Part shown: positions 1-50,773 of the stretch, piece by piece
Layout of the letters: every line of letters begins with the position of its first letter
Numbering within the stretch: position 1 is the stretch's first letter
Origin: Chloroflexota bacterium
Lineage (GTDB): Bacteria > Chloroflexota > Limnocylindria > QHBO01
DNA: 50,773 nt
Direction of reading: 5' to 3'
NCBI GenBank assembly: GCA_040902225.1
Contig: JBBDXT010000004.1
Coordinates: 3,187 to 53,959 of the forward strand
Notes under the pieces: model-generated
Database searches by the model: none
Seen by the model: only the letters and a program-made list of their open reading frames with translations
What the model was told of the DNA's origin: nothing
Program-made: the position numbers and the translations under genes

Positions 1-730
1 GCCCCGGTGCGGGGCCCGGCGCCGGACGGGGAGCCAGGGCTGCCAGCCGTCTTGTGGCTATCGCCACCGCGCGGGCCGAGATGTCACCGCCGAGGACGCG
101 CGCTCCGCGATCGGCGGCACCGACCAGCAGGGCGCCGGAGCCGCAGAACGGGTCGACCACCAGGTCGCCGCGCCGGACGCCAGCGATGGCCGCCAGTTGG
201 CGGCCCAGCTCGATCGGCTTCTCGGTCGGGTAACGGCCGGCTAAGCGCGACGCCACCGCCGGCACCGACACCAGATCGCGGCCCGCCAGGGTTCGCGAGC
301 CCGGCTGCAGGCCGACCACCACGTACTCGACCTGATGGCGCAGGCCACTGCCCAAGCCCGGCTGCTGCTTGTCCCAGACCACCAGCCGCTGGCGCGCGAA
401 GCCGGCGGCACGCACTGCGGCCTGCGCGGCGGGTAGTCCGGCCTCGTTGGTGAGCACCATGGCCTGGCCATCGGCGGCCATCCGGCGCCGCGCCATGCCC
501 AGAATCCGGCCGATCTGCGGCCAGCTCAGCGACCCCCGAAACCAGTGGCGTAGGTATTCGCCGCCGTGGCGGTGGACCGTGTCGTAGGGAGGATCCGTCA
601 GGAGTAGGAAGAGGCTGGCGGGTGCCAAGTCCCGGAGCATGTCGCGCGCTGCCAAGCGCCGGACACGCAGCCGCGAGTCCGGCGGTCCGGGGCTAGTGCG
701 TGCTACCCTCGCCGATGGGGGAGATCCCAC
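1..730 (-). CDS. Orphan beta-type DNA methyltransferase, C-terminus cut by window edge
   Basis: Reading the minus strand from a GTG at 730 gives an open frame that runs off the left edge. A Shine-Dalgarno-like AGGGAG lies about 6 nt upstream of the GTG, which decided the start. The protein shows the catalytic motif DPPY near residue 35, later TEKPIELG, and then the SAM-binding motif DPFCGSG. The order catalytic motif then SAM motif is that of beta-class N6-adenine or N4-cytosine DNA methyltransferases. No cognate endonuclease is visible next to it, although one could lie beyond the left edge. It is divergent from the MerR-like gene at 818. Target specificity cannot be read from the sequence. 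Confidence 0.75.
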   Translation of the reverse strand, partial: MGSPPSARVARTSPGPPDSRLRVRRLAARDMLRDLAPASLFLLLTDPPYDTVHRHGGEYLRHWFRGSLSWPQIGRILGMARRRMAADGQAMVLTNEAGLPAAQAAVRAAGFARQRLVVWDKQQPGLGSGLRHQVEYVVVGLQPGSRTLAGRDLVSVPAVASRLAGRYPTEKPIELGRQLAAIAGVRRGDLVVDPFCGSGALLVGAADRGARVLGGDISARAVAIATRRLAALAPRPAPGPAPG

Positions 731-817
731 GTATTTCTCCCTGACTCGATCCCCGCCGGCAGCTCGGCGGCTACCGGGGGGACCGATCGTGCTAACTGAG
801 GTTGTGGGGGTCTTGCG

Positions 818-1969
818 GTGTCCCACCTCCGTCAGGCGACGGGTTCCACCCGCGCGTCGCGCAAGGTCTCACTCGAGCCCGCGCCAACTCACCACGCAAA
901 GTCCCCCGAGCGCGATGGAGGCGAAGCTCCGGTCTACCGATTCCTAGCCGAGGCCGCCCGGGCCGCGGGCTTCACGGAGATCACGCCGTCGCATGTCCAT
1001 CTCTTCGCCAAGGCTCGGCTGATCCCGCCGACGTCGACGCGTCGCTCGGTAGGGTTCCATGGCTTCGCCACCGAACTGCGGCCGCGCGTCGTGGAGCAGC
1101 TCTTGGCGCTATGCGCCCTGCGGCGGCTGACACGATCTCGCAAGGCGCTCGCGGTCCTGCTTTGGGTCGACGGTTGGGATATCCCGATGGACATGCTCAA
1201 GGTGGCGCTCCGATCGCCGCTCCCTACTGCACGCTTGTCTCGCTCTGACCGCTCACTCGACCGTGTTGACCGCATCGCGAGACGAAACCTGCCAAGGCTC
1301 ATGCGCATGCTGCGACCAGGCCGGATGGGTGGCGCTGCGCTGGATGCGGCAGCGGCCTTGGCTCCCGTGCTATGGGCGCTGGTGGACCGGATCGACTCGG
1401 TGGCGGGATCGAATCTGGAGCGCCTGGTGGGCTTGCACCGGGGCCGCACCGACGGCCTCCCTGGGGCGAAGCCGTGGCTTACCGGGCGTCCGTCATTCGC
1501 CTGGAACGCCATGCTCCGCTATGCCGTTCCATCGCGGGTGCGCCCCTACATCGCGGCGGCGGACCAAGGGACCCTCGATCGATCCCGCCTGCACGCGCGC
1601 TTCCTGATCTACGAGCTACCCGCGTTCGCGCGCGGCTTAGAAGCCCGTAAGGGCGTTGGTTTCGGTGGTCTGCGCTTCGTCGCCCAACTCGGCCCGCAAC
1701 ACGCGGCAATGCTGGGATGCATCGCAGTCGTGGCCGACAGCTTCCCGGCGATGTCGCGGCGCTTTGACCTCCTTATCGAAGGCGTGGCGCCGTTCGCCGA
1801 ACCGCGCGACATCCTCCTGGCGCTGGCTTCGGAATACGCCTCACAACACTGCGACCAAGCCGGCTTGCTGCGCCGACATGGCCTGGACGGTCTCATTGAA
1901 CGCGGGCTGGCTCGCCGCCTGGAAGGGGTGGATGACCTGCTGACCCGCGCCGAGGCTTTCGCAGCCTGA
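818..1969 (+). CDS. MerR-like helix-turn-helix protein of unknown function
   Basis: 383 residues. GTG at 818 is the only sensible start, because an in-frame stop lies about 20 nt upstream. Residues about 40-125 resemble a MerR-type winged helix: a short helix pair, then LIPPTSTRR as in the wing of MerR proteins, then a basic helical stretch. The remaining ~250 residues are Ala/Leu/Arg-rich, probably helical, and match no family I recognise. It lies between an orphan methyltransferase and a type II restriction system, so a regulatory or accessory role in the island is possible. That is inference from position only. Confidence 0.6.
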   Translation: MSHLRQATGSTRASRKVSLEPAPTHHAKSPERDGGEAPVYRFLAEAARAAGFTEITPSHVHLFAKARLIPPTSTRRSVGFHGFATELRPRVVEQLLALCALRRLTRSRKALAVLLWVDGWDIPMDMLKVALRSPLPTARLSRSDRSLDRVDRIARRNLPRLMRMLRPGRMGGAALDAAAALAPVLWALVDRIDSVAGSNLERLVGLHRGRTDGLPGAKPWLTGRPSFAWNAMLRYAVPSRVRPYIAAADQGTLDRSRLHARFLIYELPAFARGLEARKGVGFGGLRFVAQLGPQHAAMLGCIAVVADSFPAMSRRFDLLIEGVAPFAEPRDILLALASEYASQHCDQAGLLRRHGLDGLIERGLARRLEGVDDLLTRAEAFAA

Positions 1970-2204
1970 ACCGATGCAGACTTGCCCTTGATGAACCGCT
2001 CGGGCTTTCTTAGCGCAGGGTCAGATCCCTAATCACGAGGGCCGGGTGAGGTTACAACGAAGACCTGCTGTGGCTCGTGGGGATACGCGCCGCGCGTGGG
2101 ACGCCTTTCGAGGACTCCCTGAGCGGGTGGCCCCTGTAGGGCGGCTCGGTCCTGCCTCCAGGCCGGCGCGCACTCACGACCTCCGAGCTGTCGCGTCCCG
2201 GTGG

Positions 2205-2210
2205 CATGAT
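2205..2210 (+). promoter_or_regulatory. Putative -10 CATGAT, leaderless start of the XamI-linked methyltransferase
   Basis: CATGAT ends exactly 6 nt before the ATG at 2217, and no Shine-Dalgarno sequence is present. The spacing fits transcription beginning at the start codon, a pattern repeated through the window. Confidence 0.4.
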
Positions 2211-2216
2211 GCCGGC

Positions 2217-3857
2217 ATGGCCGTTGCGTTCCCCCGCCCCGCTTCACCCGCCTTAGAACCCACGGCCGGAGCTTTGCTCGTGCGCCTGGCGCTTGACCTT
2301 GGCGCCGAGGAGTGCGGCGGTCCACTGACCGAGGCGGAACGCGTCCTCCTCAACGTCGCCCGCGATCTGCCGCCGACTGAGACCGCCGCTCAGACTGAGG
2401 CCCGCCTCAGCATTACCCTCGGGAGCGATCCTCTCGGCGAGCAGCTTCTCCGCTGGCGGTCACCTGCCGACCGACGCCCGGACGGTGCGTTCTACACCCC
2501 GGCAGCCATCGTGGAGCCGATGGTGGAGTGGGCGCTCGCGCAAGCGCCGGAGCGGGTCGTGGACGCAGGCTGCGGCAGCGGCAGATTCGCCGCCGAGATT
2601 GCACGACGCCGGCCCGCGCTGCCAATCGTCGCGGTCGACCGAGACCCGTTGGCGACGCTTCTCACCCGCGCCGCGCTCGCGGTCTTGGGTGCCGAGCGCC
2701 CCGTTGTGCTGCATACCGACTACCTCGGTCTCAAGCTGCCCGCGATACCCGGCCGCACCGCTTGGATTGGGAACCCCCCGTATGTCCGACACCACGACCT
2801 TGAGCCTGAGGTCAAGCGTTGGGCTGCGACCGCCGGGGCGGCTCTCGGTCGCCCGGTCTCCAGTCTGTCCGGGCTACATGCGTACTTTTTCCTGGCCACC
2901 GCACTCTTTGTCGAGCCGGGGGACGTGGGCACCTTCGTCACCAGCGCGGAGTGGCTCGACATCGGCTACGGCGCCCTGATCCGCCAGCTCCTCATGGACG
3001 GCTTGGGCTTGGAGTCTCTCCACGTTTTGGAGCCCACAGCCGTGCCGTTTGCGGACGTAATGACGACGGCTGCGATCGCGTGCTTCCGTGCGGGTGCGCG
3101 CCCCGAACGCGTGCGCCTCGAGTCGGTGTCCGATCTCGATGCCCTTGACGGTCTAGATGGTGGCCGCGCACTCCCTCGGGAGCAGCTCGAACTGAACCAT
3201 CGGTGGACCGGTCTACTCCGCCCGCACGTCGCCCCGGTGTCTGGCCCGACGCTAGGCACCATCGGCCGCGTCAGTCGAGGCGTCGTGACCGGGGCAAACG
3301 ACTACTTCCTCCTCACCCGCGAACGAGCCGCCAAGCTGGGCATCCTCGAATGGTGCCGGCCTGCGATCACCTCAGCGGTGGAGGTGCTCGACGCTGGTGG
3401 GGTGGTCCGTGATGGACCTGACCGGCGCCTCCTGCTTGCGCCTCCGCGCGACGTGGACCGCACGGCTCACCCCGCCTTGGACCGCTATCTCCGGCGGGGA
3501 GAGCGCCGGCCGGCGGACGCACCGGCCATTGTTGACCGGTACATCACCTCGCACCGGATTCCGTGGTGGCACCATGGCCGGCTTCGCTCGCCGCCCATTG
3601 TGGCTTCCTACATGGCACGCCGACCGCCGGTCTTCGCCCTCAACCCCGACGGCCTTGCCCTCGTGAACATCGCTCACGGGCTCTACCCGTATCGCGAGCT
3701 GAGCGAGGAGGAGCTGGGCGCCCTCGTCCTGCACCTGAACGGGCTGCGGGAGAGCTTCCGCGGCCGCGGGCGCACCTACCACGGTGGCCTGGAGAAGTTC
3801 GAGCCGCGAGAGATGGAGGCCCTGGTCGTCCCCGACGCCGAGCGGTGGGTTCGATGA
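2217..3857 (+). CDS. Type II restriction-modification N6-adenine DNA methyltransferase (gamma type)
   Basis: 546 residues. The frame is open further upstream, but ATG 2217 is preferred because a CATGAT hexamer sits 6 nt before it and the domain begins after it. GAFYTP (residues 90-95) is the motif X region, DAGCGSG (116-122) the SAM-binding motif I, and IGNPPYVRH (from 184) the catalytic motif IV. The order I then IV and the large C-terminal half, a presumed target recognition domain, match TaqI/Eco57I-like gamma-class adenine methyltransferases. The stop overlaps the endonuclease start (ATGA, 3854-3857), so the two are translationally coupled. Its job would be to protect the site cut by that enzyme. 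Confidence 0.88.
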   Translation: MAVAFPRPASPALEPTAGALLVRLALDLGAEECGGPLTEAERVLLNVARDLPPTETAAQTEARLSITLGSDPLGEQLLRWRSPADRRPDGAFYTPAAIVEPMVEWALAQAPERVVDAGCGSGRFAAEIARRRPALPIVAVDRDPLATLLTRAALAVLGAERPVVLHTDYLGLKLPAIPGRTAWIGNPPYVRHHDLEPEVKRWAATAGAALGRPVSSLSGLHAYFFLATALFVEPGDVGTFVTSAEWLDIGYGALIRQLLMDGLGLESLHVLEPTAVPFADVMTTAAIACFRAGARPERVRLESVSDLDALDGLDGGRALPREQLELNHRWTGLLRPHVAPVSGPTLGTIGRVSRGVVTGANDYFLLTRERAAKLGILEWCRPAITSAVEVLDAGGVVRDGPDRRLLLAPPRDVDRTAHPALDRYLRRGERRPADAPAIVDRYITSHRIPWWHHGRLRSPPIVASYMARRPPVFALNPDGLALVNIAHGLYPYRELSEEELGALVLHLNGLRESFRGRGRTYHGGLEKFEPREMEALVVPDAERWVR

Positions 3858-4768
3858 CAGGGCTGGTGGCACCGTCGGCTTGGGCCGATGAGGAATTGGA
3901 GCGGCAGCGACGCGTGGCAATCGCGCAGTTCATCGAGGACCGGATGGCTGAGGGCAGTGCCAGCTATCGCGCCCACTTCGCCGCCAACGTGGTACTCATC
4001 GAGCAACTCTTCGCGGACACCGACAACCTACTCGCCTTCGCGGACGGCGCGGCGCTGGCAGCCCTGCCGCCCCTCCTCCAGGTCGCCCGCTACCTGGCCG
4101 CGCCAGCGATCAGCGGCGACGACCTAGACACGCTGGCGGGCAGAGCCATCAGTGACCGCCGACGCCTTGACCCTGAGCTGGGCCGCTTGGCGGCGGAGGT
4201 GATTTTGGCTGCGGTGGACCCGGAGCGGTTCCCGTGGCTCGTCGAGACGCGACCCCGGCCACCCACCATCGAAGAACGGGGCTTGGCGATACGGTGGACC
4301 GCAGGTCTACGGGCGGCGCAGCAGGCGCAGATGGGCCGCCGGAGCGAGTCCGCGGGTCGGCAAGAGGCGGCGGTGCGTGGCCTTCTGGAGGCGCACGGAT
4401 TCGAGGAGGTGGCACGTCGCCCGATCACGGTAGGGGGCGGTCTAGAGCCGGGCGAGTTCTGTCGGGAGACGCGGGTCGTGGGCCGCAAGTGCGACGTACC
4501 CACCCGCCTCCGAGACCGCCGCTTCCTGCTGCTGGAGTGCAAGGTCAGTAACAGCCCGGTGAACAGCGTGAAGCGGCTGAACAATGACGTCCTAGTCAAG
4601 GCTGGTGTCTGGCGCCAGGCGTTCGGACGGACGGCCATCACGGCAGCCGTGCTGGCCGGCGTCTACAAGCTCACGAACCTCCGCGACGCGCAGGAGGGCG
4701 GCGTGGCCATCTTCTGGGAGCACGACCTCGCGCCTCTCGTGGACTTCCTGCAGCAGACCAGCGCCTGA
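3854..4768 (+). CDS. XamI-family type II restriction endonuclease
   Basis: 304 residues, starting at the ATG that overlaps the methyltransferase stop. A PD-(D/E)XK-type centre is visible: CDVP near residue 216, then LLLECKVSNS about 15 residues later, where Glu and Lys would bind metal and activate water. The following NSVKRLNNDVLVKAG, the GVYKLTNL stretch and the FWEHDL tail match the XamI family as I know it. XamI itself is an isoschizomer of SalI (GTCGAC); whether this protein keeps that specificity cannot be read from the sequence. The GTCGAC hexamer occurs in the window, for example in the 818 gene, so chromosomal sites would need methylation. Confidence 0.8.
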   Translation: MTGLVAPSAWADEELERQRRVAIAQFIEDRMAEGSASYRAHFAANVVLIEQLFADTDNLLAFADGAALAALPPLLQVARYLAAPAISGDDLDTLAGRAISDRRRLDPELGRLAAEVILAAVDPERFPWLVETRPRPPTIEERGLAIRWTAGLRAAQQAQMGRRSESAGRQEAAVRGLLEAHGFEEVARRPITVGGGLEPGEFCRETRVVGRKCDVPTRLRDRRFLLLECKVSNSPVNSVKRLNNDVLVKAGVWRQAFGRTAITAAVLAGVYKLTNLRDAQEGGVAIFWEHDLAPLVDFLQQTSA

Positions 4769-4879
4769 CCGCGGGCCGCCTCCTCGGCCGCGAATCGAAA
4801 GTGCTCTCGCCGAGCACGGGGAATCGCCAGGATAGAGAGGGCCTCGTTTGCGCGCCTGCCGCCCGCGCTGGCGCGCGCT
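4769..4879. other. Short convergent intergenic region
   Basis: The restriction operon and the Ymh gene converge here. GC-rich imperfect palindromes are present, but no hairpin followed by a T-run is clear, so no terminator is called. Confidence 0.3.
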
Positions 4880-5704
4880 TCAAGCTAAGCGTGCAGGACT
4901 CGTGGTAACAGCCACGTCCAGCCGCCGGTGGAGGAAAGAAACGATCGTCAAGAGTTCGAGAGCCTCTTCCTCAGTCACGATCCGGAAGCCAACCTTGGGT
5001 ACATGGGCGGGGAGGTTCCGAAAGTATGAGAATGTGCCCTTCATCATCAAGACAACGCCGCGGTGCTCGCTCCTGTCGTTCTCGGTCGTCAGGGAATTCC
5101 ACGCGAGCAACGGCGTGCGGTTGTCTTCTATCCCCAGTGCCTGGTCGACAAGCGCGTGGCCATCGACGGTCAGCCCAGTCCGGTCCCGCAGCTTCTGGGC
5201 GACGCTCTTTGTCGCCTCAAAGACAGCGTGGAAGTAGTTGCCTTCGAGCAGTTCCGGTCGACAAAACCGTGAGACGTCAGCGGCGATAGCCCGCCTCACC
5301 AGTTCCGAACGCAGCTTGCTGGCTCGCTGCTGAGCCTCGGTCAGAGTCGTCGCCGCTGGGACAGCCTCCAGTTTGCCGTCGTCCCGGATTTGTATCCCTG
5401 CGAACGCGAGTATCAAGTTGAGCTCGTGGCGTCGATACTCGAACAGGTCGCGATTCTCGCGATACCGCACGGGATCGAGGGCGAGCTGGATGAGCTTTCC
5501 GACGCGGCTCCCCGATTTGTCGCGCGTCTGCCCGTCTTGTAGACCAAGAAACAGCCGGTCTCGCTTCGTAATCCCGCCGGGATCTTGGAACCCACATGCC
5601 GTAAGCAGGGTTGCGATCTCGCTCCCTGTGAATCCGCCATACGTCTCGCCGAGGATCTTGCTGATCTCCATCAGCTCGTTGTCGCTGAAGGGACGGATGG
5701 TCAT
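4880..5704 (-). CDS. Ymh-family protein (TIGR02391-like), defence-associated
   Basis: 274 residues, ATG 5704 with GGGAG about 6 nt upstream. The C-terminal half (from about residue 150: LEGNYFHAVFEATKSVAQ, then LLAWNSL, then EHRGVVLMMKGTFSYFRNL) matches the Ymh family, a conserved domain often found beside restriction loci and sometimes labelled abortive-infection-like. The molecular activity is unknown. The N-terminal 130 residues are helical with no recognised domain. It lies downstream of the RloC-like gene on the same strand, separated only by the hsdR stump. Codon use is visibly less GC-rich than in the housekeeping genes, suggesting acquisition as part of the island. Confidence 0.78.
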   Translation of the reverse strand: MTIRPFSDNELMEISKILGETYGGFTGSEIATLLTACGFQDPGGITKRDRLFLGLQDGQTRDKSGSRVGKLIQLALDPVRYRENRDLFEYRRHELNLILAFAGIQIRDDGKLEAVPAATTLTEAQQRASKLRSELVRRAIAADVSRFCRPELLEGNYFHAVFEATKSVAQKLRDRTGLTVDGHALVDQALGIEDNRTPLLAWNSLTTENDRSEHRGVVLMMKGTFSYFRNLPAHVPKVGFRIVTEEEALELLTIVSFLHRRLDVAVTTSPARLA

Positions 5705-5761
5705 CGTCGCTCCCGATCAGGTGTCGCGCTCTTTCGCCCTGGGACAGTACGCTCGCCCCGT

Positions 5762-5842
5762 TTAGACGTGCTCTCTCCCGAGGCTATCCAGCCAAGCGAG
5801 GGCAGCGTCCTCGACGACGGATTCGGTGAGCCTATCCGTCAT
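5762..5842 (-). pseudogene. hsdR: hsdR N-terminal stump (type I restriction subunit remnant)
   Basis: An ATG at 5842 opens 26 codons before TAA at 5762. The peptide contains TESVVEDAALAWLDSLG, the hallmark N-terminus of type I HsdR subunits, which normally continue for about 1,000 residues. After SLG the family consensus is lost and the frame stops four codons later. The ATG lies inside the last codons of the RloC-like gene, an overlapping layout expected of an intact operon. It is therefore the stump of a deleted hsdR rather than a small gene. Confidence 0.8.
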
Positions 5843-8135
5843 CGCCCTCACCCTCCGCCGTCGCGACGATGCTTATCATTCCCTTGTAGTGCACCGGATC
5901 ACACTTTTCGATCAGTTCTAGCACCTCGCCCAGCACAGACCTGGTCTCGGAGAGAATCGAGGGGTCGTGCTCGGGTTCAGCGATACTCCCGGAATGGGAG
6001 TACGTATGCAGAAAGCGCAGGATGCGCGTCTTCTTCTTCGCATCGAAGTCGACCTCTTCCATTTGCTTGAACAGATCGCCCTGCATAGCTGGGTAGCGGA
6101 AGGCCAGGAAGGTTTCAACCAGCCTTCGTGCGAGGTTTGGCATCCCGTAGTACTCCTCAAGCATGACCTGTGCGTCAGCGCGATGGACCTCCGCATGGAC
6201 CCGCTTGAAGAGATAGTGGTACTCGGACTCGTAGTGCTCGAGAAGGGGATCCATGGGGCCTAGTGAAGCCGTCCGCCGCCCGGCTACGGTATATGCCTTT
6301 AGCAGGTAGAAGCGGGCAGGGCGGAGATCCGGATTCTTCTTCTTCTGATTATGCAGGTGATGAAACCAGTACTTGACCAGCCGAAAGAACCCAAAGTTGT
6401 GTGTCAGAACGAACAGCTGTCCGGCTCCCTGGGTCCGTTCCTTCATGTATCCGAACGCGGAGAACAGCGAGTTCGCGTCTAGGCTCGACACCGGGTCATC
6501 GATCAAGATCACGCTATTCGCCAGGTCAAAAGACCTGTCCTGCAGAGACTTCAGGAAATAAAGGAACGCAATAGCAGTCTTCTCGCTCTCGCTGAGGTCG
6601 CCTGCCGGCTGCCCGCCTCTTGTCATCGCATAGCCGGCATCCTTGACGTCCAGGTGGAGCTCGTCGTGACCAAGATAGGAGCGAAGCTCGGCATTGAGTT
6701 CTTCGGCTGGCCGTCGGTGCTCGACAATCTCTCGCTCGATGGCCTCGATCCTAGTCTTCAGTATCGGCGGATTATTGCTCACCGCCTGCAGGGCAGACTC
6801 GGCGTCCGTCACCGCGTCGCTGAGTAGACGGTACTGTGCGAACGCCTCGGCGGCATAGGATCGCTCGAGTGCCTCGCAAGCTTCTTTGACCTTGTTCGCG
6901 AAATCGGTCGTGGTCTCGTTGTGCTTCTCGATGGCTTCATTGACGGCTTGGATAACCCGAATCAGGGCGGCGCGATCTGGGCGGGACGTACCTTGCAGCG
7001 CGCTCTCCGACGACATGCGTTCAAACGGGGACTCACGCTTGCGGAGAAGGACCTCGCGCAATACATTGAGGTAGGCCGAAGCCTCCTCGAGCATCCGGCG
7101 AGCCTGTGACGTCGCCTCCTGCAGCTCGGGTTCGAGGTGGTCGTACAGTCGGGCCGGGTCCGGGAACAGCACTGCAGCCAGACGCTCGCGCTCTGACTCT
7201 ACCCGGTTCGCAAGCGCCGCGACTTCGGACTGAAAACTCGCAAAGGCCTCGTTGAAATGGGCTTCTAGCCTGTGAACGCGGGCTGCCGGCAGGGGTTGAT
7301 CGCAGAACCTGCATTTGTCGGTTTTCCGATCGCCTGAGTGAAGCGCCAGACCCTTCTGGACCCACGCGCCGACTTCCCCATCTCCGACCAGCTCGTCGAT
7401 GACCTGCGACACCACGGACCGTTGCAGGAGGACCTCGGCTTCGATCGCTAGACCATCGAACTCAGTTACCTGAACAGCAACCCCAGGCACGGTGTCTCTG
7501 GGCTGAGCATCTTTCTGCTTTCGCAGTTTTTCCTTGTCATCATCCGGCAGCAGGGCGGCAGCCGCCGACGCCTCGGTCTGTTGCGCGATCGTCTGCTTGA
7601 ACAGCCTCTTGTCGTAATTGTTGTACTTGGGAGCGTGCGAACTGATCAGGAGTTCCTTGATAACCCTGGCCTTGTTGATGCACAAGTCGTCCAGCGCGTT
7701 TTCGGCTCTCGACTTCTCCGTCCGGACCCTCGCCACCTCCTTTTCTGCCCTGACAAGCTCATCTTTAAGCTTCTCGACCTGCTTCTGCTTCTCAACGCTG
7801 TCCTCACCGAAATAGTAGATGGGGTCCATTCTTTCGCCAGCCGCGACGATGGTGGAAGCGATGAAGTCCCGGTTGAACACTCGAACCGTCGGCAGGCGTG
7901 CAGTCACCAGATCGTGGCCTGAGACTTTCGCGCCGTCGATCTCAAACTCAACATTGCCTTGGGCGACGCCAGAACGCGTCTGAAGATGGCCGAACAAAGA
8001 GGAGAGCGTGGTCTTGCCCGAACCATTCCAGCCGTAGATCAGATTGAACTGGCCGAAGGACCGTAGATCCGCTGGCCAGGTGAATTCGCGAAAGACCCGA
8101 TGCCCTTCGATCTTGCTGATGCGGGTGACCTTCAC
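5832..8135 (-). CDS. RloC-like zinc-hook ATPase, candidate tRNA anticodon nuclease
   Basis: 767 residues from a GTG at 8135 that overlaps the hsdS remnant stop (GTGA). An upstream ATG in the same frame would add 31 unrelated residues. Visible motifs: Walker A GWNGSGKT (35-42); coiled coil about 112-150; CRFC (275-278), a CxxC as in Rad50/RloC zinc hooks; signature LSESEKTA (514-521); Walker B ILIDDPVSSLD (from 544); LTHN H-loop (577-580). This is the AAA_13/PrrC/RloC architecture. In the C-terminal nuclease region, R670, E674 (R-x3-E) and H714 could form the Arg-Glu-His triad known from PrrC and RloC. RloC cuts tRNA at the wobble position under DNA-damage or phage stress. Function here is inferred from architecture and hsd context; other AAA_13 effectors remain possible. 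Confidence 0.75.
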   Translation of the reverse strand: MKVTRISKIEGHRVFREFTWPADLRSFGQFNLIYGWNGSGKTTLSSLFGHLQTRSGVAQGNVEFEIDGAKVSGHDLVTARLPTVRVFNRDFIASTIVAAGERMDPIYYFGEDSVEKQKQVEKLKDELVRAEKEVARVRTEKSRAENALDDLCINKARVIKELLISSHAPKYNNYDKRLFKQTIAQQTEASAAAALLPDDDKEKLRKQKDAQPRDTVPGVAVQVTEFDGLAIEAEVLLQRSVVSQVIDELVGDGEVGAWVQKGLALHSGDRKTDKCRFCDQPLPAARVHRLEAHFNEAFASFQSEVAALANRVESERERLAAVLFPDPARLYDHLEPELQEATSQARRMLEEASAYLNVLREVLLRKRESPFERMSSESALQGTSRPDRAALIRVIQAVNEAIEKHNETTTDFANKVKEACEALERSYAAEAFAQYRLLSDAVTDAESALQAVSNNPPILKTRIEAIEREIVEHRRPAEELNAELRSYLGHDELHLDVKDAGYAMTRGGQPAGDLSESEKTAIAFLYFLKSLQDRSFDLANSVILIDDPVSSLDANSLFSAFGYMKERTQGAGQLFVLTHNFGFFRLVKYWFHHLHNQKKKNPDLRPARFYLLKAYTVAGRRTASLGPMDPLLEHYESEYHYLFKRVHAEVHRADAQVMLEEYYGMPNLARRLVETFLAFRYPAMQGDLFKQMEEVDFDAKKKTRILRFLHTYSHSGSIAEPEHDPSILSETRSVLGEVLELIEKCDPVHYKGMISIVATAEGEGDDG

Positions 8136-8284
8136 GGTTCTACCACCAGCAACCGCTCGGCATCCTTCACCCGCACCTCGCCGGAGATGACCTTGGGCAG
8201 GAGCGCGTCGCGCTTGAAGCTGCCGCAAGCGGTCGTGCCGACGCCTGAGCTGCCCTGCCTCACGTTCTGCACGCGGTCCTCATC
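8132..8284 (-). pseudogene. hsdS: hsdS C-terminal remnant (type I specificity subunit)
   Basis: An open stretch on the minus strand ends DALLPKVISGEVRVKDAER plus a short tail and TGA. This is the characteristic C-terminus of type I HsdS proteins (LLPKLISGEIRV-like). Only about 50 codons are recognisable; the two target recognition domains and any hsdM are gone. The TGA overlaps the GTG of the RloC-like gene, so the original hsdS-rloC coupling is preserved. The frame stays open some way further upstream, but that sequence does not look like HsdS. Confidence 0.75.
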
Positions 8285-8424
8285 CCACACTCCCCGGTCA
8301 CCCTCTACGCCTCGCCTGGCGCAATTGGCCGGTGGACCCTGACAGTATGGTCAGGTCCGTTACCTTGCGGCGTGCCATATACAATGCTTGGTCATGGTGG
8401 CAACTATGCGTAAATGGGTCTGAG

Positions 8425-8583
8425 ATGCCGAGGGTTGCGCCCTACTACTCCGTCTCTCCGGAAGACCGACAGGTCTACCACGACAAGAGCAACTGCCCCG
8501 ATGGCGAGCGGATCTTGCCGCAGAACCGACGGTTCGGTACCGACGGCAGGGACCACTGCAAGGAATGCCCGAAGGTTTCCTGA
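8425..8583 (+). CDS. 52-residue CxxC protein (YHDxxxCPDGxRI type)
   Basis: The start is ATG 8425; the frame is open upstream, but only the last 52 residues look conserved. The motif VYHDKSNCPDGERI, then FGTDGRDHCKECPKVS, matches a widespread family of very small conserved hypothetical proteins. Three cysteines (one plus a CxxC) and a nearby His could bind zinc. Function is unknown. A TATACAAT sequence at 8378-8385 may serve as -10. It marks the right boundary of the defence island. Confidence 0.6.
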   Translation: MPRVAPYYSVSPEDRQVYHDKSNCPDGERILPQNRRFGTDGRDHCKECPKVS

Positions 8584-8822
8584 CGCTCACAGCAATTGCC
8601 GCTCGAACACGAGTTGCCATCTCGGGCCATCCGGCTCGTGTCGGCGACGTGGGACTGGCGGCCCCATCGCGTCCTGTGTCCGCCGCCAGCCGACACCCGC
8701 TAGCACCCGGGGAACGGTGGGAGTTGCGGACCTGATACGCTGCAAGGTGCACGCGGAGTACCTCTCTGCGTGCCAAGCCCCCGGACTGGTACGCAGTCGC
8801 GGGGGCACTCCAACGGGTTGGC
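8584..8822. other. Gene-poor gap between the defence island and core genes
   Basis: About 240 bases with no convincing gene. A minus-strand frame ending at 8587 encodes a tail DGPRWQLVFERQLL that looks protein-like, but it is too short and unmatched to call. No tRNA-like cloverleaf or attachment-site duplication was recognised. Confidence 0.3.
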
Positions 8823-9854
8823 CTACGCCGCTGCCAGGGGTCCCTCTCTCAGCGGCAGCCGGCCGGCCTCCACGAGGTGCACGAACTCAGCGACCAGCTC
8901 GGGGTCGAACTGGCTGCCGGCGTAGCGCTTCAGCTCGGCCAATGCCCACTCAACGCTGCGCGCGCTCTGGTAGGGCCGGTCGCTGGTGATGCCGTCGAAG
9001 GCGTCCGCCACCCGCACGATGCGGGCCTCGAGCGGGATACGCTCGTGGCGCAGGCCGTCGGGGTAGCCGCTGCCGTCGAAGTTCTCGTGGTGCCAGCGCG
9101 CGATGCGGCGGGCGGTCTCGAAGCCCTCGCCCGCCGACAGGATGGCCTCGCCGAAGACGGTGTGCTGGCGCATCAGCTCTCGCTCATCGGCAGTCAGCGG
9201 ACCGGGCTTGAGCAGGATCCGGTCGGGGATGTGCAGCTTGCCGACGTCGTGCAGCATGGCGGCCCAGCCGATCGCCTCCGCCTCGTCGGGTGCCAGCGCA
9301 ACCGCCTGCGCCAGGGCCTCGGCCAGCGAGTGCACGCGCTGGATGTGGGCGCCGGTATCGGTGTCCCTGGCCTCGGCCCCCCGCGCCAGCGCCACCATGC
9401 CCTGTCGCTCGCGCGCAGCCACCGTCCGCGCCGCGCTGCGCCAACCATCGACGTTGCGGAGGAGCTGATCGAACAGCACGCCGGCAGTCGCGCCAATGCC
9501 CACGAAGAACACGCCGCGAATGAGCCAGGCCTCGGGACCCTCGACACTGCCGGGCAACCCCAACCAGGCTGCGGTGGGGCCGAACAGGACCGCCACCAGG
9601 ACACCGGCCGGCAGGGACCCGCGCAGCCCATACAGGTAGGCGGCGAGCAGGATCGGCACGTAGCCCAGGTGGTTCAACGGGTTTGGCGATCCACCGCTCA
9701 GGCGGATGATGAGGAAGCCCGACAGCGCGCTTGCCGCGATGGCGGCGGCGGTCAGCACCGCGCGCGCCACGCCCTCGCGCTGCGCATTCGTAGCGCCAGC
9801 GACCGGAGCCACGCTGGTGACCGGAACGACCTGAACGGTTGTTAGCCCCCGCAT
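8823..9854 (-). CDS. Membrane HD-GYP domain phosphodiesterase
   Basis: 343 residues from ATG 9854, chosen because TAGGGT lies 7 nt upstream; a GTG six codons earlier is possible. About four hydrophobic segments fill residues 30-135, forming a membrane sensor-like region. A full HD-GYP domain follows: HIQRVHSLAEALA, MLHDVGKLHIPDRIL (the HD pair), RQHTVFGEAIL, then ARWHHENFDGSGYPDGL (the HHE and GYP motifs) and VADAFDG. HD-GYP proteins hydrolyse cyclic di-GMP or related cyclic dinucleotides. All metal-ligand motifs appear present, so it should be active. It is monocistronic and divergent from the GNAT gene. Confidence 0.9.
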   Translation of the reverse strand: MRGLTTVQVVPVTSVAPVAGATNAQREGVARAVLTAAAIAASALSGFLIIRLSGGSPNPLNHLGYVPILLAAYLYGLRGSLPAGVLVAVLFGPTAAWLGLPGSVEGPEAWLIRGVFFVGIGATAGVLFDQLLRNVDGWRSAARTVAARERQGMVALARGAEARDTDTGAHIQRVHSLAEALAQAVALAPDEAEAIGWAAMLHDVGKLHIPDRILLKPGPLTADERELMRQHTVFGEAILSAGEGFETARRIARWHHENFDGSGYPDGLRHERIPLEARIVRVADAFDGITSDRPYQSARSVEWALAELKRYAGSQFDPELVAEFVHLVEAGRLPLREGPLAAA

Positions 9855-9861
9855 GCGGCTC

Positions 9862-9867
9862 ACCCTA
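9862..9867 (-). promoter_or_regulatory. Putative -10 TAGGGT for the HD-GYP gene
   Basis: TAGGGT on the minus strand, 7 nt before ATG 9854, with no Shine-Dalgarno. It supports a leaderless start inside the longer open frame. Confidence 0.4.
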
Positions 9868-10056
9868 GCCACGGACGGCGCGCGCGCACACTGGGCCGAT
9901 GGTCCTACGCTGGTCCTGCGATCAGGCCGCTACCAGTGCCTCAGCAACCGTGACCGCCAGCACGAGTCGGCACGTGGGTACGGCCGGGTTGACTCCTCTC
10001 GCCCCGACCAGCTCCAACTCATGCACGGGCCTCGTCAAGCCGCACGATTCGTCCTG

Positions 10057-10062
10057 TAGGCT
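10057..10062 (+). promoter_or_regulatory. Putative -10 TAGGCT for the GNAT gene
   Basis: TAGGCT, 7 nt before ATG 10070, without a Shine-Dalgarno sequence; leaderless pattern. Confidence 0.45.
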
Positions 10063-10069
10063 GACCGCC

Positions 10070-10606
10070 ATGCAGGCGGATGACGTCATCCGGTCCGAGC
10101 GCCTGGATCTGCCGCTCCTGTCGCTGGATCAGCTGGATCACCTGGCGGCAGGCGAAGGCGCAAGCGTCGGCGCAGATCTCCGGGCGATCCTCCCGATTCC
10201 GTGGCTCGACGAGGTTCGTTGGCTGGCCGGCATGCGCGCCCAGCAACTCAGGCTCCGGCCCGACGACGCTCCCTGGCTGTTGCGGCCGATCCTCCTGCGC
10301 ACGACGGAAGGTGCCCTGCAGGCGATCGGCTATCTGAATTTCCACGCCGGCCCCGATGACCGAGGCATGGTGGAGGTCGGCTACACGCTTCTCCCCGACG
10401 CGCGAGGCCAGGGTTATGCGATCGAGGCGGTGCGCGCCGCGTTCGACTGGGCGACCAGCGTCCACGGCATTCACGTGTTCCGGGCCAGCGTGGCGCCTGA
10501 CAACGAGCGCTCCCTCAACCTGATCGGCAAGCTCGGGTTCCGCCAGACAGGGGAGCAGTGGGACGCGGAAGACGGGCTGGAGCTCGTCTTCGAGCTGGAG
10601 CGCTGA
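10070..10606 (+). CDS. GNAT family N-acetyltransferase (RimJ/RimL-like)
   Basis: 178 residues. ATG 10070 follows a TAGGCT hexamer by 7 nt; the frame is open upstream but has no family similarity there. It has a RimJ/RimL-type GNAT fold: an N-terminal RLDLPLLSLDQLD strand, a central GYLNFHAGP strand, VEVGYTLLPDARGQGYAIEA carrying the acetyl-CoA pyrophosphate loop (RGQGYA), and VAPDNERSLNLIGKLGF, the hallmark asparagine-containing region. The substrate, probably an N-terminal amine or small molecule, is unknown. The stop shares one base with the start of the P1 peptidase (TGATG), so they form an operon. Confidence 0.85.
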   Translation: MQADDVIRSERLDLPLLSLDQLDHLAAGEGASVGADLRAILPIPWLDEVRWLAGMRAQQLRLRPDDAPWLLRPILLRTTEGALQAIGYLNFHAGPDDRGMVEVGYTLLPDARGQGYAIEAVRAAFDWATSVHGIHVFRASVAPDNERSLNLIGKLGFRQTGEQWDAEDGLELVFELER

Positions 10607-11537
10607 TGCTGTCCATCCGCGACGTGCCGGGCATTGCGGTGGGCCATGCGACCGATGCCGTCGGCGTCACCGGATGCACCGTGGTCCTGGCCGATGGCGG
10701 CGCTGTGGCAGGCGTCGAGGTGCGTGGCTCGGCCCCCGGCACCCGCGAGACCGATCTGCTGCGGCCGACCGCGCTCGTCGAGCGAATCCACGCCCTCTGC
10801 TTCGCCGGTGGATCGGCGTTCGGGCTCGCCGCCGCCGACGGCGTGATGCGCTACCTGGCCGAGCGCGGAATCGGCTTCGACACCGGGGCACGTCCGGTGC
10901 CGATCGTGCCCGCCGCGATCCTGTTCGACCTGTTTGTCGGCTCCCCGAGCGCCACGCCCGGACCCGACGACGGATACGCCGCGGCCCAGGCAGCCGAGCG
11001 TAGCGATGCACCGCTGGAGGGCCGGGTTGGCGCGGGCACGGGCGCCACGGTCGGGAAGCTGGCCGGACCGGAGCTGACCAGCCCGGGCGGCGTCGGCAGC
11101 GCGGCGATGCGCCTGCCCGATGGCTCGACGATCGGCGCGCTGGTGATCACCAACGCGGTCGGGAACGTGGTCGCCCGCGACGGCCGGATCCTGGCCGGCG
11201 TGCGCGACGAGGCGGGTGACTTCGTGGATGCATCGGCCTTGCTCCTCGCCGGTCCACCCCCGGGGCCCGTCCCGCCGTCAGGGACCAACACCACGCTGGC
11301 GGTGGTCGCGACCGATGCCACGCTCGACCGTGCGCATTGCAGCCGGCTGGCGGCTCAGGCCCACGACGCGCTGGCGCTGGCCATCTCGCCGGTGCACACG
11401 GTGCTCGACGGGGACGCGGTCTTTGCCCTGTCGACCTGCCGCTCCCCTGCGCCGGATGGCCTGGGCGGCCTGTTGAGCCTGGGTGCCGCAGCGGTAGAGA
11501 CGCTGCGCACGGCGATCGAGCGCAGCGTGACGGTCGA

Positions 11538-11541
<4 letters not shown>
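10606..11541 (+). CDS. P1 family peptidase (DmpA/S58-like Ntn hydrolase)
   Basis: 311 residues. It starts MLSIRDVPGIAVGHATD, the typical N-terminus of the P1/S58 family (DmpA, BapA, 6-aminohexanoate oligomer hydrolase type). GGSAFGLAAADGVM follows, then VGAGTGATVGKL and a GGVGSAAMRLPDGSTIGALVITNAVGN region where self-cleavage before a catalytic Ser/Thr occurs in characterised members. No signal peptide is visible, so it is likely cytoplasmic. It is translationally coupled to the GNAT gene. Its last bases overlap the panB stop on the other strand by 4 nt. The substrate is unpredictable: aminopeptidase, beta-peptidase or amidase are all known in the family. Confidence 0.85.
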
Positions 11542-12431
<890 letters not shown>

Positions 12432-12434
12432 TGG

Positions 12435-13244
12435 CTATGCCTCTGCGTCAAGGAGGACATTGTCTATCAGACGCGTCGATCCGACCACGACCGCTGCCGC
12501 CAGGGTCGGTCCGTCCAGGTCTGCCTCGGCCACGTAGTCGACGTGGATTCGCGGCTCAGCGTCGAGCACATCACGGGCGGCGCGCACGGCATCGTTCCCG
12601 GACCGATGCGCTGCGAGGCCCGCCTGCAGTGCCCGAGGCAGGATGAGCGCCGCTTGCCTCTCCTCCGGCGAGAGGAACACGTTTCGGCTCGATAGCGCAA
12701 GGCCATCCACGTCACGCACGGTCGGACAGGCCACGATCTCGACAGGCAGCTCCAGATCCCGGACGAGTTGCTTGGCGACCGCTACCTGCTGCGCGTCCTT
12801 GCGCCCGAAATACGCGCGCTGTGGCTTCACCAGCAGGAAGAGCTTAGTGCAGATCGTGGCGACACCGCGGAAATGCCCGGGTCTTGAGGAGCCCTCCAGG
12901 AAGGTGCCGACCTTACCGGGGTCGATCCAGGTGTCGAAGCCATCGGGATACATCTGGTCCGCATCCGGGGCAAAGAGGACATCGACGCCGGCCGCCTCGG
13001 CGCTGGCGATGTCGCGGGCCTCGTCGCGCGGGTACCGCTCCAGGTCCTCGCCTCGACCGAACTGGGCAGGGTTCACGAACAGGCTGACCACGACCTGCTC
13101 GGATCCTTCGCGCGCCGCGGCAATGAGAGAACGGTGCCCGTCATGAAGGGCGCCCATGGTTGGCACGAGGCCGATGCTGGCCGCGCGCCCAGGCCCCGGA
13201 TCCAGCGCCGCGCGCAGGTCGGCGATGGTGCGGACGACTTTCAC
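12435..13244 (-). CDS. panC: Pantothenate synthetase (pantoate-beta-alanine ligase)
   Basis: 269 residues from GTG 13244, which overlaps the DUF2520 stop (GTGA) and gives the standard PanC N-terminus. It joins pantoate and beta-alanine using ATP. The signature segments are in order: LVPTMGALHDGHRSLI (HIGH-like ATP site), SLFVNPAQFGRGEDLERYPR, YFGRKDAQQ, and ALSSRNVFLSPEER. It lies in an operon with panB; panD, which makes beta-alanine, is not in the window. Confidence 0.96.
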   Translation of the reverse strand: MKVVRTIADLRAALDPGPGRAASIGLVPTMGALHDGHRSLIAAAREGSEQVVVSLFVNPAQFGRGEDLERYPRDEARDIASAEAAGVDVLFAPDADQMYPDGFDTWIDPGKVGTFLEGSSRPGHFRGVATICTKLFLLVKPQRAYFGRKDAQQVAVAKQLVRDLELPVEIVACPTVRDVDGLALSSRNVFLSPEERQAALILPRALQAGLAAHRSGNDAVRAARDVLDAEPRIHVDYVAEADLDGPTLAAAVVVGSTRLIDNVLLDAEA

Positions 13245-13915
13245 GGGCGGGTCGCCTCGGCCAGCGCCCGGTACAGCGGCACGAGGTCGGGTGCGCGCTC
13301 CTCGAGGGCATGCAGGTGCGCCTCGACCGTCGTCCAATCGCCGCGGGCGATCGGTCCGGTCAGGACGAATCCGTTCTCGATGGTGCGGGTCATCAGTGGC
13401 AGCAGGGCCTCCGGCGGCGCGTGGCTCTCCTCGAGCAGCCGCGCGGCGGCACGATGGAGGGTCACCAGGAAGTTGCTCGCCATGGCAGCGCCTGCGTGAT
13501 AGAGCGGCTTGTCGGCATCGGCCAGGTCGAACGGGCGGAGGCCCAAGATCTCCGCCAGCCAGCGAGCAGTCGAGCGGGCCTCGTCGGTTTCGGCGGTTAC
13601 GGCGGCCCAGGCGCCGTCGAGCTGCTCCGGCCCGCGCTCGCGCGAGAGCGTCTGGAGCGGATGCACGCTGAAACGGCGGGTATGCGGCTCCAGCGCAACC
13701 AGCGATGTGGCTCCGGAAACGTGGGCCAGCCATGGGCCGACGGGCACCTCCCGTGCGACCTCGCCAATTGCCGCATCGGGAACGGCCAGCAGCACGAGCT
13801 CCGCATCGGCCAAGGGCTCGCGACCGGCATGCACGGTCAGTCCCCGCTCGGTCAGACGCCCGGCGAGAGCGCTGCCGGCCCGCCCCGTGCCGACCACCCG
13901 GACCGTGCTGATCAT
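13241..13915 (-). CDS. Rossmann-like and DUF2520 domain protein, pantothenate operon
   Basis: 224 residues. The N-terminal Rossmann domain has RVVGTGRAGSALAGRL, a glycine-rich NAD(P)-binding loop (GTGRAG). It is followed by a 6-phosphogluconate-dehydrogenase-like helical DUF2520 domain (AGAAMASNFLVTLHRAA; LTGPIARGDWTTVEAHL). The fold is that of ketopantoate and related 2-oxoacid reductases. It overlaps panC by 4 nt and leads the operon. No canonical panE is visible, so it may be the ketopantoate reductase or a related enzyme; that role is inference. A CAGACT hexamer lies 7 nt before the ATG. Confidence 0.85.
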   Translation of the reverse strand: MISTVRVVGTGRAGSALAGRLTERGLTVHAGREPLADAELVLLAVPDAAIGEVAREVPVGPWLAHVSGATSLVALEPHTRRFSVHPLQTLSRERGPEQLDGAWAAVTAETDEARSTARWLAEILGLRPFDLADADKPLYHAGAAMASNFLVTLHRAAARLLEESHAPPEALLPLMTRTIENGFVLTGPIARGDWTTVEAHLHALEERAPDLVPLYRALAEATRP

Positions 13916-13922
13916 GCATGGG

Positions 13923-13928
13923 AGTCTG
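13923..13928 (-). promoter_or_regulatory. Putative -10 CAGACT for the pantothenate operon
   Basis: CAGACT on the minus strand, 7 nt before ATG 13915, without Shine-Dalgarno. Confidence 0.35.
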
Positions 13929-13999
13929 CCACACTGCCCCTCGTGCGCACGCTCACGCTCACCGGGGAGCGGCGGTTGTCGAGCTGCCGTCCCGTGGAG

Positions 14000-14269
14000 C
14001 TAGCCCTCCAGGTAGACCTCGTCCACGAAGCACCAGCGCCAGTCCTCACCCGGCTCCATCGACTCGACTACCGGATGGCCGGCCTCGCGCGCATGGCCCG
14101 AGGCGTGCCGGCCCGGCGACTGGTCGCAGCAGCCGACGTGGCCGCAATGCAGGCATCGGCGCAGATGCAGCCAGCGCTCGCCGGCGGCCAGGCACTCCTC
14201 GCAGCAGCGGCCCCGGGCCGGGACCGGATGGACGCCGTCGAGGTGGTGGCAGATCGGTTCGGGGCTCAC
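14000..14269 (-). CDS. UBP-type zinc-finger protein
   Basis: 89 residues, essentially one ZnF-UBP domain. Zinc ligands are recognisable: CHHLDGVHP at the N-terminus, CCEEC, LRRCLHCGHVGCCD, then GRHASGH and AGHPVVES, ending WRWCFVDE. In eukaryotes this fold binds the free C-terminal Gly-Gly of ubiquitin. In bacteria the ligand is unknown and ubiquitin is absent. Its ATG overlaps the stop of the serine protease gene (14266-14269), so the two proteins are co-translated and may act together. That link is inference. Confidence 0.88.
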   Translation of the reverse strand: MSPEPICHHLDGVHPVPARGRCCEECLAAGERWLHLRRCLHCGHVGCCDQSPGRHASGHAREAGHPVVESMEPGEDWRWCFVDEVYLEG

Positions 14270-15150
14270 GCCGCGATGGTAACGGTCCGCTCCTCCGCGC
14301 CGCGCAGGACGGTCAGCGGCAGGGCGGCGTCCGCGGCCACCGAGCCCATCGCCTCGAACAGGTCGTCGGCGCTCGTCACGGAGCGCCCGGCGGCGGCCAC
14401 GATCAGGTCACCCTCGGCGATCCCCGCCTCGGCGGCCGGAGAGCCGTCCTCGACCTCTCGCACCAGCAGCCCGTCGCGCTCGTCGAGCCCAACCGCGCGA
14501 CGCAGCTGCCGCGCCACGTGGGCCGGGGCGAGGCCCAGGCCCAGCCGTCGCCGCTTCGGCTCCTCACCGCGACCCAGGGCCGCAACGCGGTCACGCAGCG
14601 CCGCATCGGCGGCGATCGCCTGGTAGAAGCCGCTCCCCAGCCGGTTGGTGTTGATGCCGAGCAGCTTGCCATCGCCATCGACGATCGGGCCGCCCGACGA
14701 GCCGGGCAGCAGGGGAGCGGTGTGCTCGACCGCCCCCGCCACACGACGCCCTCGTGGGCCGCGGAACTCGCGTCCGATGCCGGAGACGTAGCCGACCGTG
14801 ACGCGCAGTCCGTTCCCCGCCGGGTTGCCGATCGCGACAACTGGCGAACCGATCCCAAGTGCGGCCCCGTCCCCCCACGCAATTGCCGGCGCGTCGCCGG
14901 TGTCGACCCCGATCACCGCCAGGTCGCCATCGCCATCGGCGCCGAGGACCTTGCCGTCAGCGTCGCGCCCATCGGCGAAGAAGACATGTACCTCGTCGCC
15001 ATGCAGGTTGTGCGCGTTGGTCAGCACCTTGCCGGATTCGACCACCACGCCCGATCCGCCGCGCCATCGGTTGCCAATGCCGACCGTCGATGCTCCCGCC
15101 GTTGATGCGACCGATGCGATCGCCTTACCAAGCTCGTCCATGGGACCCAT
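14266..15150 (-). CDS. Trypsin-like S1C serine protease with PDZ domain (HtrA/Deg-like)
   Basis: 294 residues. The triad is readable: His47 in TNAHN, Asp76 in GDGDLAV, Ser152 in PGSSGGP. A PDZ domain fills about 195-290 (GLLVREVEDGSPAAEAGI). Unlike most HtrA/DegP proteins there is no signal peptide or membrane anchor, so it may be cytosolic or exported by an unrecognised route. GGAG about 9 nt before ATG 15150 supports the start. It is the first gene of a two-gene operon with the UBP zinc-finger protein and divergent from the HxlR regulator, with a palindrome between them. Confidence 0.9.
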   Translation of the reverse strand: MGPMDELGKAIASVASTAGASTVGIGNRWRGGSGVVVESGKVLTNAHNLHGDEVHVFFADGRDADGKVLGADGDGDLAVIGVDTGDAPAIAWGDGAALGIGSPVVAIGNPAGNGLRVTVGYVSGIGREFRGPRGRRVAGAVEHTAPLLPGSSGGPIVDGDGKLLGINTNRLGSGFYQAIAADAALRDRVAALGRGEEPKRRRLGLGLAPAHVARQLRRAVGLDERDGLLVREVEDGSPAAEAGIAEGDLIVAAAGRSVTSADDLFEAMGSVAADAALPLTVLRGAEERTVTIAA

Positions 15151-15178
15151 TGATCTCTACTCCATCTGGTAGCGTGTG

Positions 15179-15195
15179 ACTTGCAATGCGCAAGT
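15179..15195. promoter_or_regulatory. Palindromic operator between htrA-like and hxlR-like genes
   Basis: A perfect inverted repeat, ACTTGC-5 nt-GCAAGT, in the divergent intergenic region. It is a plausible binding site for the dimeric HxlR-type regulator and could control both directions. Confidence 0.5.
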
Positions 15196-15224
15196 TACTC
15201 TTCACGGACCGTTTGTCAAGGCCG

Positions 15225-15662
15225 ATGCCGTACGATCCCGTCATGGCAGCGCACGACTCGCCGCTGGCCGCTGCGCTCGAGCGGGTGGGGGACCGATGGA
15301 GCCTCCTGCTGGTCGAGGCGCTCCTCCCCGGGCCGCGCCGATTCAACGAGCTGTCGGAGGCCGTGACCGGGATCGCGCCGAACATCCTGGCCGACCGTTT
15401 GCGGCGCCTGGAGACGGAGCGGATCGTGTCCGCGACTCCCTACTCGGAGCGGCCGCCCCGCTTCGCCTACGCGCTCACCGACGAAGGCCAGGAGCTGGCC
15501 GGCGCCCTGCGCCTCCTCGCTGACTGGGGCTCCCGCGTCTCGCGCGAATCCGAGCCACTACGTCATGCAGCGTGCGGCACGCCAGTCGAAGCGCGCTGGT
15601 ACTGCCCGACCTGCGACCGCCCGGTCGAGGGCCAAGAGGCCGAGCAGGTCCGCCGGGTGTAA
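15225..15662 (+). CDS. HxlR-type winged-helix transcriptional regulator
   Basis: 145 residues from ATG 15225. An earlier ATG at 15186 lies inside the palindrome and is disfavoured; ATG 15243 is an alternative. The HxlR core is present: LAAALERVGDRWSLLLVEALL, GPRRFNELSEAVTGIAPNILADRLRRL, then ALTDEGQELAGALRLLADWG. The C-terminus carries C-x(10)-C-x2-C (CGTPVEARWYCPTCDRP), which may bind zinc or sense thiols. That would fit the DUF24 subgroup that reacts to electrophiles or oxidants. It is divergent from the protease operon, so autoregulation and control of the protease are likely. Confidence 0.85.
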   Translation: MPYDPVMAAHDSPLAAALERVGDRWSLLLVEALLPGPRRFNELSEAVTGIAPNILADRLRRLETERIVSATPYSERPPRFAYALTDEGQELAGALRLLADWGSRVSRESEPLRHAACGTPVEARWYCPTCDRPVEGQEAEQVRRV

Positions 15663-15727
15663 CGTCGGCCTTCGACGACGTAAGCCGGGTGCTGTTGCGC
15701 CGCAACGGGAGCCAGGAAGCAAGAACT

Positions 15728-16384
15728 ATGGATAGAGAGGCTGGCGTGGGGCCTGGGTCGTCAAGATCCATTGACGACCACCGCGGCGGTTCTGCGAACT
15801 GGATCGGCTCGACACTTGTGCTGTTTTTCGCCCTTTTCCTCGCGTCGCTGTTCGTCGCGAGCCGAATCACAAGCGAGATCGGCATTGCCGATCCGGAGCG
15901 GGAGCAGTTCGCGCTGCTGCAAAGTCTCCTGTTTGGTGCGGCGATGCTCTTTATCGTCCCGTTCGTCGGGCGACGACTCGGCCAATCGCTGCTCACGTGG
16001 CCGGGAATCGTGTTCGTCCTGCCATTCGCTCTCGCCGCGCTGGCGAACTACCTGATCTTCGAGGACGTCCGCTCCGGCTCCTACTTTGAGACCGACCACG
16101 CCATGCCCGAGATCTTCATTCCCCTCGCGGTCGTCCTTCTTGCATCGGCGCGCGTGGGGCGTCGAGTCGCAGTTCACCCGACCGCTCGCCGACGCTGGTT
16201 CCTGCTCAGCGCGGTGGTCGCGGGCGCTGTGCTCATTCTCGTAGCTATGGCATTCGGCAAGGCAGCGACCGACAGCGGTGACTTCGAGCTGGACTCGCCG
16301 GCGACCATCCTGACGCTCGCCATTATCGCGGCCTATGCGGTCTCCGCCATCGTCGGTGATCGGTTGAGAGCTCGCCGTAGGTGA
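15728..16384 (+). CDS. Multi-pass membrane protein, unknown
   Basis: 218 residues from ATG 15728, preceded by AGGAAG about 8 nt upstream, which decides the start within a longer open frame. Hydrophobic stretches suggest five to six membrane spans: STLVLFFALFLASLFVA, FGAAMLFIVPFV, GIVFVLPFALAALANYL, IFIPLAVVLLA, LLSAVVAGAVLILVAMAF and TLAIIAAYAVSAIVG. No catalytic motif or family is recognised. Confidence 0.65.
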   Translation: MDREAGVGPGSSRSIDDHRGGSANWIGSTLVLFFALFLASLFVASRITSEIGIADPEREQFALLQSLLFGAAMLFIVPFVGRRLGQSLLTWPGIVFVLPFALAALANYLIFEDVRSGSYFETDHAMPEIFIPLAVVLLASARVGRRVAVHPTARRRWFLLSAVVAGAVLILVAMAFGKAATDSGDFELDSPATILTLAIIAAYAVSAIVGDRLRARRR

Positions 16385-16401
16385 CTGACTAGGGACTCTT
16401 G

Positions 16402-16425
16402 ATATGTGACTAACGAGTCACATAT
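16402..16425. promoter_or_regulatory. 9-bp-arm palindrome, ArsR-type operator
   Basis: A perfect inverted repeat, ATATGTGAC-6 nt-GTCACATAT, ends 9 nt before the ATG at 16435. Its right arm overlaps the putative -10 (TATAGT, 16423-16428). Occupation by a repressor would block the promoter, consistent with autorepression by the ArsR domain encoded just downstream. Confidence 0.75.
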
Positions 16426-16428
16426 AGT
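16423..16428 (+). promoter_or_regulatory. Putative -10 TATAGT, leaderless, overlapping operator
   Basis: TATAGT, 6 nt before ATG 16435; overlaps the right arm of the palindrome. Confidence 0.5.
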
Positions 16429-16434
16429 CCACCC

Positions 16435-17214
16435 ATGGACGAGGAAGTCTTCCGAGCCCTTGCCGACCCCAGCCGGCGTGCCCTCCTCGACGCGCTTCGC
16501 GAACGCGACGGGCAGGCGCTCTCGGAACTGGAAGCGGCCCTACCGGGGATGACCCGCTTCGGTGTCATGAAGCACCTGCGCGTGCTCGCCGACGCCGGGC
16601 TGATCACGACCCGTCGTGACGGACGCCGGAAGCTTCATTTCCTCAACGCCGTGCCCATCCGGCTCATCTACGACCGCTGGGTGAGCAAATACACCGAGCC
16701 CTGGGCGGCGGCACTCACCGGCCTGAAGCACGAATTGGAGACACCGATGGAAAAGGTCTACGAGATCTACATCAAGACCACACCCGAGCGCCTGTGGCAG
16801 GCGATCACCGACCCCGATCAGCGGGCGAAGTACAACTTCGGCTCTCGCCAGACCTCCGACTGGACGCCTGGGTCCCGGTTCGAGGCCAGCCATCCCGCCT
16901 CACCGACGCTCCTCGGCGAGGGCGAGAACCTCGAGGTCGACCCGCCGCGGCGCCTCGTGCAGAGCATGCGAGCGCTCTGGAGCGAGGAGGTCAAGGACGA
17001 GGGCTTCTCGAGGGTCACCTGGGAGATCGAGCCGGTCGGCGACTCGTGCCGCCTGGTGGTCACGCATGATCAGCTGCGCGAAGGCGCTAACGAAGAGCTC
17101 TACGGCGGCTGGCCGATGATTCTCTCCGGCCTGAAGACCTGGCTGGAGACCGGTGAGCTGCTCACCACGCCCGGATCGCTGATGTACGCCGAGCCCGCGG
17201 AATCGGCTGGCTGA
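16435..17214 (+). CDS. ArsR-type HTH fused to an SRPBCC/AHSA1 domain
   Basis: 259 residues. Residues 1-100 are an ArsR winged helix: FRALADPSRRALLDALRERDG, LSELEAALPGMTRFGVMKHLRVLADAGLI, TTRRDGRRKLHFLN. Residues about 105-250 form an AHSA1-like SRPBCC domain (VYEIYIKTTPERLWQAITD, WEIEPVGDSCRLVVTHDQ, GGWPMILSGLKTWLETG), a hydrophobic cavity fold. Such fusions are probably one-component sensors in which the START-like cavity binds a small hydrophobic ligand. The ligand is unknown. A DUF6958-like gene and a truncated second SRPBCC frame follow immediately. Confidence 0.88.
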   Translation: MDEEVFRALADPSRRALLDALRERDGQALSELEAALPGMTRFGVMKHLRVLADAGLITTRRDGRRKLHFLNAVPIRLIYDRWVSKYTEPWAAALTGLKHELETPMEKVYEIYIKTTPERLWQAITDPDQRAKYNFGSRQTSDWTPGSRFEASHPASPTLLGEGENLEVDPPRRLVQSMRALWSEEVKDEGFSRVTWEIEPVGDSCRLVVTHDQLREGANEELYGGWPMILSGLKTWLETGELLTTPGSLMYAEPAESAG

Positions 17215-17216
17215 CG

Positions 17217-17549
17217 ATGACCGCTGACGATCGTATCCAGCTTCGTCACCCCGACCCGAGCAAGAAGACGGCCCGCCTGGCACCCGACACGTACGCGGTT
17301 GCCCGGCGGACCGTCCTCGAAATCGTGCCGGCCAGGGAGCCCGGGATCACTCTCAACGCCTACCTCGAGGCGATGGCGACGCAGCTCCCGAAGGCCGAGG
17401 GCTGGGACCGCTCACTCTCCGCGAGCTGGTACGCCATGGCCATGAAGCTCGACCTCGAGGCACGGGGCGAGCTCGAGCGAGTCAAGGCGAGGCCGCCGCA
17501 GCGACTCGTCCGCACAGGCCCCGCCGGAGGCACCGATGACCGCGCCTGA
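17217..17549 (+). CDS. Small conserved protein, possibly DUF6958
   Basis: 110 residues, starting 2 nt after the ArsR-SRPBCC stop, so co-transcribed. The N-terminus reads IQLRHPDPSKKTARLAPDTYA, followed by a helical region with LNAYLEAMATQLP and SASWYAMAMKLDLEARGEL. The order of a HPDP-KK motif then helices recalls DUF6958-type proteins that accompany ArsR/AHSA1 genes; I am not certain of the family. The function is unknown. Confidence 0.65.
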   Translation: MTADDRIQLRHPDPSKKTARLAPDTYAVARRTVLEIVPAREPGITLNAYLEAMATQLPKAEGWDRSLSASWYAMAMKLDLEARGELERVKARPPQRLVRTGPAGGTDDRA

Positions 17550-17670
17550 GAACGTCTACCAGGTCGAGTTCGCCACCACGCCGGAACGCCTGTGGAGGGC
17601 GCTCACCGACCGGGAGGAGACACGCAGACGGGGTCAGTGGCGACGGCCGCCATGTAGCGGCGATCCCTAG
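17536..17670 (+). pseudogene. Truncated SRPBCC/AHSA1 gene fragment
   Basis: A 44-codon frame begins at ATG 17536 inside the previous gene's end. NVYQVEFATTPERLWRALTD closely parallels the SRPBCC start of the ArsR fusion. After about 28 codons the similarity ends in an Arg/Pro-rich tail and TAG at 17668-17670. It is most likely the 5' stump of a deleted third SRPBCC gene. The stop overlaps the end of the opposite-strand membrane gene. Confidence 0.6.
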
Positions 17671-18158
17671 AAGGGCTTGAACACCATCAGGTACAGGATG
17701 GCGACCAGGCCGATGCCTCCGACCGTCGCGAGCTCGATGGCCCGCGGCGATGCCAGCAAAGCGGCCAGCGCCGCCGGGTCCGCCGGCGGCGGCTCCGTCC
17801 CCTTCTTGTCGTAGAGGCCGATGCTCCCGACCGCATGGCGCATCGCGTCGTGATACATCGTGCCGCGGAAGCTCATGTAGCCCCACAGCAGGACCAGGAT
17901 CGCGAGCGATACCCAGATCCAGCGCTGGCCCCAGTAGTCGCCGACGAAGCCGGCGGCGATGCCGGTCGCAAGCAGGAAGATGACGGCGATGGCCGCGATC
18001 GCCACCGCCAGCTTCGACAGGTCGAGCAGCGCCGTGACGCGCGTCGGGTCCGCCTCGCTGCGGACCCGGAGGGCCACGAACATGTTGACCCCGTGTGCCA
18101 GCACGAAGACGAATGCGCCCAGAATGTGCGAGAAGACGAGCCACGGCTGCCAGTCCAT
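17667..18158 (-). CDS. Four-span membrane protein with conserved His (DUF2269-like)
   Basis: 163 residues. The N-terminus WLVFSHILGAFVFVLAHGVNMFVAL has two histidines on one helix. Further spans follow at AVAIAAIAVIFLLATGIAAG, WIWVSLAILVLLWGYMSF and ELATVGGIGLVAILYLMVF. The layout resembles DUF2269-type integral membrane proteins; family and function are uncertain. It sits 9 nt downstream of another small membrane gene, so the two are probably one operon. Confidence 0.7.
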   Translation of the reverse strand: MDWQPWLVFSHILGAFVFVLAHGVNMFVALRVRSEADPTRVTALLDLSKLAVAIAAIAVIFLLATGIAAGFVGDYWGQRWIWVSLAILVLLWGYMSFRGTMYHDAMRHAVGSIGLYDKKGTEPPPADPAALAALLASPRAIELATVGGIGLVAILYLMVFKPF

Positions 18159-18167
18159 CGGACCCTC

Positions 18168-18569
18168 CTACGGTTGCTGCTGGGCCAGGGTCGGCGCCGG
18201 CTCTCGCACCAGGTGCCAGGCCTTGAGGCCGATCGTGAACGCCAGCCAGAAGATGATGAGCGCCAGGACCGGGTGCAGCGCGGCTGCCCACGGCAGGTCG
18301 GCGCGCACGCTGGGCAGGATCGGCTGGATGAACTGGACCAGCAAGAGCGCGGTGGTCCACCACAGCATCTTCCGCCCGACCCGACCGATCGCGGCCGCGA
18401 TCAGCAACAGGACCGGTACGAGGTGCAGGATCCATCCCAGGCCGATGTGGGGCTCGAAATCCATCGCGACCCCGAACAGGCCGGTCCCCGCCAGGAAGAC
18501 CTGCACCAGGATTCCGGCCAGGTAGATCCAGACCAGCGCGAGGAACAGCCAACGGGCTCCGGACACCAT
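18168..18569 (-). CDS. Four-span membrane protein, DUF6220-like
   Basis: 133 residues. Spans are at LFLALVWIYLAGILVQVFLAG, GWILHLVPVLLLIAAAIG, LWWTTALLLVQFIQPIL and LHPVLALIIFWLAFTIG. VQVFLAGTGLFG followed by EPHIGLGWILH is the pattern I associate with DUF6220. Histidines at FEPHIG, ILHLVP and ALHPVL lie near helix ends; haem or metal binding is possible but unproven. Operon with the following four-span protein. Confidence 0.72.
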   Translation of the reverse strand: MVSGARWLFLALVWIYLAGILVQVFLAGTGLFGVAMDFEPHIGLGWILHLVPVLLLIAAAIGRVGRKMLWWTTALLLVQFIQPILPSVRADLPWAAALHPVLALIIFWLAFTIGLKAWHLVREPAPTLAQQQP

Positions 18570-18621
18570 CTCGAACCACCCTCCAGCACAGACGATCAGG
18601 GTCTCGGGGAACGCGGGCAGA

Positions 18622-18628
18622 TAATACT
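18622..18628 (+). promoter_or_regulatory. Putative -10 TAATACT for the Fur-type gene
   Basis: TAATACT, 6 nt before ATG 18635; leaderless pattern. A GTG two codons earlier (18629) directly abuts the hexamer and is disfavoured. Confidence 0.5.
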
Positions 18629-18634
18629 GTGCCC

Positions 18635-19096
18635 ATGTCCAGTGCCACGCCCCTTCCCGAACCCTGGGCCAGCGTTCGTCAACGGCTCCGTGAGCGCGGG
18701 TTGCGCTGGACCCCTCAGCGGCGCGCCGTGGTCGAGGCGCTGGCGGGGAGCGATGGGCACATCACTGGGACCGAGCTGATCGAACGCTGCCGTGCAATCG
18801 ATCCGGCCACTATCCCGTCGACCGTGTATCGCACGCTGGATGTGCTCGAGGAGCTCGGCCTGGTGCAGCACGGGCATGGTGCCGACGGGCGGGAAGAGTT
18901 TCACGTTGGACCCGAAGGGGTGCACGGCCACCTGCATTGCGCCACCTGCGGGGGCCGCTGGGAGATTCGAGCCGGCGCCGCGCGGGCGATCATCGACGGC
19001 CTGCGCTCATCCGACGGGTTCGAGGTCGACCTCTCGCACGTGACCGTGGTCGGCCGATGTGCCGACTGTGCAGCGGCTGCCGCGGCTGGCACGTGA
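18635..19096 (+). CDS. Fur-family metal-responsive repressor
   Basis: 153 residues from ATG 18635. The Fur core is present: RLRERGLRWTPQRRAVVEALAG, HITGTELIERC, TIPSTVYRTLDVLEELGLV (recognition helix), then HGHLHCATCGGRWEI and a C-terminal CADC. The two CxxC pairs form the structural zinc site. HGHLH supplies typical regulatory ligands. Whether it responds to Fe, Zn, Mn or peroxide cannot be told. The stop overlaps the GTG of the ureohydrolase gene. Confidence 0.9.
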   Translation: MSSATPLPEPWASVRQRLRERGLRWTPQRRAVVEALAGSDGHITGTELIERCRAIDPATIPSTVYRTLDVLEELGLVQHGHGADGREEFHVGPEGVHGHLHCATCGGRWEIRAGAARAIIDGLRSSDGFEVDLSHVTVVGRCADCAAAAAAGT

Positions 19097-20016
19097 GCGA
19101 CACGACCTTCCTGGGCCTGCCCGCCATGGGAGCCGAGCAGGCTGGCGGCGAACAGCCTAGGGTCGCGATCCTGGGGATCCCGTTCGGGGTGCCGTACCCG
19201 TCGCCTGGCCACACGGCCGGCTGCGCCGATGCACCGCAGGCCATCCGCGCTCGTTCCCGGCGCCTCGCCAACTTCGCCGATCACCACGACTTCGACCTCG
19301 ATGCGCCGATGCTGGTCGGATCGCCTCCGCTGCACATCATGGATGCGGGCGACGTGGATGGCACGGCAGGGGACGGGGCGGGCAACGCGACGCGCGCCGA
19401 GTCAGCGGTTCGATCGCTGTTGGCGTCAGGCGCGATCCCGATCGTGCTGGGTGGCGACGATTCCGTCCCGATCCCGGTCCTGCGTGCCTACGCCGGCGGC
19501 AACCGACTCACCGTGCTGCAGGTTGATGCGCACCTCGACTTTCGCGACGAGGTCGCCGGCGTGCGGGACGGCTACTCCTCGACGATGCGCCGTGCGGCCG
19601 AGATGGACCACGTGGGACGGATCGTGCAGGTCGGGCTGCGCGGAGTCGGCAGCGCCCGCACCTCGGACGTGGCCGCTGCGCGCGCTGCCGGGAACCTGCT
19701 CGTCACCGCCCGCGAGCTGCGCGCGCGGGGGGCGGAATGGCTGCTCGGGGAGCTGCCGCTCGGCGCGCCGCTCTTCATCGTCTTCGACCTCGACGGACTC
19801 GATCCCTCGGTTGCGCCGGCGGTGAGTGGGGCCTCGCCCGGTGGACTCTCCTACGACGAAGCGGCGGACCTGATCGGCGGCGTGGCGGAACGCTGCACTG
19901 TCGTTGGCGCAGCCTTCACCGAGCTTGTGCCGGCGCTCGACGTCAACGGGATATCGGCCCTGGTGGTGGTGAGGATGGTGATGCGCCTGCTCGCCGGCCT
20001 CGACCGCAACCGGTGA
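19093..20016 (+). CDS. Arginase/agmatinase-family ureohydrolase
   Basis: 307 residues from GTG 19093 (GTGA overlap with fur). Family motifs: GGDDSVP (120-126), VDAHLDFRDE (from 144) and FDLDGLDP. DAHLD and DLDGLD keep the expected binuclear manganese ligands. The usual GGDHS His is Asp123 here; some ureohydrolase subgroups are known to vary at this position. The substrate (agmatine, guanidinobutyrate, guanidine or another guanidino compound) is not predictable. Coupling to a Fur-type repressor suggests metal-linked expression. It converges with the hydrolase gene, 4 nt apart. Confidence 0.85.
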   Translation: MSDTTFLGLPAMGAEQAGGEQPRVAILGIPFGVPYPSPGHTAGCADAPQAIRARSRRLANFADHHDFDLDAPMLVGSPPLHIMDAGDVDGTAGDGAGNATRAESAVRSLLASGAIPIVLGGDDSVPIPVLRAYAGGNRLTVLQVDAHLDFRDEVAGVRDGYSSTMRRAAEMDHVGRIVQVGLRGVGSARTSDVAAARAAGNLLVTARELRARGAEWLLGELPLGAPLFIVFDLDGLDPSVAPAVSGASPGGLSYDEAADLIGGVAERCTVVGAAFTELVPALDVNGISALVVVRMVMRLLAGLDRNR

Positions 20017-20020
20017 GAGC

Positions 20021-21034
20021 CTAGCCGTCGACGAGGGTGCGGCTGAAGAAGTTCAGCATCCAGGCCGAAAAGTCGTCGCGGCACACCCAGACGGGCATGC
20101 CGGCCGGAGTGTTGTGGCCCGCCCCCTCGCACCAGTGCAGCTCGATCTCCACTCCCGCCGCAAGGGCATCGTCGTGGAAGGCCTGCGTGCGCGCCGGCAG
20201 ATCCTCGGTGTCCGCGGTCCCGTGCGACAGCAGGACAGGCAGCCGGGTCAGCTCCGGGATCGCGTCCTGGGCATCCACCGAGCCGAGGTCGATGCCGAAG
20301 CGGAGCTGTGCAGCCAGGAAGACCGCCCAGGTGCCTGGGTAGGCCGGGTGGCCGGCGTGCTGCAGCCGCTGCTCGACCTGGTAGCGCATCCGGGTGTGCA
20401 TCGAGTCGAGCGCCAGCGCCTCGACCCGTGGGTCGTCTACCACCTCGGCGACGGCGGTGGCGGCGCCCATCGAGTTGCCGAGCACCCCGATGTTGGTTGG
20501 ATGCTTGGTCCGCTCCAGCCAGTCGATCATCGCGCGCAGGTCCTTCTGCTCGAGGACGCCGGCAGTGGTCTGGTCGCCGCTGCTGCGGTGGGTGTTGCGC
20601 ATGTCGAAGGCGACCAGGTTGAAGGCTCCGTGCAGCCCTTCGCCGTACTCGAGGATGCCGGTCTTGGTTGCCCCGAAGCCGTGCACCAGGACCACCGTCG
20701 GCGCCGTCGGACCCGCTCCATCGGCCGAGGGGATGTACCAGCCGGCGAGGCGGATCCCGTCTTCGGTGACGACCTCGTCGCCGGCAAGCGTGCCGGTGTA
20801 GGTGCAGTTCTTCTGATCGGTGTTGCGCGTCGCCAGGAGCGCGTCATCGGCGCTGTCGTAGTTGATCGCTTCGTACGTCCACCCGAACAGCTGGTCGGGC
20901 GTCCGGCAATCCCGGTGGCTGCCACCCCCCTCCACCAACTGGCGCGAGCCCTCGTAGCCCACGTACGTGGTGTAGGCAAGCCCCGCGACGAGCAACACCC
21001 CGAGCAGGCCCAGGATCAGCCTCCGGAATGTCAT
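20021..21034 (-). CDS. Membrane-anchored alpha/beta hydrolase
   Basis: 337 residues. A single N-terminal anchor (RLILGLLGVLLVAGLAYTTYVG) is followed by an extracytoplasmic alpha/beta hydrolase. VVLVHGFGATKTG gives the oxyanion region, LGNSMGAAT the nucleophile elbow (Ser), SHGTADTED the acid and GAGHNTPAG the catalytic His. DUF1749/BAAT-like hydrolases have this layout. TAGCCT, 6 nt before ATG 21034, suggests its own leaderless promoter rather than read-through from the ABC operon 9 nt upstream. Confidence 0.82.
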   Translation of the reverse strand: MTFRRLILGLLGVLLVAGLAYTTYVGYEGSRQLVEGGGSHRDCRTPDQLFGWTYEAINYDSADDALLATRNTDQKNCTYTGTLAGDEVVTEDGIRLAGWYIPSADGAGPTAPTVVLVHGFGATKTGILEYGEGLHGAFNLVAFDMRNTHRSSGDQTTAGVLEQKDLRAMIDWLERTKHPTNIGVLGNSMGAATAVAEVVDDPRVEALALDSMHTRMRYQVEQRLQHAGHPAYPGTWAVFLAAQLRFGIDLGSVDAQDAIPELTRLPVLLSHGTADTEDLPARTQAFHDDALAAGVEIELHWCEGAGHNTPAGMPVWVCRDDFSAWMLNFFSRTLVDG

Positions 21035-21040
21035 TACGGG

Positions 21041-21046
21041 AGGCTA
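21041..21046 (-). promoter_or_regulatory. Putative -10 TAGCCT for the alpha/beta hydrolase
   Basis: TAGCCT on the minus strand, 6 nt before ATG 21034. It overlaps the stop region of the upstream permease gene. Confidence 0.4.
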
Positions 21047-21877
21047 TCGCACGTCCAGCGTGGCGTTGCGCCGCGCTGACCGCTCGAGAACGACGAAGAG
21101 CGCAAAGGCGGACGCGGCGTAGGCGACCCCGACCAGCGCCTCGATGCCGATTAGCCAGCCGACCTGACCGAGTCCTGCTCCATCCGCCGCCTGGCGGACG
21201 GCCTCGACGCCGTGGGTGAAGGGCAGGAGGTTGCCGACCACCTGCATCCAGCCCGGCAGCTCGTTCAGCGGGATGTTCACCCCGCAGAAGAGCAGGATCG
21301 CCATGGTGACCAGGTTGGCGCCGAACAGGCCGTCGCGCAGACGGAGCGAGATTGCGCCCTGCAGCGCGCCGATGGCGGTGCACGAGAAGACGGTCACCAG
21401 CAATGCGAGCCCCGCCACGAGGATGGATCCGGGCGCGAGCCGCACGCCAAGGAAGACGACCCCCAGTCCAAAGGCATACAGCGACACCAGCAGGCCATTC
21501 ATGATGAACGGCATGAAGCGACCGGCGAAGACTGCCGCTCGGTTGGCGGGCGTGGCGAGCAGGGCGGGGAGCGTCCCGAACCAGCGCTCGTTGGCGATCG
21601 CCATCGTCATACCGAACACGCCTGCCAGCGCCGACACCTGGACCGCGTTGCCGATCGCAAAGTACGCCGGCGACCGGTCGGTGGCGTAGGAGCCCAGCGC
21701 GGCGAAGAAGAAGAGTTGGAAGGTCGGGCCGCCGATCACGGTGGGGATGTAGATCGACGGGCGAGCCCAGTTGAAGAGCATCCCGTAGCTCATCCGCCCG
21801 CCGTACCAGAAGACGCGCCATGCCGATCGGAGCGTCCCGGGTGCGATGCGCGAGATCGGCGTCGTCAGCGCGGTCAT
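21044..21877 (-). CDS. ABC-2 type exporter permease
   Basis: 277 residues from ATG 21877, overlapping the previous permease stop (ATGA). Six hydrophobic spans are present. The ABC-2 pattern includes GVFGMTMAIANERWFGTLPALLATP, a cytoplasmic coupling region, and a later GVNIPLNELPGWMQVVGNLLPFTHGVEAVRQ. The latter is the conserved last-loop signature of DrrB/NodJ-like permeases. It pairs with the neighbouring permease and the ATPase to form a heteromeric exporter. The substrate is unknown. Confidence 0.9.
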   Translation of the reverse strand: MTALTTPISRIAPGTLRSAWRVFWYGGRMSYGMLFNWARPSIYIPTVIGGPTFQLFFFAALGSYATDRSPAYFAIGNAVQVSALAGVFGMTMAIANERWFGTLPALLATPANRAAVFAGRFMPFIMNGLLVSLYAFGLGVVFLGVRLAPGSILVAGLALLVTVFSCTAIGALQGAISLRLRDGLFGANLVTMAILLFCGVNIPLNELPGWMQVVGNLLPFTHGVEAVRQAADGAGLGQVGWLIGIEALVGVAYAASAFALFVVLERSARRNATLDVR

Positions 21878-22662
21878 TGCAGCGAAAGGGTTGCGTCGCG
21901 CCTGGCCTTGGCCAGCACGAAGACGAGCGTGACGCGGGCGGCGACGTAGTAGACGACGGCCAGGACGAAGCACATCAGGATGGCCAGGATCGGCGGTGCC
22001 GTACCGATCGCGGCCCCGCGGATCGCCTCCATCCCCCAGGTCGGCGCCAGCAGCCAGCTGATCGGCTGGACCCAGAACGGGAGCGTTGCGACCGGCACGA
22101 GGAGGCCGGCAATGAGCCAGATCGGGTACTCGAGCATGTTGCTGAGCGCATTGGCGTGCCGGTACAGGACGAACGTGGTGGCGATGAGCATGCCCAGCGA
22201 GGCGAGCGAGACGATCGCCGCCAGCAGCGACAGCGGCAGGATCAGCGGATAGCTCGCCTGAATCGGCATCCCGAACAGGATGACCCCCCAGGCGAGGGTG
22301 GCCACGATCCCGTAGAACCCGAACACCACCGCCCCGAAGGTCTGGCCGACCAGGATGAAGTCGTAGCGCGTGGGAGCGTTGACCAGGAGCTCGAGTGTCC
22401 CCTCCCAGCGTTGCCAGGCGATGGCACCGCCGCAGCCGAAGATGGTAGTGCTCCAGACACCCATCATCCCCGCGCCGAGTGCCACATACAGGAGCGTGTG
22501 TCCGGCCGTTCCGCCGCCCGACTGGAACAGGAAGAAGGCAAGCGTGGCGAAGATGAGCGGCGCGATGAACGCGTTCAGGATGAAGAACTCGCTGACCAGC
22601 AGCATCCGCACGTTGAACCATGTGACGAACCAGACCAAGCGCAGCGTTCGCCCCCAGCTCAT
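21874..22662 (-). CDS. ABC-2 type exporter permease
   Basis: 262 residues from ATG 22662, 4 nt after the ATPase gene. The frame is open upstream, but that part overlaps the ATPase gene. Six spans; IFGCGGAIAWQRWEGTLELLVNAPT is the ABC-2 coupling region, and PVATLPFWVQPISWLLAPTWGMEAIRGA the final loop signature. It is homologous in layout to the next permease, implying a heterodimer. Confidence 0.9.
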   Translation of the reverse strand: MSWGRTLRLVWFVTWFNVRMLLVSEFFILNAFIAPLIFATLAFFLFQSGGGTAGHTLLYVALGAGMMGVWSTTIFGCGGAIAWQRWEGTLELLVNAPTRYDFILVGQTFGAVVFGFYGIVATLAWGVILFGMPIQASYPLILPLSLLAAIVSLASLGMLIATTFVLYRHANALSNMLEYPIWLIAGLLVPVATLPFWVQPISWLLAPTWGMEAIRGAAIGTAPPILAILMCFVLAVVYYVAARVTLVFVLAKARRDATLSLQ

Positions 22663-22666
22663 CGCA

Positions 22667-23704
22667 CTAACCCACCTGAACAGACGCGGCCCGCGCCGCC
22701 CGCGCGTCGTCGTCGCCGGTGGTGGCGATGAGATGAACATAGGCATCCTCGAGGGTCGGCTCGCGGGCGACCACCTTCCCCACCCGCGTGTCGCCGAGGA
22801 GCGAGAGGAGGCGCTGGGTGATGTGGGCGCCACGGTCGCTCTGGACGAGGAGGATCTGGCTCTGGTCGCGCTCCTCCACGTTGACGGCGCTGACGTCGTC
22901 GTCGCGGCGCAGGCGGTCGATCGCCTCGTCGGTCACGCCGAAGGTCTCGATCTCGACGATGGTCCACTCGGCGATCGCGTCCTTCAGGTCCGCGCCCGTC
23001 CCGAGCGCGACGATGCGGCCGGCGTTGATCACCGCGATTCGATCGCAGAGGGCATCGGCCTCGAACATGTAATGGGTGGTCAGGAGCACGGTCTTGCCGG
23101 CGTCGACGAGCGACCTCACGGTCTGCCGCAGCTCACGCGCCCCCACCGGATCAAGGCCGATCGAGGGCTCGTCCATGAAGATCACCTCCGGGTCGTGCAA
23201 GAGCCCGCGCGCGATGTGGAGGCGTTGGCGCATGCCGCGGCTGTAGCCCTCCACCTTCTCGTTCTCGCGTCCCGTCAGCCCGACGAGCTCCAGCAGGGCG
23301 GCGATCCGGCCCTTCTGTTCCGACGGCTCGACTCCGTATAGCTCCGCGAAGTAGCGCAGGTTGTCGAGTCCGCTGACCCGGTCGTACAGCCCGCGGTCCC
23401 CGCCGAAGACGTAGCCGATGCGCTGGCGCACGGCGGTCGTATCGCGCACGACGTCGAAGCCCATCACGCTTGCTGTGCCTGAGGTCGGCAACAAGAGCGT
23501 GATCAGCATCTTGATCGTCGTCGTCTTGCCGGCTCCGTTCGGCCCCAGCAGGCCGAACAGCTCGCCAGGCCGTACCGCGAAGCTGATGCCCCGCACCGCC
23601 TCGACCGTCATCGGCCTGCGGCGCATGACCCCGGTATGAGTCCGGTAGGTGCGCACCAGGTCAATCGCCTCAATGGCCGGAACGTCACCCGCCGCGTCGT
23701 GCAT
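22667..23704 (-). CDS. ABC transporter ATPase (DrrA/CcmA-type)
   Basis: 345 residues. Walker A GPNGAGKTT, Q-loop region YVFGGDRGLYDRVS, signature YSRGMRQR (a common variant of LSGGQ in drug/antibiotic exporters), Walker B VIFMDEPSIGLD, and H-loop LTTHYMFEA. The C-terminal ~100 residues form the DUF4162-like extension of DrrA-type ATPases. The ATG shares a base with the corA stop (TGATG), giving an operon corA-ATPase-permease-permease. Confidence 0.93.
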   Translation of the reverse strand: MHDAAGDVPAIEAIDLVRTYRTHTGVMRRRPMTVEAVRGISFAVRPGELFGLLGPNGAGKTTTIKMLITLLLPTSGTASVMGFDVVRDTTAVRQRIGYVFGGDRGLYDRVSGLDNLRYFAELYGVEPSEQKGRIAALLELVGLTGRENEKVEGYSRGMRQRLHIARGLLHDPEVIFMDEPSIGLDPVGARELRQTVRSLVDAGKTVLLTTHYMFEADALCDRIAVINAGRIVALGTGADLKDAIAEWTIVEIETFGVTDEAIDRLRRDDDVSAVNVEERDQSQILLVQSDRGAHITQRLLSLLGDTRVGKVVAREPTLEDAYVHLIATTGDDDARAARAASVQVG

Positions 23705-24699
23705 CAGAACCAGTCCTTGCGCCTGAAGAAGATGCCAGCGCCGACCATGGCGACCGCCATCACTCCCAGCGCGAAGGGATAGCCGATGGGCCAGCTCAGC
23801 TCGGGCATGAAGTCGAAGTTCATGCCGTAGATGCCGGCGATGAGGGTCGGGACCATGAGGATCACGGTAAAGGCGGTGAGTCGCTTCATCACGGCATTGA
23901 GGTTGTTGCTGGTGACCGAGAGGTTGGCCTCCAGCGCCGATGCCAGCAGGTCACGCTGCAGGTCGAGCTGGTCGAGCACCCGGATGAGGTGGTCGTACAG
24001 GTCCTGAAAGTACGGAGCCGACGCATCGTCGACCAGGGGCAGGTCCCGCCGCAGCAGCGCGTTGGCCACGTCGCGCTGTGGAGAGATGGTGCGCCGCAGC
24101 TCGAGCAGCTCGCGCTTCAGACCCAGGATGATGCGCAGCGTGTCGCCGGTCCGTCCCCCCGCCAGGATTCGCTCCTCCAGATCCTCGATCTTGTCGGCGA
24201 GTCGATCCAGAAGGGGAAAGAAGCCATCGACGGCGGCATCGAGGATGGCGTACAGCAGCGAGCCCGGCGTCCGGGCGACGGCGTCCGGCCGCTCCCGGAA
24301 GCGCCGCTCGACCTCCTCGATGGCCGGCGACGACTGCCATCGGACACTGACGAGGTAGCCAGGTCCCGCGAAGAAGTGGAGCTCACCAAGGTCGAGAAAG
24401 CGATCGGCATCGGTCGACTCGAGGACCTCGTAGGTCACGATCATCTGCTGCTCGCCGTAGGTGTCGATCTTCGGGCGCTGCCTGCGCTTCTCGAGGTCCT
24501 CCAGGGCCAGCGGATGGACGGAGAACTCCTCGCGGAGCAGCTTCAGGTCATCGGGGGTCGGTGACGCGATGTCGAGCCAGACGACATGCTCGGGCTTCTT
24601 CCGCAGGCCATCGATGCTGTCGAAGTCCTTGGCGCTCAGCTCCTGCAGCTCGCCGCCGGGGAGTCGCGCCAGGCAGGTGCGGTTCGACGTCGTGTTCAT
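23704..24699 (-). CDS. corA: CorA-family magnesium/divalent cation channel
   Basis: 331 residues. A long cytoplasmic domain of helices (LEERILAGG, LLELRRTISPQRDVANALL) precedes two C-terminal spans. The GMN motif occurs in IYGMNFDFMPE, followed by GYPFALGVMAVAMVGAGIFF and the basic tail RRKDWF. This is a complete CorA. It is the first gene of an unusual operon with an ABC exporter, coupled by TGATG. TAGACT lies 8 nt upstream of ATG 24699. Confidence 0.94.
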   Translation of the reverse strand: MNTTSNRTCLARLPGGELQELSAKDFDSIDGLRKKPEHVVWLDIASPTPDDLKLLREEFSVHPLALEDLEKRRQRPKIDTYGEQQMIVTYEVLESTDADRFLDLGELHFFAGPGYLVSVRWQSSPAIEEVERRFRERPDAVARTPGSLLYAILDAAVDGFFPLLDRLADKIEDLEERILAGGRTGDTLRIILGLKRELLELRRTISPQRDVANALLRRDLPLVDDASAPYFQDLYDHLIRVLDQLDLQRDLLASALEANLSVTSNNLNAVMKRLTAFTVILMVPTLIAGIYGMNFDFMPELSWPIGYPFALGVMAVAMVGAGIFFRRKDWF

Positions 24700-24707
24700 C
24701 GGGCGTG

Positions 24708-24713
24708 AGTCTA
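24708..24713 (-). promoter_or_regulatory. Putative -10 TAGACT for the corA operon
   Basis: TAGACT on the minus strand, 8 nt before ATG 24699; no Shine-Dalgarno. Confidence 0.45.
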
Positions 24714-24726
24714 CTTGCCGCGGCCT

Positions 24727-25158
24727 TCAGATCTGCCGCGGGATGAAGGACCAGCGGTGGCCATCCCAGGAGCCATGGAGCAGCTCGCCTGCATCGCTGC
24801 GGACGAAGAGGTCGATCCGGTCCGGACCCCAGCTGCAGGCCGCCGGATCCCCGTCGATGCTGACCCCGAGCGACTCCCAGGGTTGCCAGCCGTCCGGCAC
24901 GTACCAGCGATGCTGGAGCGTCCCGTCGCGCCCTCTCGCGAAGACATCGATCCGATCGGCCCCCCAGCTGCAAGCCGCGGGGCTGCCGGACAGCTCGCCT
25001 CCGTGCGCATGGCGCTCGTGCCAGGTGGCTCCGTCCCAGTAGGTGTCCCACATCTGACCATCGCTGCCGATGAAGAAGACCTGTATCTCATCCTCCGCCC
25101 AGGTCGTCACCGCCGGGCGCGACCCGACGTCGAGGCCCAACGACTCCCAGTCCTGCAT
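24727..25158 (-). CDS. PLL-like/DUF346 beta-propeller repeat protein, three blades
   Basis: 143 residues from ATG 25158, which has a strong AAGGAG about 5 nt upstream; the frame continues upstream but without similarity. It consists of about three repeats of 45-50 residues, each with WESLG or similar, then a PAACSWGADRIDVFARG-type core and a DGTLQHRW-type strand. These resemble the fucose-binding PLL lectins and DUF346 propellers, which have seven blades in one chain. Three repeats imply oligomerisation or a degenerate protein. There is no signal peptide. Confidence 0.75.
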   Translation of the reverse strand: MQDWESLGLDVGSRPAVTTWAEDEIQVFFIGSDGQMWDTYWDGATWHERHAHGGELSGSPAACSWGADRIDVFARGRDGTLQHRWYVPDGWQPWESLGVSIDGDPAACSWGPDRIDLFVRSDAGELLHGSWDGHRWSFIPRQI

Positions 25159-25233
25159 TCGCTCTCCTTTCGGACTCCTGATGGGAGCGCCATGATGGCC
25201 CGCCCCCGCCTCCGCCCGCTCCGATGCAGCGCC

Positions 25234-25239
25234 TATGCT
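25234..25239 (+). promoter_or_regulatory. Putative -10 TATGCT for tryptophanase
   Basis: TATGCT, 6 nt before GTG 25246; no Shine-Dalgarno. No tnaC-like leader peptide is seen. Confidence 0.45.
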
Positions 25240-25245
25240 CCCCCC

Positions 25246-26622
25246 GTGGAGCAGTGGAAGACGATCATCGAGCCGTTCCGGATCAAGAGCGTCGAACCGA
25301 TCCGCATGACCTCCCTCGAAGAGCGCGAGCGGCACCTCCGCGAGGCCGGGTACAACCTCTTCAACCTGCACGCGGCGGACGTGATCATCGACCTGCTGAC
25401 CGACTCGGGCACAGGAGCCATGTCGGCCGAGCAGTGGGCGGGGATCCAGCGCGGCGACGAGTCATACGCCGGCTCACCGTCCTGGTTCCGCTTCCTCGAG
25501 AGCGTCCAGAGCCTCTTCCCGTTCAAGCACGTCATCCCCACCCACCAGGGCCGCGCCGCGGAGAAGATCCTCTTCTCCGTCATCGGGGGCCCCGGCAAGG
25601 CGATCCCCAGCAACACGCACTTTGATACGACACGGGCAAACGTGGAGTTCAGCGGCGCTGAGGCAGTCGACTTCGTGATCGAGGAGGGGCGTCACCCATC
25701 GGTCATCCATCCGTTCAAGGGGAACATGGACCTCGACGCCCTGGACGCATTCATCCGCGACCATGGGGTCGCGACCATCCCCGTGGTGATGGTCACCGTC
25801 ACCAACAACTCGGGCGGCGGGCAGCCGGTCAGCCTCGAGAACCTGCGCGGAGTGCGCGAGATCTGCGACCGATACCACCTGCCACTCTTTCTCGACGCCT
25901 GCCGCTTCGCCGAGAACGCCTGGTTCATCAAGCAGCGCGAGGCCGGACAGGCGGACCGATCGATCCCCGACATCGTGCGCGAGATGGCATCCCTGGCCGA
26001 CGGGATGACGATGTCGGCCAAGAAGGACGCGATCGCGAACATCGGCGGCTGGCTGGCGCTCAACGACGACGGATGGGCCGATGCCGCGCGCAACCTGCTG
26101 ATCCTGACCGAGGGATTTCCCACGTACGGCGGCCTGGCGGGCCGCGACCTGGAGGCGATCGCGCAGGGGCTGCGCGAGGTGGTGGACGAGGACTACCTGC
26201 GCTACCGCATCCGCTCGACGGCCTACCTCGGCGAGGCGCTGGTCGAATCCGGCATCCCGTGCGTGCAGCCGATCGGGGGCCACGCCGTCTACCTGGACGC
26301 AGCGGCGCTGCTGCCGCATATCCCTCCGCTGCAGTACCCCGGCCAGGCGCTGGCGATCGCCCTCTACCGAGAAGGTGGAATCCGCGGCTGCGAGATCGGC
26401 ACGGTGATGTTCGGGATGCACCCCGACGGGACCGAGACCCCCGGACCGATGGAGCTGGTGCGCCTCGCCATCCCACGTCGGGTCTACACCCAGTCGCACA
26501 TCGACTACGTGATCGAGGTCGTCCGCTCCGTCGCCGCGGACGCCGCCGAGCTGCGCGGCTATCGGATCGCCGAGCAGCCTGCCCAGCTCCGCCATTTCAC
26601 CGCCCGGTTCGAGCCCGTCTAG
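25246..26622 (+). CDS. tnaA: Tryptophanase / beta-eliminating PLP lyase
   Basis: 458 residues from GTG 25246; the frame is open upstream but family similarity begins here (IIEPFRIKSVEPIRMTSLEER). Tryptophanase splits tryptophan to indole, pyruvate and ammonia. Visible: GDESYAGSPSWFRFLESV, IPTHQGRAAEKILFSVI, NTHFDTTRANVEFSGA, LFLDACRFAENAWFI, and TMSAKKDAIANIGG, in which the second Lys binds PLP. MSAKKDA favours tryptophanase over tyrosine phenol-lyase, but the two are close and substrate assignment is not certain. Full length, no partner gene; a TnaB-type transporter is absent. Confidence 0.88.
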   Translation: MEQWKTIIEPFRIKSVEPIRMTSLEERERHLREAGYNLFNLHAADVIIDLLTDSGTGAMSAEQWAGIQRGDESYAGSPSWFRFLESVQSLFPFKHVIPTHQGRAAEKILFSVIGGPGKAIPSNTHFDTTRANVEFSGAEAVDFVIEEGRHPSVIHPFKGNMDLDALDAFIRDHGVATIPVVMVTVTNNSGGGQPVSLENLRGVREICDRYHLPLFLDACRFAENAWFIKQREAGQADRSIPDIVREMASLADGMTMSAKKDAIANIGGWLALNDDGWADAARNLLILTEGFPTYGGLAGRDLEAIAQGLREVVDEDYLRYRIRSTAYLGEALVESGIPCVQPIGGHAVYLDAAALLPHIPPLQYPGQALAIALYREGGIRGCEIGTVMFGMHPDGTETPGPMELVRLAIPRRVYTQSHIDYVIEVVRSVAADAAELRGYRIAEQPAQLRHFTARFEPV

Positions 26623-26625
26623 CCG

Positions 26626-27654
26626 TCAGCGCGCCTCGACCTGGCTGACCCACTTCACCCACTCCAGCCCGCGTCGATCCGGAGCCACCAGTCGGCACGG
26701 GGCTCCATTGCCGTGTGGCAGCGGCGTGCCGGCCACGGCGGTGGCGAGCAGCGCCGCGCGCGCCTCTCCGAGCGGAAGCTCCGCGTACCAGCCGGTGACC
26801 GATCGGATCACCACGCGCGTCGCGCGCCCGCTCACCCCGGCCGCGTACAGGACAGCGTCGAGCGGCACACCTCGCCAGGTCGTGCGCAGCGCCCATCCCG
26901 ACGTGCAATCCAGGACCGCCTCGCGCTCGACCTCCCCCAGCGATCGGAGGTTCGCGAGTGACAGATCGAGGGGAGCGGCTACAAGGCCGCGAACGGCCAG
27001 GCGCCAGGTCGAGGCGTCGATCGCCGCCGTTCCCTCGCCGAAGAAGGTGGTCGCCGGCGGAACGCCGCCGGAGGGCAGCCACCGCGATCCCGTGAATCGG
27101 CGCAGCCCGCCCGCCAGCGCATCGAGTGCATTGCTGGCCGCCCAGGCGAGCGCCCCGATCCCTGCCATCGCCACCACCTGCAGCGCTGCGCGCCGCGACA
27201 GGACCCTGGCGCGCACCACGCGTTCCTCAGCGGCGGGCCGTGCGCGGCGCCAGATCGGCCGCAATACGCGCCAGCGCCGCGGAAGGAGATGCGCGATCGC
27301 GATCGGGACGACTGCCAGCCCGACCAGGACGTGGAAGGTCAGGATCGTCCACGGGCCGATCGACACGATCCTTCCCGAGGCGACCCAGCCAAAGCCTCCA
27401 GCCAGCGCCAGCGCGACGGCGACGAAGAGGGCCAGAGAGATGGCGATCGCGCCCCACCGCCCGGCCGCGATCGCTCGTGGAAGGCTGCGCCGCAGCTTGA
27501 CGACGACCGCGGCGGCGAGCGCCCCGCCGAGGAGGCCGTGGACCACGAATAGCGGAGCTGCGGTCGGCGATCCCGCGCGAAGCGTGACGAGACCGGTGAC
27601 GACCTGAGCGCCGATCAGGATGGCGAGCAGCCGGTCCAGCGTGGCCGTGCTCAT
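26626..27654 (-). CDS. Molybdopterin oxidoreductase fused to a membrane cytochrome b-like domain
   Basis: 342 residues. Residues 1-150 hold four hydrophobic segments with histidines at FVVHGLLGG, LTFHVLVGL and AIAHLLPRR, suitable for haem b. A linker plus another hydrophobic stretch (ALQVVAMAGIGALAWAA) leads to a sulfite-oxidase-type molybdopterin domain from about 185. There VLDCTSGWALRTTWRGVPL carries the Mo-binding Cys and ATRVVIRSVTGWYAELPL follows. It looks like a one-chain version of the MsrP-MsrQ (YedY-YedZ) pair. The substrate is unknown. The TAAGAT hexamer lies 6 nt before ATG. Confidence 0.85.
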   Translation of the reverse strand: MSTATLDRLLAILIGAQVVTGLVTLRAGSPTAAPLFVVHGLLGGALAAAVVVKLRRSLPRAIAAGRWGAIAISLALFVAVALALAGGFGWVASGRIVSIGPWTILTFHVLVGLAVVPIAIAHLLPRRWRVLRPIWRRARPAAEERVVRARVLSRRAALQVVAMAGIGALAWAASNALDALAGGLRRFTGSRWLPSGGVPPATTFFGEGTAAIDASTWRLAVRGLVAAPLDLSLANLRSLGEVEREAVLDCTSGWALRTTWRGVPLDAVLYAAGVSGRATRVVIRSVTGWYAELPLGEARAALLATAVAGTPLPHGNGAPCRLVAPDRRGLEWVKWVSQVEAR

Positions 27655-27660
27655 CGGTCC

Positions 27661-27666
27661 ATCTTA
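27661..27666 (-). promoter_or_regulatory. Putative -10 TAAGAT for the molybdopterin oxidoreductase
   Basis: TAAGAT on the minus strand, 6 nt before ATG 27654; no Shine-Dalgarno. Confidence 0.45.
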
Positions 27667-27757
27667 GGCGTCCTGGGGTCGGAGACTGGTGAGCGTGCCT
27701 GCCCACTCTTGCTGAACGCAATCCTGCCTGGGCTCCGCCTCCCCTGGACCCACCCTC

Positions 27758-27763
27758 CATACT
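27758..27763 (+). promoter_or_regulatory. Putative -10 CATACT for the rhomboid gene
   Basis: CATACT, 8 nt before ATG 27772; no clear Shine-Dalgarno. Confidence 0.35.
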
Positions 27764-27771
27764 CCTCACCG

Positions 27772-28506
27772 ATGTTTCCGATCGGTGACGAGAACCTCCC
27801 CGGCAGAGGGCTGGCATGGGTCACGGCCGGCCTGATCGCGATCAACGTCGCGGTCTTCATCTTCCTGCAGGAAGCAAGCGCGGATAACTCGTTCACCTAC
27901 GGCTGGAGCTCGATCGCGCGAGAGATCACCACCGGCGTCGACCTGACCGATGCTGTGCCGGTGGTGATCGGCGGGACCGAGTACCTCATCCCCCAGGCGC
28001 CCGGCCCGGATCCGATCTACCTGACGCTCCTGTCGAGCATGTTCATGCACGGCAGCTGGCTCCATCTTGGCGGCAACATGCTCTTCCTCTGGATCTTCGG
28101 CGACAACGTCGAGCATCGCGGCGGCCGCTTCCTCTACCTGGTGGCCTACCTGGCTGCCGGCCTCGTGGGCTCGCTCGCGCAGATCCTGAGCGACACCACG
28201 TCGCAGATCCCGTCGCTCGGGGCATCGGGCGCCATCTCCGGCGTGCTGGGTGCGTACCTGGTTCTCTTTCCGCGGAACCGCGTGACCGCATTCGTGTTCC
28301 GCTTCCTGGTGCAGATCCCGGCGCTGGCGGCCATCGGGATGTGGATCGCGCTGCAGGTGATCTCGAGCCTCGCCGATCCGACGGGGGCGGGTGGGGTGGC
28401 CTACATGGCGCACATCGGCGGCTTTACGGCCGGTGTCCTGGCCGGTCTCCTGTTGCGGGCGCGGCCCGATCGCGGTTCTGGTCCCGCCACCGCCGCGTTC
28501 TCGTGA
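27772..28506 (+). CDS. Rhomboid intramembrane serine protease
   Basis: 244 residues starting MFPIGDENLPGR; the frame is open upstream but unconserved. The rhomboid core is clear: MFMHGSWLHLGGNMLFLWIFGDNVEHRGG (HxxxN motif), then LGASGAISGVLGAYL with the catalytic Ser in GASG, and AYMAHIGGFTAGVL with the catalytic His. About six spans with a long first periplasmic loop. It cleaves membrane-protein substrates; targets are unknown. The TGA overlaps the GTG of the DUF2236 gene. Confidence 0.93.
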   Translation: MFPIGDENLPGRGLAWVTAGLIAINVAVFIFLQEASADNSFTYGWSSIAREITTGVDLTDAVPVVIGGTEYLIPQAPGPDPIYLTLLSSMFMHGSWLHLGGNMLFLWIFGDNVEHRGGRFLYLVAYLAAGLVGSLAQILSDTTSQIPSLGASGAISGVLGAYLVLFPRNRVTAFVFRFLVQIPALAAIGMWIALQVISSLADPTGAGGVAYMAHIGGFTAGVLAGLLLRARPDRGSGPATAAFS

Positions 28507-29324
28507 GCGGCATCGCCGATCGCGGGCTGTTCGGCCCCGACAGCATCTCCTGGCGGATCGATCGCGAGGTCCTGGTCCTGGCAGGTGGCAGCTGCGCTCT
28601 CCTGATGCAGCTCGCTCACCCAGCCGTTGCCGCGGGGGTCGCCGAGCACTCCGACTTTCGAGCCGATCCGTTTGCGCGGCTGCGCCGCACCCTCGCGGCG
28701 ACGCACGCGGTCGTCTTCGGGACCACGCCGCGCGCCGAGCGCGCGATCCGACGCATGAACGCCATTCATGCATCGGTCGCCGGAGCCGTGCCCGAGACGG
28801 GGGAGCCCTACTCGGCGCTCGATCCGGCGCTGCTGCTGTGGGTGCACGCCACGCTCGTGGACACGGCCATCCGTGTCTATGACCGCTTCGTGGCGCCTCT
28901 CTCGGCGGACGAGGCGGAGGCCTATCACGCCGAGGCGCGCGAGATCGCCATCCGCCTCGGCGCCTCCGACGCGTCGCTTCCGGGGACGCTGATCGACCTG
29001 CGCGCTGAGATGGACCGATTGATCCACGGCGGCGAGGTCAGGGTGACCGCCACCGCTCACAGCCTCGCATCCGCGGTGCTCTACCCGACCCGCTTCCCGC
29101 CGCGCCCAGTGTGGGATCTCGCCCACCTCGTCTCGCTCTCGGTGCTGCCGCCCACCATTCGGCGCGGGTACGGCATCACCTGGTCGCGGCGCCGCGATCG
29201 CGGGGTCGAGCGGCTCGCATCCGCCAGCAGGCTGCTGCTGCCGTTGGTGCCGGATCTGCTCCGCCATGTCCCTGCGGCCCGATCCGCCGCCCGGCGGCTG
29301 ACCCGCGCCGGCGCCCCACGGTGA
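28503..29324 (+). CDS. DUF2236 (MpaB-like) oxygenase family protein
   Basis: 273 residues from GTG 28503 (GTGA overlap with the rhomboid stop). Characteristic DUF2236 segments: GPDSISWRIDREVLVLAGG, ALLMQLAHPAVAAGVAEHSDF (a His pair proposed to bind haem), LLLWVHATLVDTAIRVYDRF, and HLVSLSVLPPTIRRGYGI. Related proteins include the latex-clearing protein Lcp and MpaB. The actual substrate is unknown. Co-translation with rhomboid may be only operon packing. Confidence 0.85.
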   Translation: MSGIADRGLFGPDSISWRIDREVLVLAGGSCALLMQLAHPAVAAGVAEHSDFRADPFARLRRTLAATHAVVFGTTPRAERAIRRMNAIHASVAGAVPETGEPYSALDPALLLWVHATLVDTAIRVYDRFVAPLSADEAEAYHAEAREIAIRLGASDASLPGTLIDLRAEMDRLIHGGEVRVTATAHSLASAVLYPTRFPPRPVWDLAHLVSLSVLPPTIRRGYGITWSRRRDRGVERLASASRLLLPLVPDLLRHVPAARSAARRLTRAGAPR

Positions 29325-29343
29325 CTAGGTGAAGCAGGCTGGG

Positions 29344-29349
29344 TATGAT
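29344..29349 (+). promoter_or_regulatory. Putative -10 TATGAT for the ctaA-ctaB fusion
   Basis: TATGAT lies 62 nt before the TTG start at 29412, so this gene would have a leader with GAGG near the start codon, unlike the leaderless genes. Confidence 0.4.
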
Positions 29350-29411
29350 GCCGGCAGCCCTTTCCCGGCCCCGAAAAGGAACCGCCGTCGCGGCGTGGTT
29401 CGAGGACCTCA

Positions 29412-31232
29412 TTGAACCGATTCGCGAAGCTCGCCGTCGCCGCCGCGATCGCAACCTACGTGCTGATCGTCGTCGGCGGGCTGGTGCGCGCCACCGATTC
29501 AGGCCTCGGCTGCCCGGATTGGCCGCTCTGCTTCGGCGACTGGGTCCCACCCGCCGACCTGCATGCCTGGATCGAGCACAGCCATCGTCTCGTCGCGGCG
29601 CTCGCGGTTGGGCCGCTGGTCGCGGCAGTGGGGCTGATCACCCTGTTCAGTGCGCGGCGCCGCGATCGCCCGCTCCTGGCGGCCGCACTGGTTACGGGCA
29701 TCCTCGTCATCCTGCAGGCGTGGCTCGGCGGCCAGGTCGTGATCCAGCTACTCCGCGCAGAGTTGGTGACGGCCCATCTGGCGATGGCGCTGACGGTCCT
29801 GGCGCTGACGATCGTCATCGCTGATCGCGCCATCAATGGAGCGATGCCGCCAGCAGCCGGCGGGCTGCCGGGCGCGCTGGTGGCGGTCACGGGCCTCGCG
29901 GTGTTCGCCCAGATGCTGCTCGGCTCGTGGGTCGCCGGCACGGGCGCCGGCCTTGCATTCCCGGACTTCCCGCTGATGCACGGGCGCCCGTGGCCGTCGA
30001 CCGCGGCGAACGGAGAGGTCGTCCAGCTCGCGCATCGTGCGCTGGGGGTCGCGGTCGCGCTCTTGGTGGTGTGGACCGCGAGCCGGGTCCGCCGCACCGT
30101 CGCAACGCCGCGCACGCGATGGCTCGCGGGCCTCGCCGTGGTATTGGTCCTGGTCCAGATCGCGCTGGGAGCGGCCAACGTGTGGTCACGCCTGTCGGCG
30201 CTGTTCGTGGTGCCACACCTCGCCGTCGGGGCCGCCCTGTGGGCCACGATCGTGCTGCTCTACCTGGCGCTCCGACGCTCCCCGGCGCCCGAGGCCTCGA
30301 CCCAGCGGCCCTCCGCGCTCGACGAGGCAGCGAGCGCCGCCCCATCGTCGAGCCTCGGCGAGTCGCTGCGCGCGTATCTCGCGCTCACCAAGCCGCGCAT
30401 CATCGAGCTGCTGCTGGTGACGACCATCCCCACCATGGTGCTGGCACAGCGCGGGGTCCCATCGGTGTGGCTGATGGCTGCGGTGGTCCTGGGAGGCTCT
30501 CTTGCCGCCGGTGGCGCCAACACCATCAACATGTACCTCGACCGGGACATCGACGACCTGATGCGACGGACCCGGCACCGACCCTTGCCACGCCACGCCG
30601 TGACGCCCGGACGCGCCCTGGCCTTCGGGATTGCACTGAGCTTCCTGTCGTTCGTCTGGTTGGCGATCACCGTCAACCTGCTCTCGGCGCTCCTGGCGGC
30701 GAGTGCGATCGGCTTCTATGTCTTCGTCTATACCCTGTGGCTGAAGCGATCGACACCGCAGAACATCGTCATCGGTGGCGCGGCCGGCTGCGTTCCGGTC
30801 CTCGTCGCCTGGGCAGCGGTGACGGGAACCGTGGAGGTGCCGGCGCTGGTGCTGTTCGCGATCGTCTTCTACTGGACGCCGCCCCATTTCTGGGCGCTGG
30901 CCCTCCACTATCGCGGCGACTACGCGGCCGCCAACGTGCCGATGCTGCCGGTGGTGCGTGGCGAGGCCGAGACGGCGCGCCAGATCGTGGTCTACACGAT
31001 CCTGCTGGTGGTGGTCTCGCTCCTCCTCTTCCCGGCGGCGCGGATGGGGCTCATCTACCTGGTTTCCGCCGTGGTCCTCGGTGCAGGCTTCGTCTGGTAT
31101 GCGCTGCGGGTCCTGCGCGACACGACCGATGGTCGGGCGGCGATCCGCCTCTTCCGATTCTCGATCAGCTACCTGACGTTGCTGTTCGCGGCCGTGGCCG
31201 CCGATTCGTTGCTGCGGCTCGGGCCGGGCTGA
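29412..31232 (+). CDS. ctaAB: CtaA-CtaB fusion: haem A synthase plus protohaem IX farnesyltransferase
   Basis: 606 residues from TTG 29412, with GAGG about 8 nt upstream. Residues 1-290 are CtaA: RATDSGLGCPDWPLCFG (the cysteine pair), WIEHSHRLVAAL, LVTAHLAMAL, LAHRALGVAVA and VPHLAVGAAL supply the haem-ligating histidines. After a 30-residue linker (Ser/Ala/Pro) the CtaB part begins at LTKPRIIELLLVTTIPTM, with NTINMYLDRDIDDLMRRT, the prenyl-diphosphate Asp motif, and YWTPPHFWALALHYRGDY. The two enzymes make haem O then haem A for the oxidase encoded downstream. In most bacteria they are separate genes. Confidence 0.95.
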   Translation: MNRFAKLAVAAAIATYVLIVVGGLVRATDSGLGCPDWPLCFGDWVPPADLHAWIEHSHRLVAALAVGPLVAAVGLITLFSARRRDRPLLAAALVTGILVILQAWLGGQVVIQLLRAELVTAHLAMALTVLALTIVIADRAINGAMPPAAGGLPGALVAVTGLAVFAQMLLGSWVAGTGAGLAFPDFPLMHGRPWPSTAANGEVVQLAHRALGVAVALLVVWTASRVRRTVATPRTRWLAGLAVVLVLVQIALGAANVWSRLSALFVVPHLAVGAALWATIVLLYLALRRSPAPEASTQRPSALDEAASAAPSSSLGESLRAYLALTKPRIIELLLVTTIPTMVLAQRGVPSVWLMAAVVLGGSLAAGGANTINMYLDRDIDDLMRRTRHRPLPRHAVTPGRALAFGIALSFLSFVWLAITVNLLSALLAASAIGFYVFVYTLWLKRSTPQNIVIGGAAGCVPVLVAWAAVTGTVEVPALVLFAIVFYWTPPHFWALALHYRGDYAAANVPMLPVVRGEAETARQIVVYTILLVVVSLLLFPAARMGLIYLVSAVVLGAGFVWYALRVLRDTTDGRAAIRLFRFSISYLTLLFAAVAADSLLRLGPG

Positions 31233-31235
31233 CGG

Positions 31236-32192
31236 TCAGTCGGCCGGCGGAGGCAACCCGGCGATTCGGGCATCCTCGCGCGCGTCGGCGCGGGCCGTGC
31301 GCCGGTCCTCGGCTCGCACCCAGGCGCCCACCACGAGCCCCATCGCCAGCAGAAAGACGACGTCGCCGCCGACCCACATCAGCATGCCACCCACGCTCTG
31401 ATCGACAGTCGGGGTCGGCCCCCACGTGCGGAGGTTGGTCAGGTAATGGGGGTAGAGGGCGGCAGGTGCGCTCATCAGGGCGATCCCCAGGAACGAGTTC
31501 TGGGGCATGGCCAGGAACAGGTAGAAGAGCCGCACCGGGTGCGGCAGCCGCCATCGGGCAGGGTCGGCGGCCACCACCGGCCACCAGAAGAGGAGCGCGG
31601 CACCGAGGAAGGTGACGTGCTGGAGGTCATGCAGCCAGGGGGTCTCGAGGGCCTGGTCGTAGAGTGTGCTGAAGTGCCAGCCCCAGTTGACCGCGGCGAA
31701 GAGCACCCACGCCAGCAGCGGGAAAGAGAGCACGGTCACGACCCTGCTGTGCAGCACCGCAAGCAGCGGGCCACGCACCGATGGCGACGCCGCGCGCAGC
31801 GCCAGCGTCGCTGGCGCTCCGAGCAGCAGCAGCGGAGCGGCGACCAGCTCGAGCAGCATGTGTTGCAGCATGTGCACGCTGAACAGCGCTCCCTCGTAGG
31901 CCTCGATCGGGGAGGTGAGGGCCAGCGCCAGGACAGCCAGGCCGGCGAAGAAGGCGGCGCTTCGCCAGGCGGGATGCGGATGACCGGGGTGCTTGGCGGC
32001 CACGCGCCGCAACAGGATCACCCAGGCCGTGGCCGCGATCGCCAGCGGCAGGAGCACGATCGGCTCCAGTCGCCATTCGAGGAGCACCTGCGGAAAGGTG
32101 GGCTCCGGTACCGAGCTGCCATGGGCCAATGACGGTGCCGGGATGGCCAAGGCCAGACCTGTCGCGATGAGGGCGCCGAGCCTGCGGTGCAT
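31236..32192 (-). CDS. ctaG: CtaG-type cytochrome c oxidase assembly protein
   Basis: 318 residues, Bacillus-type CtaG (caa3 assembly factor). It starts with a signal-like helix (ALIATGLALAIPAPSLAHG) and has about seven further spans. Family histidines: LFSVHMLQHMLLELVAAPLLLLGAP, NWGWHFSTLYDQAL and LHDLQHVTFLGAALLFWWPV. It is thought to help deliver copper to subunit I. It converges with ctaAB, 3 nt apart. Confidence 0.92.
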   Translation of the reverse strand: MHRRLGALIATGLALAIPAPSLAHGSSVPEPTFPQVLLEWRLEPIVLLPLAIAATAWVILLRRVAAKHPGHPHPAWRSAAFFAGLAVLALALTSPIEAYEGALFSVHMLQHMLLELVAAPLLLLGAPATLALRAASPSVRGPLLAVLHSRVVTVLSFPLLAWVLFAAVNWGWHFSTLYDQALETPWLHDLQHVTFLGAALLFWWPVVAADPARWRLPHPVRLFYLFLAMPQNSFLGIALMSAPAALYPHYLTNLRTWGPTPTVDQSVGGMLMWVGGDVVFLLAMGLVVGAWVRAEDRRTARADAREDARIAGLPPPAD

Positions 32193-32270
32193 GACCGTCG
32201 CATTCTGGACGCCGACGCAGCTGCTCGCAGGTCGGCGGAACCTCCGCGCCCCGTCACGCGTCCGACGCCC

Positions 32271-33167
32271 ATGAAACGAATCGCCCGCCCCGTGCTGCCC
32301 GCCGCCCTGGCCCTCTCCCTGCTCGCCGCGTGCTCCTCCGGGTCAGGTGGTTCGAGCGGCCCGATCGCGCACCCATCCGGCGATGACGTGATCCTGCGGG
32401 TCGAGTTCGGCGGGGGCATGATTCGCGACTTCCACCTCATCAGCTTTCCCACGTTCACGCTGCTCGGCGATGGCCGCGTCATCGTGCCGGGTGCGCAGAT
32501 CGACATCTTCCCCCAGCCTGCGCTGCCGGCGGTCAGCGTCCGGAAGCTCACCGAGGACGGCATCCAGACCGTGCTCAAGGAGGTCGCGCGCACTGGCCTC
32601 TTCGGCACCAGCGCCGAGTTCCGTGGCGCCGAGAACTTCACGACCGATGCGGGTGACACCATCTTCACGCTGCACGCCGAGGGCAAGGACGTGACGATCA
32701 CGGTCTACGGGCTCGGGGCGTTCGACGCCCCCGGCAACTACCCCGGCGTCTCGGCGGACGAGCTGGCGGCGAATCAGGCGTTGTCGCGGCTCTCCCAGCA
32801 GCTCGGCAACCTCGATGCCATGGTCGCTGCCAGCGCGTGGGCCGACGCCGGCTGGCAACCCTATGAGCCAGAGGCGCTGCGGCTGCTGGTCCGCAACGCG
32901 GACGCCGATCCGCCGGACGAGAGTGGAATCGCCAACGCGCTGCTTGACTGGCCGGTCGATTCGGACCCGACCACCTTCGGCGATGCAACGTCCGACGGAG
33001 AGCGACGGTGCGGTGTGGTGAGCGGCCAGGAGGCGGAGGACTGGTACGCGGCGCTCGCCGGTGCGAACGGCCTGACTCGCTTCGTGAAGGGCGAGCACAA
33101 GTACGAGGTCACGGTCCGCTTCCAGCTGCCGGACGAGCCGTTGGAGTGCCCCATCCCGCCCGTGTGA
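32271..33167 (+). CDS. Lipoprotein of unknown function next to the oxidase cluster
   Basis: 298 residues. A signal peptide (RIARPVLPAALALSLLAAC) with lipobox LAAC is followed by SSGSGGSSG, typical of a lipid-anchored exported protein. The rest is beta-rich (ILRVEFGGGMIRDF, FTLLGDGRVIVPGAQ, DTIFTLHAEGKDVTITVYGLG). Two cysteines near the C-terminus (RRCGVV and LECPIPPV) may pair. I recognise no family. It is divergent from ctaG and upstream of coxB, separated from the latter by a hairpin. Confidence 0.75.
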   Translation: MKRIARPVLPAALALSLLAACSSGSGGSSGPIAHPSGDDVILRVEFGGGMIRDFHLISFPTFTLLGDGRVIVPGAQIDIFPQPALPAVSVRKLTEDGIQTVLKEVARTGLFGTSAEFRGAENFTTDAGDTIFTLHAEGKDVTITVYGLGAFDAPGNYPGVSADELAANQALSRLSQQLGNLDAMVAASAWADAGWQPYEPEALRLLVRNADADPPDESGIANALLDWPVDSDPTTFGDATSDGERRCGVVSGQEAEDWYAALAGANGLTRFVKGEHKYEVTVRFQLPDEPLECPIPPV

Positions 33168-33186
33168 GCCCCACCTGACCGCGACC

Positions 33187-33210
33187 GGCGCAGCCGGGGG
33201 AGGCTGCGCC
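33187..33210. terminator. GC-rich hairpin after the lipoprotein gene
   Basis: Perfect 9-bp arms GGCGCAGCC / GGCTGCGCC with a 6-nt loop, 20 nt after the lipoprotein stop. There is no following T-run, so termination by this hairpin is tentative. Confidence 0.5.
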
Positions 33211-33226
33211 GCCCAGGACGCATCGG

Positions 33227-33232
33227 TACAAT
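33227..33232 (+). promoter_or_regulatory. Putative -10 TACAAT of the cox operon
   Basis: TACAAT, 17 nt after the hairpin and about 115 nt before the coxB start, implying a long untranslated leader. Confidence 0.45.
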
Positions 33233-33290
33233 ACGCCGCGCGTGCCGCCACCCGGGTGGACGTGTCCCGCAAAGGGACCGAGTCGGACGC

Positions 33291-33340
33291 GGAGCCTCGA
33301 GACAAGCCGCGTCCTCGTCCACGATGAGGAGCCTCGAGAC
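33291..33340 (+). repeat. 13-bp direct repeat in the cox operon leader
   Basis: GGAGCCTCGAGAC occurs at 33291-33303 and again at 33328-33340, in the presumed leader of the oxidase operon. GTGGACG upstream and CGTCCAC between the repeats could also pair. A regulatory RNA structure or protein site is possible. Confidence 0.5.
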
Positions 33341-33346
33341 GAGCTG

Positions 33347-34414
33347 ATGCCACGACCGATGGCCCGACCGCGGATTCGGGTCCTCCTTCGCGCCGGAGCT
33401 TGGCTCGCGCTGGCTCTCCTGGCCGCAGCCTGCGGCATGGTGCCTCCCGAGCCGCACACCGTCGAGGCCAAGGAGGTCTTCTGGCTCTACAACGTGATCC
33501 TCGTGATGGGCGGCATCGTCTTCGTCGCCGTCGAGGGCTTCATCGTCTACTCGGTCGTTCGCTATCGCCGTCGCGACGATCGGCTACCGACCCAGGTCCA
33601 CGGCAACAACCTGGTCGAGCTGATCTGGACCGCGATTCCGACCGTGATCGTGCTCATCCTCTTCGTCCTGTCGACGCTCACCCTCAACTCGATCTCAAAG
33701 GCATCCACCCCCGGTGTCACGATCGAGGTGGTGGGCAAGCAGTGGTCGTGGGTCTTCCACTACCTCGACGACGATGGGGATCCGGCGAATGACGTTATCG
33801 TCGAGGGCACCGCGCTCAATGGCCTGGTGATGGCCCTTCCAGTCGGGGAGCCGGTGAAGCTCAGGCTGATCTCCAACGACGTCATCCACTCGTTCTTCGT
33901 GCCGGCGTTCCTGGTGAAGATCGACGTCGTCCCGCTGCCGGAGGGCAAGCCGCCCAACGAGCTCTCGTTCACGGTCAGCGAGGTGGGGACCTACAGCGGG
34001 CAATGCGCGGAATTCTGTGGCCTCCGCCACGCCGACATGACCTTCAGCGTGGAGGCCATGTCGCGCGCCGACTTCGATGCCTGGGTCGCGGCCATTCGCT
34101 CCGGTGAGACGCCTGCGCCCTCGGTCCCGGCCGAGGCCACTGTTCTGAAGGTCAGCGCCGATGACACCGCCTTCGACACCAAGGCGCTCGAGGTGGCCGC
34201 CGGCCAGACTTTCAAGATCGAATTCGCCAACAACGAGGACGTCGATCACAACGTGGGGATCTGGAAGGGCGGCGAGGAGCTCTTCCGCGGGGAGATCTTC
34301 GCCGGCCCCGCGACGAAGACGTATGTCGTCGATGGCCTGACGGCGGGCGAGTACACCTTCATCTGCGACGTCCACCCGCTGCCGGCGATGACCGGCACGC
34401 TGACGGTCAAGTAG
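33347..34414 (+). CDS. coxB: Cytochrome c oxidase subunit II with extra C-terminal cupredoxin domain
   Basis: 355 residues from ATG 33347; ATG 33359 is an alternative. The N-terminal export signal has lipobox LAAAC (Cys29). Two spans follow (about 48-70 and 92-112). The CuA domain is complete: HSFFVP (His181), then CAEFCGLRHADM with Cys220, Glu222, Cys224, His228, Met231. After 20 linker residues a second copper-type cupredoxin domain (263-355) has His301, Cys340 (FICDVHPL), His343 and Met348, a full type-1 set. Many caa3 enzymes instead carry a fused cytochrome c here. The extra domain could be a built-in electron donor to CuA. That role is inference. Confidence 0.93.
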   Translation: MPRPMARPRIRVLLRAGAWLALALLAAACGMVPPEPHTVEAKEVFWLYNVILVMGGIVFVAVEGFIVYSVVRYRRRDDRLPTQVHGNNLVELIWTAIPTVIVLILFVLSTLTLNSISKASTPGVTIEVVGKQWSWVFHYLDDDGDPANDVIVEGTALNGLVMALPVGEPVKLRLISNDVIHSFFVPAFLVKIDVVPLPEGKPPNELSFTVSEVGTYSGQCAEFCGLRHADMTFSVEAMSRADFDAWVAAIRSGETPAPSVPAEATVLKVSADDTAFDTKALEVAAGQTFKIEFANNEDVDHNVGIWKGGEELFRGEIFAGPATKTYVVDGLTAGEYTFICDVHPLPAMTGTLTVK

Positions 34415-34435
34415 CGCGAGGCGAGCGAGGAACCG

Positions 34436-36088
34436 ATGGCAACCACGGCCCTGACCCCAACCTCCGAGGGCTACCGCCGTTCGTGGGTGATCGAGTGGTT
34501 GACCACGGTCGACCACAAGAAGATCGGGATCCTGTACATCGTAAACTCGTTCGCCTTCTTCTTCGCCGCGGGCATCCTGGCGGTAGTGATGCGCTCAGAG
34601 CTGGCGGTGCCGGGACTCCAGTTCCTGGACGAGTCGACCTACAACCAGGCCTTCACGATGCACGGCACGATCATGATCTTCCTGTTCGTGGTGCCGGTCC
34701 TGTCCGGCTTCGCGAACTACATCGTGCCGCTCCAGCTGGGCGCGCCCGACATGGCGTTCCCGCGCATCAACGCCCTCAGCTTCTGGTTCCTGCCGCTCGG
34801 CGGCCTCCTCATCTTCTCCGGCTACCTGTTCGGTGGTGCGGCGGCGGAGGGCTGGACGCTGTACACCCCACTGAGTGGCAGCACCTACGCGCAGGGGGTG
34901 GGGACCGACCTGTGGCTGATCGGGCTGCTGCTGGTGGGCACCGCCTCGATCCTCGGCTCGGTCAACTTCATCGCCACCATCTTCAAGATGCGGGCGCCGG
35001 GGATGACCCTCTTCCGGATGCCGATCCTGGTCTGGACGGTGCTGGTGACCGCGACCCTCATCCTGCTCGCCACGCCGGTCTTTGCGGCGGGCATGATCGC
35101 CCTCTTCATCGACCGCAACTACGGCGGCAGCTTCTTCGACCCGACCACCGGCGGCAACCCGATCCTGTGGCAGCACCTCTTCTGGTTCTTCGGCCATCCC
35201 GAGGTGTACATCGTCATCCTGCCGGCGATGGGCGTGGTGAGCGAGATCCTGCCGGTCTTCACCCGGCGCCCGCTCTTCGGATACCGAGCCTTCGTGTTCG
35301 CCACGATCGCCATCGGCCTGCTGAGCTTCAGCGTGTGGGCGCATCACATGTTCACGACCGGGCAGGTCTTCCTGCCGTTCTTCAGCTTCATGACCGCCCT
35401 GATCGCGGTGCCCACCGGCGTGAAGATGTTCAACTGGCTGGCGACGCTGTGGCGCGGCTCGATCATCCTGGCCACGCCGATGCTCTTTGCGCTCGGCTTC
35501 CTGTCGATGTTCCTGATCGGCGGGATCAGCGGCGTGATGCTCTCCGCCCCGCCGATCGACTTCCACCTGCAGGACACCTACTTCGTGGTCGCGCACCTGC
35601 ACTACGTCTTCTTTGGCGGCAGCGTCTTCGGTGTCTTTGCGGCGACCTACTACTGGTTCCCCAAGATGACGGGCCGACGCCTGAACGAGCCGCTCGGCAA
35701 GGTCCACTTCTGGATGCATTTCATCGGCTTCAACCTCGCCTTCTTCCCGCAGCACATCCTCGGCATCCAGGGGATGCCGCGTCGCGTCGCCGACTACTCA
35801 CCCGATGCCGGCTGGACGCTGCTGAACCTGGCGTCGACGGCGGGATCGTTCCTGATCGCCGCAAGCGTGCTGCCGTTCCTGGTGAACGTGGTCGCCACCT
35901 TCATCAACGGCGAGCGGGTGGGGGACGACCCTTGGGAGGGGAACACGCTGGAATGGGCCACCAGCTCGCCGCCGCCGCCCTACAACTTCGACACGCTGCC
36001 GCCGATCCGCAGCGAGCGACCGGTCTTCGACCTTCGTCACAAGCACGACGTCGAGCACGTCACCGCTGCGAAGGTGGAGGACCAGTGA
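34436..36088 (+). CDS. coxA: Cytochrome c oxidase subunit I
   Basis: 550 residues, twelve or more spans. Key residues are visible: TMHGTIMIFLF (low-spin haem His), WFFGHPEVYIVILP (CuB His, the proton-channel Glu and the cross-linked Tyr), WAHHMFTTG (two CuB His), PTGVKMFNW (K-channel Lys) and VAHLHYVFFGG (haem a3 and haem a His). The Glu in HPEVY marks an A1-type haem-copper oxidase. The C-terminal 50 residues are hydrophilic. It starts 21 nt after coxB and overlaps coxC by 4 nt. Confidence 0.97.
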   Translation: MATTALTPTSEGYRRSWVIEWLTTVDHKKIGILYIVNSFAFFFAAGILAVVMRSELAVPGLQFLDESTYNQAFTMHGTIMIFLFVVPVLSGFANYIVPLQLGAPDMAFPRINALSFWFLPLGGLLIFSGYLFGGAAAEGWTLYTPLSGSTYAQGVGTDLWLIGLLLVGTASILGSVNFIATIFKMRAPGMTLFRMPILVWTVLVTATLILLATPVFAAGMIALFIDRNYGGSFFDPTTGGNPILWQHLFWFFGHPEVYIVILPAMGVVSEILPVFTRRPLFGYRAFVFATIAIGLLSFSVWAHHMFTTGQVFLPFFSFMTALIAVPTGVKMFNWLATLWRGSIILATPMLFALGFLSMFLIGGISGVMLSAPPIDFHLQDTYFVVAHLHYVFFGGSVFGVFAATYYWFPKMTGRRLNEPLGKVHFWMHFIGFNLAFFPQHILGIQGMPRRVADYSPDAGWTLLNLASTAGSFLIAASVLPFLVNVVATFINGERVGDDPWEGNTLEWATSSPPPPYNFDTLPPIRSERPVFDLRHKHDVEHVTAAKVEDQ

Positions 36089-36708
36089 CCGTCCAGGTCC
36101 CGACCAGCATGAGCGCGGACATCACCACTCACACCGAGCTGGCGCACCGCAAGGCGGGGATGCCGACCCCGCTGGTCGGGATGCTGCTCTTCATCGCCAG
36201 CGAGGTGATGTTCTTCGGCGGGCTCTTTGCCTCCTATTTCAACGCCCGCGCGGTCCACATCGGGGAGTGGGGGCCGCCGACCGGGGCGCCGGAGCTGGAG
36301 ATCCTGCCGATCGCCCTTCCGATCACGATCATCCTGGTGGCTTCGAGCTTCGCGATGCAGTTCGGGGTATGGGCGATCCGTCGCGGCGACCAGCGCGCGA
36401 TGCGCAACTGGACGCTGCTCACCCTGGTACTGGGGGTGATCTTCCTGATCGGGCAGATCTACGACTACACCACGCTGGGCTTCGGGATCAGCGACGGGGC
36501 GTTCGGGACCGTCTTCTACACGCTCACCGGATTCCACGGCGCGCACGTCTTCGGCGGGGCGGTCGGTCTCACCATCCTGGCGGCGCGAGCGTCCCAGGGC
36601 CAGTTCAGCAAGCAGAACCACGTGGCGGTCGAGGCGATCAGCTTCTACTGGCATTTCGTGGACGTGGTCTGGATTGCCCTCTTCAGCACGCTGTACTTCC
36701 TGCGTTAG
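36085..36708 (+). CDS. coxC: Cytochrome c oxidase subunit III
   Basis: 207 residues from GTG 36085 (GTGA overlap with coxA). It is the short, five-span form of subunit III. Markers: GMLLFIASEVMFFGGLFASYF, LTGFHGAHVFGG and AISFYWHFVDVVWIALFSTLYFL. The conserved Glu in SEVMFF and the final WHFVDVVW are diagnostic. Confidence 0.95.
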   Translation: MTVQVPTSMSADITTHTELAHRKAGMPTPLVGMLLFIASEVMFFGGLFASYFNARAVHIGEWGPPTGAPELEILPIALPITIILVASSFAMQFGVWAIRRGDQRAMRNWTLLTLVLGVIFLIGQIYDYTTLGFGISDGAFGTVFYTLTGFHGAHVFGGAVGLTILAARASQGQFSKQNHVAVEAISFYWHFVDVVWIALFSTLYFLR

Positions 36709-36720
36709 GAGGCTGATCGA

Positions 36721-37068
36721 GTGACGGACGCCGCCTTCGGATATCTGCTGTTGGCGATCGGCATCACCTTCGTGCTGGGCGTCGTGTACGCCATCACCAG
36801 CCACGTCAGCGTTTCCACGGTGAGGCCCAGGCCGCCGCGTGGCGTCCATCTGCCGAACCCGAGCGCGCTGCCCGTGATCCTGGCCGTGGGCGGGGCGCTG
36901 CTGGGCGCCGGCCTTGCATTCCGCACCGACGACCAACTCGCCAATCCCTTCCTGGCGATCCCCGGCCTGCTCATCTTCCTGTACGCAGTGGTGGCCTGGG
37001 TGCGTGCTGCCGGCCGCGAGTGGGACGAGGTCGAGCGCGGGCCGCATGATGACACCGCCGGGCATTGA
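36721..37068 (+). CDS. Small membrane protein, cytochrome oxidase subunit IV-like
   Basis: 115 residues from GTG 36721, 12 nt after coxC, with GAGG about 9 nt upstream. Spans: FGYLLLAIGITFVLGVVYAI, PVILAVGGALLGAGLAF, and FLAIPGLLIFLYAVVAWV. The position after coxC and the size match subunit IV of bacterial oxidases, but sequence similarity is weak; the call rests mainly on context. Confidence 0.65.
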   Translation: MTDAAFGYLLLAIGITFVLGVVYAITSHVSVSTVRPRPPRGVHLPNPSALPVILAVGGALLGAGLAFRTDDQLANPFLAIPGLLIFLYAVVAWVRAAGREWDEVERGPHDDTAGH

Positions 37069-37075
37069 CGCGTCC

Positions 37076-37657
37076 ATGACTGCTACGACCGGCGAACCGA
37101 TCGGCCGAGCCGCGCGGCGGGGCGGCGCGGGTCGCCTTCCGCGCTGGTATTACGCCGCCGCAGCGATCGCTCCATTCCTGATCCTCGCCGTCTGGGGCAC
37201 GGTCCTGTTGGCCGGGCGCGCCCCCGCGCTGGCCCGGGTCGGCGAGCCGGCACCGGCGTTTGTGCTAGCCGATCTCGACGGGAATCCGCTGAGCCTCAGC
37301 GACCTGCGCGGACGCCCGGTGATCGTCAACTTCTGGGCGAGCGACTGCGCTCCGTGCATCGATGAGTTCCCGCTGCTGTCGTCAACAGTCGCGGCCCACA
37401 AGGACGACGGGCTGGCGGTGGTGGGGATCGTGGTCGGCGATACCTCGGAGGCGGCGCGCGACTTCCTGGCGCGCATGGGAGCGACCTGGCCATCGGCGAT
37501 GGACCCCGGCGACGCGGTCGCCAGGCAATACGGCATCATCGGGCCACCCGACTCCTTCTTCATCAACCGCGACGGGATCGTGGTGAGCCGCCGCATCGGC
37601 CCGCTCAACGCTGCCGAGATGGAGCGCAGGCTGGCAGGCATCCTGGGAGAGGAGTGA
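37076..37657 (+). CDS. TlpA/ResA-like membrane-anchored thioredoxin
   Basis: 193 residues. One N-terminal anchor (YYAAAAIAPFLILAVWGTVLLAG) precedes an AhpC/TSA-like thioredoxin fold with the redox site FWASDCAPCIDEF (CxxC), then VVGIVVGDTSEAARDFL and GIIGPPDSFFINRDGIV (cis-Pro loop). Such proteins reduce disulfides of oxidase copper centres or of apocytochrome. The location in the cox operon suggests maturation of CuA or the cupredoxin site, which is inference. ATG 37046 is an alternative start. Confidence 0.88.
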   Translation: MTATTGEPIGRAARRGGAGRLPRWYYAAAAIAPFLILAVWGTVLLAGRAPALARVGEPAPAFVLADLDGNPLSLSDLRGRPVIVNFWASDCAPCIDEFPLLSSTVAAHKDDGLAVVGIVVGDTSEAARDFLARMGATWPSAMDPGDAVARQYGIIGPPDSFFINRDGIVVSRRIGPLNAAEMERRLAGILGEE

Positions 37658-37872
37658 TGGTCATGGAACCGAACGTCCCGGCCACGGCGGAGGAGACGGG
37701 GCTGGTGCTCGACACGACCCACGATCTGCATGGCGATCACCTCGACCCGCAGGTCCAGGTCGTGCGCCAGAACGTCCGTGTCGCCCTCCTGCCGCTCGCG
37801 ATCATTGCGTTCACCCTGATCGCGTTCATCGCGGCGGCGTGGACCTTCCTGACCGCCCTGCCGCCATCCTGA
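37654..37872 (+). CDS. Single-span small membrane protein at the end of the cox operon
   Basis: 72 residues from GTG 37654 (or ATG 37657), overlapping the thioredoxin stop. A hydrophilic, acidic N-terminus containing THDLHGDHLDPQ, with several His and Asp, leads to one C-terminal span (LLPLAIIAFTLIAFIAAAWTFL). No family is recognised. Size and position suggest a small oxidase subunit or assembly factor. Confidence 0.6.
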   Translation: MMVMEPNVPATAEETGLVLDTTHDLHGDHLDPQVQVVRQNVRVALLPLAIIAFTLIAFIAAAWTFLTALPPS

Positions 37873-37893
37873 CGCCGCTGCCCCGACTCGCGC

Positions 37894-39123
37894 TCAGGAG
37901 GGCGTGGCGGCGAGAGCCTCCGGGTAGCGCTTCGCGACGTAGTCCTCGAGGATCTCCAGGAAGCGCGGCACGATGTCGTCGCCGCGCAGCGTCGTGCGCA
38001 GCTGCCCGTCGACGAAGACGGGCGCCACCGGCTCCTCGAAGGTGCCCGGCAGGCTGATCCCGATATCCGCGTGCTTGCTCTCGCCGGGTCCGTTCACCAC
38101 GCAGCCCATGACCGCCACCCGCAGCTCCTCGACGCCGGGGTGCGTGCGGCCCCAGACGGGCATCTGGTCGCGCAGGTAGGCGCCGATGTCGCGGGCCATC
38201 TCCTGGAAGAAGGTCGAGGTGGTCCGGCCGCAGCCCGGGCAGGCGCTGACCTGCGGAGTGAAGCTGCGCAGCCCGAGCGATTGCAGCACCTGCTGCGCAA
38301 TTTGCACCTCCTCGGTGCGGTCGCCGCCGGGCGAGGGCGTCAGGCTGACCCGGATCGTGTCGCCGATCCCGCGCTGCAGGAGGATCGCCAGCCCGGCGGT
38401 GGACGAGATGATGCCTCGCGATCCCATCCCCGCCTCGGTGAGGCCCAGGTGCAGCGGGTAGTCGCACCGCTCCGCAAGTCGCCCGTAGACCTCGACCAGG
38501 TCCTGCACGCCGGACACCTTGGCGGAGATGATGATGCGGTCGTGCCCCAGCCCGGTCTCCTCGGCCAGCCGCGCCGAGCGCAACGCCGACTCGAGCATGG
38601 CGTCGATCATCACGTCGCGCGACTCACGCGGCTCAGGCAGCGCGGCATTGGCGTCCATCAGCTCGGTCAGCAGCTGCTGGTCGAGCGAGCCCCAGTTCAC
38701 GCCGATGCGCACCGGCTTGCCGTTGGCGATCGCCACTTCCACGATCTGGCTGAACTGCTGGTCGTGCCGCTTGGTGCCGACGTTGCCCGGGTTGATGCGG
38801 TACTTGGCCAGTGCGGCCGCGCAGGCCGGGTATTTCGTCAGCAGCAGGTGGCCGTTGTAGTGGAAGTCCCCGATCAGCGGGACCCCCACACCCAGCCCGT
38901 CGAGCTTCTCGCGGATGATGGGCACGGCCTGTGCTGCCGCGTCGTTGTTGACCGTGACGCGCACCAGCTCCGACCCGGCGTGCGCCAGCTGGGCGACCTG
39001 GATCGCGGTGGCATCCGCATCCGCTGTGTCGGTGTTCGTCATGGACTGCACCACGATCGGATGTCCGGAGCCGATCAGCACCCCGCCGACGTCCACGCTC
39101 ACGGTCTGGCGACGATCGATCAT
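37894..39123 (-). CDS. ispG: 4-hydroxy-3-methylbut-2-enyl diphosphate synthase
   Basis: 409 residues, bacterial GcpE-length. It performs the penultimate step of the MEP isoprenoid pathway. The C-terminal iron-sulfur ligands are CPGCGR and GCVVNGPGE. The N-terminal TIM barrel has [54 protein letters not shown] and [23 protein letters not shown] lies 6 nt before ATG 39123. Confidence 0.96.
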
Positions 39124-39129
39124 GGCCCG

Positions 39130-39135
39130 AGTGTA
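39130..39135 (-). promoter_or_regulatory. Putative -10 TACACT for ispG
   Basis: TACACT on the minus strand, 6 nt before ATG 39123; leaderless pattern. Confidence 0.5.
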
Positions 39136-39192
39136 CTCAGGATCGTGGCGCGGCCGCCCCGACGGCGGCATCGGGCCGTTCGACGACTTCGC

Positions 39193-39198
39193 TAGACT
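39193..39198 (+). promoter_or_regulatory. Putative -10 TAGACT for trxB
   Basis: TAGACT, 6 nt before ATG 39205; no Shine-Dalgarno. Divergent from the ispG promoter about 60 nt away. Confidence 0.5.
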
Positions 39199-39204
39199 GA
39201 ATTC

Positions 39205-40209
39205 ATGACCGCGACCGTTCCGCCCAGCACGGGCACGCCTGAAACTGACGCTACCAATACCCGCCGCCACAAGCTCGCGATCATCGGATCCGGGCCCGCC
39301 GGACTGACCGCTGCCATCTACGCCGCCCGGGCGAACCTCGAGCCGATGGTCTTCGCCGGCAACACGCCGCTCGGCCAGCTGATGATCACCTCGGACGTGG
39401 AGAACTACCCCGGATTCCCCGGCGGCGTGCAGGGGCCTGAGCTGATGCAGCTATTCCGGGACCAGGCCGAGCGCTTCGGGAGCAAGCTCCTGGACCGGGA
39501 CGTGACCCGCGTGGACTTCAGCCAGCGTCCGCATCGGCTCTGGGTGGGCGACGACGAGTACCAGGCCGATGCCGTGATCGTCGCAACCGGCGCCTCCGCG
39601 CTATGGCTCGGCCTCGAGTCCGAGGAGCAGTTCCGGGGACGCGGCGTGAGCGCCTGCGCAACGTGCGACGGGTTCTTCTTTCGCGATCGCGAGATCGCGG
39701 TGGTGGGCGGTGGCGACACCGCCCTGGAGGAGGCGCTCTTCCTGACCCGCTTCGCATCTAAGGTGACCATGCTGGTCCGGCGTGAAGCGTTCCGCGGAAG
39801 CAAGATCATGCAGGACCGCGCCTTCGCGCACCCCAAGGTCGACGTGCGCTGGAACACCGAGGTGACCGATGTGCGCGGCGAGATGACCGTCAACGAGCTC
39901 GGGCTGCGGGACACGGTCACGGGCGAGGCATCGAATTTTCCAGTCCAGGGGCTCTTCATCGCCATCGGCTACAAGCCGAACACCGATCTCTTTGCCGGCC
40001 AGCTTGACCTCAACGAGCGCGGCTACTGCGTCGTCGATGCCGGCACGCGGACCAAGGTCGAGGGCGTCTTCGTGGCGGGCGACGTTCACGATCACCTGTA
40101 CCGCCAGGCGGTTACAGCCGCGGGTGACGGTTGCCGGGCCGCGATCGATGCCGAGCGCTGGCTCGAATCGGTGGGACAGATCGAGGCCTCGACCGCGACC
40201 AACTGGTAG
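39205..40209 (+). CDS. trxB: Thioredoxin reductase
   Basis: 334 residues. FAD site [18 protein letters not shown], redox-active CATC in [18 protein letters not shown] site [15 protein letters not shown], and the C-terminal FAD loop [23 protein letters not shown]. It reduces thioredoxin with NADPH and would support the thiol systems here. Full length. Confidence 0.96.
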
Positions 40210-40218
40210 CCGCCCCGG

Positions 40219-41115
40219 CTACTCCAGCAGCGAAGCGGCCAGCTCGGGAGTGACGCCTTCGCGGCCGGCGTCGGCAAGGTGCTGGAGGGTCGTGCGCCAG
40301 CGAGGATCGGCGGCGAAGGCGATCTGCAGCTCGCGACGCCCACCCTCGACGTCGCCCGCCGCGGCCAGCTCCACGCCCCGCCAAAAGGCGAGCTCGTAGG
40401 CGTCGGGCGACATCTGCCGCGCAAGCTCATAGCGCTCGGCCGTGCTGCTGCCAGCCTCCGCGGCATCTCCCTCTTCGTCCATCAGGTCGTACGCCAGCTG
40501 CATGGTGACGATCCGCCGCAGCTCGGGGACCGGGTCGGGGTGATCCTCGATGCGCAGGTCCATGAGCCGTCCGCGCCAGGCAGCGGGCTGCAGGTCGGCC
40601 TTGACGACCATGATGGCCGCCGACTGGCGACCGCGGACATCGCCGCCCTCCGCCTCGGCCGCCTCCATGGCCCGTAGCAGGCGCTCGACGAATGGAACCT
40701 CCAGGGCCACGGCGCTCTCGTAGGCGGCGGCCATCGCGGGCCAGCAGCTGGAGCGCTCGAGCAGGTTTCCCTGCACGGTGAAGCCGTCGCCCAAGAGGTG
40801 TCCGCAGGCCGGGATGCAGTCGGCTCCGGTATGTGCGGACACTCGTCCCTGGCTGTCGACCACGCCGAGCTGGCGGACGTGTGCCTGTTCATCGCCCGGC
40901 ACCAGTGCCGCAACCACCGCATCGGCTGCCTGGCCGGCGCGCAGCATCTCGAGCCCCATCGGGCCGAAGCTGACATTGACCGATGCCTGGGTGGCGATCG
41001 CGCCGACCCCCGCCTCGAGCCACGGGACGGTCGCGCCAACGCCGAGGTAGTGCGACTGGACGGCGACCCCGAAGCGCCCGGTCACCGGATCGCGGGCGAC
41101 GATGCTGTAGGTCAC
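40219..41115 (-). CDS. DUF1028 family Ntn-hydrolase-like protein
   Basis: 298 residues from GTG 41115, which gives the normal family N-terminus TYSIVARDPVTGRFGVAVQSH; an upstream extension is unconserved. Further DUF1028 markers: GAIATQASVNVSFGPMGLEML, QLGVVDSQGRVSAHTG, and NLLERSSCWPAMAAAYE. The fold is Ntn-hydrolase-like; activity is not established. The C-terminal third (about 215-298) is a helical TPR-like extension. It converges with trxB, 9 nt apart. Confidence 0.85.
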   Translation of the reverse strand: MTYSIVARDPVTGRFGVAVQSHYLGVGATVPWLEAGVGAIATQASVNVSFGPMGLEMLRAGQAADAVVAALVPGDEQAHVRQLGVVDSQGRVSAHTGADCIPACGHLLGDGFTVQGNLLERSSCWPAMAAAYESAVALEVPFVERLLRAMEAAEAEGGDVRGRQSAAIMVVKADLQPAAWRGRLMDLRIEDHPDPVPELRRIVTMQLAYDLMDEEGDAAEAGSSTAERYELARQMSPDAYELAFWRGVELAAAGDVEGGRRELQIAFAADPRWRTTLQHLADAGREGVTPELAASLLE

Positions 41116-41121
41116 GGGCGC

Positions 41122-41127
41122 AGGGTA
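41122..41127 (-). promoter_or_regulatory. Putative -10 TACCCT for the DUF1028 gene
   Basis: TACCCT on the minus strand, 6 nt before GTG 41115; leaderless pattern that selects the GTG. Confidence 0.45.
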
Positions 41128-41147
41128 GCGACCTCGACAGCCACCTG

Positions 41148-41153
41148 TACACT
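41148..41153 (+). promoter_or_regulatory. Putative -10 TACACT for the two-ACT gene
   Basis: TACACT, 33 nt before ATG 41187. This gene has a leader and a strong AAGGAGG (41176-41182), contrasting with the leaderless neighbours. Confidence 0.45.
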
Positions 41154-41186
41154 CCATCGATTCCGCATCGACCACAAGGAGGAGGC

Positions 41187-41564
41187 ATGAACGCATTCAT
41201 CGTCGAGCTGCCGAACCGGCCGGGGAGCGTGGCCATGATCGCCGAGGCGGTAGCCGAGCGCGGGATCAACATCACCGGGTTCGCCGGCGCCACCTCGGGT
41301 GAGCTCGGATCGGTCTCGTTCACCACCGACGACGAGTCGGGAACGCGGACCGCCCTGGGGGAGAAGGGCTGGGTCTACCGCGAGGTGCCGATGGTGACCT
41401 TCAGCCTCGAGCATCGTCCGGGGACCCTGGCCGCGGCCGCGCGCCGGCTTGCCGACGCGGGGATCAACATCGAGACGGTGTTCGTCGCAGGCATGGACGG
41501 CGACAAGGTGAGCGTCGCATTCGGAGTCGACGACCCCGAGGCCGCACAGCGGGCGCTCGGCTAG
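41187..41564 (+). CDS. Tandem ACT-domain protein
   Basis: 125 residues with a strong ribosome binding site. Two ACT domains fill the protein: NAFIVELPNRPGSVAMIAEA with ERGINITGFAG, and VTFSLEHRPGTLAAAARRLADAGINIETVFVAG. The RPG turns after the first strand are the usual amino-acid-binding position. Stand-alone ACT pairs act as allosteric sensors of amino acids; partner and ligand are unknown. Confidence 0.85.
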   Translation: MNAFIVELPNRPGSVAMIAEAVAERGINITGFAGATSGELGSVSFTTDDESGTRTALGEKGWVYREVPMVTFSLEHRPGTLAAAARRLADAGINIETVFVAGMDGDKVSVAFGVDDPEAAQRALG

Positions 41565-41580
41565 GCCCGCCGCCTGCCGA

Positions 41581-42339
41581 TCAGTGGCTCTCGCGCGGAC
41601 CGAGGGCCTGCCGGCCGACGTCTGGAAGGTCGGTGACGAAGCCCCACAGGCCGTAGGCGGCCAGCTGCTGCATGCGGACCGGGTCGTTCACGACGTAGCA
41701 GCCCATCAGCCGACCATACGCGGTGGCCAGCGAGAGGATCGGCTCGGGATCGAGTCCGAGGTCGCCCTCCCATGGGTGGACGGCCGCATGGCCGTGCTCG
41801 ACGGCGTAGATCAACGCGGCTTCGATCGGCTGCGACGGGACCAGCAGGTATCCGGTCGCAAGCTCGGGATCGAGCGCCCGCGCCTCGTCGATGATCCGCT
41901 CGTCGAAGCTGATCAGGCTCACCGCCCCGGCGGCGCGCACCCGCGAGCCGCGCAGCCCCTCGATCGCCGGAGCCGTCGCGGCGCGTGCCTTGACCTCGAC
42001 CACCAGCCCGATGCCGTCAGGCAGCCATTCGAGCACCTCGGCGAAGGTGGGGACGGTGAGCCCCTTGCCGCGGAACGGGAACGACCCGTCTGGCGCCTCG
42101 AAGCGGCAACCGGCGTCGGCCGCGCCCAGCTGCTTCAGCGTCATCGAGCTGATGGACCCGGTGAGGTCGGTGGTGCGCTCCAGCGTCTCGTCGTGCACCA
42201 GTGCCAGCTCCCCGTCGGCGGTCAGGTGCACGTCGAGCTCGATCGCGTCGGCGCCCATATCGACCGCACGGCGATAGGCCTCCATCGTGTTCTCCGGGGC
42301 GACGGCGGAGGCGCCACGGTGTGCCACGATCAATGTCAT
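41581..42339 (-). CDS. Glycerophosphodiester phosphodiesterase
   Basis: 252 residues. The GDPD motifs are complete: IVAHRGASAVAPENTMEAYRR, ADAIELDVHLTADGELALVHDETLERTT (two His and acidic metal ligands), VVEVKAR and a C-terminal YVVNDPVRMQQLAAYGLWGFVTDLPD. It hydrolyses glycerophosphodiesters to glycerol-3-phosphate; no signal peptide, so cytoplasmic. The ATG overlaps the MFS stop (ATGA). Confidence 0.94.
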   Translation of the reverse strand: MTLIVAHRGASAVAPENTMEAYRRAVDMGADAIELDVHLTADGELALVHDETLERTTDLTGSISSMTLKQLGAADAGCRFEAPDGSFPFRGKGLTVPTFAEVLEWLPDGIGLVVEVKARAATAPAIEGLRGSRVRAAGAVSLISFDERIIDEARALDPELATGYLLVPSQPIEAALIYAVEHGHAAVHPWEGDLGLDPEPILSLATAYGRLMGCYVVNDPVRMQQLAAYGLWGFVTDLPDVGRQALGPRESH

Positions 42340-43676
42340 GGCGTCTCTCCCGGCGGAACGATCGCCGGTTCCAGGGGCGTGGCCAGAGGCGACTCGGCAT
42401 CGGGCTCCCTGCCCTCAGGGACTCTCCGCACGATGAGAAAGCCGACAACCATCAGCACCAGCAGGGACAGGATCGCGATCCGGTACGCGTCGCGGCCGAG
42501 CGCAGGCTGCAGGAGACCGATGATCGCCCCATACACGAGCGGGCCGATCACGGCGCTCGCCTTCCCAGCCAAGCCATAGAGGCCGAACATCTCGCCGATT
42601 TGCGCGGGGGGCGCCAGCCGCAGCAGCAGCAGGCGATCCGTCACCGCTACGCCGCCCAACCCGGAGCCGAGGATCGCGCCGGCGAGTAGAAACGGCAGCC
42701 GCTCCAGCGTCAGGCCGACGATCAGCAGGCCGACAGTCCACGAGCCAAGCACCCACATCAGCGTGCGCTTCGGCCCGATCCGATCGGCGAGCACGCCCCA
42801 GCCGAAGGAGGCGACGACTGCGGCGACGGTCAGACCGATCAGTACGAAGCGCGATTCAGTTTGGCTGAAGCCGATGGCGTTGATGGCGAACAGGCTCATC
42901 ACCGCGATCGCCGTGTTGATCGGGTCCGTGTAGAAGAAGCGACCAACGATGAAGCGCATGAGTCCTGGGAAGCGCCGAGCGTTGCGGATCGTGTCGGCCA
43001 CTTGTGACCACGAACGGAGCGCGTTGCCAGCCCGGAAGGGGATGCCGCGCGTCCTGCGCTCATGGACGATGGCAAAGATCGGGATCGCGAAGATTGCGAA
43101 GAGCGAGCCAATGAGCAGGAAGCTGGCAGCCGTCGTCTCTCCGTCGTCAGTGACTGTCAGGCCGAAAAGGAGCCCGGAGACGATCGTCCCAACGTAACCG
43201 AGCGCAACGCCAACCCCTGAGAGGCGGCCGAGCATCCCCGGACGGGCGACGTCCGGCAGCATGGCGTCGTAATAGATCAGCGCCGCCTGGAACCCGAAGT
43301 TGGCGATCGCGAAGAACAGCAAACCGAGGCCGATGTTGACAAAGCCAATGAACAGGGTAGGTGCGACGCACATGACCGTGAAAACGAGCAGGTATCGCTT
43401 CCGGCCACCGGTGCGGTCGGACATCGCCCCGAGCGCTGGCGAGACGATCGCGTTGACCGCTACCGAAAGGCTCAGTGCCAGGGTGAAGAGGAATGTGCCG
43501 GTCGCTTCGCCAAGGAAGCGAGTCGCCCACGGGCCCATCGCGAAGCTGACGATGGCGAACGAGAAGATCGTGTTGGCGAAGTCGTAGAGGGCCCACGAGA
43601 GGCCCTCGAGGGCACTCCCGGAGCGGGTCAGGCCGCCCAGTCCGCGCCACCACGCAGTGGGGGCGAGGCTGGTCAC
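42336..43676 (-). CDS. MFS transporter, UMF1-like
   Basis: 446 residues from GTG 43676. Twelve spans. GLSWALYDFANTIFSFAIVSFAMGPW and the MSDRTGGRKRYLL loop between helices 2 and 3 resemble the UMF1/Atg22-like branch of the MFS. The gene is coupled to the GDPD gene by ATGA, so it may import glycerophosphodiesters or products of phospholipid turnover; the substrate is not provable here. A tiny leaderless frame precedes it and overlaps its start. Confidence 0.85.
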   Translation of the reverse strand: MTSLAPTAWWRGLGGLTRSGSALEGLSWALYDFANTIFSFAIVSFAMGPWATRFLGEATGTFLFTLALSLSVAVNAIVSPALGAMSDRTGGRKRYLLVFTVMCVAPTLFIGFVNIGLGLLFFAIANFGFQAALIYYDAMLPDVARPGMLGRLSGVGVALGYVGTIVSGLLFGLTVTDDGETTAASFLLIGSLFAIFAIPIFAIVHERRTRGIPFRAGNALRSWSQVADTIRNARRFPGLMRFIVGRFFYTDPINTAIAVMSLFAINAIGFSQTESRFVLIGLTVAAVVASFGWGVLADRIGPKRTLMWVLGSWTVGLLIVGLTLERLPFLLAGAILGSGLGGVAVTDRLLLLRLAPPAQIGEMFGLYGLAGKASAVIGPLVYGAIIGLLQPALGRDAYRIAILSLLVLMVVGFLIVRRVPEGREPDAESPLATPLEPAIVPPGETP

Positions 43677-43699
43677 GCGCCGGTGGCGGGACGATTCAC
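43673..43699 (-). CDS. Possible 8-codon leader peptide upstream of the MFS gene
   Basis: GTG 43699 lies 6 nt after a TATGAT hexamer. The frame reads MNRPATGA and stops at TGA, which overlaps the GTG of the MFS gene (GTGA). If the mRNA starts at this GTG, ribosomes would translate eight codons and re-initiate on the transporter. Support is only positional. Confidence 0.35.
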   Translation of the reverse strand: MNRPATGA

Positions 43700-43705
43700 G
43701 CGCGG

Positions 43706-43711
43706 ATCATA
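43706..43711 (-). promoter_or_regulatory. Putative -10 TATGAT for the MFS-GDPD operon
   Basis: TATGAT on the minus strand, 6 nt before GTG 43699. It lies about 10 nt from a divergent TACCCT (43721-43726). Confidence 0.5.
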
Positions 43712-43720
43712 ACGACCCTG

Positions 43721-43726
43721 TACCCT
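43721..43726 (+). promoter_or_regulatory. Putative -10 TACCCT for the MmpL operon
   Basis: TACCCT, 44 nt before the TTG start at 43771. The leader ends in GAGGTGATCC, a long match to the 16S anti-Shine-Dalgarno. Confidence 0.4.
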
Positions 43727-43770
43727 TCGCCCCGGCGAATCGCGAACCTCAGCCCATTCGAGGTGATCCG

Positions 43771-46146
43771 TTGTCCATGGCTGCCACCGCGCCGCTCCCG
43801 AACGGGCCCGTGCGAGAGCTCCACCCGACCGGCATCTTCGCCGCGGTGGGGCGCTTTGACTATCGGTTGCGGCGCTGGCTGCCGATCGTGGGGCTGGCGA
43901 TCGTGATTGGCATCAACATCTGGGCGGCCACCTCGGGCGGGTCGCTGATCCAGGGCGGTTGGGATATCGCCGGCTCGGAGGAGCAGCGCGCCTCCGCGAT
44001 CATCGCGGATCGCTTCGGCAGCGAAGCGACCACCATGCTGGTGGTCTATGAAGCCCCCGACGGCAATGCCGCCTCGCCTGAATTCCAGGCCACGGTCGCG
44101 GCGTCCCTGACTCGCGTCGCGGATGACCCCGCGGTGACGAAGATCCAGACGTATGCCGACACCGGCGCGCCCGCGCTGCTGAGCAAGGATGGCACCCACA
44201 CGATGGCTGCGGTCTTCCTCGACAAGGGCATCGAGGAGGCGGTGGACGATGCCGGTCGGCTCGCCGACAAGGTCCAGCGCCCCGCTGGCGTCGAGGTGTG
44301 GGTGACCGGCATCCCGCAGGTCTACCACGAGTTCAACGCCAAGATCGAGGAGGACCTGTTCCAGGCCGAGGCGATCAGCCTGCCGATCGCCCTGCTGATC
44401 CTTCTCGCCGTGTTCGGCACGCTGGTCGGAGCGGCACTGCCGCTGGTGATCGCTGGCCTGGCCATGCCGACCGCGTTCGCCGCAATCAGCCTCCTGGCCA
44501 ACGTCACCGAGATGAGCATCTTCGTCACCAATATCGCGACCATGATCGGCCTGGCGCTGGCGATCGACTACTCGCTCTTCATGGTCAGCCGCTTCCGCGA
44601 GGAGCTCCGCCACCACGACGTCGAGATCGCCCTGGAGCGGATGATGGGCAGCGTCGGCAAGGCGGTGGCGGTGTCGGGAATCGCGGTCGCGGTCGGCCTC
44701 TCCTCGCTGGTCGTCTTCGACGCCGCGGCACTCCGCAGCATGGGGATCGGTGGGATCCTCACCGTCGTATCGACCCTCGTCTTCGGGCTGACCGTGCTCC
44801 CGGCGCTGCTGGCCCTGCTCGGCCCGAGCGTCAACCGGCTGCGCGTCCCGCTGCCTCGCTTCCTGCGCCTGGTCGAGGAGGACGCGGACGAGGCCGACCG
44901 CCGCCAGGGGCACGGCGTGTGGGCATGGATCGCGGCGCGCGTCATGCGTCGGTCGCTGATCGTGGCGCTGCCGGTGCTGGCGGTCCTGCTGATCGCAGGC
45001 TCGCCCTTCGTGGGGATCCAGCTCTCCACTGGGCAGAATCTCACCGACCTTCCGCGGATCCCGGCCCGCACCGGGTTCGAGGTGATCGCCGACGAGTTCC
45101 CCGGCGGCGAGAACGATCCGATCACGATTGTCGTCACCCGGCCGGGCGAGGACACGGGCGGCACTCTGTCCGCCGAGCGACAGGCTGAGGTGGCCGCCTA
45201 CGAGGACCGGGTCAAGGCGCTTGGGCTGGTGACACAGGTCGAGAGCGTCCTGACGCCACCGCCGGGGACCATCGCAGACGACTACCACGCCCTGCTGGCC
45301 CTGCCACCCGACCAGCGACCGGAGGCGGCGCGGCCGGCTCTGGCGGAGTACATCTCGGGTTGGCTCGCCGGCGATACCGTCAAGCTTCGCGTCTTCTCGA
45401 ACGCCGTCCCCGACTCCGAGGAGGGTCGCGCGCTCGTCGGCGAGGTTCGTAAGGTCGAGCCGCCGCCGGGAGCGCAGGCCCTGACTGCCGGATTGCCCTC
45501 ACGCTCGGCCGACTTCATGACCAGCTTCCGCGCATCGGTCCCGGTCGCGATCCTGATCGTCGTGCTCGTGACGACGGTGGTCCTGTTGCTGACCTTCGGA
45601 TCGGTCTTCCTGCCGATCAAGGCGGTGCTCATGAGCCTGATCAGCGTCAGCGCCAGCTTTGGGGCGCTGGTCTGGATCTTCCAGGACGGGAACCTGTCCG
45701 GCCTGCTCGGCTTCGAGACCTCTCACACCATCGGCGCCTGGCAGCCGATCATCATGTTCGCAATCCTGTTCGGCCTGTCGATGGACTACGAGGTGCTCCT
45801 CCTAGCGCGCATCCGGGAGCGCTACCTGGCGACCGGTAACAACACGAGGGCCGTCGCCGAGGGGATCGGGCTCACCGGCGGCATGATCACCGGCGCGGCA
45901 CTGATCATGGTCGCCGTCTTCGCCGCCTTCGCGATGTCGAGCATCACGTCGATCAAGTCGCTGGGCGTGACCATGTCGCTGGCCGTGCTCATCGACGCCA
46001 CCATCGTCCGCGGGCTGCTGGTCCCCGCCTTCATGCGGATCATGGGTAGCGTCAACTGGTGGGCACCCGCCTGGCTGCAGCGGGCGGTTGCCCGGCTTGG
46101 CCTGTACGAGGTCGGCTCGCCCGTGGTCGACGTCACCGCTCGGTGA
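43771..46146 (+). CDS. MMPL/RND-family transporter
   Basis: 791 residues from TTG 43771, favoured by GAGGTGATCC with 7 nt from GAGG to TTG; ATG 43777 is the alternative. Two RND halves, each one span, a large exported loop, then five spans. The essential membrane Asp motifs are TMIGLALAIDYSLFMVSRFREE in the first half and ILFGLSMDYEVLLLARIRERYL in the second. MmpL-type proteins export lipids or complex polyketide-like compounds; the substrate is unknown. It overlaps the next small gene (GTGA). Confidence 0.93.
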   Translation: MSMAATAPLPNGPVRELHPTGIFAAVGRFDYRLRRWLPIVGLAIVIGINIWAATSGGSLIQGGWDIAGSEEQRASAIIADRFGSEATTMLVVYEAPDGNAASPEFQATVAASLTRVADDPAVTKIQTYADTGAPALLSKDGTHTMAAVFLDKGIEEAVDDAGRLADKVQRPAGVEVWVTGIPQVYHEFNAKIEEDLFQAEAISLPIALLILLAVFGTLVGAALPLVIAGLAMPTAFAAISLLANVTEMSIFVTNIATMIGLALAIDYSLFMVSRFREELRHHDVEIALERMMGSVGKAVAVSGIAVAVGLSSLVVFDAAALRSMGIGGILTVVSTLVFGLTVLPALLALLGPSVNRLRVPLPRFLRLVEEDADEADRRQGHGVWAWIAARVMRRSLIVALPVLAVLLIAGSPFVGIQLSTGQNLTDLPRIPARTGFEVIADEFPGGENDPITIVVTRPGEDTGGTLSAERQAEVAAYEDRVKALGLVTQVESVLTPPPGTIADDYHALLALPPDQRPEAARPALAEYISGWLAGDTVKLRVFSNAVPDSEEGRALVGEVRKVEPPPGAQALTAGLPSRSADFMTSFRASVPVAILIVVLVTTVVLLLTFGSVFLPIKAVLMSLISVSASFGALVWIFQDGNLSGLLGFETSHTIGAWQPIIMFAILFGLSMDYEVLLLARIRERYLATGNNTRAVAEGIGLTGGMITGAALIMVAVFAAFAMSSITSIKSLGVTMSLAVLIDATIVRGLLVPAFMRIMGSVNWWAPAWLQRAVARLGLYEVGSPVVDVTAR

Positions 46147-46430
46147 CCGATCCCCGCCGGCGGCGCCTCGACCGGTTGACCGACCGCTGGCGAGCGCGCC
46201 ATGAGGCCCGCGTGGCGTCCGAGGGGCGGCCGCGCGCAGACCCCGAGCGGGAGACTCGCGCCCTGGCATTCTTCCCGTGGAGGACGCAATCGGCCGCTGA
46301 ATATGCGGCGACCCATGGAGCGGCGATGGTGGGCTACACGTACGACGCCTATTCCTACGCGGATCCACTGTTAGAGGCATGGCTGCTTGAGCTCGGGGAG
46401 CTCCTTCGCACGCGGGGAAGCCCCTCCTGA
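46143..46430 (+). CDS. 95-residue protein of unknown function
   Basis: GTG 46143 overlaps the MmpL stop (GTGA). The N-terminal half is very basic (DPRRRRLDRLTDRWRARHEA); the C-terminal half has AEYAATHGAAMVGYTYDAYSYADPLLEAWLLELG. No family is recognised, but coupling on both sides (TGATG to the next gene) and typical codon use support a real gene. Confidence 0.6.
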   Translation: MTDPRRRRLDRLTDRWRARHEARVASEGRPRADPERETRALAFFPWRTQSAAEYAATHGAAMVGYTYDAYSYADPLLEAWLLELGELLRTRGSPS

Positions 46431-47020
46431 TGCCTCCCCCCTGGGCGACAGAGATGGTGCGCACCGTGTGCGCGGCCGCGGGTGTCGTAGAGCCTGCGAT
46501 GCGGTGGCGGCAGGCACTGCGATCGGCGTCCTCCGGCGTGACGCGACGCTCGACGGGCAGCATCTCGGTCACGGCCGGAGCCGATCCGGTGGACCAGCGG
46601 CTCACCCTGCTCCACGAACTGGCCCACTGGCTCGGGCCGGCGCCCCGCAGCAGGCGCGGGCGCGTCGCGCATCACGATGCGCGGTTCTACGCCGCCGCGT
46701 TCGACCTGTACCGGAGCCACGGCATCCCCGACGACGAGATCCTGGCCCGCGAGGGCGGCCGCTACCCGAGCGCGCTGCGCCACGCCCGAGCGCTGGGGAT
46801 CCCCGGAGCGGATGTTGCGTGGCTCAGCCGTCGGGAGGCCCTGCGCGAGCGCGCACGCCTGCGCGCTCCGGTACGTGTGCTCGTGGAAGAGCACACCATC
46901 CGACTGGTCCGCGACGGGCGCTGGACCCGGTGCGGCATCTGCGGCGTGCGGGTGGTGGGGCCGACCCTCGCCCGGCTCCGGCGGCGTGCCGGCCGTCATG
47001 TCCTGCTCAGCGCGGGCTAG
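46430..47020 (+). CDS. HExxH zinc metalloprotease-like protein (SprT/M48-like)
   Basis: 196 residues, sharing one base with the previous stop. LTLLHELAHWLGP contains HExxH, followed 20-odd residues later by HHDARFYAAAFDLYRSHGI, which offers the third ligand as in SprT-like or similar zincins. The C-terminus has RCGICGVRVVG, a CxxC that would need partners for zinc. Substrates are unknown. It may serve a protein-quality or DNA-protein crosslink role as in SprT, but that is inference. Confidence 0.75.
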   Translation: MPPPWATEMVRTVCAAAGVVEPAMRWRQALRSASSGVTRRSTGSISVTAGADPVDQRLTLLHELAHWLGPAPRSRRGRVAHHDARFYAAAFDLYRSHGIPDDEILAREGGRYPSALRHARALGIPGADVAWLSRREALRERARLRAPVRVLVEEHTIRLVRDGRWTRCGICGVRVVGPTLARLRRRAGRHVLLSAG

Positions 47021-47030
47021 GAGGCCGCCG

Positions 47031-48218
47031 ATGGACACAGCGCTGCCACTCACCGGCATCCGGGTGCTGGACTGCTCGCGGGTCTATGCAGGGCCGATCG
47101 CCAGCATGCTCCTCGGGGACCTGGGAGCGGAGGTCTGGAAGCTCGAGCCGCCGAGCGGCGACGAGACGCGCGGCTGGGGACCGCCGTACTGGGGCGACCC
47201 GGCCGGCCGCCGCAGCGCGTACTTCGCATCGGTCAACCGCAACAAGCGCAGCCTGGTGGTGAACCTCAAGACCGATGCGGGCCGAGCCCTGCTCGACCGC
47301 CTGGCTGCCACGTGCGACGTCCTCCTGCACAACTACCAGCCGTCGGTCGCCGCCGATCTCGGCCTGCATGCAGATCGCCTTCGCTCCGCGCATCCACACC
47401 TGGTAGTGGCGACGATCGGCGGCTTTCCGGGGGATGGCGACGCCAGTGAGCGGCCGGCCTACGACCTGGTGGCGCAGGCGTTCAGCGGCCTGATGTCGGT
47501 CACCGGCGACCCGTACGGCGGCCCGATGAAGGTCGGCGTCGCGCTGCTCGACCTGACCGCGGGGTTGCAGGCTGCGATCGCGGCGCTGGCGGGGCTGGTG
47601 GCCCGGGAGCGCGGCCGCGCCGACGGGTTGCACGCATCGGTCAGCCTGATCGAGTCAGGCGTCGCCAGCCTGACCAACGTGCTTGGGCATCACCTGGCAA
47701 CCGGGGAGGAACCGCGCCGCTGGGGGACCGGGCACCCCGACATCGTGCCGTACCAGGTCTTCGCGGCGCGCGACGGCCACCTGGTCGTGGCCGTCGGCAA
47801 CGATGCGCAGTTCGAGCGCCTGCTCACCGTGCTCGAGCTGGAGCCTGACCCGCGCTTTGCCAGCAACCATGATCGGCTCATCACGCGCGACGAGCTGGTT
47901 CCTGCGCTGGCCATGCGCATCGGCGATTGGTCGCGCGACGAGCTCGTCGCCGCCCTCACCGAGGCCGATGTGCCGGCCGGTCCGGTCAACTCGGTCAGCG
48001 AGGCGCTGGCAGCCATGGAGGCGGCGCATGACGGCGAGTGGACGCAGGCCGCTGATGGCATGCGGCTTGCCCCGGCCCCGATCCGAATCGACGGGCGGCG
48101 GCTGCCACTGCGAGCCGCGCCGCCGCGGTTGGGCGAGGACACGAACGAGATCCTGGCGGAGGTCGGGCTGAGTTCGGACGAGATCGCCGCACTGCGAGCC
48201 GAGGGTGCGATCCGCTGA
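47031..48218 (+). CDS. CaiB/BaiF (class III) CoA-transferase
   Basis: 395 residues from ATG 47031 with GGAGG about 7 nt upstream. Family markers: LTGIRVLDCSRVYAGPIASMLLGDLGAEVWKLEPPSGDETR, FASVNRNKRSLVVNLKTDAGRALL, YDLVAQAFSGLMSVTG (the catalytic Asp in YD), and DVPAGPVNSVSEAL. It transfers CoA between carboxylic acids, but donor and acceptor cannot be predicted. Confidence 0.93.
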   Translation: MDTALPLTGIRVLDCSRVYAGPIASMLLGDLGAEVWKLEPPSGDETRGWGPPYWGDPAGRRSAYFASVNRNKRSLVVNLKTDAGRALLDRLAATCDVLLHNYQPSVAADLGLHADRLRSAHPHLVVATIGGFPGDGDASERPAYDLVAQAFSGLMSVTGDPYGGPMKVGVALLDLTAGLQAAIAALAGLVARERGRADGLHASVSLIESGVASLTNVLGHHLATGEEPRRWGTGHPDIVPYQVFAARDGHLVVAVGNDAQFERLLTVLELEPDPRFASNHDRLITRDELVPALAMRIGDWSRDELVAALTEADVPAGPVNSVSEALAAMEAAHDGEWTQAADGMRLAPAPIRIDGRRLPLRAAPPRLGEDTNEILAEVGLSSDEIAALRAEGAIR

Positions 48219-48224
48219 AGGGGC

Positions 48225-49574
48225 CTAGTGGACGCCCAACCCCTGTGACCAGAGCCACTCGCGCAGCGTGACGCCTGCGTCGTGCACCGCCGCGGCCGTG
48301 GCGAGTCCCACGTAGCGGTAATGCCACGGCTCATAGCTGTAGCAGCTCACTGCGCTCGTCCCCGGCAGATAGCTCATCACCCAGCCGAACTTCCAGGCGT
48401 TGGCCTTGAGCCACGCACCTTCGGTCGAGGTTGCCCAATCGGCGTAGGTCCAGGGCGAAGCCCCACCGACCGACCGAAAGTCGATGGCGGTGCCGAGCTG
48501 ATGCTCGGAATGCCCCGGGCGAGCCGATGTCCTGAGGGCTCCGCTGTAGCCCACCTGGCGCACCCAGCCATTGAAGGTGAGCACCTGCCCCTGGTATGAA
48601 CGGTAGGCCGATTGAACCGCCAGCCGCGCCCCATCGGATATCGCCGCGTCGAACATGGTGCGAAGGTCCTGGAGGGCGATCGCGCGAATGAAGTGCGAGC
48701 CGTTCAGGCCGGCCTGCGAGGTGTCGACCAGGTCCCCGGGCGCATAGCCGCTCGGCAGCCGGAAGACCGTGTCGAGGACCGTGGTTCCCCAGTCAGCAAA
48801 CGCGATCCGCGCTGCCGGCAGGTCGAGATAGTCGCAGGTGGGGAGCGGGGGGATCGGTGCCTCCAGGTCGTCCAGCGCGATGCCCATGGCGGTCCCGTGG
48901 ACCCAGTAGCCCTGCCAGACGCCGGCATTGACCAGCAGGAAGCCGACGTCATCCATGACGCGATACTCGGTGGCCGTCGCCGACGACGGCGAGCTCAGCG
49001 TCGAGCGCCTGATCGCGGTCCAGTCCGCGGTCGAGTCGCCGAACCTGTAGCCGGTGTACGTGCCGGCCTCGAACCTGACGCGGTCGCTGGTGGACACCGT
49101 CCAGCTCGTCAGGGGCAGCGCGTTGCCAGCCAGGTCGTGCACCAGGCTACTCAGCGTGACCGTGTACCTGGCGGCGAATGACAGCGTTGCCTCCGGGACG
49201 AGGGTCGCGATGCGGCCCGTCGGGTCGAGGCTGACGATCGAACCCTGCACCGTGCCTGCTGCATCGGAGAACTGGAAGGCTGCCCGGTCCACGCCACGCA
49301 CCGGCTCGCTGAACGTGACGGTGATGCCCGACGCATCCAGCACACCGCCCGCAGGCGGGTCCTGGAGGGAGATGCCCGGAGCGGTCACATCGGGAGTTGG
49401 CTCGGCACTCGGGCTCGCGGTCGGCTCGACCGACGGGCTCGCGGCCGGGCTGGGCGTCGGCGCCAGGCTGCAGGACGTGCCGGCGATCACGAGAAGCAGG
49501 CTGGCGGCAGCGAGCGGGAGCTTGGACATCAGGCGCCAATTGTGGGACATCGTGGCCGAGGCGGACCGAGCCAT
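48225..49574 (-). CDS. Exported D-alanyl-D-alanine carboxypeptidase (VanY-like) with Big_5-like domain
   Basis: 449 residues; ATG 49574, with ATG at 49550 and 49529 as alternatives. The signal sequence LPLAAASLLLVIAGTSC ends in a cysteine that may be lipidated, although the lipobox is imperfect. A Pro/Ser/Thr/Glu repeat linker (PSPAASPSVEPTASPSAEP) crosses the envelope. Next is an Ig-like Big_5 domain (PAGGVLDASGITVTFSEPV). The C-terminal VanY domain has VQSAYRSYQGQ, GHSEHQLGTAIDF (zinc His and Asp) and EPWHYRYVG (zinc His). It trims peptidoglycan stem peptides. Confidence 0.92.
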   Translation of the reverse strand: MARSASATMSHNWRLMSKLPLAAASLLLVIAGTSCSLAPTPSPAASPSVEPTASPSAEPTPDVTAPGISLQDPPAGGVLDASGITVTFSEPVRGVDRAAFQFSDAAGTVQGSIVSLDPTGRIATLVPEATLSFAARYTVTLSSLVHDLAGNALPLTSWTVSTSDRVRFEAGTYTGYRFGDSTADWTAIRRSTLSSPSSATATEYRVMDDVGFLLVNAGVWQGYWVHGTAMGIALDDLEAPIPPLPTCDYLDLPAARIAFADWGTTVLDTVFRLPSGYAPGDLVDTSQAGLNGSHFIRAIALQDLRTMFDAAISDGARLAVQSAYRSYQGQVLTFNGWVRQVGYSGALRTSARPGHSEHQLGTAIDFRSVGGASPWTYADWATSTEGAWLKANAWKFGWVMSYLPGTSAVSCYSYEPWHYRYVGLATAAAVHDAGVTLREWLWSQGLGVH

Positions 49575-49673
49575 GAGCGGCGTGGTGAACGAAAGACCTA
49601 GCCGCTGTATGACAAATGGAGCCTCGGCGCCGCTCGTGATTTGGTATCCTCCTCGGCCGGGGGCGCATCACGA

Positions 49674-50773
49674 TTGGGCACGAGGCGAGAGCGTCCAGTC
49701 GCCGGCAGGGGGCCGGGGGCGCAGCGGAGCTGTCATACGCGGGAGTCTCGCTCGGCGCGTAAGCGCGCCACGTCGGACCATGCGTACCGAGGGGCGGGCG
49801 TTCTCCGCGCGATCTTCCTGACCCTGATCGGGTTTGCGGTGCTCGCGGCGGCTTTGGCCTCCGCGCCCCGTGTAGATGCCGCCACCAGGACCTGGGACGG
49901 CGGTGGCGCCGACAACAACTGGTCGACTCCTGCCAATTGGTCAGCTGACACCCTGCCGGTACCTGGGGACACGGTCACCTTCAACGGCACGAGCACCAAG
50001 AACGCCATCGTCGATGTGGCGGTCACCGTCGCTATCTTCCAGGTGAATGCTGGCTACACCGGCACGGTGACGCAGAGCAATACGCTCACCCTCACGACCT
50101 CGTACACCCAGTCCGCTGGCACATTCATCGGCGGTGGCGCGGCCATCACCGTCAGCGGTGGTTTCACCGTGAATGCCGGTGGAGCCTTCACCAGCACAAC
50201 CGGAACCTTGACGGTGAACGGCGCGGTCACGCTGGCCGCCGGTGTCTTCACCCATAACGGTGGGAGCGTGGTCTTCTCGACCAGCAACGTCACATTGAAC
50301 CTGGGCGGGGCTGCCACCTTCAACAACGTCCAGTTCCTGTCCGGCACCAAGACGATCAGCGCTGGCAACACCCTGTCCGTGGTCGGTGCGCTGACCTTGA
50401 CTGGAGGGTCGGTGAACACCGGCACGCTGGCGGCCCAGGGGGACATCAGCTCCGCCAGTGGCTTCACCGGCGGCGGCACCGCCACGCTGCTGATCAACGG
50501 CGCCGGGGCGCAGCTGTGGACCGGCGCAGCGAGCGCCACCAGCAACCTGCCGATCGTCGACATCGACAAGCCGTCAGGCACGCTGACGATGACCGGCACG
50601 TTCCGGACCACGCGAAACTGGACGTGGACGTCCGGCGCCGTGGCCGCCTCCGGCAGCACCGTCACGTTCGCGGGCACCCTGACGGTGAGCGGCTCCCACA
50701 CCCTCGACGCCGTCGAGATCAGGGGCACGGTCACCATCGCGGCCGGCACCACCCTGACCGCCACCGGCGCGCT
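49674..50773 (+). CDS. Secreted beta-rich repeat protein, C-terminus beyond window
   Basis: The frame is open to the right edge. Export is clear from VLRAIFLTLIGFAVLAAALA followed by a VDA-A cleavage-like site near 49885. The mature part starts RTWDGGGADNNWSTPANWS, a motif common at the N-terminus of autotransporter-like and Chloroflexota surface proteins. It continues in Gly/Thr/Val-rich beta repeats (FTVNAGGAFTSTTGTLTVNG, LTLTGGSVNTGTL), resembling a parallel beta-helix. The only in-frame start upstream is TTG 49674; the real start is uncertain. Probably a cell-surface or adhesive protein. Confidence 0.75.
   Translation, partial: MGTRRERPVAGRGPGAQRSCHTRESRSARKRATSDHAYRGAGVLRAIFLTLIGFAVLAAALASAPRVDAATRTWDGGGADNNWSTPANWSADTLPVPGDTVTFNGTSTKNAIVDVAVTVAIFQVNAGYTGTVTQSNTLTLTTSYTQSAGTFIGGGAAITVSGGFTVNAGGAFTSTTGTLTVNGAVTLAAGVFTHNGGSVVFSTSNVTLNLGGAATFNNVQFLSGTKTISAGNTLSVVGALTLTGGSVNTGTLAAQGDISSASGFTGGGTATLLINGAGAQLWTGAASATSNLPIVDIDKPSGTLTMTGTFRTTRNWTWTSGAVAASGSTVTFAGTLTVSGSHTLDAVEIRGTVTIAAGTTLTATGA

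Follow-up and report, generated by a model that had tools for sequence, protein, structure and literature searches.

How do electrons enter an aa3-type oxidase whose subunit II ends in a predicted copper domain? We addressed this question in a 50,773-nucleotide stretch of a Chloroflexota contig (JBBDXT010000004.1; hereafter the window), in which a sequence-only reading had placed a further cupredoxin with His301, Cys340, His343 and Met348 after a complete CuA domain of the oxidase subunit CoxB. Both its residue numbers and its coordinates proved exact. We consider it likely that this C-terminal domain is a tethered blue-copper electron-entry module of the plastocyanin/amicyanin type, the copper counterpart of the cytochrome c of caa3 oxidases, and we infer for it copper occupancy and a redox role, with the direction of transfer and the partner set out below.

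Oxidase locus and subunit II architecture

The oxidase genes of the window run in the order coxB, coxA, coxC and a subunit-IV-like gene, followed by a ResA/TlpA-like gene, with CtaG and a CtaA-CtaB fusion encoded upstream:

29412..31232, + strand: CtaA-CtaB fusion, haem A synthase and haem O synthase (COX15-CtaA and UbiA/CtaB joined in a single 606-aa frame)
31236..32192, − strand: CtaG, caa3-type assembly factor
32187..33167, + strand: lipoprotein-like 326-aa open reading frame in the ctaG-coxB interval, without a Pfam match
33347..34414, + strand: coxB, aa3-type oxidase subunit II with a C-terminal cupredoxin, 355 aa (uninterrupted open reading frame; Pfam, TIGR02866)
33458..33673, + strand: COX2_TM of CoxB, two transmembrane helices, residues 38–109 (Pfam)
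33716..34060, + strand: CuA domain of CoxB, ligands H181, C220, E222, C224, H228 and M231 (Pfam, alignment)
34097..34135, + strand: short Pro/Ala/Ser-rich linker joining the two copper domains, residues 251–263 (sequence, alignment)
34136..34411, + strand: predicted type-1 (blue copper) cupredoxin domain of CoxB, residues 264–355 (Pfam, fold, ligand alignment)
34247–34249, 34364–34366, 34373–34375 and 34388–34390, + strand: codons of the cupredoxin ligands H301, C340, H343 and M348, respectively
34436..36088, + strand: coxA, subunit I (TIGR02891 CtaD above cut-off)
36109..36708, + strand: coxC, subunit III (Pfam)
36721..37068, + strand: small subunit-IV-like membrane protein, homologue of a cupredoxin-bearing protein of sister families, here without the cupredoxin
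37076..37657, + strand: ResA/TlpA-like thiol-disulfide protein, start inferred; possibly a CuA-cysteine reductase

The N-terminus of CoxB is lipoprotein-like, with LLAGC or LLSGC in relatives, and the core has the features of an A-type subunit II: COX2_TM is joined by a COX2 match at residues 125–237 (E 1.4e-17), TIGR02866 (CoxB) scores above its cut-off, the full CuA set is present as H181 and the motif C220-AEFCGLRHADM231, and coxA and coxC adjoin. All six CuA ligands are invariant in an alignment of 21 CoxB sequences. The best PDB sequence match of the core is 2yev, and the best Foldseek matches of the full-length AlphaFold2 model are all subunit II structures. The model has a pLDDT of 85.4 and a pTM of 0.67, a value that leaves the relative placement of the CuA and cupredoxin domains unsure. 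With the caa3 oxidases of Thermus (2yev) and Rhodothermus marinus the window protein shares both this core and a redox domain of about 120 aa that follows CuA at the C-terminus, but in caa3 that domain binds haem c, whereas window CoxB carries a predicted type-1 copper cupredoxin and has no CxxCH anywhere in its sequence. Lacking a C-terminal CxxCH haem c on subunit II, the window protein is, by its sequence, a functional analogue of caa3 subunit II and not a member of the caa3 group. The position, similar length and missing haem motif of the tail all agree with the earlier proposal that a copper site here takes the place of the caa3 haem c.

Pfam assigned residues 261–354 to Cupredoxin_1 (E 4e-12; 46.5 bits, cut-off 27) and residues 267–355 to Copper-bind (E 4e-7, above cut-off). 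Sequence comparison of the cupredoxin domain alone with the PDB matched auracyanin A, amicyanin and plastocyanin, and H301, C340, H343 and M348 each aligned onto one of plastocyanin's four type-1 copper ligands, giving the His...Cys-x2-His-xn-Met ligand set of known sites. We take the Cys-x2-His-x4-Met (CxxHxxxxM) spacing to be that of plastocyanin and the short His-to-Cys loop to be amicyanin-like. Modelled alone with AlphaFold2, the domain adopts a Greek-key cupredoxin fold (pLDDT 91.7, pTM 0.81) that Foldseek matched to amicyanin and auracyanin (TM 0.80–0.81 by query length), to plastocyanin, and further to the copper-bound Cupredoxin_1 protein 4hcf, FtrB and EfeO; the Cupredoxin_1 family also takes in proteins outside electron transfer, of which EfeO and FtrB are present among these fold matches. 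Scores against the plastocyanin equivalog TIGR02656 (25.1 bits; cut-off 87.85) and the amicyanin equivalog TIGR02657 (22.6 bits; cut-off 110.2) fall below threshold, and the domain is best described as a predicted fold relative of plastocyanin and amicyanin that belongs to neither equivalog.

All 48 distinct CoxB cupredoxins examined retain the four ligands, and so do the modules on subunit-IV-like proteins (9/9) and cytochromes (8/8). Only 10 columns of the cupredoxin domain are invariant in an eight-sequence alignment, and all four ligands are among them. The last loop of the CoxB cupredoxins differs in length between homologues although the ligands are kept, and conservation in all 48 sequences despite this variation rules out a chance occurrence of the ligand set.

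Haem and copper tails among CoxB relatives

Among the best 80 named loci nearest to window CoxB, 65 carry haem c (CxxCH) after CuA, 7 a type-1 copper domain and 7 neither domain, and one has no scorable frame. The seven copper-bearing loci are the nearest of all to the query, and six have Chloroflexi titles. The seventh, L051 (JAICUY010000029.1), is titled Steroidobacteraceae, yet its CoxB is typical of the window's Chloroflexota family and the match agrees with one of that family's genomes (G008); an error in the title or binning of the record is probable. Two Actinomycetota loci (L059 and L095) had nearly full-length matches, but both proved to be haem fusions.

In a tree built on the CoxB core without the C-terminal tail, 41 of 43 copper-bearing rows fell into one branch (SH-aLRT 97), which also includes a few CoxBs with no additional domain and one whose cupredoxin is of a different type; outside it nearly all CoxBs of the tree carry haem. 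Two loci of family f19 in the same phylum (L201 and L202) have a divergent type-1 copper tail (CKFHEANNM) and stand apart from the main copper clade, apparently representing an independent origin of the fusion. Since nearly all copper-bearing CoxBs belong to one well-supported clade, the copper tail is a lineage trait and not an artefact.

Of the 177 genomes of the class, those with matches spanning the CuA domain and the cupredoxin include 18 of 22 in the window's own family, where the remaining four are less complete, and about 54 of the large family f3 among the matches listed; in families f2 and f4 the members read have the haem form of CoxB. Recurrence of the fusion in 18 of 22 own-family genomes and in many f3 genomes rules out an assembly error, and conservation across many independent contigs rules out an annotation artefact. 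The haem-for-copper replacement put forward by the sequence-only reading is thus backed by the count of 65 haem against 7 copper loci and by the separate copper clade, and the architecture that it described recurs in the window's own family and in f3.

Two other variants of CoxB with such a tail were observed. The CoxB of L215 (G037:C95, family f5) has a different cupredoxin-like tail (CNIAGHYAQGM) together with an altered CuA motif (CSAFCG). At L203, L204 and L044, from other Chloroflexota and G055, a second kind of CoxB with the motif RLQCxxLCG has a cupredoxin tail.

Possible electron partners and the shared cupredoxin module

We surveyed the window's genome (G000, 99% complete) through family searches and selected stretches. 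It encodes a single CoxB and, on a different contig, a bc complex made up of a split cytochrome b, the Rieske protein and a di-haem QcrC. A family search for NrfD gave no match in this genome, which therefore shows no sign of alternative complex III (ACIII). Pfam identified only two class-I cytochrome c proteins, QcrC and a small one beside a second oxidase, and revealed no obvious soluble class-I cytochrome c, a search that divergent or non-class-I types may escape. Several separate cupredoxins are encoded, the nearest to the CoxB domain being a 139-aa lipoprotein with 39% identity. The genome also holds a second protein of the haem-copper family, weakly CcoN-like, with a membrane-anchored mono-haem cytochrome (L160:4959-7053, G000:C7).

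On the reading we favour, menaquinol electrons would enter the split cytochrome b/Rieske/di-haem QcrC complex and pass from QcrC to the tethered type-1 copper of CoxB, either directly or via a small cupredoxin of the genome, from where they would move to CuA of the same subunit, to haem a and on to the haem a3-CuB site. An electron path through the tethered domain to CuA had been suggested from the sequence alone; it gains indirect support from the bc complex with its di-haem QcrC, from the separate cupredoxins, from the lack of an NrfD/ACIII hit in the genome and from the replacement of the second QcrC haem by the copper module in sister families, described below. Alternatively, the CoxB domain could be fed chiefly by soluble or dehydrogenase-linked cupredoxins, with the bc complex bypassed. 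The 139-aa lipoprotein would suit such a route, as would a 666-aa frame at L046:4107-6104 (G000:C7), named by sequence reading as soluble-sugar-dehydrogenase-like, which ends in a cupredoxin and is a possible electron donor. We regard this bypass as unlikely: the genome has a full bc complex, and in family f3 the swap is located in the bc complex itself, an indication that the main route from quinol to oxygen is involved.

Two further respiratory proteins of families f3 and f5 end in the same cupredoxin. The first is the cytochrome encoded beside cytochrome b, which has one haem and a copper domain in f3 (L038, L040, L041 and L043) and is of the same kind in f5 (L209-L211), whereas its counterpart in the window's family has two haems. 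An alignment pairs the first haem domain of QcrC from the window's genome with the single haem domain of f3 QcrC (33% over 110 aa), and the f3 copper domain therefore stands where the second QcrC haem would be. The second, encoded after coxC, is a polytopic protein with a weak relationship to Cyt_c_ox_IV. It is a homologue of the window's subunit-IV-like protein and ends in a cupredoxin at L037, L039, L041, L042, L056, L057, L211, L214 and L218. Of these three hosts, CoxB is the only one on which the module was found in the window's own family. In three f3 genomes (88–92% complete) the haem-copper QcrC was the only PF00034 protein found. This pattern suggests that copper has taken over part of the job of cytochrome c in these bacteria.

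The wider occurrence of the module bears on two explanations that leave electron entry aside. One holds that the CoxB domain serves copper delivery or storage, keeping Cu(I) ready for the CuA or CuB site while standing outside the electron path; the domain is predicted to bind copper, it adjoins CuA, and genes for copper-site assembly, encoding CtaG and the ResA/TlpA-like protein, lie in the cluster. The conserved ligands here, however, make up a complete H-C-H-M type-1 set spaced as in plastocyanin (CxxHxxxxM), whereas the sites of copper chaperones are usually of the Met/His or CxxxC kind. The domain moreover sits where an electron-transferring haem c sits, in CoxB and in f3 also in QcrC. 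All hosts keep the type-1 set in full, even QcrC, in which there is no CuA that could be loaded; this lowers the standing of copper delivery, which we judge quite improbable, and that of mere docking.

In a tree of the modules, built on a short alignment of 105 columns and with many forks open, the grouping follows lineage instead of host protein. Thirteen modules from one part of f3, drawn from all three hosts, form a branch with support of 100/99, and trees in which the CoxB, QcrC or subunit-IV modules each form one clade were rejected (p_AU 0.0002–0.0003). Repeated copying or gene conversion would explain this grouping. In a docking role, the modules would chiefly join the bc complex to the oxidase in a supercomplex, with copper of secondary importance. 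Such a role would likewise predict lineage-wise likeness among the three f3 hosts through mutual or common docking, but it would not need the strict ligand conservation seen in all of them, and within the window's own family no host other than CoxB was found with the module; we hold it to be very improbable.

Returning to electron entry through the tethered domain, we tentatively extend it to a broader proposal, plausible though short of an even chance: this class of Chloroflexota may have rebuilt the connection from bc complex to aa3 oxidase out of one interchangeable blue-copper module, copied repeatedly among CoxB, the subunit-IV-like protein and QcrC, where it replaced a haem, the second of two. 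Modules within a lineage would then resemble one another because they exchange electrons mutually or with one shared cupredoxin, in a quinol-to-oxygen chain that operates without soluble cytochrome c.

Relation to known redox modules

At the electron entrance of this A-type oxidase, haem c is replaced by a predicted type-1 copper site, with a parallel exchange in the bc complex of sister families. These bacteria thus offer a natural test of the interchangeability of respiratory-chain redox modules, and of the way electrons travel from a quinol-oxidising to an oxygen-reducing complex without an evident soluble cytochrome c; the copper domain of CoxB is a small, expressible object for spectroscopy. 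In open-licence full text, where silence is weak evidence of novelty, we found no description of an A-type bacterial CoxB (CuA subunit) with an added type-1 domain, including in Chloroflexota. Association of ACIII with a caa3 oxidase and direct electron transfer through the extra haem have been discussed (PMC8552683).

Blue copper proteins act beside oxidases in several archaeal systems. Sulfocyanin is the blue copper protein of the SoxM supercomplex, placed between a bc-like complex and the oxidase, and halocyanin is an oxidase substrate in archaea (PMC3062577). The SoxM arrangement in Sulfolobus acidocaldarius, where the oxidase is of the aa3 type (PMC3062577), is akin to that proposed here, but sulfocyanin is a separate protein, whereas the copper domain of the window is a covalent part of subunit II. 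The SoxM set of a separate sulfocyanin gene, fused subunits I and III, and Rieske and cytochrome b genes is not what the window encodes: coxA and coxC are separate, and the bc genes lie on another contig. In some haloarchaeal ba3 (B-type) oxidases halocyanin is fused to the small subunit IIa (PMC3128077), which likewise joins a blue copper domain to an oxidase component; that fusion is archaeal, of B type and on the small helix IIa, in contrast to the fusion on the CuA subunit described here.

Closer to the Chloroflexota, a cupredoxin occupies the place of haem c in the second subunit of eNOR, and cupredoxin fusions have been described for nitrite reductases of Chloroflexi (PMC8756737). Subunit II of eNOR resembles window CoxB in that a cupredoxin replaces haem c in a haem-copper enzyme. 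The systems differ in that eNOR and the Chloroflexi enzymes reduce NO and nitrite, and eNOR subunit II has a cupredoxin fold and not a CuA domain with an additional type-1 domain. Plastocyanin, amicyanin and auracyanin have the same fold and four ligands as the window domain, but they are separate carriers, whereas the window domain is tethered to its oxidase.
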